Positions 1-14,054 of a stretch of 14,054 nucleotides of DNA are shown here, piece after piece (the stretch's first letter is position 1; each line of letters opens with the position of its first letter). A model generated the notes under the pieces. The model made no database searches, was not told the origin of the DNA, and saw only the letters and a program-made list of their open reading frames with translations. The position numbers were made by a program, and so were the translations under genes. The stretch comes from an uncultured Olsenella sp. (lineage in GTDB: Bacteria > Actinomycetota > Coriobacteriia > Coriobacteriales > Atopobiaceae). Where the stretch lies: assembly GCA_937900605.1 (NCBI GenBank), contig CALCDK010000172.1, positions 1-14,054 on the forward strand, written 5' to 3'.

Positions 1-213
1 GAGGTCAAGGGCCTGATCGTGAGCCTCAACCGCATGGAGGTCGGCAAGGGCGGCAAGGTGACCGCCCAGCAGGAGGTCCAGGAGCGCTACGGCTTCCCGG
101 TCGCGAGCATCGTCAGCATGTCCGAGGTCGTCGAGGCCCTCGACGGCACCGTGATCACCCCGGAGCTCAGGGCCGCCATCGACGAGTACTACGCCGAGTA
201 CGGCGTGAGGTAG
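1..213 (+). CDS. pyrE: Orotate phosphoribosyltransferase, C-terminal fragment (5' end outside window)
   Basis: The last 70 codons of a gene that begins before the window; the frame is open from base 1 to the TAG at 211-213. The product joins orotate and PRPP to make orotidine 5'-monophosphate in cytosolic pyrimidine synthesis. The visible part starts EVKGLIVSLNRMEVGKGG, matching the family segment (GVLISLDRQERG in E. coli) after the PRPP-binding loop. It continues with QEVQERYGFPVASIVSMSEVVEAL and a helical tail ending EYYAEYGV, as PyrE proteins typically end. The PRPP motif itself is upstream and not visible. A strong hairpin follows 22 bases after the stop, so pyrE is probably the last gene of its transcript. 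Assignment rests on the C-terminal third only. Confidence 0.85.
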   Translation, partial: EVKGLIVSLNRMEVGKGGKVTAQQEVQERYGFPVASIVSMSEVVEALDGTVITPELRAAIDEYYAEYGVR

Positions 214-235
214 CCCCCGGCGAGGGGAACGACGA

Positions 236-269
236 GAGGGGCCCGTCGCACAGCTGCGGCGGGCCCCTC
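236..269. terminator. Hairpin terminator shared by pyrE (+) and the convergent small gene (-)
   Basis: Arms 236-249 and 256-269 form a 14-bp stem with a single G-U pair around loop ACAGCT (250-255). Neither side has a real T-run: the plus-strand tail is CTCGTGCC and the minus-strand tail is TCTCGTCGTTCCCC. It lies between convergent genes (pyrE stop at 213, minus-strand stop at 301), so it probably serves both. Confidence 0.7.
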
Positions 270-300
270 CTCGTGCCGTGTCGGGCGAACGTCCGGGCAG

Positions 301-492
301 CTACGCGAGCATGCCCTCCGAGGCGCACAGCGCCACCAGCGCGACGATCGCGCAGACGGCGATGACCACGCCGGCCAGCATCCCCTTGCCCAGGAAGAAG
401 TCGTCCATGGCGGTCTCCTCCCCCACCAGGCCCGGGGCGCAGTAGAACTCGTCCTCGGCAGCAGACTCCACGACGTGCTCGTTCCTCTCCAT
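301..492 (-). CDS. Small single-pass membrane protein, unknown function (63 aa)
   Basis: I do not recognise the family. The protein has an acidic N-terminal half (MERNEHVVESAAEDEFYC, then GLVGEETAMDDFF). One hydrophobic helix follows, at about residues 38-57 (GMLAGVVIAVCAIVALVALC), and the tail is very short. The ATG at 490-492 is preceded by AGGGAGCGTGGGAGC, a fair ribosome binding site. A further in-frame ATG at 406-408 has a better site (GAGGAG, 6-nt spacing) and would give only 35 residues: MDDFFLGKG plus the helix. An upstream in-frame start at 543 lacks a clear site. The gene stands alone, converges on pyrE and diverges from the helicase. With no homologue check, the gene call is moderately sure and the function unknown. 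Confidence 0.55.
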   Translation of the reverse strand: MERNEHVVESAAEDEFYCAPGLVGEETAMDDFFLGKGMLAGVVIAVCAIVALVALCASEGMLA

Positions 493-613
493 GCTCCCAC
501 GCTCCCTGTGGTCGACGTCCCTACGCCTACCAGTAAACGGCACGACGCGTTAGCGGACGATGAGCATGGCGGCGCCTCCCATGAAGGCCGCATTAAGACG
601 CAGGTCCACGCGG

Positions 614-619
614 TAGAAT
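614..619 (+). promoter_or_regulatory. Candidate -10 box (TAGAAT) of the helicase gene
   Basis: TAGAAT lies 25 nt before the helicase ATG, matching TATAAT at five of six positions. A weak TTAAGA at 593-598 sits 15 nt upstream, short for a -35 spacer. The ribosome binding site AAAGGA (635-640) follows, four bases before the start. Two other plus-strand genes here have similar TAGNNT boxes at similar distances. Confidence 0.35.
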
Positions 620-644
620 CGAGCCATCCAACCGAAAGGACCCC

Positions 645-3272
645 ATGACCGAAGACCTCGCAGCCCGTCCGCGCCCCCAGGACGCGGACGACGCCACCCG
701 CGCCGCCGCCCCCGCCGTCGACGAGGGACCCAACGGCCCCGGCTCGCTCGGCCGCCTCATCCCCTGGCCCGACGAGAGCACCTACCCCGACATCCCCGCC
801 GAGGAGGCGCTCGACATCTTCCTGGGCTGGGTCGACGACCGCGGCATGACGCTGTGGCCCCACCAGGAGGAGGCCCTGCTCTCCATCGCGGCCGGCGACC
901 ACCTCATCCTGGGCACCCCCACCGGCTCAGGCAAGTCCATGGTCGCCCTGGGCCTGTGCTTCATGAGCGTCTGCACCGACCGCCGCGCCTACTACACCGC
1001 CCCGATCAAGGCCCTGGTCAGCGAGAAGTTCTTCGACTTCGTCGAGCTCTTCGGCCGCGAGAACGTGGGCATGATCACCGGCGACGCCTCGATCAACCCC
1101 GACGCGCCGATCATCTGCTGCACCGCCGAGATCCTGGCCAACCAGGCCCTGCGCGAGGGCGACGCCTGCGACGTGGGCTGCGTGGCCATGGACGAGTTCC
1201 ACTTCTACGCCGACCCCGACCGCGGCTGGGCCTGGCAGGTCCCCCTGCTCACGCTGCCCAACACGCAGTTCCTGCTCATGAGCGCCACGCTCGGCGACAC
1301 CACCGCGATCTCGGCCGCGCTCGAGGAGCACACCGGCCGCACCGTCGACACCATCGCCGACGCCCCGCGCCCCGTGCCCCTCTCCTACGAGTTCGTCGAC
1401 ACCGCCCTGGAGGGCACCGTCGAGCTCGCCCTGCGCGACGGCGACGCCCCGCTCTACATCGTGCACTTCTCTCAGGACGCGGCCCTCAAGAGCGCGCAGT
1501 CCCTGGCCAGCTACGGCGTCTCGACCAAGGAGCAGCGCGACGCGGTCAAGGAGGCCATCAAGGGCACGCGCTTCACCACCACCTTCGGCAAGACCCTCCA
1601 GCGCCTGCTGGGCTGCGGCGTGGGCGTGCACCACGCGGGCATGCTCCCGCGCTACCGCCTGCTCGTCGAGAAGCTCGCCCAGCGCGGGCTGCTGCCCGTC
1701 ATCTGCGGCACCGACACCCTGGGCGTGGGCATCAACGTGCCCATCCACACCGTGGTGCTCACCGCGCTCAGCAAGTTCGACGGCCGCCGCATGCGCCACC
1801 TCAACGCTCGCGAGTTCCACCAGATCGTGGGCCGCGCCGGCCGCTCGGGCTTCGACACCGAGGGGCGCGTCCTGGCCGAGGCCACCGAGTACGACATCGA
1901 GGCCGCCCGCGCGCTGCGCAAGGCCGGCGGCGACCCCAAGAAGGCCCGCAAGATCAAGACCAAGAAGCCGCCCGAGGGCTACGTGGGCTGGAACAGGCAG
2001 ACGTTCGAGCGCCTCGAGGCCGCCGTGCCCGAGCCGCTGCGCCCGCGCATGAAGGTCACGCACTCCATGGTCCTGGCCGAGGTCGAGCAGGGCGGCGACG
2101 CCTGGCAGCGCGTCCACGACCTGGTGGGCCGCTCCGCGCAGCCCGACGACGAGAAGGCCGCGCTGTGGCAGCGAGCCGACGAGATCTTCGCCACCCTCAT
2201 GGACGCCGGCGTCGTCACGCGCGAGGAGGGCCCCGACGGCGCGGAGTACCACACCACCGTCGACCTCCCGGACGACTTCGCGCTCGACCAGCCCCTCTCG
2301 CCCTTCCTGCTCGCCGCGCTGGAGCTGCTGGACCCCGAGTCCGAGACGTACGCGCTCGACGTCATCTCGATGGCCGAGGCCACGCTGGAGGACCCGTTCC
2401 AGATCCTGCGCGCCCAGCAGCGCGCCGAGCGCGACCGCGCCATGGCGCAGATGAAGGCCGACGGCGTGGAGTACGAGGAGCGCATGGAGCGGCTGCAGGA
2501 GGTCACCTGGCCCAAGCCGCTCGAGGAGCTCCTCGACACCGCGTACGAGCAGTACTGCGAGAAGGTCCCCTGGGCGCGCGACTTCGCGCTGTCGCCCAAG
2601 TCGATCCTGCGCGACATGGTCGAGACGGCCTCGGACTTCAAGGAGTACGTGGGCCGCTACAACATCGCCCGCTCCGAGGGCCTGCTGCTGCGCTACCTCT
2701 CGGAGGCGTACCGCGCGCTGGACCGCACCGTGCCGCTCGACAAGCGCGACGAGCGCCTGCAGGACATCATCTCGTGGCTGGGCCTGGTGGTGCGCACCGT
2801 CGACTCCTCGCTCGTGGACGAGTGGAGTGCCGCGGGCGCGTCGGACGGCGGCGCGCAGGTCGCCCCGCCGCAGGCCGCCGACGAGGTGGTCCACGACCGC
2901 CGCGCGCTGACGCTGCTGGTGAGAAACGCGCTGTTCGCGCGCGTGAGGCTCGTCGCGCACGACGACGCCGACGCGCTGGGCCGCCTGGACGCCGACTGGG
3001 GCTGGCGCATGCCGGCCTGGCGCCACGCCCTGGACGCGCTGTGGGACGAGCACGAGGAGGTCCTTCTCGACGCCGACGCGCGCTCGTGGGACTACCTGGA
3101 CATCGACGACTCGGACGAGAGGGGCACGCACGTCTGGCACGTGCACCAGGTGGTACGCGACTGCGACGACGACCGAGACTTCGGCATCTGGGGCGACGTG
3201 GACCTCGACGCGACCCAGGAGGAGGGCGCCGTGGTGTTCAGGTCGTACCGCGCCGGCTTCGTGGACGACTAG
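645..3272 (+). CDS. DEAD/DEAH-box helicase of the Ski2-like DUF3516 family
   Basis: An 875-aa superfamily 2 helicase, expected to unwind RNA or structured nucleic acid in the cytosol using ATP. Motifs occur in order: Q-like WPHQEEAL (71-78), Walker A GTPTGSGKS (90-98), motif Ia TAPIKAL (118-124), Walker B DEFH (183-186), motif III SAT (213-215), HHAGMLP typical of Ski2-like enzymes, GTDTLGVGINVP (motif V), and motif VI QIVGRAGR (393-400). From about residue 415 the protein matches no classical helicase part; its length and acidic character fit the DUF3516 C-terminal domain of actinobacterial helicases. The start is supported by AAAGGA and a 4-nt gap to ATG; the first 35 residues look disordered. 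The gene is monocistronic with its own terminator. The helicase call is near certain; the substrate is unknown, and an RNA processing or decay role is inference from the Ski2/Mtr4 relationship. Confidence 0.93.
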   Translation: MTEDLAARPRPQDADDATRAAAPAVDEGPNGPGSLGRLIPWPDESTYPDIPAEEALDIFLGWVDDRGMTLWPHQEEALLSIAAGDHLILGTPTGSGKSMVALGLCFMSVCTDRRAYYTAPIKALVSEKFFDFVELFGRENVGMITGDASINPDAPIICCTAEILANQALREGDACDVGCVAMDEFHFYADPDRGWAWQVPLLTLPNTQFLLMSATLGDTTAISAALEEHTGRTVDTIADAPRPVPLSYEFVDTALEGTVELALRDGDAPLYIVHFSQDAALKSAQSLASYGVSTKEQRDAVKEAIKGTRFTTTFGKTLQRLLGCGVGVHHAGMLPRYRLLVEKLAQRGLLPVICGTDTLGVGINVPIHTVVLTALSKFDGRRMRHLNAREFHQIVGRAGRSGFDTEGRVLAEATEYDIEAARALRKAGGDPKKARKIKTKKPPEGYVGWNRQTFERLEAAVPEPLRPRMKVTHSMVLAEVEQGGDAWQRVHDLVGRSAQPDDEKAALWQRADEIFATLMDAGVVTREEGPDGAEYHTTVDLPDDFALDQPLSPFLLAALELLDPESETYALDVISMAEATLEDPFQILRAQQRAERDRAMAQMKADGVEYEERMERLQEVTWPKPLEELLDTAYEQYCEKVPWARDFALSPKSILRDMVETASDFKEYVGRYNIARSEGLLLRYLSEAYRALDRTVPLDKRDERLQDIISWLGLVVRTVDSSLVDEWSAAGASDGGAQVAPPQAADEVVHDRRALTLLVRNALFARVRLVAHDDADALGRLDADWGWRMPAWRHALDALWDEHEEVLLDADARSWDYLDIDDSDERGTHVWHVHQVVRDCDDDRDFGIWGDVDLDATQEEGAVVFRSYRAGFVDD

Positions 3273-3334
3273 CGCGGGGCCGCGGGCGCGGGCCGGGGGC
3301 CGGAAGCGCGTCGACATCGCGAGCTCTACGAGAG

Positions 3335-3374
3335 GGGGCGCCGCCTCGCTTCGATGCGAGGCGGCGCCCCTTTT
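3335..3374 (+). terminator. Rho-independent terminator of the helicase gene
   Basis: A perfect 15-bp stem (3335-3349 with 3356-3370) closes loop TTCGAT and is followed directly by TTTT (3371-3374). The T-run orients it on the plus strand, 62 bases after the helicase stop. Confidence 0.9.
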
Positions 3375-3435
3375 GCGGTGTGCGATGTGCGGAGTGCAGG
3401 CAGGACGCTAGCACTTGATGCCAGCGGCACGAAGA

Positions 3436-3462
3436 GCGCCGCCCCGCAGAGCGGGACGGCGC
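3436..3462 (-). terminator. Terminator hairpin of the PTS operon
   Basis: Arms 3436-3447 and 3451-3462 form a 12-bp GC stem with one mismatch (C3442/A3456) and a 3-nt loop. Read on the minus strand it lies 27 nt after the EIIC stop and is followed by TCTTCG, a poor T-tract. Together with 3335-3374 it separates the convergent transcripts. Confidence 0.6.
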
Positions 3463-3488
3463 TTGGACGAGCTGACGAGAAGGGACCG

Positions 3489-4880
3489 CTAGTTGGCCTT
3501 CTCCTCGGCAATCTTGGCGTTGCGCTTCTTGAACTCGAACATGAGCCAGACGAACAGCGCAATCCAGATGACCAGGGCGATGATGCCAGCGATGTTGCCG
3601 GAGAACGCGTTGGCGATGGCCCAACGGAAGTCCGGGGTCTCGAGGGTGGACCAGGTGACCATGGCGTTGCCCACGCCCGCGAGGGACTCGGGGGAGAACA
3701 TCTGGGCGAGCTTGGTCAGGAACGGAGCGAAGCTCGAGGAAGCCAGCAGGTAGATCGGGGTGATGAGGATGCCCTCGATGAGCATCTTGATCAGGTTGCC
3801 GCCGGTCATGATGAGGAGCACCGGGCCCAGGCAGATGTTGACGATGCCGGCGAACGGGAGAACCAGGTTGCCGCAGGGAGCCAGGACGAAGGCGAGGATG
3901 AGCTCGAACGGGATGAGGAGGATCATCGTGACCCACATCTCGTTGGAGCCGGCGACGATCGGCCAGTCAAGGCCGACGATGAGCTCGCGGCCCTCGAAGC
4001 GGCTGCGCATGAAGTTGCCCACGGCCTCGGAGATCGGGGAGAGGGCCTGCATGAACAGCTTGGAGACCATCGGGAACAGCATCATGGCGGTGCCGGCCTG
4101 GATGCCCAGGGTCAGGGCCTGCTGGAGGTCACGGTAGGCGACGGCGCCGAGCAGGCAGCCGATGATGAAGCCCATGACGGAGTTCTCGCCGAAGATGCCG
4201 ATCTTGTCGCGGAGCCACTTGGCGTCCAGGCTGTTGTTCTGGATGGCCGGAACCTTGGACAGGATCTTGTCGAAGGGGAGGACGACGGCGCAAGTGAGCA
4301 TCAGGGCGTGCGGAACGGTGACGCCGGGGATGCCGGTGATCTTCTCGATGGTCGGCTGGATGGCGTCGCCGATCTTGAGCTCGAGCACGATCTGGATGGC
4401 GGCGGCCAGGAAGCCGAGGGCGACGGCGACCGGCTCGGACATGCCGGCGGAGATGCACAGGAAGTACGTGATGACGCAGGTGCACAGCTTGGTCCAGGCG
4501 TTCCACAGGTCGACGTTCAGGACATTGGTCCACTTGAACGCGAGCATCACCAGGTTGATGACGATGAGCAGCGGGAAGCACAGGATGCCGAGCGGCCAGG
4601 CCCACGCGATGGCGGACAGGGCGGGCCAGCCCACGTCGGTGACGGGCAGGCTGATGCCGGTGGTGGCGGCAAGGCCCTGGGCGGCCGGGGTGATGGCGCC
4701 GGTCATGAAGTTGATCAGGACGCTCATGCCGGTGAAGCCGATGCCCAGGGTCAGGGCGGCGACGAACGCATCGCTGAACTTCATCTTGCAGATGAGGCCA
4801 ACGATCAGCATGATCAGCGGCACGAAGACGGCCGCACCAAAGCCCAGGATGTACTGGACAATGTTGTTGAGGATGTCCAT
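3489..4880 (-). CDS. PTS sugar transporter subunit IIC, galactitol (Gat) family
   Basis: A 463-aa polytopic inner-membrane permease, the sugar-translocating subunit of a phosphotransferase system; E. coli GatC is of similar length. About eleven hydrophobic segments are visible, among them residues 10-32, 38-60, 88-113, 130-160, 226-250, 315-337, 340-362 and 428-450. Family-like elements include GAITPAAQGLAA (61-72), GIPGVTVPHA (183-192) and FGENSVMGF (230-238). The C-terminus is basic (FEFKKRNAKIAEEKAN), as for a cytoplasmic tail. The ATG follows GGAGAAAGGAAAGGT, a strong ribosome binding site. It is the last gene of the operon, 76 nt after the aldolase gene, with a hairpin in that gap. Placing IIC last and away from IIA/IIB is less usual. 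The family is clear; the substrate cannot be read from the sequence and need not be galactitol. Confidence 0.92.
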   Translation of the reverse strand: MDILNNIVQYILGFGAAVFVPLIMLIVGLICKMKFSDAFVAALTLGIGFTGMSVLINFMTGAITPAAQGLAATTGISLPVTDVGWPALSAIAWAWPLGILCFPLLIVINLVMLAFKWTNVLNVDLWNAWTKLCTCVITYFLCISAGMSEPVAVALGFLAAAIQIVLELKIGDAIQPTIEKITGIPGVTVPHALMLTCAVVLPFDKILSKVPAIQNNSLDAKWLRDKIGIFGENSVMGFIIGCLLGAVAYRDLQQALTLGIQAGTAMMLFPMVSKLFMQALSPISEAVGNFMRSRFEGRELIVGLDWPIVAGSNEMWVTMILLIPFELILAFVLAPCGNLVLPFAGIVNICLGPVLLIMTGGNLIKMLIEGILITPIYLLASSSFAPFLTKLAQMFSPESLAGVGNAMVTWSTLETPDFRWAIANAFSGNIAGIIALVIWIALFVWLMFEFKKRNAKIAEEKAN

Positions 4881-4905
4881 ACCTTTCCTTTCTCCTCAAA
4901 TCACA

Positions 4906-4933
4906 TGGGACCCGCTCGTCCGGTGAGGTCCCA
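4906..4933 (-). repeat. Intercistronic hairpin between aldolase and EIIC genes
   Basis: TGGGACC (4906-4912) and GGTCCCA (4927-4933) form a perfect 7-bp stem with a 14-nt loop. In the minus-strand mRNA it begins 23 nt after the aldolase stop and ends upstream of the EIIC ribosome binding site. No T-run follows, so termination is unlikely; mRNA processing or stability is inference. Confidence 0.5.
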
Positions 4934-4956
4934 CGAAGCTACAGGCGGAATCGGGA

Positions 4957-5775
4957 CTAGTCGACGTAGCCCTCGCGAAGCGTGTTGCCGAAGTACGCGG
5001 CGGCGTCCTTGAGGCCCTGGTCGTCGATGCCGGGGTTGCGGTGGCCGCAGGCCTCCGCGAGGAGCCATGCCTCAGCGCACTTCTCGACGGTCTCGAGCAG
5101 GCCGAAGGCATCGTGCATGCTCTTGCCCGTGGTGAAGACGCCGTGGTACTGCCAAACGACGCAGCGACGGGTCTTCATCTTCTCGTTGGTCTGCTCGGCG
5201 ATCTCCGGGGTGCCGCAGACGCACCAGGGCACCAGGCCGACGCCATCCGGGAAGACGACGACGCCCTCGGTGATGATGCGCCAGAGGGCGAGGGTGAACT
5301 CGCGCTCATCGGTGGGGCCGCAGTGGGTCATGGCCAGGATGTGCGTGGCGTGGTTGTGCATCACGACGCGCTGCTCGGGGTCGACCGACAGACGGACCGC
5401 GTGGGTCTGGATGTGAGCGGCCAGCTCGGAGGTCGGGCGGTTGTTCTCGAGGCCGCAGACGATCTCGTAGTCGTCGCCCTCGGCGGGCAGGTAGATGATG
5501 CCGAGGAGCTCGTCGATGTTGTCCTTGATCTCGCGGAAGTAAGAGCCGGTGGCAGTGACCAGGACGTAGCGACCACGCATGGAATCGGGGACGTTGCCCA
5601 TCAGCGCGGCAGAGCGGCCGGTGCCGGGGACGTACTCGAGGTTGGCGGCCTCCTCGTCGGTCAGGATGTAGCTGACGTTACCGCCGTTAGCCTCGTCCCA
5701 GCCGCGCTCCCACATCTTGTAGGTGAGGTCGGCGACCTCCTGGACGGCTCCGAGGGTCTTCCAATCGCCCTTCAT
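4957..5775 (-). CDS. rhaD: Class II ketose-1-phosphate aldolase, L-rhamnulose-1-phosphate aldolase type
   Basis: A 272-aa cytosolic zinc aldolase; E. coli RhaD has 274 and cleaves L-rhamnulose 1-phosphate to DHAP and L-lactaldehyde. Family segments are aligned along its length: GWDEANGGNVS (25-35), VTATGSYFR (73-81), PTSELAAH (114-121), MHNHATH (139-145), VVFPDGVGLVPW (173-184) and WQYHGVF (208-214). The zinc ligands would be H140, H142 and H211, with E117 and E170 at the catalytic positions, all one residue or less from E. coli numbering. The start at 5775 has AGGGAG five bases upstream; an in-frame ATG (5790) and GTG (5805) farther upstream lack comparable sites. No rhamnose isomerase or kinase is nearby; instead it sits inside a PTS operon. 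The true substrate may be another ketose 1-phosphate, so the symbol denotes family resemblance. Confidence 0.88.
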   Translation of the reverse strand: MKGDWKTLGAVQEVADLTYKMWERGWDEANGGNVSYILTDEEAANLEYVPGTGRSAALMGNVPDSMRGRYVLVTATGSYFREIKDNIDELLGIIYLPAEGDDYEIVCGLENNRPTSELAAHIQTHAVRLSVDPEQRVVMHNHATHILAMTHCGPTDEREFTLALWRIITEGVVVFPDGVGLVPWCVCGTPEIAEQTNEKMKTRRCVVWQYHGVFTTGKSMHDAFGLLETVEKCAEAWLLAEACGHRNPGIDDQGLKDAAAYFGNTLREGYVD

Positions 5776-5816
5776 GTGTGCTCCCTTCATATGAAGTCTG
5801 GACACGACTCATGGTT

Positions 5817-5840
5817 CCGAGGGGGATGACTCCCCCTCGG
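5817..5840 (-). repeat. Intercistronic hairpin between the two-TM protein gene and the aldolase gene
   Basis: CCGAGGGGGA (5817-5826) and TCCCCCTCGG (5831-5840) form a perfect 10-bp stem with a 4-nt loop. On the minus strand it lies 24 nt after the stop of the preceding gene and is followed by AACCATGAGT, not T-rich. It is therefore more likely an mRNA processing or protection element, or a partial attenuator, than a full terminator. Confidence 0.6.
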
Positions 5841-5864
5841 TCATGAAGCTATGGATTCGGTTCT

Positions 5865-6245
5865 CTAGTGGTTCTGAGCGCGAGCAGCGCGCTTCTGGTC
5901 CTTCTTCTCCTTGCGCTGGGCGCGAAGCTCCTCGACGATCTCCAGGCGCTGCTCCTGGGTGATCTGCGGTCCCGCGTTCTTCTTGAGCGGGCTGTCCGCG
6001 AACCCCCTGAGCATCCCCTTGCGGCCCATGACCTCGACGAGGCCCGTGAGCAGGAAGGCCATGATCGCCAAGGAGATCTGGCCAGTGAAGAAGCCGAGCA
6101 GGAAGACGAGAAGTGCCACGATCAGCAGGGACCCCCAGAGCCACCGGGGGAACTGCGTGCGGGCCTGGAAGGAGTCGGTTGCCTGGAGCTCCTTCGCGAC
6201 GGCCTCGGCCTTGGCCCGCTGCTGCTTGCGCTTGTGACGAGACAT
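5865..6245 (-). CDS. Small basic two-TM protein of the PTS operon, unknown function (126 aa)
   Basis: I do not recognise a family. The N-terminus is strongly basic (MSRHKRKQQRAKAEAVAKEL). Two close hydrophobic segments follow, at about residues 35-54 (RWLWGSLLIVALLVFLLGFF region) and 57-73 (ISLAIMAFLLTGLVEVM), then a charged helical tail rich in K, R, E and Q (about 97-126, QEQRLEIVEELRAQRKEKK). Positive charge on both tails predicts a membrane hairpin with both ends in the cytosol. The ATG lies two bases after the EIIB stop (TAGgcATG on the minus strand), so translation is probably coupled to EIIB by re-initiation; the only upstream SD-like bases are CTAGG inside the EIIB end. This coupling suggests a stoichiometric partner of the PTS, such as an EIIC accessory or regulator of EIIB. 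That role is inference. Confidence 0.75.
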   Translation of the reverse strand: MSRHKRKQQRAKAEAVAKELQATDSFQARTQFPRWLWGSLLIVALLVFLLGFFTGQISLAIMAFLLTGLVEVMGRKGMLRGFADSPLKKNAGPQITQEQRLEIVEELRAQRKEKKDQKRAARAQNH

Positions 6246-6247
6246 GC

Positions 6248-6526
6248 CTAGAGGCTCTTGAGGTAGTCGGCAAGCTTGTCGGCCTCGGCGTCGGCACCAG
6301 CGCCGGTCAGGAAGGCGATGCCGTTGAACGTGGCGATGTCGTAGTCCTCGCCCTTGACGATGGAGACGTAGGCGTCGGCGTCGGCCAGGTAGTGCTTGAG
6401 GGACTTGATGTCGACTGCCTCGACGTCTGCCTGGACGCCGCGCTCGGTGAGCATGCGCTTGACCTTGGAGGCCACGAGCTGAGAAGTAGCGACGCCGGAA
6501 CCACACGCGCAGATGACCCTTGCCAT
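6248..6526 (-). CDS. PTS sugar transporter subunit IIB, galactitol (Gat/lactose-fold) type
   Basis: A 92-aa cytosolic phosphocarrier that passes phosphate from EIIA to the sugar bound by EIIC. The N-terminal P-loop VICACGSGVATSQL resembles GatB (IIVACGGAVATST); C8 is the predicted phosphorylated cysteine, and C6 lies two residues before it. The middle DIKSLKHYLADADAYVSI and the end FLTGAGADAEADKLADYL match the family length and fold, so the protein is complete. The start is fixed by AAGGAGG eight bases before the ATG, the strongest ribosome binding site in the operon. It follows the EIIA gene by an 81-nt gap containing a hairpin, and its stop nearly abuts the next start. Confidence 0.93.
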   Translation of the reverse strand: MARVICACGSGVATSQLVASKVKRMLTERGVQADVEAVDIKSLKHYLADADAYVSIVKGEDYDIATFNGIAFLTGAGADAEADKLADYLKSL

Positions 6527-6545
6527 ATCAGATCCTCCTTATCCT

Positions 6546-6568
6546 GCCGTGCCCCCTGTGGGCACGGC
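6546..6568 (-). repeat. Intercistronic hairpin between EIIA and EIIB genes
   Basis: GCCGTGCCC (6546-6554) and GGGCACGGC (6560-6568) form a perfect 9-bp stem with a 5-nt loop. A further 12-bp palindrome GTCCCGCGGGAC (6584-6595) lies just upstream in the transcript, 12 nt after the EIIA stop. No T-run follows either. They could limit read-through or protect a processed EIIA message; both roles are inference. Confidence 0.6.
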
Positions 6569-6607
6569 GCTGATTGCGAAAGCGTCCCGCGGGACGGGAC
6601 AGTCGAG

Positions 6608-7081
6608 CTACTCCTGGAACAGGGCGCTCAGGGTGTCGACCATGCCCTGCTCGGTGTCCTGCGCGAGGACGCGCTTGGACTTCTCGTCGTCCATGAAGAT
6701 GTTCATGAGCGTCTGCAGGACGGCGACCTGGCCGCCGTCGCGCTCGACGCCGAGGTTGACGATGAGCTGGGCGTTGACGTCGGGGCCCGCGCCGGCCATG
6801 TGCTCGAACACGATGGGGCTGGAGGGCTTCACGACGGCAATGTAGGGCTTGTTGAGGTGCGAGGGGTCGACGTGCGGGATGGCGACGTCGATGCTGTCGA
6901 AGTGGAGGCCGGTGGCATAGTTGGTCTCGCGCTCCTCGATGGCCTCGTACCAAGAGGGCTTGATGAGACCCTTGGCCTCGAGCTTGGCACCGAGCTCCTT
7001 GAAGAACTCGTGACGGTCTGCGGCCTCGAAGTCGAAGAAGACCAGATCGGGGCTGAACAGCTGAGCATCCTGAGACGCCAT
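6608..7081 (-). CDS. PTS sugar transporter subunit IIA, fructose/mannitol-fold (EIIA-2, GatA-like)
   Basis: A 157-aa cytosolic phosphocarrier that takes phosphate from HPr and gives it to EIIB. The active-site histidine is H70 in VAIPHVDPSH, the family signature (AIPHG/AIPHT in relatives). It is preceded by RETNYATGLHF, corresponding to the usual RE-x-x-x-TG-hydrophobic segment, and followed by PIVFEH and QVAVLQTLMNIF, the normal EIIA-2 order. The ATG at 7081 is preceded by GAGGAGG and five bases; a longer in-frame reading to 7138 lacks such a site. It is the first structural gene of the operon, with a 243-nt regulatory gap to the regulator's stop. The family is sure; the substrate is not readable. 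Confidence 0.93.
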   Translation of the reverse strand: MASQDAQLFSPDLVFFDFEAADRHEFFKELGAKLEAKGLIKPSWYEAIEERETNYATGLHFDSIDVAIPHVDPSHLNKPYIAVVKPSSPIVFEHMAGAGPDVNAQLIVNLGVERDGGQVAVLQTLMNIFMDDEKSKRVLAQDTEQGMVDTLSALFQE

Positions 7082-7143
7082 GGATACCTCCTCGTGTGGG
7101 TTACCTCCGTGCCAGACCTTTTCCGCAGGTCCAAGCACATTTT

Positions 7144-7149
7144 CAGATT
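7144..7149 (-). promoter_or_regulatory. Candidate -10 box (TAATCT) of the PTS operon
   Basis: TAATCT on the minus strand lies about 62 nt before the EIIA start. The hexamer 17 nt upstream (TAGTGT) is a poor -35 and overlaps a TGTGAAG repeat, as expected of an activator-dependent promoter. The -10 match is weak, so this is tentative. Confidence 0.3.
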
Positions 7150-7162
7150 AGTGCCCACAGAA

Positions 7163-7200
7163 CCTTCACACTAGAGGAAGTACTTTCACAGCTGGGAAAG
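7163..7200 (-). promoter_or_regulatory. Candidate operator region of the PTS operon
   Basis: CTTTCACAGCTGGGAAAG (7183-7200) is an 18-bp palindrome with eight of nine pairs matching. Its TTTCACA half (7184-7190) recurs as CTTCACA at 7164-7170, exactly 20 bases away, two helical turns on the same face. On the operon strand these read TGTGAAAG then TGTGAAGG. They lie just upstream of the candidate -10 box, where an MtlR-type activator would bind. The binding partner is inferred from gene order. Confidence 0.45.
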
Positions 7201-7324
7201 AAAACTGCCTTGGTAGCAGGGGATTCATCGCTCGTGAAGCAGAATCGACCAATGTCGGACGTGGACAGGCCCACGCCCGGCAACGGGCTGCGTACCCCAT
7301 GTGCCGAGAAACGCGGGGGATCCC

Positions 7325-9424
7325 CTACCGCAGGAGCTGGTACTCGTACTTCTCGACGAGGGCCGCGGCCTCGCACTCGGTCCTCGCCTCGCGCAGGGCG
7401 CACAGGAAGGCGTTACCCGGCATGTTGATGATGTCGAGCAGGTTGGCGAAGGCCTTGAGGTGCAGCTTGCGGTCGACGGCCGAGAGCGTGCAGACGAACT
7501 CGACCGACTTGCGGTCCTCGTCGCCGAAGGGCACCGGATGGGCCAGGCGGATGAGGCTCATACCCATCTTCACCGTCCCCTCCTCGGGCGAGGCATGTGG
7601 CACGGCGAAGCCCGGCGCAAGGACGTCGTAGGCGCCGTAGCGCTCGATGCCGGCGACCATGGCGTCCACGTAGCGCTCCTCGATGTAGCCCATCTCGAGC
7701 AGCGGGGCGGCGGACTTGGCCACTGCCTCGCGCCAGTCGTCGCACTCGACGTCGAGGCGGATGTGCGACGGCGTGAGCAGCTGGTGCAGATACGGCGAGA
7801 GGATCTGCCCCTCGAGGTGCTGGGCCTCGTGGAAGTAGCGGCGGACCTCGGCGCGCACCTCGCCCAGCAGCGGGCTCCCCTCTCCGCAGCTCGCCACGAT
7901 GAGCGGCTCCAGGCGGGAGAGCAGGCCCTTGGCGTTCATCTCGTCGACCTCGCAGCCGGCAGCGCTGGGGACGGGGCCGATGGCGTCGAGCTTCTTGTGG
8001 ATGAGGGCGTACTCGCGGTCGCGCAGCGGCAGGTGAATGACGATCGACTCGACCGGGCAGTTGTCCAGCGGCACCGTGGAGATGACCAGGTCGGCGTTGT
8101 GGACCTCGATGTAGGGCACGTCGTGGGCCGGCATGACGCTCACGATCTTGATGTCGAAGTGGCCGCGCAGCTCCTCTGCGAGCAGCTGGGAGGTGCCCAC
8201 GCCGCCGTCGCAGACCACCACGACGCGCGGGCACACGCCACGGTTCTTGCGGCGCTCGAGCGCGGCACAGACGTGCAGCGCGATGTACTTGGTCTCGACC
8301 GGCGTGATGTCGCGCCCGGCGTACTCCTCGAGCGGTTCCAGGTTGTCCTGCACCGCCTCGAAGGCGGCGGGCTGATCGTTGATGACCTCGTCCAGGGCTG
8401 GGTTCTCCGGGAAGTGGGAGGGCTCCGTGGTGAACATGGACTCGAGGTGGTTCGAGAGGTACTCGAACAGGTCGTAGTCGTCGTTGAGGTCCACGCCGTA
8501 CTGCTGCGACACGCTGCGGATGAAGACTCGCGTGAGCTTCTTGACCTGGAGGTCGTCGGGGTCGAACTGCCCGGCGCCGCTCAGCCGCATCGGCTGGGCC
8601 GTCTGGGCGAAGAACTCCTCCTCGTCGGGGCCCATGCGCACGGAGCAGTACTGACCCACGAGGTCCACGACGGTCCGCTCGAACTCGCTGGGCTCGCAGG
8701 GGAACTCCGTCTCGACGTCCTCCTCCTGATCGAGGTGACAGCCCTGGCGGTTGCGCAGGACGCACACGCACAGGTGGTCAACGGCGCGCTGGAAGGGCCC
8801 ATCGGGCATGTAGATGCCACTTGCGTGGCAGCGCTCGTTGAGAATCTTGCGCACCGTGATGGCGATGGAGCGCAGCTGCGCGTTGGCCGGCTGCGACAGC
8901 CACTGGTCGACGATCGGCGCGTCGCCCCTGCCCAGGAACTCGACGAGGAACGTTCGACGCGCGCGCTCGGAGCCCAGCACGCGGATGCCGTGGCTGGGCT
9001 TGGACTCGACCTCGAGGCCGGCGGAGGCGACCAGCGCCTTGATGCCATCGAGGTCGTTGAGGATGGTGGCGCGGCTCACCGAGAAGAGCTCGGCGATCTC
9101 GCCCAGGGTGACGTAGTCCGTGGCACCGATCAGGATGGCGGCGCCGAGCTCCTTGCGCTCCTCGATCGACATCTTGTACGCGAAGGTGTCGACGACGGGA
9201 AGCAGCCGCTCGACCGACGAGAAGCCCGCGGGGAGCACCACGAGGCCGCGCGCGCCGAAGCACACCGGCTCCAGCGACTTCTTGGCCATGAACTCGTTGA
9301 GGGCCTTGATGTCGTTGCGGATGGTCCTGTCGGACACGCCGAACTTGGTGGCGAGGTCGTGCAGGTGGCAGGGGCCTGCCGAGTGCGAGAGCTCCTGGAC
9401 GATGCGCACGGTACGCTCGTTCAT
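7325..9424 (-). CDS. PRD-containing transcriptional activator of MtlR/LicR type (HTH-HTH-PRD-PRD-EIIB-EIIA)
   Basis: A 699-aa cytosolic regulator whose activity is set by PTS phosphorylation. The domains run HTH_11 (about 1-60, SDRTIRNDIKAL at 31-42), a second Mga/DeoR-like HTH (about 85-150, SVSRATILNDLDGI), PRD1 (about 190-295, H217), PRD2 (about 300-395, H326 and H384), a Gat-type EIIB domain with C405 in CDGGVGTSQL, and a C-terminal EIIA-2 domain (about 545-699) with H610 in FAVPHASPEEG. The HTH pair and EIIA tail make it a DNA-binding activator rather than an RNA antiterminator of BglG type. PRD1 seems to lack the second conserved histidine. The start has GGGAGGTG just upstream. It lies upstream of the PTS genes on the same strand and very probably controls them, responding to phosphate flow through EIIB and HPr. 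Confidence 0.92.
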   Translation of the reverse strand: MNERTVRIVQELSHSAGPCHLHDLATKFGVSDRTIRNDIKALNEFMAKKSLEPVCFGARGLVVLPAGFSSVERLLPVVDTFAYKMSIEERKELGAAILIGATDYVTLGEIAELFSVSRATILNDLDGIKALVASAGLEVESKPSHGIRVLGSERARRTFLVEFLGRGDAPIVDQWLSQPANAQLRSIAITVRKILNERCHASGIYMPDGPFQRAVDHLCVCVLRNRQGCHLDQEEDVETEFPCEPSEFERTVVDLVGQYCSVRMGPDEEEFFAQTAQPMRLSGAGQFDPDDLQVKKLTRVFIRSVSQQYGVDLNDDYDLFEYLSNHLESMFTTEPSHFPENPALDEVINDQPAAFEAVQDNLEPLEEYAGRDITPVETKYIALHVCAALERRKNRGVCPRVVVVCDGGVGTSQLLAEELRGHFDIKIVSVMPAHDVPYIEVHNADLVISTVPLDNCPVESIVIHLPLRDREYALIHKKLDAIGPVPSAAGCEVDEMNAKGLLSRLEPLIVASCGEGSPLLGEVRAEVRRYFHEAQHLEGQILSPYLHQLLTPSHIRLDVECDDWREAVAKSAAPLLEMGYIEERYVDAMVAGIERYGAYDVLAPGFAVPHASPEEGTVKMGMSLIRLAHPVPFGDEDRKSVEFVCTLSAVDRKLHLKAFANLLDIINMPGNAFLCALREARTECEAAALVEKYEYQLLR

Positions 9425-9439
9425 GACACCTCCCTGTAC

Positions 9440-9460
9440 GCAGGGGCGGCGCGCCCCTGC
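9440..9460 (-). repeat. Hairpin in the leader of the regulator gene
   Basis: GCAGGGGCG (9440-9448) and CGCCCCTGC (9452-9460) form a perfect 9-bp stem with a 3-nt loop, just upstream of the regulator's ribosome binding site. The AGGGAGG sequence itself is outside the stem. It could be a leader structure or an operator; the sequence does not decide. Confidence 0.5.
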
Positions 9461-9498
9461 CCCGGTGGACTCAACCAGGGCATACCAACTGAACTCTC

Positions 9499-9504
9499 AC
9501 CATA
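9499..9504 (-). promoter_or_regulatory. Candidate -10 box of the regulator gene
   Basis: On the minus strand TATGGT follows an A-rich tract (AAAGAAAAATACACA) inside an AT-rich patch (about 9482-9545) that stands out sharply from its GC-rich surroundings. No good -35 is spaced correctly. The leader to the regulator ATG would be about 70 nt and would include the hairpin at 9440-9460. Confidence 0.3.
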
Positions 9505-9528
9505 TGTGTATTTTTCTTTGGCAGCCAG

Positions 9529-9542
9529 CATAAACGCTTTCA
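9529..9542. promoter_or_regulatory. cre-like (LacI/CcpA-family) operator
   Basis: CATAAACGCTTTCA matches TGTAAACGCTTTCA, a typical catabolite-responsive element form, at 12 of 14 positions with the central CG intact. It lies in the AT-rich divergent region, about 25 bases upstream of the regulator's candidate -10 and about 155 bases before helD. The binding protein is not in the window; CcpA-like or another LacI-family control is inference. Confidence 0.45.
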
Positions 9543-9651
9543 ATCGATGCGCCGCCACTTCGACTAATCGGGCGCAGATGACAACACGTGCGCGCACCTC
9601 TCGGCACCCGTGCGCAAGACAACTGGAAGACAACGCGTCTGGCCTTTGTCG

Positions 9652-9657
9652 TAGCAT
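9652..9657 (+). promoter_or_regulatory. Candidate -10 box (TAGCAT) of helD
   Basis: TAGCAT lies 38 nt before the helD ATG. The upstream region holds AAGACA (9627-9632) but with a 19-nt spacer, so no firm -35 can be named. The box resembles those before the genes at 645 and 12019. Confidence 0.3.
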
Positions 9658-9695
9658 TGGGTGTCCCAGATTCTCGCCACGCGCAGGGAGGCAGC

Positions 9696-11837
9696 ATGGC
9701 CGACACCGACATCACCGAGCAGACCGACGACCCCGTCCTCGAGGCCGAGCAGGCCCACCTCGACGAGCTCTACGCCGAGCTCGTCCGCATCCGGGACCAC
9801 ATCACCAAGGAGCTCGGCGAGAACCACGCGGAGTCCGTCCGCGACCTGCTGCGCATGAGCGAGGAGGTCCACGTCGACGCCTTCGACGCGGACGAGCAGA
9901 ACTACGACGACATCGCCGAGGCCGCCGCGGCCATCGAGACGCTCAACGGCATCATCGACACATACAACCTCTACCACGACTCCAACGTGGAGAAGCTGCG
10001 CCGCGTCACCATGCTGCTGCTCCAGCCGTTCTTTGCCAAGGTCACGCTGGAGATGCGCCCCGGCCGGCCACCTCGCGACGTCTACATCGGCAACGTCGGC
10101 ATCACCGACGAGCGCAGCCGCCCGCTCGTGGTCGACTGGCGCTCCCCCGTCGCCGAGACCTACTACAACCAGGAGATGGGCCGGACGTCCTACTCCGTCG
10201 ACGGCCGCGTCCGCACGGTCAACCTGCTGCTGCGCCGCCAGTTCGACGTGGTGCGTGACCACATCAACATGTGGTTCGACACCTCCGTCGCCATCGAGGA
10301 CTCGCTGCTGCTGGGCGCCCTCAAGCGCAACCACAGCGAGAAGCTCCAGGCCATCACCGCCACCATCCAGCGCGAGCAGAACCTCATCGTGCGCCACGAG
10401 GACGTGCCCGTGCTCCTCGTCAACGGCATCGCCGGGTCCGGCAAGACGTCCGTGCTCCTGCAGCGCATCGCCTACCTGCTCTACCGCGAGCGCAAGACGC
10501 TGAGCGCCGACCAGGTGTGGCTGTTCACGCCCAACTCGGTCTTCGAGCACTACATCGACACGGTCCTGCCGTCCATGGGCGAGTCCAACCCGCGCATCTT
10601 CACCTGGCGCGACTTCGTCGAGGAGCAGGGCGCGGGCCAGAGGGACCTGGGCCTGTCCACCACCCCCGAGACGCTGCGCGCGCTCGAGGACGCGGTGGAG
10701 GACCTCGTGATCGAGGAGGCCGACCTGCGCGAGGTCCGCTGCGAGGGCACCGTGCTGCTCAAGGCGGGCTCGGTCGCCGGCGCCGTGGCCAAGTTCATGC
10801 ACTTCGGCGTGGGCTCCCGCTTCACGGCCCTGGTCAAGGACGAGCTGCACGACCGCATCGACCGGCGCATCTCGGCCCTGTCCAAGGGCGAGGAGGCCAT
10901 CGAGGAGCTCCTCGGCATGGACGTCGAGGACCAGGTCGAGCTCTTCGGCGAGACGATCTCGCCCGAGGACGACGACGAGGCCGCCCGCTACGCGCGCCAG
11001 ATGCTGGCCGAGCGCTACAAGGGCGCGCACGACCAGGTGGAGTCGCTGTCCTGGCTGCGCCTCGATCGCCTGGCGATGAGGCTGCTGGACACCAAGGCCG
11101 TCTCGGCCACCGAGTGGCTGTGGCTGCGCCTGCTGTTCACGGGCATCGGCGAGCCCACCGCGCGCTTCGTGATGGTCGACGAGGTCCAGGACTACACGCA
11201 GGCCCAGCTCATGGTCCTGTCGCACTTCTTCGGCCGCGCGCACTTCCTGCTGCTGGGCGACGAGCACCAGGCCATCTCGGAGGGCACCGCCACGTTCGAG
11301 CAGGTGGCCGACGTCTTCCGCAGCAGCCACGACAGCGTCGACGAGTGCCGCCTGCTCACGAGCTACCGCTCCTCCCCCGAGATCACCTCGCTGTTCTGCA
11401 GCCTGCTCGACCCGGACGAGCAGCGCAAGCTCACGTCCGTCCAGCGCGCCGGCATCGAGCCCGACATCCGCTCCTTCGACGACACGCAGGAGTACCTCGA
11501 CGCGCTCAGGGAGGCGCTCGACGCCTCCGACGAGGGCCTCACCGCCGTCGTGGCCGAGTCAGACGCCCGCGTGGGCTGGCTCGCCAAGCAGCTCGGCGAC
11601 GCCGTGACCGTGCTCGGCAAGGACTCCGACCTGCCCGCCACCGGCCGCGTCCTGCTGCCGCTGCGCGTGGCGAAGGGCCTCGAGTTCGACCACGTCATCA
11701 TCCCGGACGCCCAGGCGGAGGTCTACCCGGACGAGCCCCTGGCCCGCAGGCGCCTCTACACCGCGATCTCTCGCGCCATGCACCGGGTCACCATCCTGGC
11801 CCAGGGCCCGCTCACGCCCATGCTCCAGGGCAGGTAG
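9696..11837 (+). CDS. helD: HelD-like superfamily 1 helicase, RNA polymerase recycling factor
   Basis: A 713-aa UvrD-like ATPase. HelD proteins bind core RNA polymerase, enter its channels and release stalled complexes with ATP hydrolysis; some actinobacterial members affect rifampicin tolerance. The acidic, helical N-terminus (about 10-75) fits the coiled-coil arm that enters the secondary channel. It is followed by the HelD-typical DVYIGNVGITD, PLVVDWRSPVAETYY and ATIQREQNLIVRH. Walker A is GIAGSGKTS (244-252), Walker B DEVQDY (495-500), motif III GDEHQA (521-526), then SYRSSPEIT, KGLEFD (660-665) and YTAISR (688-693), a full active set. The long insertion between Walker A and B is normal for the family. 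The start is chosen from AGGGAGG before ATG 9696; upstream in-frame starts lack a site. Monocistronic, divergent from the sugar regulator. Assignment to HelD rather than UvrD/PcrA is by the N-terminal motifs. Confidence 0.88.
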   Translation: MADTDITEQTDDPVLEAEQAHLDELYAELVRIRDHITKELGENHAESVRDLLRMSEEVHVDAFDADEQNYDDIAEAAAAIETLNGIIDTYNLYHDSNVEKLRRVTMLLLQPFFAKVTLEMRPGRPPRDVYIGNVGITDERSRPLVVDWRSPVAETYYNQEMGRTSYSVDGRVRTVNLLLRRQFDVVRDHINMWFDTSVAIEDSLLLGALKRNHSEKLQAITATIQREQNLIVRHEDVPVLLVNGIAGSGKTSVLLQRIAYLLYRERKTLSADQVWLFTPNSVFEHYIDTVLPSMGESNPRIFTWRDFVEEQGAGQRDLGLSTTPETLRALEDAVEDLVIEEADLREVRCEGTVLLKAGSVAGAVAKFMHFGVGSRFTALVKDELHDRIDRRISALSKGEEAIEELLGMDVEDQVELFGETISPEDDDEAARYARQMLAERYKGAHDQVESLSWLRLDRLAMRLLDTKAVSATEWLWLRLLFTGIGEPTARFVMVDEVQDYTQAQLMVLSHFFGRAHFLLLGDEHQAISEGTATFEQVADVFRSSHDSVDECRLLTSYRSSPEITSLFCSLLDPDEQRKLTSVQRAGIEPDIRSFDDTQEYLDALREALDASDEGLTAVVAESDARVGWLAKQLGDAVTVLGKDSDLPATGRVLLPLRVAKGLEFDHVIIPDAQAEVYPDEPLARRRLYTAISRAMHRVTILAQGPLTPMLQGR

Positions 11838-11844
11838 CGCGACC

Positions 11845-11878
11845 GCGCCTCTCGTCGGCGCTCGCCGGCGAGAGGCGC
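11845..11878 (+). terminator. Terminator hairpin after helD
   Basis: Arms 11845-11859 and 11864-11878 form a 15-bp stem with one G-U pair and loop GCTC, seven bases after the helD stop. The tail is GC-rich, without a T-run, so termination may need Rho or a second hairpin. Confidence 0.65.
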
Positions 11879-11902
11879 GCGCCACGACAGGAGACCAGAC
11901 GC

Positions 11903-11934
11903 GCGCCCCGGCGGGAGACCACCTGCCGGGGCGC
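11903..11934 (+). terminator. Second hairpin between helD and the AlbA_2 gene
   Basis: GCGCCCCGGC (11903-11912) and GCCGGGGCGC (11925-11934) pair perfectly. Three inner pairs (one G-U) extend the stem to 13 bp around loop AGACCA. No T-run follows. It may back up the helD terminator or insulate the next promoter. Confidence 0.5.
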
Positions 11935-11967
11935 GGCGCTTCTCGGCGGGCGGCGCTTCTCGGCGGG
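11934..11967. repeat. Perfect 17-bp tandem repeat upstream of the AlbA_2 gene
   Basis: CGGCGCTTCTCGGCGGG occurs twice head to tail with no gap (11934-11950 and 11951-11967). The second copy covers the expected -35 position of the next gene. It could be a pair of protein-binding sites or a recent slippage duplication. Confidence 0.8.
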
Positions 11968-11979
11968 ACGTGGCGGGGA

Positions 11980-11985
11980 TAGACT
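11980..11985 (+). promoter_or_regulatory. Candidate -10 box (TAGACT) of the AlbA_2 gene
   Basis: TAGACT lies 33 nt before the ATG at 12019. The hexamer 17 nt upstream is TTCTCG (11957-11962), inside the second copy of the 17-bp repeat and a poor -35. The spacing fits a promoter controlled through the repeat, but the match is weak. Confidence 0.3.
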
Positions 11986-12018
11986 GGTGCAAGCCGTGCT
12001 TCGTGAGAGGGAGGACGC

Positions 12019-13269
12019 ATGTTCAGCCCGTTTCGAGACGATTCCGGCACGCCCAAGGAGCTCGCGGACGTGACCTTTGCCGACCTCGCCCAGCTGCGCG
12101 ACTACGAGGAGGGCTTCGCGCTCGAGTTCAAGCAGGCCTTCGGCGAGAGCGTGCGCCGCAAGATCCCCAAGATCGTCGCGTCGTTCGCCAACTCGCGCGG
12201 GGGCTGGCTGGTCATCGGCATCTCCGACGCCGACCGCCGCGTCTGCCCCGTGCCGAGGGGCACCGCCGACGCGAGCCAGGTCATCGGCGAGCTGTGCCGC
12301 CGGCACGTGAGCCCCGCCCCGCGCTTCGACGCGCGCTTCGTCGCGGACCCGTCCGACCCGTCACGCGGCGTCGTCGTGGTCCAGGTGTTCGAGGGCGACT
12401 TCCCGCCGTACGTGGCCGACGGCGTCGTGGAGATCCGCGAGGGCTCGACCTCCGGACCGGCCAGCGGCACCGCCCTCGTCGACCTCTACGACAAGGCCAC
12501 GCACCGTCGCCTGGACGTGCGGCTCTTCTCCAAGCGGACGGTCTACTACCCCGCCACCGACGCCGACGACGGCCCCGGCGTGCCGATGTTCGACCTCTAC
12601 CTCATGCGCATGGGCCACCGCGACGACACCCCCTCGCGCCGCGTGGTCAACGAGGCCGCGCAGACCATGCGCGACGCGTTCTCGCAGCGCGGGATCGACT
12701 GCCGCGTGCAGCACGCGCACGACAGCCTGGTGTTCCGCGCCCGCACGCGCGACGAGGCGACGGTCCCCCACTCAGCCGTGGAGCTGTTCCCGGACGAGTC
12801 GATGAAGCTGAGCGTGCCGGGCGTGCTGCTCGAGGGCTCCGAGCGCGAGCGCGCGATCGTCGAGCTGGCGCGCCGCTCGCTCTTCTCGCCGGGGATCGAC
12901 GCGAGGCTCATCGACGCCTCGGCCACCATGCGGCGCGTGTCGAGGATGGCCGCGGTGCTCGACGACTACGCGCGGCTGCGCGGGCTCGAGTGGCAGTCGT
13001 ACGCCGTCGCCTACGAGCTCGAGGACATGGCCGGCGTGACGCTGTGGTCCGACGACGAGACGTACCTCTCGTACGCGGGCAGCCACGGGGCGCTGTACTG
13101 CGCGACGACCGACTGCCTGTCGCGCGTGCGCTACCTGGACGACGGCGCGCACGACAACTTCCGCGTGCGGCAGTTTGCCGGCAGCCACTTCTTCGAGGCG
13201 TGCGGCCTGCCGCTGGGGTCGCCCGACCCGGAGGACAACGCGCTCGTCGACGCCCTGCTGCGCACGTAG
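12019..13269 (+). CDS. AlbA_2 (Schlafen-type) domain protein with unassigned C-terminal region
   Basis: A 416-aa soluble protein. Residues about 25-160 carry the AlbA_2/Schlafen nucleic-acid-binding fold: E31 and E36 in EEGFALEFKQAF, then KIVASFANSRGGWLVIGISD (51-70), PPYVADGVVEIREGSTSGPAS (about 129-149), matching the family's LEFK, AFANS-GG-hydrophobic-GI-D and R-x-GS-x-T pattern. E31/E36 spacing and D70 resemble the E-E-D triad of nuclease-active Schlafen proteins, but many AlbA_2 regulators share these residues, so catalysis is unproven. From about 160 to 416 I recognise no domain; it is mixed alpha/beta with C368, C373 and several W/Y residues, and has no membrane segment. The start follows AGGGAGG at four bases. 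The gene has its own promoter-like box and appears monocistronic. Roles proposed for relatives include transcription control and RNA cleavage under stress. Confidence 0.8.
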   Translation: MFSPFRDDSGTPKELADVTFADLAQLRDYEEGFALEFKQAFGESVRRKIPKIVASFANSRGGWLVIGISDADRRVCPVPRGTADASQVIGELCRRHVSPAPRFDARFVADPSDPSRGVVVVQVFEGDFPPYVADGVVEIREGSTSGPASGTALVDLYDKATHRRLDVRLFSKRTVYYPATDADDGPGVPMFDLYLMRMGHRDDTPSRRVVNEAAQTMRDAFSQRGIDCRVQHAHDSLVFRARTRDEATVPHSAVELFPDESMKLSVPGVLLEGSERERAIVELARRSLFSPGIDARLIDASATMRRVSRMAAVLDDYARLRGLEWQSYAVAYELEDMAGVTLWSDDETYLSYAGSHGALYCATTDCLSRVRYLDDGAHDNFRVRQFAGSHFFEACGLPLGSPDPEDNALVDALLRT

Positions 13270-13401
13270 CGCGACGGCGAGGAGCGCGACCGGACGCAGC
13301 TGCGCGCGGCGCGACGGCTGCGCGGCGGGGCGGGGTCGCGAGTCGCGCTGCGACGCCGGTGCGCGGAGGGCAACGCAAACCTGACCGACGGGAACCATCA
13401 C

Positions 13402-14054
13402 ATGCAGCTCTCCCCCATGCAGCGCCGCGTGGTCGCGACGCTCGGCTTCTGCGGCCTCGTCTCGGCCGCCGACAACTGGTTCGTCTCGCCTGCGCTGCCC
13501 GCGATCGCGCAGGCCCTGGGCGTGCTGCCTTCCGTCGCGGCCGTGGTCCTCACCGCCTACCTCATGCCGTACGGCCTGCTCCAGCCCGTGTGCGGGGCCG
13601 TCGGCGACTCGGTGGGGCGCGTCAGGCTGCTACGCGTCATCGTCGCGGGCCTCGCAGCGAGCACCGTGGCGTGCGCAGTGGCACCGGACCTCGCGACGCT
13701 CGTGGCCGGGCGGCTGGTGACCGGCTGCTTTGCGGCGGGAATCATCTCCGTCTCGCAGGCGGTCGTCGGGCAGGTGACCGACGCGGGGACGCGCGCGGGC
13801 GCGGTGGGCCTGCTCATGGGCATCACGTTCGCGGGCCAGGGGCTCTCCGCCGGGCTCGGCGGCGTCCTGTGCGACCTCGTGGGCTGGCGCGCCGCGTTCG
13901 TGGCGTTCGGCGTCGCGGCGGCGCTGGCGTGGCTGGGCCTGTGGCGGCTGCCAGCCGAGGCGTGCGCCCACGGTGACGTGCGGGCCGCGGGCACGGACGG
14001 GGCGGACGGGAGCGAGGCGCGCCGCGGGCCGGTGGCCGCCGCGGTGGCGGACGG
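13402..14054 (+). CDS. MFS transporter (DHA1-like), N-terminal part, runs off the window
   Basis: The frame is open from ATG 13402 to the window end (217 codons plus two bases), about half of a normal 12-TM permease. Six hydrophobic segments are visible, starting MQLSPMQRRVVATLGFCGLV, with D24 in TM1. The TM2-TM3 loop has GAVGDSVGRVRLL (65-77), the MFS motif A with D69, G72 and R73. Residues 130-170 (GLLMGITFAGQGLSAGLGG, then GWRAAFVAFGVAAALAW) match the TM5-TM6 region with its GWR signature, as in drug or metabolite exporters. A polar G/A/D-rich stretch after about 184 fits the central cytoplasmic loop. The ribosome binding site is weak (ACGGGAACC), and ATG 13417 is a possible alternative. 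It lies 132 bases after the AlbA_2 gene. Substrate unknown. Confidence 0.85.
   Translation, partial: MQLSPMQRRVVATLGFCGLVSAADNWFVSPALPAIAQALGVLPSVAAVVLTAYLMPYGLLQPVCGAVGDSVGRVRLLRVIVAGLAASTVACAVAPDLATLVAGRLVTGCFAAGIISVSQAVVGQVTDAGTRAGAVGLLMGITFAGQGLSAGLGGVLCDLVGWRAAFVAFGVAAALAWLGLWRLPAEACAHGDVRAAGTDGADGSEARRGPVAAAVAD

Follow-up and report, generated by a model that had tools for sequence, protein, structure and literature searches.

The mammalian fructose 1-phosphate route runs through ketohexokinase, aldolase B and triokinase. The last of these, a member of the DHA kinase family, is described for humans as phosphorylating both D-glyceraldehyde and DHA (PMC6429413). Import of a ketose by a PTS followed by an aldolase is likewise described for the D-tagatose PTS (TagTH, TagK) with GatY, in which a kinase forms the 1,6-bisphosphate ahead of a bisphosphate aldolase (PMC10101011). 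PTS-plus-aldolase cassettes as such are already annotated in Lactiplantibacillus, where Lactiplantibacillus plantarum lp_3599-lp_3603 is assigned to galactitol; the likeness of that cluster, which includes an aldolase and a hypothetical protein, to the one described here is drawn from its published description only (PMC8704671). The classical L-rhamnose pathway (RhaT, RhaA, RhaB and RhaD) shares with our locus the RhaD fold and the catalytic and phosphate-pocket residues, but here a PTS replaces RhaT and RhaB. Judged from its sequence and that of its relatives, the locus is probably one example of a recurring import-and-split cassette for a rare six-carbon ketose rather than for rhamnose.

The window, i.e. 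the whole stretch of DNA that was analysed, comprises 14,054 nucleotides from an uncultured Olsenella sp. ORF calls and annotation place an operon of five genes on its minus strand, accompanied by a regulator gene:

6608..7081, minus strand: EIIA of the fructose/galactitol type, 157 aa (PF00359, 89 bits)
6248..6526, minus strand: EIIB, 92 aa (PF02302, 46 bits)
5865..6245, minus strand: 2TM protein, 126 aa, ATG at 6245 (no Pfam or NCBIfam match)
4957..5775, minus strand: RhaD-type class II aldolase of the PTS-linked subfamily, 272 aa, ATG at 5775 (NF002963, 1gt7, residues, trees)
3489..4880, minus strand: EIIC, Gat-family PTS permease, 463 aa (PF03611, 227 bits)
7325..9424, minus strand: PRD-type transcriptional regulator, 699 aa (HTH_11, PRD, PTS_EIIA_2)

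The intergenic gaps are 81 (EIIA-EIIB), 2 (EIIB-2TM), 89 (2TM-RhaD) and 76 bases (RhaD-EIIC). An earlier sequence-only reading held that the aldolase gene lies between those for EIIB and EIIC, coupling it directly to the PTS, with no rhaA, rhaB or kinase gene present, and the ORFs, family matches and tblastn searches agree with it. E. coli RhaA, RhaB, RhaM and RhaT queries find no match in the window, nor do PfkB, FGGY or DHA kinase, which leaves both flanks of the operon (3.5 kb downstream of EIIC, 7.0 kb upstream of EIIA) without a DHA kinase match; for the source organism these absences apply to the window only, not genome-wide. A promoter scan returned none (0.7 expected), and a terminator scan returned four terminator-like sites (2.6 expected).

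None of the three PTS proteins reaches a curated galactitol PTS (GatABC) cut-off. EIIC belongs to EIIC-GAT (the PF03611 threshold is 24.2 bits) and its sole solved relative found is a PTS galactitol IIC (9u82, E 1e-60), but it scores 250.9 bits with TIGR00827 (cut-off 542); EIIB scores 34.5 bits with the galactitol EIIB model PRK10310 (cut-off 95) and EIIA 63.5 bits with PRK09665 (cut-off 139). GatD and GatYZ are absent among the typed proteins of the window operon; GatY-like and tagatose-6-phosphate-kinase-like genes do occur near one related locus, L002. The regulator has HTH, PRD and C-terminal EIIA domains and is the probable controller of the operon. A homologue with 61% identity adjoins the L001 cassette, and none was detected at L002-L005, L082 or L083.

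The aldolase matches Aldolase_II of Pfam (95 bits) and exceeds the cut-off of the NCBIfam RhaD model NF002963 (277 bits against 170), although it falls below that of TIGR02624 (273.6 bits against 400.95); its weaker NCBIfam matches include epimerases and decarboxylases of the class II superfamily, and it matches solved RhaD chains (1gt7, E 3e-47). The catalytic residues had been read as intact, which alignment with E. coli RhaD bears out: window E117, H140, H142, E170 and H211 correspond to E. coli E117, H141, H143, E171 and H212, and we take E117, H140, H142 and H211 to have zinc-binding or catalytic roles. The DHAP-phosphate site, given in a review of RhaD as N29, N32, S75, T115 and S116 (PMC3962226), aligns with N30, N33, T76 (in place of S), T115 and S116 of the window protein and is kept in all PTS-linked sequences read, both in Coriobacteriia and in Bacilli. 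In a solitary clade (L007-L009) this pocket is altered, with N29 changed to G and S116 to G.

By sequence, the PTS-linked RhaD is a subfamily separate from classical RhaD. In a tree that includes 29 of the 120 listed database proteins, a 100/99 split sets all ten PTS-linked RhaDs read (eight from Coriobacteriia, two from Bacilli) apart from classical RhaD; of the tree's 24 rows labelled classical, 19 have rhaB adjoining, L085, L101, L010 and L018 have no rhaA or rhaB match alongside, and L040 was labelled without its neighbourhood. The first tree was built without P0001, P0039 and P0060-P0120, and the partial L050 was omitted from both. One genome with the PTS-type enzyme, G233, also carries a classical rhaB-rhaA-rhaD locus (L084), so PTS-RhaD is not its sole RhaD. 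In five genomes (G001, G002, G004, G005 and G068) the PTS-type RhaD is the sole aldolase-profile match, RhaA finds no match, and the rhamnulokinase matches are weak (below 54 bits, with a cut-off of 528). A search of genome contigs with the single aldolase protein gave no relatives and was repeated with an alignment. PTS-less relatives occur at L006-L009. A scan of viral contigs found no relative.

A chance neighbourhood is ruled out, because the order EIIB-2TM-RhaD-EIIC recurs in seven other loci (8/8 in Coriobacteriia with the window) and the PTS-RhaD arrangement is found in two classes, Coriobacteriia and Bacilli. Regular adjacency of rhaA or rhaB in relatives was looked for, and neither gene was found around any of the eight Coriobacteriia loci (up to 10 kb on each side; 5.7 kb in total for L003). 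A rhamnose-operon remnant is likewise ruled out, as no PTS-linked locus read has rhaA or rhaB beside it and the aldolases form a separate clade. The direct coupling of PTS and aldolase is supported, but less isolated than first thought, since Gat-type PTS genes with a class II aldolase are a recurrent cassette type. Thirteen further Coriobacteriia cassettes (L124-L136) combine an EIIC of 44-46% identity with a class II aldolase, DHA kinase genes (DhaK-DhaL-DhaKL) and, in 10/13, a PRD regulator, but their aldolase is FucA-like rather than RhaD-like and a larger membrane protein replaces the 2TM protein. EIIC relatives were covered at identities of at least 44% in Coriobacteriia and at least 47% in Bacilli, plus G366 (L137, EIIC 38%), where neither a class II aldolase nor a DHA kinase gives a match; gene labels at L002, L123 and L126, where the gene caller mis-called genes, rest on tblastn.

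The 2TM protein has a pair of hydrophobic segments and ends in a basic C-terminal tail; in its correct frame it matches no Pfam or NCBIfam family. Homologues are present in all nine loci aligned, window included, at 16-30% identity, and on these alignments it is an orphan family conserved in the PTS-RhaD cassette. Its union with the larger membrane protein of the FucA-type cassettes in one family is weakly rejected, the matches coming from L003 only (E 0.001-0.005).

Kinase genes distinguish the relatives from the window. A DHA kinase adjoins the PTS-RhaD cassette in all six testable relatives (one copy is broken). These relatives all belong to Coriobacteriia and are not independent of one another; L004 and L082, for example, share an identical RhaD. 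Dak1 is present in 7/7 genomes with PTS-RhaD and in 2/11 of the others searched, and DHA kinases are found in 13/13 of the FucA-type loci read. Besides the window there are 21 Coriobacteriia cassettes; a DHA kinase accompanies 20 of them and a PfkB the remaining one, whereas the ten Bacilli counterparts include eight with PfkB and none with a DHA kinase. The two Bacilli PTS-RhaD loci thus lack a DHA kinase, and one of these (L156) also lacks an adjoining PfkB. Both kinases occur at L002, where some 5 kb separate PfkB from EIIB. The window, having no adjacent DHA kinase, stands outside the cassette type defined by a PTS, a class II aldolase and a DHA kinase. The fused DHA kinases reach only a subfamily model and no equivalog cut-off, so their substrate is putative. 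Six Bacilli PfkBs were typed; the best equivalog is 1-phosphofructokinase for five and tagatose-6-phosphate kinase for L163, all below cut-off. From this distribution we infer that cleavage precedes the kinase step in Coriobacteriia and follows it in Bacilli, although the alternation with PfkB would also fit a ketose 6-phosphate.

The most plausible scenario, to which we give a probability of about one half, is that a ketohexose enters through the Gat-type PTS and is phosphorylated by it at C1, that the PTS-subfamily RhaD, with its conserved residues, cleaves the ketose 1-phosphate to DHAP and glyceraldehyde, and that the adjoining DHA kinase of the relatives serves as a triokinase that converts glyceraldehyde to glyceraldehyde 3-phosphate. 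Both halves would then enter glycolysis. Weighing against this scenario are the lack of a DHA kinase match in the window, the two Bacilli PTS-RhaD loci without that kinase and the presence of both kinases at L002. In the source organism the triokinase is presumably encoded elsewhere, outside the window, and the PRD regulator, from its family, would sense PTS flux and control the operon. RhaD is described as forming D-sorbose and D-allulose from DHAP and D-glyceraldehyde (PMC9048046). Rather than L-rhamnulose, the cassette probably takes a 3R ketohexose, for example D-allulose, D-sorbose or L-fructose. The deoxy sugars proposed earlier fare less well: the linkage to DHA kinase and PfkB suggests that a second hydroxyl is phosphorylated, and the end of a 6-deoxyketose lacks that hydroxyl, so L-rhamnulose, L-fuculose and 5-deoxypentuloses are disfavoured.

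The kinase-free route of the sequence-only reading would have the PTS import L-rhamnulose, L-fuculose, L-xylulose or a 5-deoxy-pentulose with phosphorylation at C1, and RhaD release DHAP and a small aldehyde. The intact RhaD residues and the kinase-free window agree with this, and an aldo-keto reductase downstream at L002 (DkgA-like, below cut-off) could reduce the aldehyde. We nonetheless regard it as improbable, and its omission of any kinase as unsupported, given that the DHA kinases of 6/6 testable relatives and the PfkBs of 8/10 Bacilli counterparts have no obvious role for deoxy products; the split from classical RhaD and the additional rhamnose locus of G233 also argue against it. The linked kinases, being of the DHA kinase family, could instead act on DHA, if the PTS made a ketose 6-phosphate that the aldolase split to DHA and glyceraldehyde 3-phosphate and the kinase converted DHA to DHAP. 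RhaD is described as using unphosphorylated DHA to some extent, in a comparison of a variant's rate with that of the wild type (PMC3962226), and the Bacilli PfkB could be a 1-kinase for a 6-phosphate ketose, as the typing of L163 might indicate. This, too, is rather unlikely: the DHAP-phosphate pocket is kept in the PTS-linked sequences and altered in the solitary clade L007-L009, and five of six typed PfkBs lean to 1-phosphofructokinase. That the protein catalyses another reaction of its superfamily, such as epimerisation or decarboxylation, or that the phosphate it acts on has nothing to do with the PTS, we consider very unlikely. Such enzymes do appear among its weaker matches, PTS-less relatives exist, and G176, of the same EIIC clade, has a cassette with a FucA-like protein and no RhaD, but the RhaD model score, the conserved catalytic Glu and zinc ligands and the association with a PTS in both Coriobacteriia and Bacilli speak for aldol cleavage.

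Cleavage of a ketohexose 1-phosphate followed by a triokinase would resemble the mammalian route, whose triokinase, itself a DHA kinase family member, takes the glyceraldehyde (PMC6429413), except that the PTS replaces the first kinase and that aldolase family and stereochemistry differ. Relative to the D-tagatose system, the monophosphate would probably be split first and the triose phosphorylated afterwards. More tentatively, these cassettes may do for rare 3R-ketohexoses in bacteria what the fructose 1-phosphate route does in the liver: a dedicated RhaD (or FucA) subfamily would split the PTS-made monophosphate and a triokinase would capture glyceraldehyde, phosphorylation following cleavage in Coriobacteriia and, by PfkB, preceding it in Bacilli. 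Members of the subfamily (P0022, P0029, P0038 and P0045) are named rhamnulose-1-phosphate aldolase in public sources, so genomes with only the PTS-type RhaD may be credited with a rhamnose use that they lack. For Coriobacteriia the cassettes would open a way to metabolise rare ketoses, D-allulose among them, and their aldolases could serve rare-sugar chemistry.

The RhaD-type aldolase gene of the window lies in a minus-strand operon of PTS genes, downstream of a PRD-type regulator gene; all are listed here in transcription order:

7325-9424, minus strand, PRD-type regulator
6608-7081, minus strand, EIIA
6248-6526, minus strand, EIIB
5865-6245, minus strand, 2TM, a small protein containing two hydrophobic segments
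4957-5775, minus strand, RhaD-type aldolase
3489-4880, minus strand, Gat-type EIIC

Neighbouring genes from EIIA through EIIC are separated by 2 to 89 bases. The plus-strand flanks code for a DEAD-box helicase with DUF3516, a UvrD-like helicase, a Schlafen AlbA_2 protein and an MFS transporter, whose gene is cut by the window's end. Searches of the window by tblastn give no matches to E. coli RhaA, RhaB, RhaM or RhaT, nor to PfkB, FGGY or DHA kinase queries, and the sequence-only reading was correct that the window itself carries no kinase gene. For the window 2TM protein, Pfam and NCBIfam give no match. Its homologues in L001-L005, L082, L083 and L122 adjoin EIIB or EIIC of this PTS, and with it they form an orphan family, whose members are small membrane proteins with two helices and a basic tail at the C-terminus. 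The family is possibly an accessory subunit.

On one RhaD model the window aldolase reaches 277 bits (above the cut-off of 170), on another 273.6 bits (below the cut-off of 401), and it is matched by solved RhaD chains. Residues E117, H140, H142, E170 and H211, which we take to be catalytic and which had been described as intact, do align with counterparts in E. coli RhaD. According to a review (PMC3962226), the donor phosphoryl-group site of RhaD comprises N29, N32, S75, T115 and S116; the aligned window residues are N30, N33, T76, T115 and S116, and the remaining seven PTS-linked sequences of Coriobacteriia read N, N, S/T, S/T and S. Beside this site L003, a MAG locus, has Met and the other Coriobacteriia PTS-linked sequences have Gly. 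Solitary RhaD homologues with no PTS match are present in other Coriobacteriia (L006:8636-9481, L007:9796-10605, L008:6638-7447 and L009:10001-10807). In L007-L009, GWTPGGGGN stands in place of GWDEANGGN, and the phosphate site carries Gly at two positions (N29 to G and S116 to G), because of which the substrate of these enzymes may lack a C1 phosphate.

A protein search gave 416 homologues, of which 120 are listed, and a genome-contig scan with a 48-sequence alignment gave 50 loci, 10 of them from Coriobacteriia. An aldolase match is present in 159 of 396 Coriobacteriia genomes and exceeds 400 bits in eight, of which six are PTS-linked (G001, G002, G004, G005, G068 and G233) and two are solitary (G006 and G009). 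These six, the window and L003 (5.7 kb in all, with EIIC cut) make up the eight PTS-linked Coriobacteriia loci, every one of which has EIIB, 2TM, RhaD and EIIC in this order. Within the stretch read, neither rhaA nor rhaB is found at any of the eight, which upholds at the locus level the earlier claim that the isomerase is missing. Among 18 classical-control Coriobacteriia loci, rhaB is near RhaD in 16 and an E. coli-type rhaA in eight. Five others have a gene of 472-475 aa between rhaB and rhaD (L086:10583-12001, L089:8352-9770, L092:8037-9455, L095:5230-6657 and L098:7592-9010), and E. coli-type RhaA was not found in these five rhamnose operons. The only one typed, that of L089, matches an arabinose isomerase C-terminal domain at 27 bits, just above the cut-off of 25, and may represent another kind of rhamnose isomerase.

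At the genome level, RhaA (PF06134) is absent from all nine genomes G001-G009 and from G068, assemblies of unstated completeness, and is present in G233. None of the seven PTS-RhaD genomes exceeds the cut-off of a Gram-positive rhamnose isomerase model (the match in G233 is weak), and a search with the L089-type isomerase finds a very weak 18-bit match in G001, an 82-residue piece in G233 and nothing in the other five. Rhamnulokinase matches are strong in two genomes, at 532 bits in G233 and at 467 bits, short of the 528 cut-off, in G003; the other five genomes checked stay under 54 bits. Alongside its PTS-RhaD locus (L083), G233 has a rhaB-rhaA-rhaD locus of the classical kind (L084).

The proposal that the pathway dispenses with a kinase is not supported by comparison with the relatives, as a DHA kinase adjoins all six that are testable (one copy broken), L003 being left out of the count. 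Fused DhaKL follows EIIC in L001 (there after a second-type EIIA), L004 and L082; DhaK, DhaL and DhaKL precede EIIB in L005; DhaK and DhaL are divergent in L002; and the broken copy is in L083. The six represent fewer independent cases, because the L004 and L082 aldolases are identical. Dak1 is found in 7/7 PTS-RhaD genomes versus 2 of the 11 others searched, where it is on a different contig from RhaD. By coordinates, all Dak1 matches in G001, G002, G004, G005 and G068 are at the cassette, both in G003 are on another contig, and G233 has one piece at its RhaD cassette and three at a FucA cassette. Broken genes in G233 (L083:12083-12960 and L124:8225-9213) affect EIIA and DhaKL of the RhaD cassette and DhaK of the FucA cassette, whose DhaKL has an open frame. 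G233 illustrates how a RhaD cassette could draw on a kinase from another locus, and we infer that the window cassette does likewise.

EIIC relatives are present in 82 of the 396 Coriobacteriia genomes, seven at 65-81% identity and thirteen at 44-46%. RhaD accompanies six of the seven; the seventh, G176, has no RhaD match at its locus (L122), which contains a FucA-like aldolase, a 2TM homologue and a divergent DHA kinase. All thirteen loci of the second group (L124-L136) contain EIIA, EIIB, EIIC, FucA-like aldolase and DHA kinase genes, the aldolase being typed in L133 and identified by tblastn in the rest. They also encode a larger membrane protein, and DhaK, DhaL-like and fused DhaKL genes lie side by side.

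Among 398 Bacilli genomes, 86 have EIIC relatives, ten at 47-51% identity. A class II aldolase occurs in all ten neighbourhoods: two (L156 and L162) have a RhaD-like and nine a FucA-like enzyme, with L162 carrying both; RhaA is absent from both PTS-RhaD genomes (G728 and G736). A PfkB-type kinase is present in eight of the ten loci; it is split into two pieces in L159, and in L157, L162 and L163 it is on the opposite strand. L155 has no PfkB match, and a partial match 7 kb away in L156 is uncounted. DHA kinase is matched in none of the ten. Of the PfkBs, six were typed: each clears the cut-off of the hexose kinase subfamily, none clears an equivalog cut-off, and 1-phosphofructokinase is the next-best score for five. 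Weak 2TM matches occur in four loci. FGGY sugar kinases, xylulokinase-like and below cut-off, lie beside four of the PTS-PfkB-aldolase cassettes (L154:3940-5313, L160:6244-7773, L159 and L161). At positions that we presume to form the phosphate site, FucA-like aldolases of three Bacilli loci have several differences and seven from Coriobacteriia have fewer.

In a 67-sequence RhaD tree the midpoint split (support 100/99) separates two sides. One holds all ten PTS-linked RhaDs, four solitary RhaDs and 15 sequences from databases whose context is unread; the other holds 14 database sequences and the 24 rows labelled classical. Of these 24, 19 were seen to have rhaB as a neighbour, whereas L085, L101, L010 and L018 have no rhaA or rhaB match, and the surroundings of L040 are unread. 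A separate 93-row tree likewise sets the Coriobacteriia group apart (100/99). Since two of the PTS-linked RhaDs (L156, on a long branch, and L162) come from Bacilli, the PTS-RhaD pairing extends beyond one class.

Coriobacteriia cassettes have a DHA kinase where Bacilli ones have PfkB, an exchange which suggests a need to phosphorylate the second triose, whether as part of the uncleaved hexose or once cleavage has released it. This tells against the deoxy-sugars put forward earlier, as the end of a 6-deoxyketose (L-rhamnulose or L-fuculose) has no hydroxyl to phosphorylate. In the simplest reading, a ketohexose 1-phosphate would be cleaved to DHAP and glyceraldehyde, and the DHA kinase would act as a triokinase on the freed glyceraldehyde, for which the family offers a precedent in human triokinase, described in PMC6429413 as phosphorylating D-glyceraldehyde and DHA. 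A route through a 6-phosphate, forming DHA, keeps some probability, but the retained phosphate pocket speaks against it and would favour a 1-phosphate substrate. We infer all substrate assignments for the cassette.

Among known systems, the tagatose PTS pathway differs in adding a kinase and then a bisphosphate aldolase, according to PMC10101011, and a PTS-aldolase cassette of L. plantarum is assigned to galactitol in PMC8704671. Literature searches of open-licence PMC papers gave no other paper whose title or opening abstract lines describe a RhaD-PTS or PTS-aldolase-DHA-kinase cassette.
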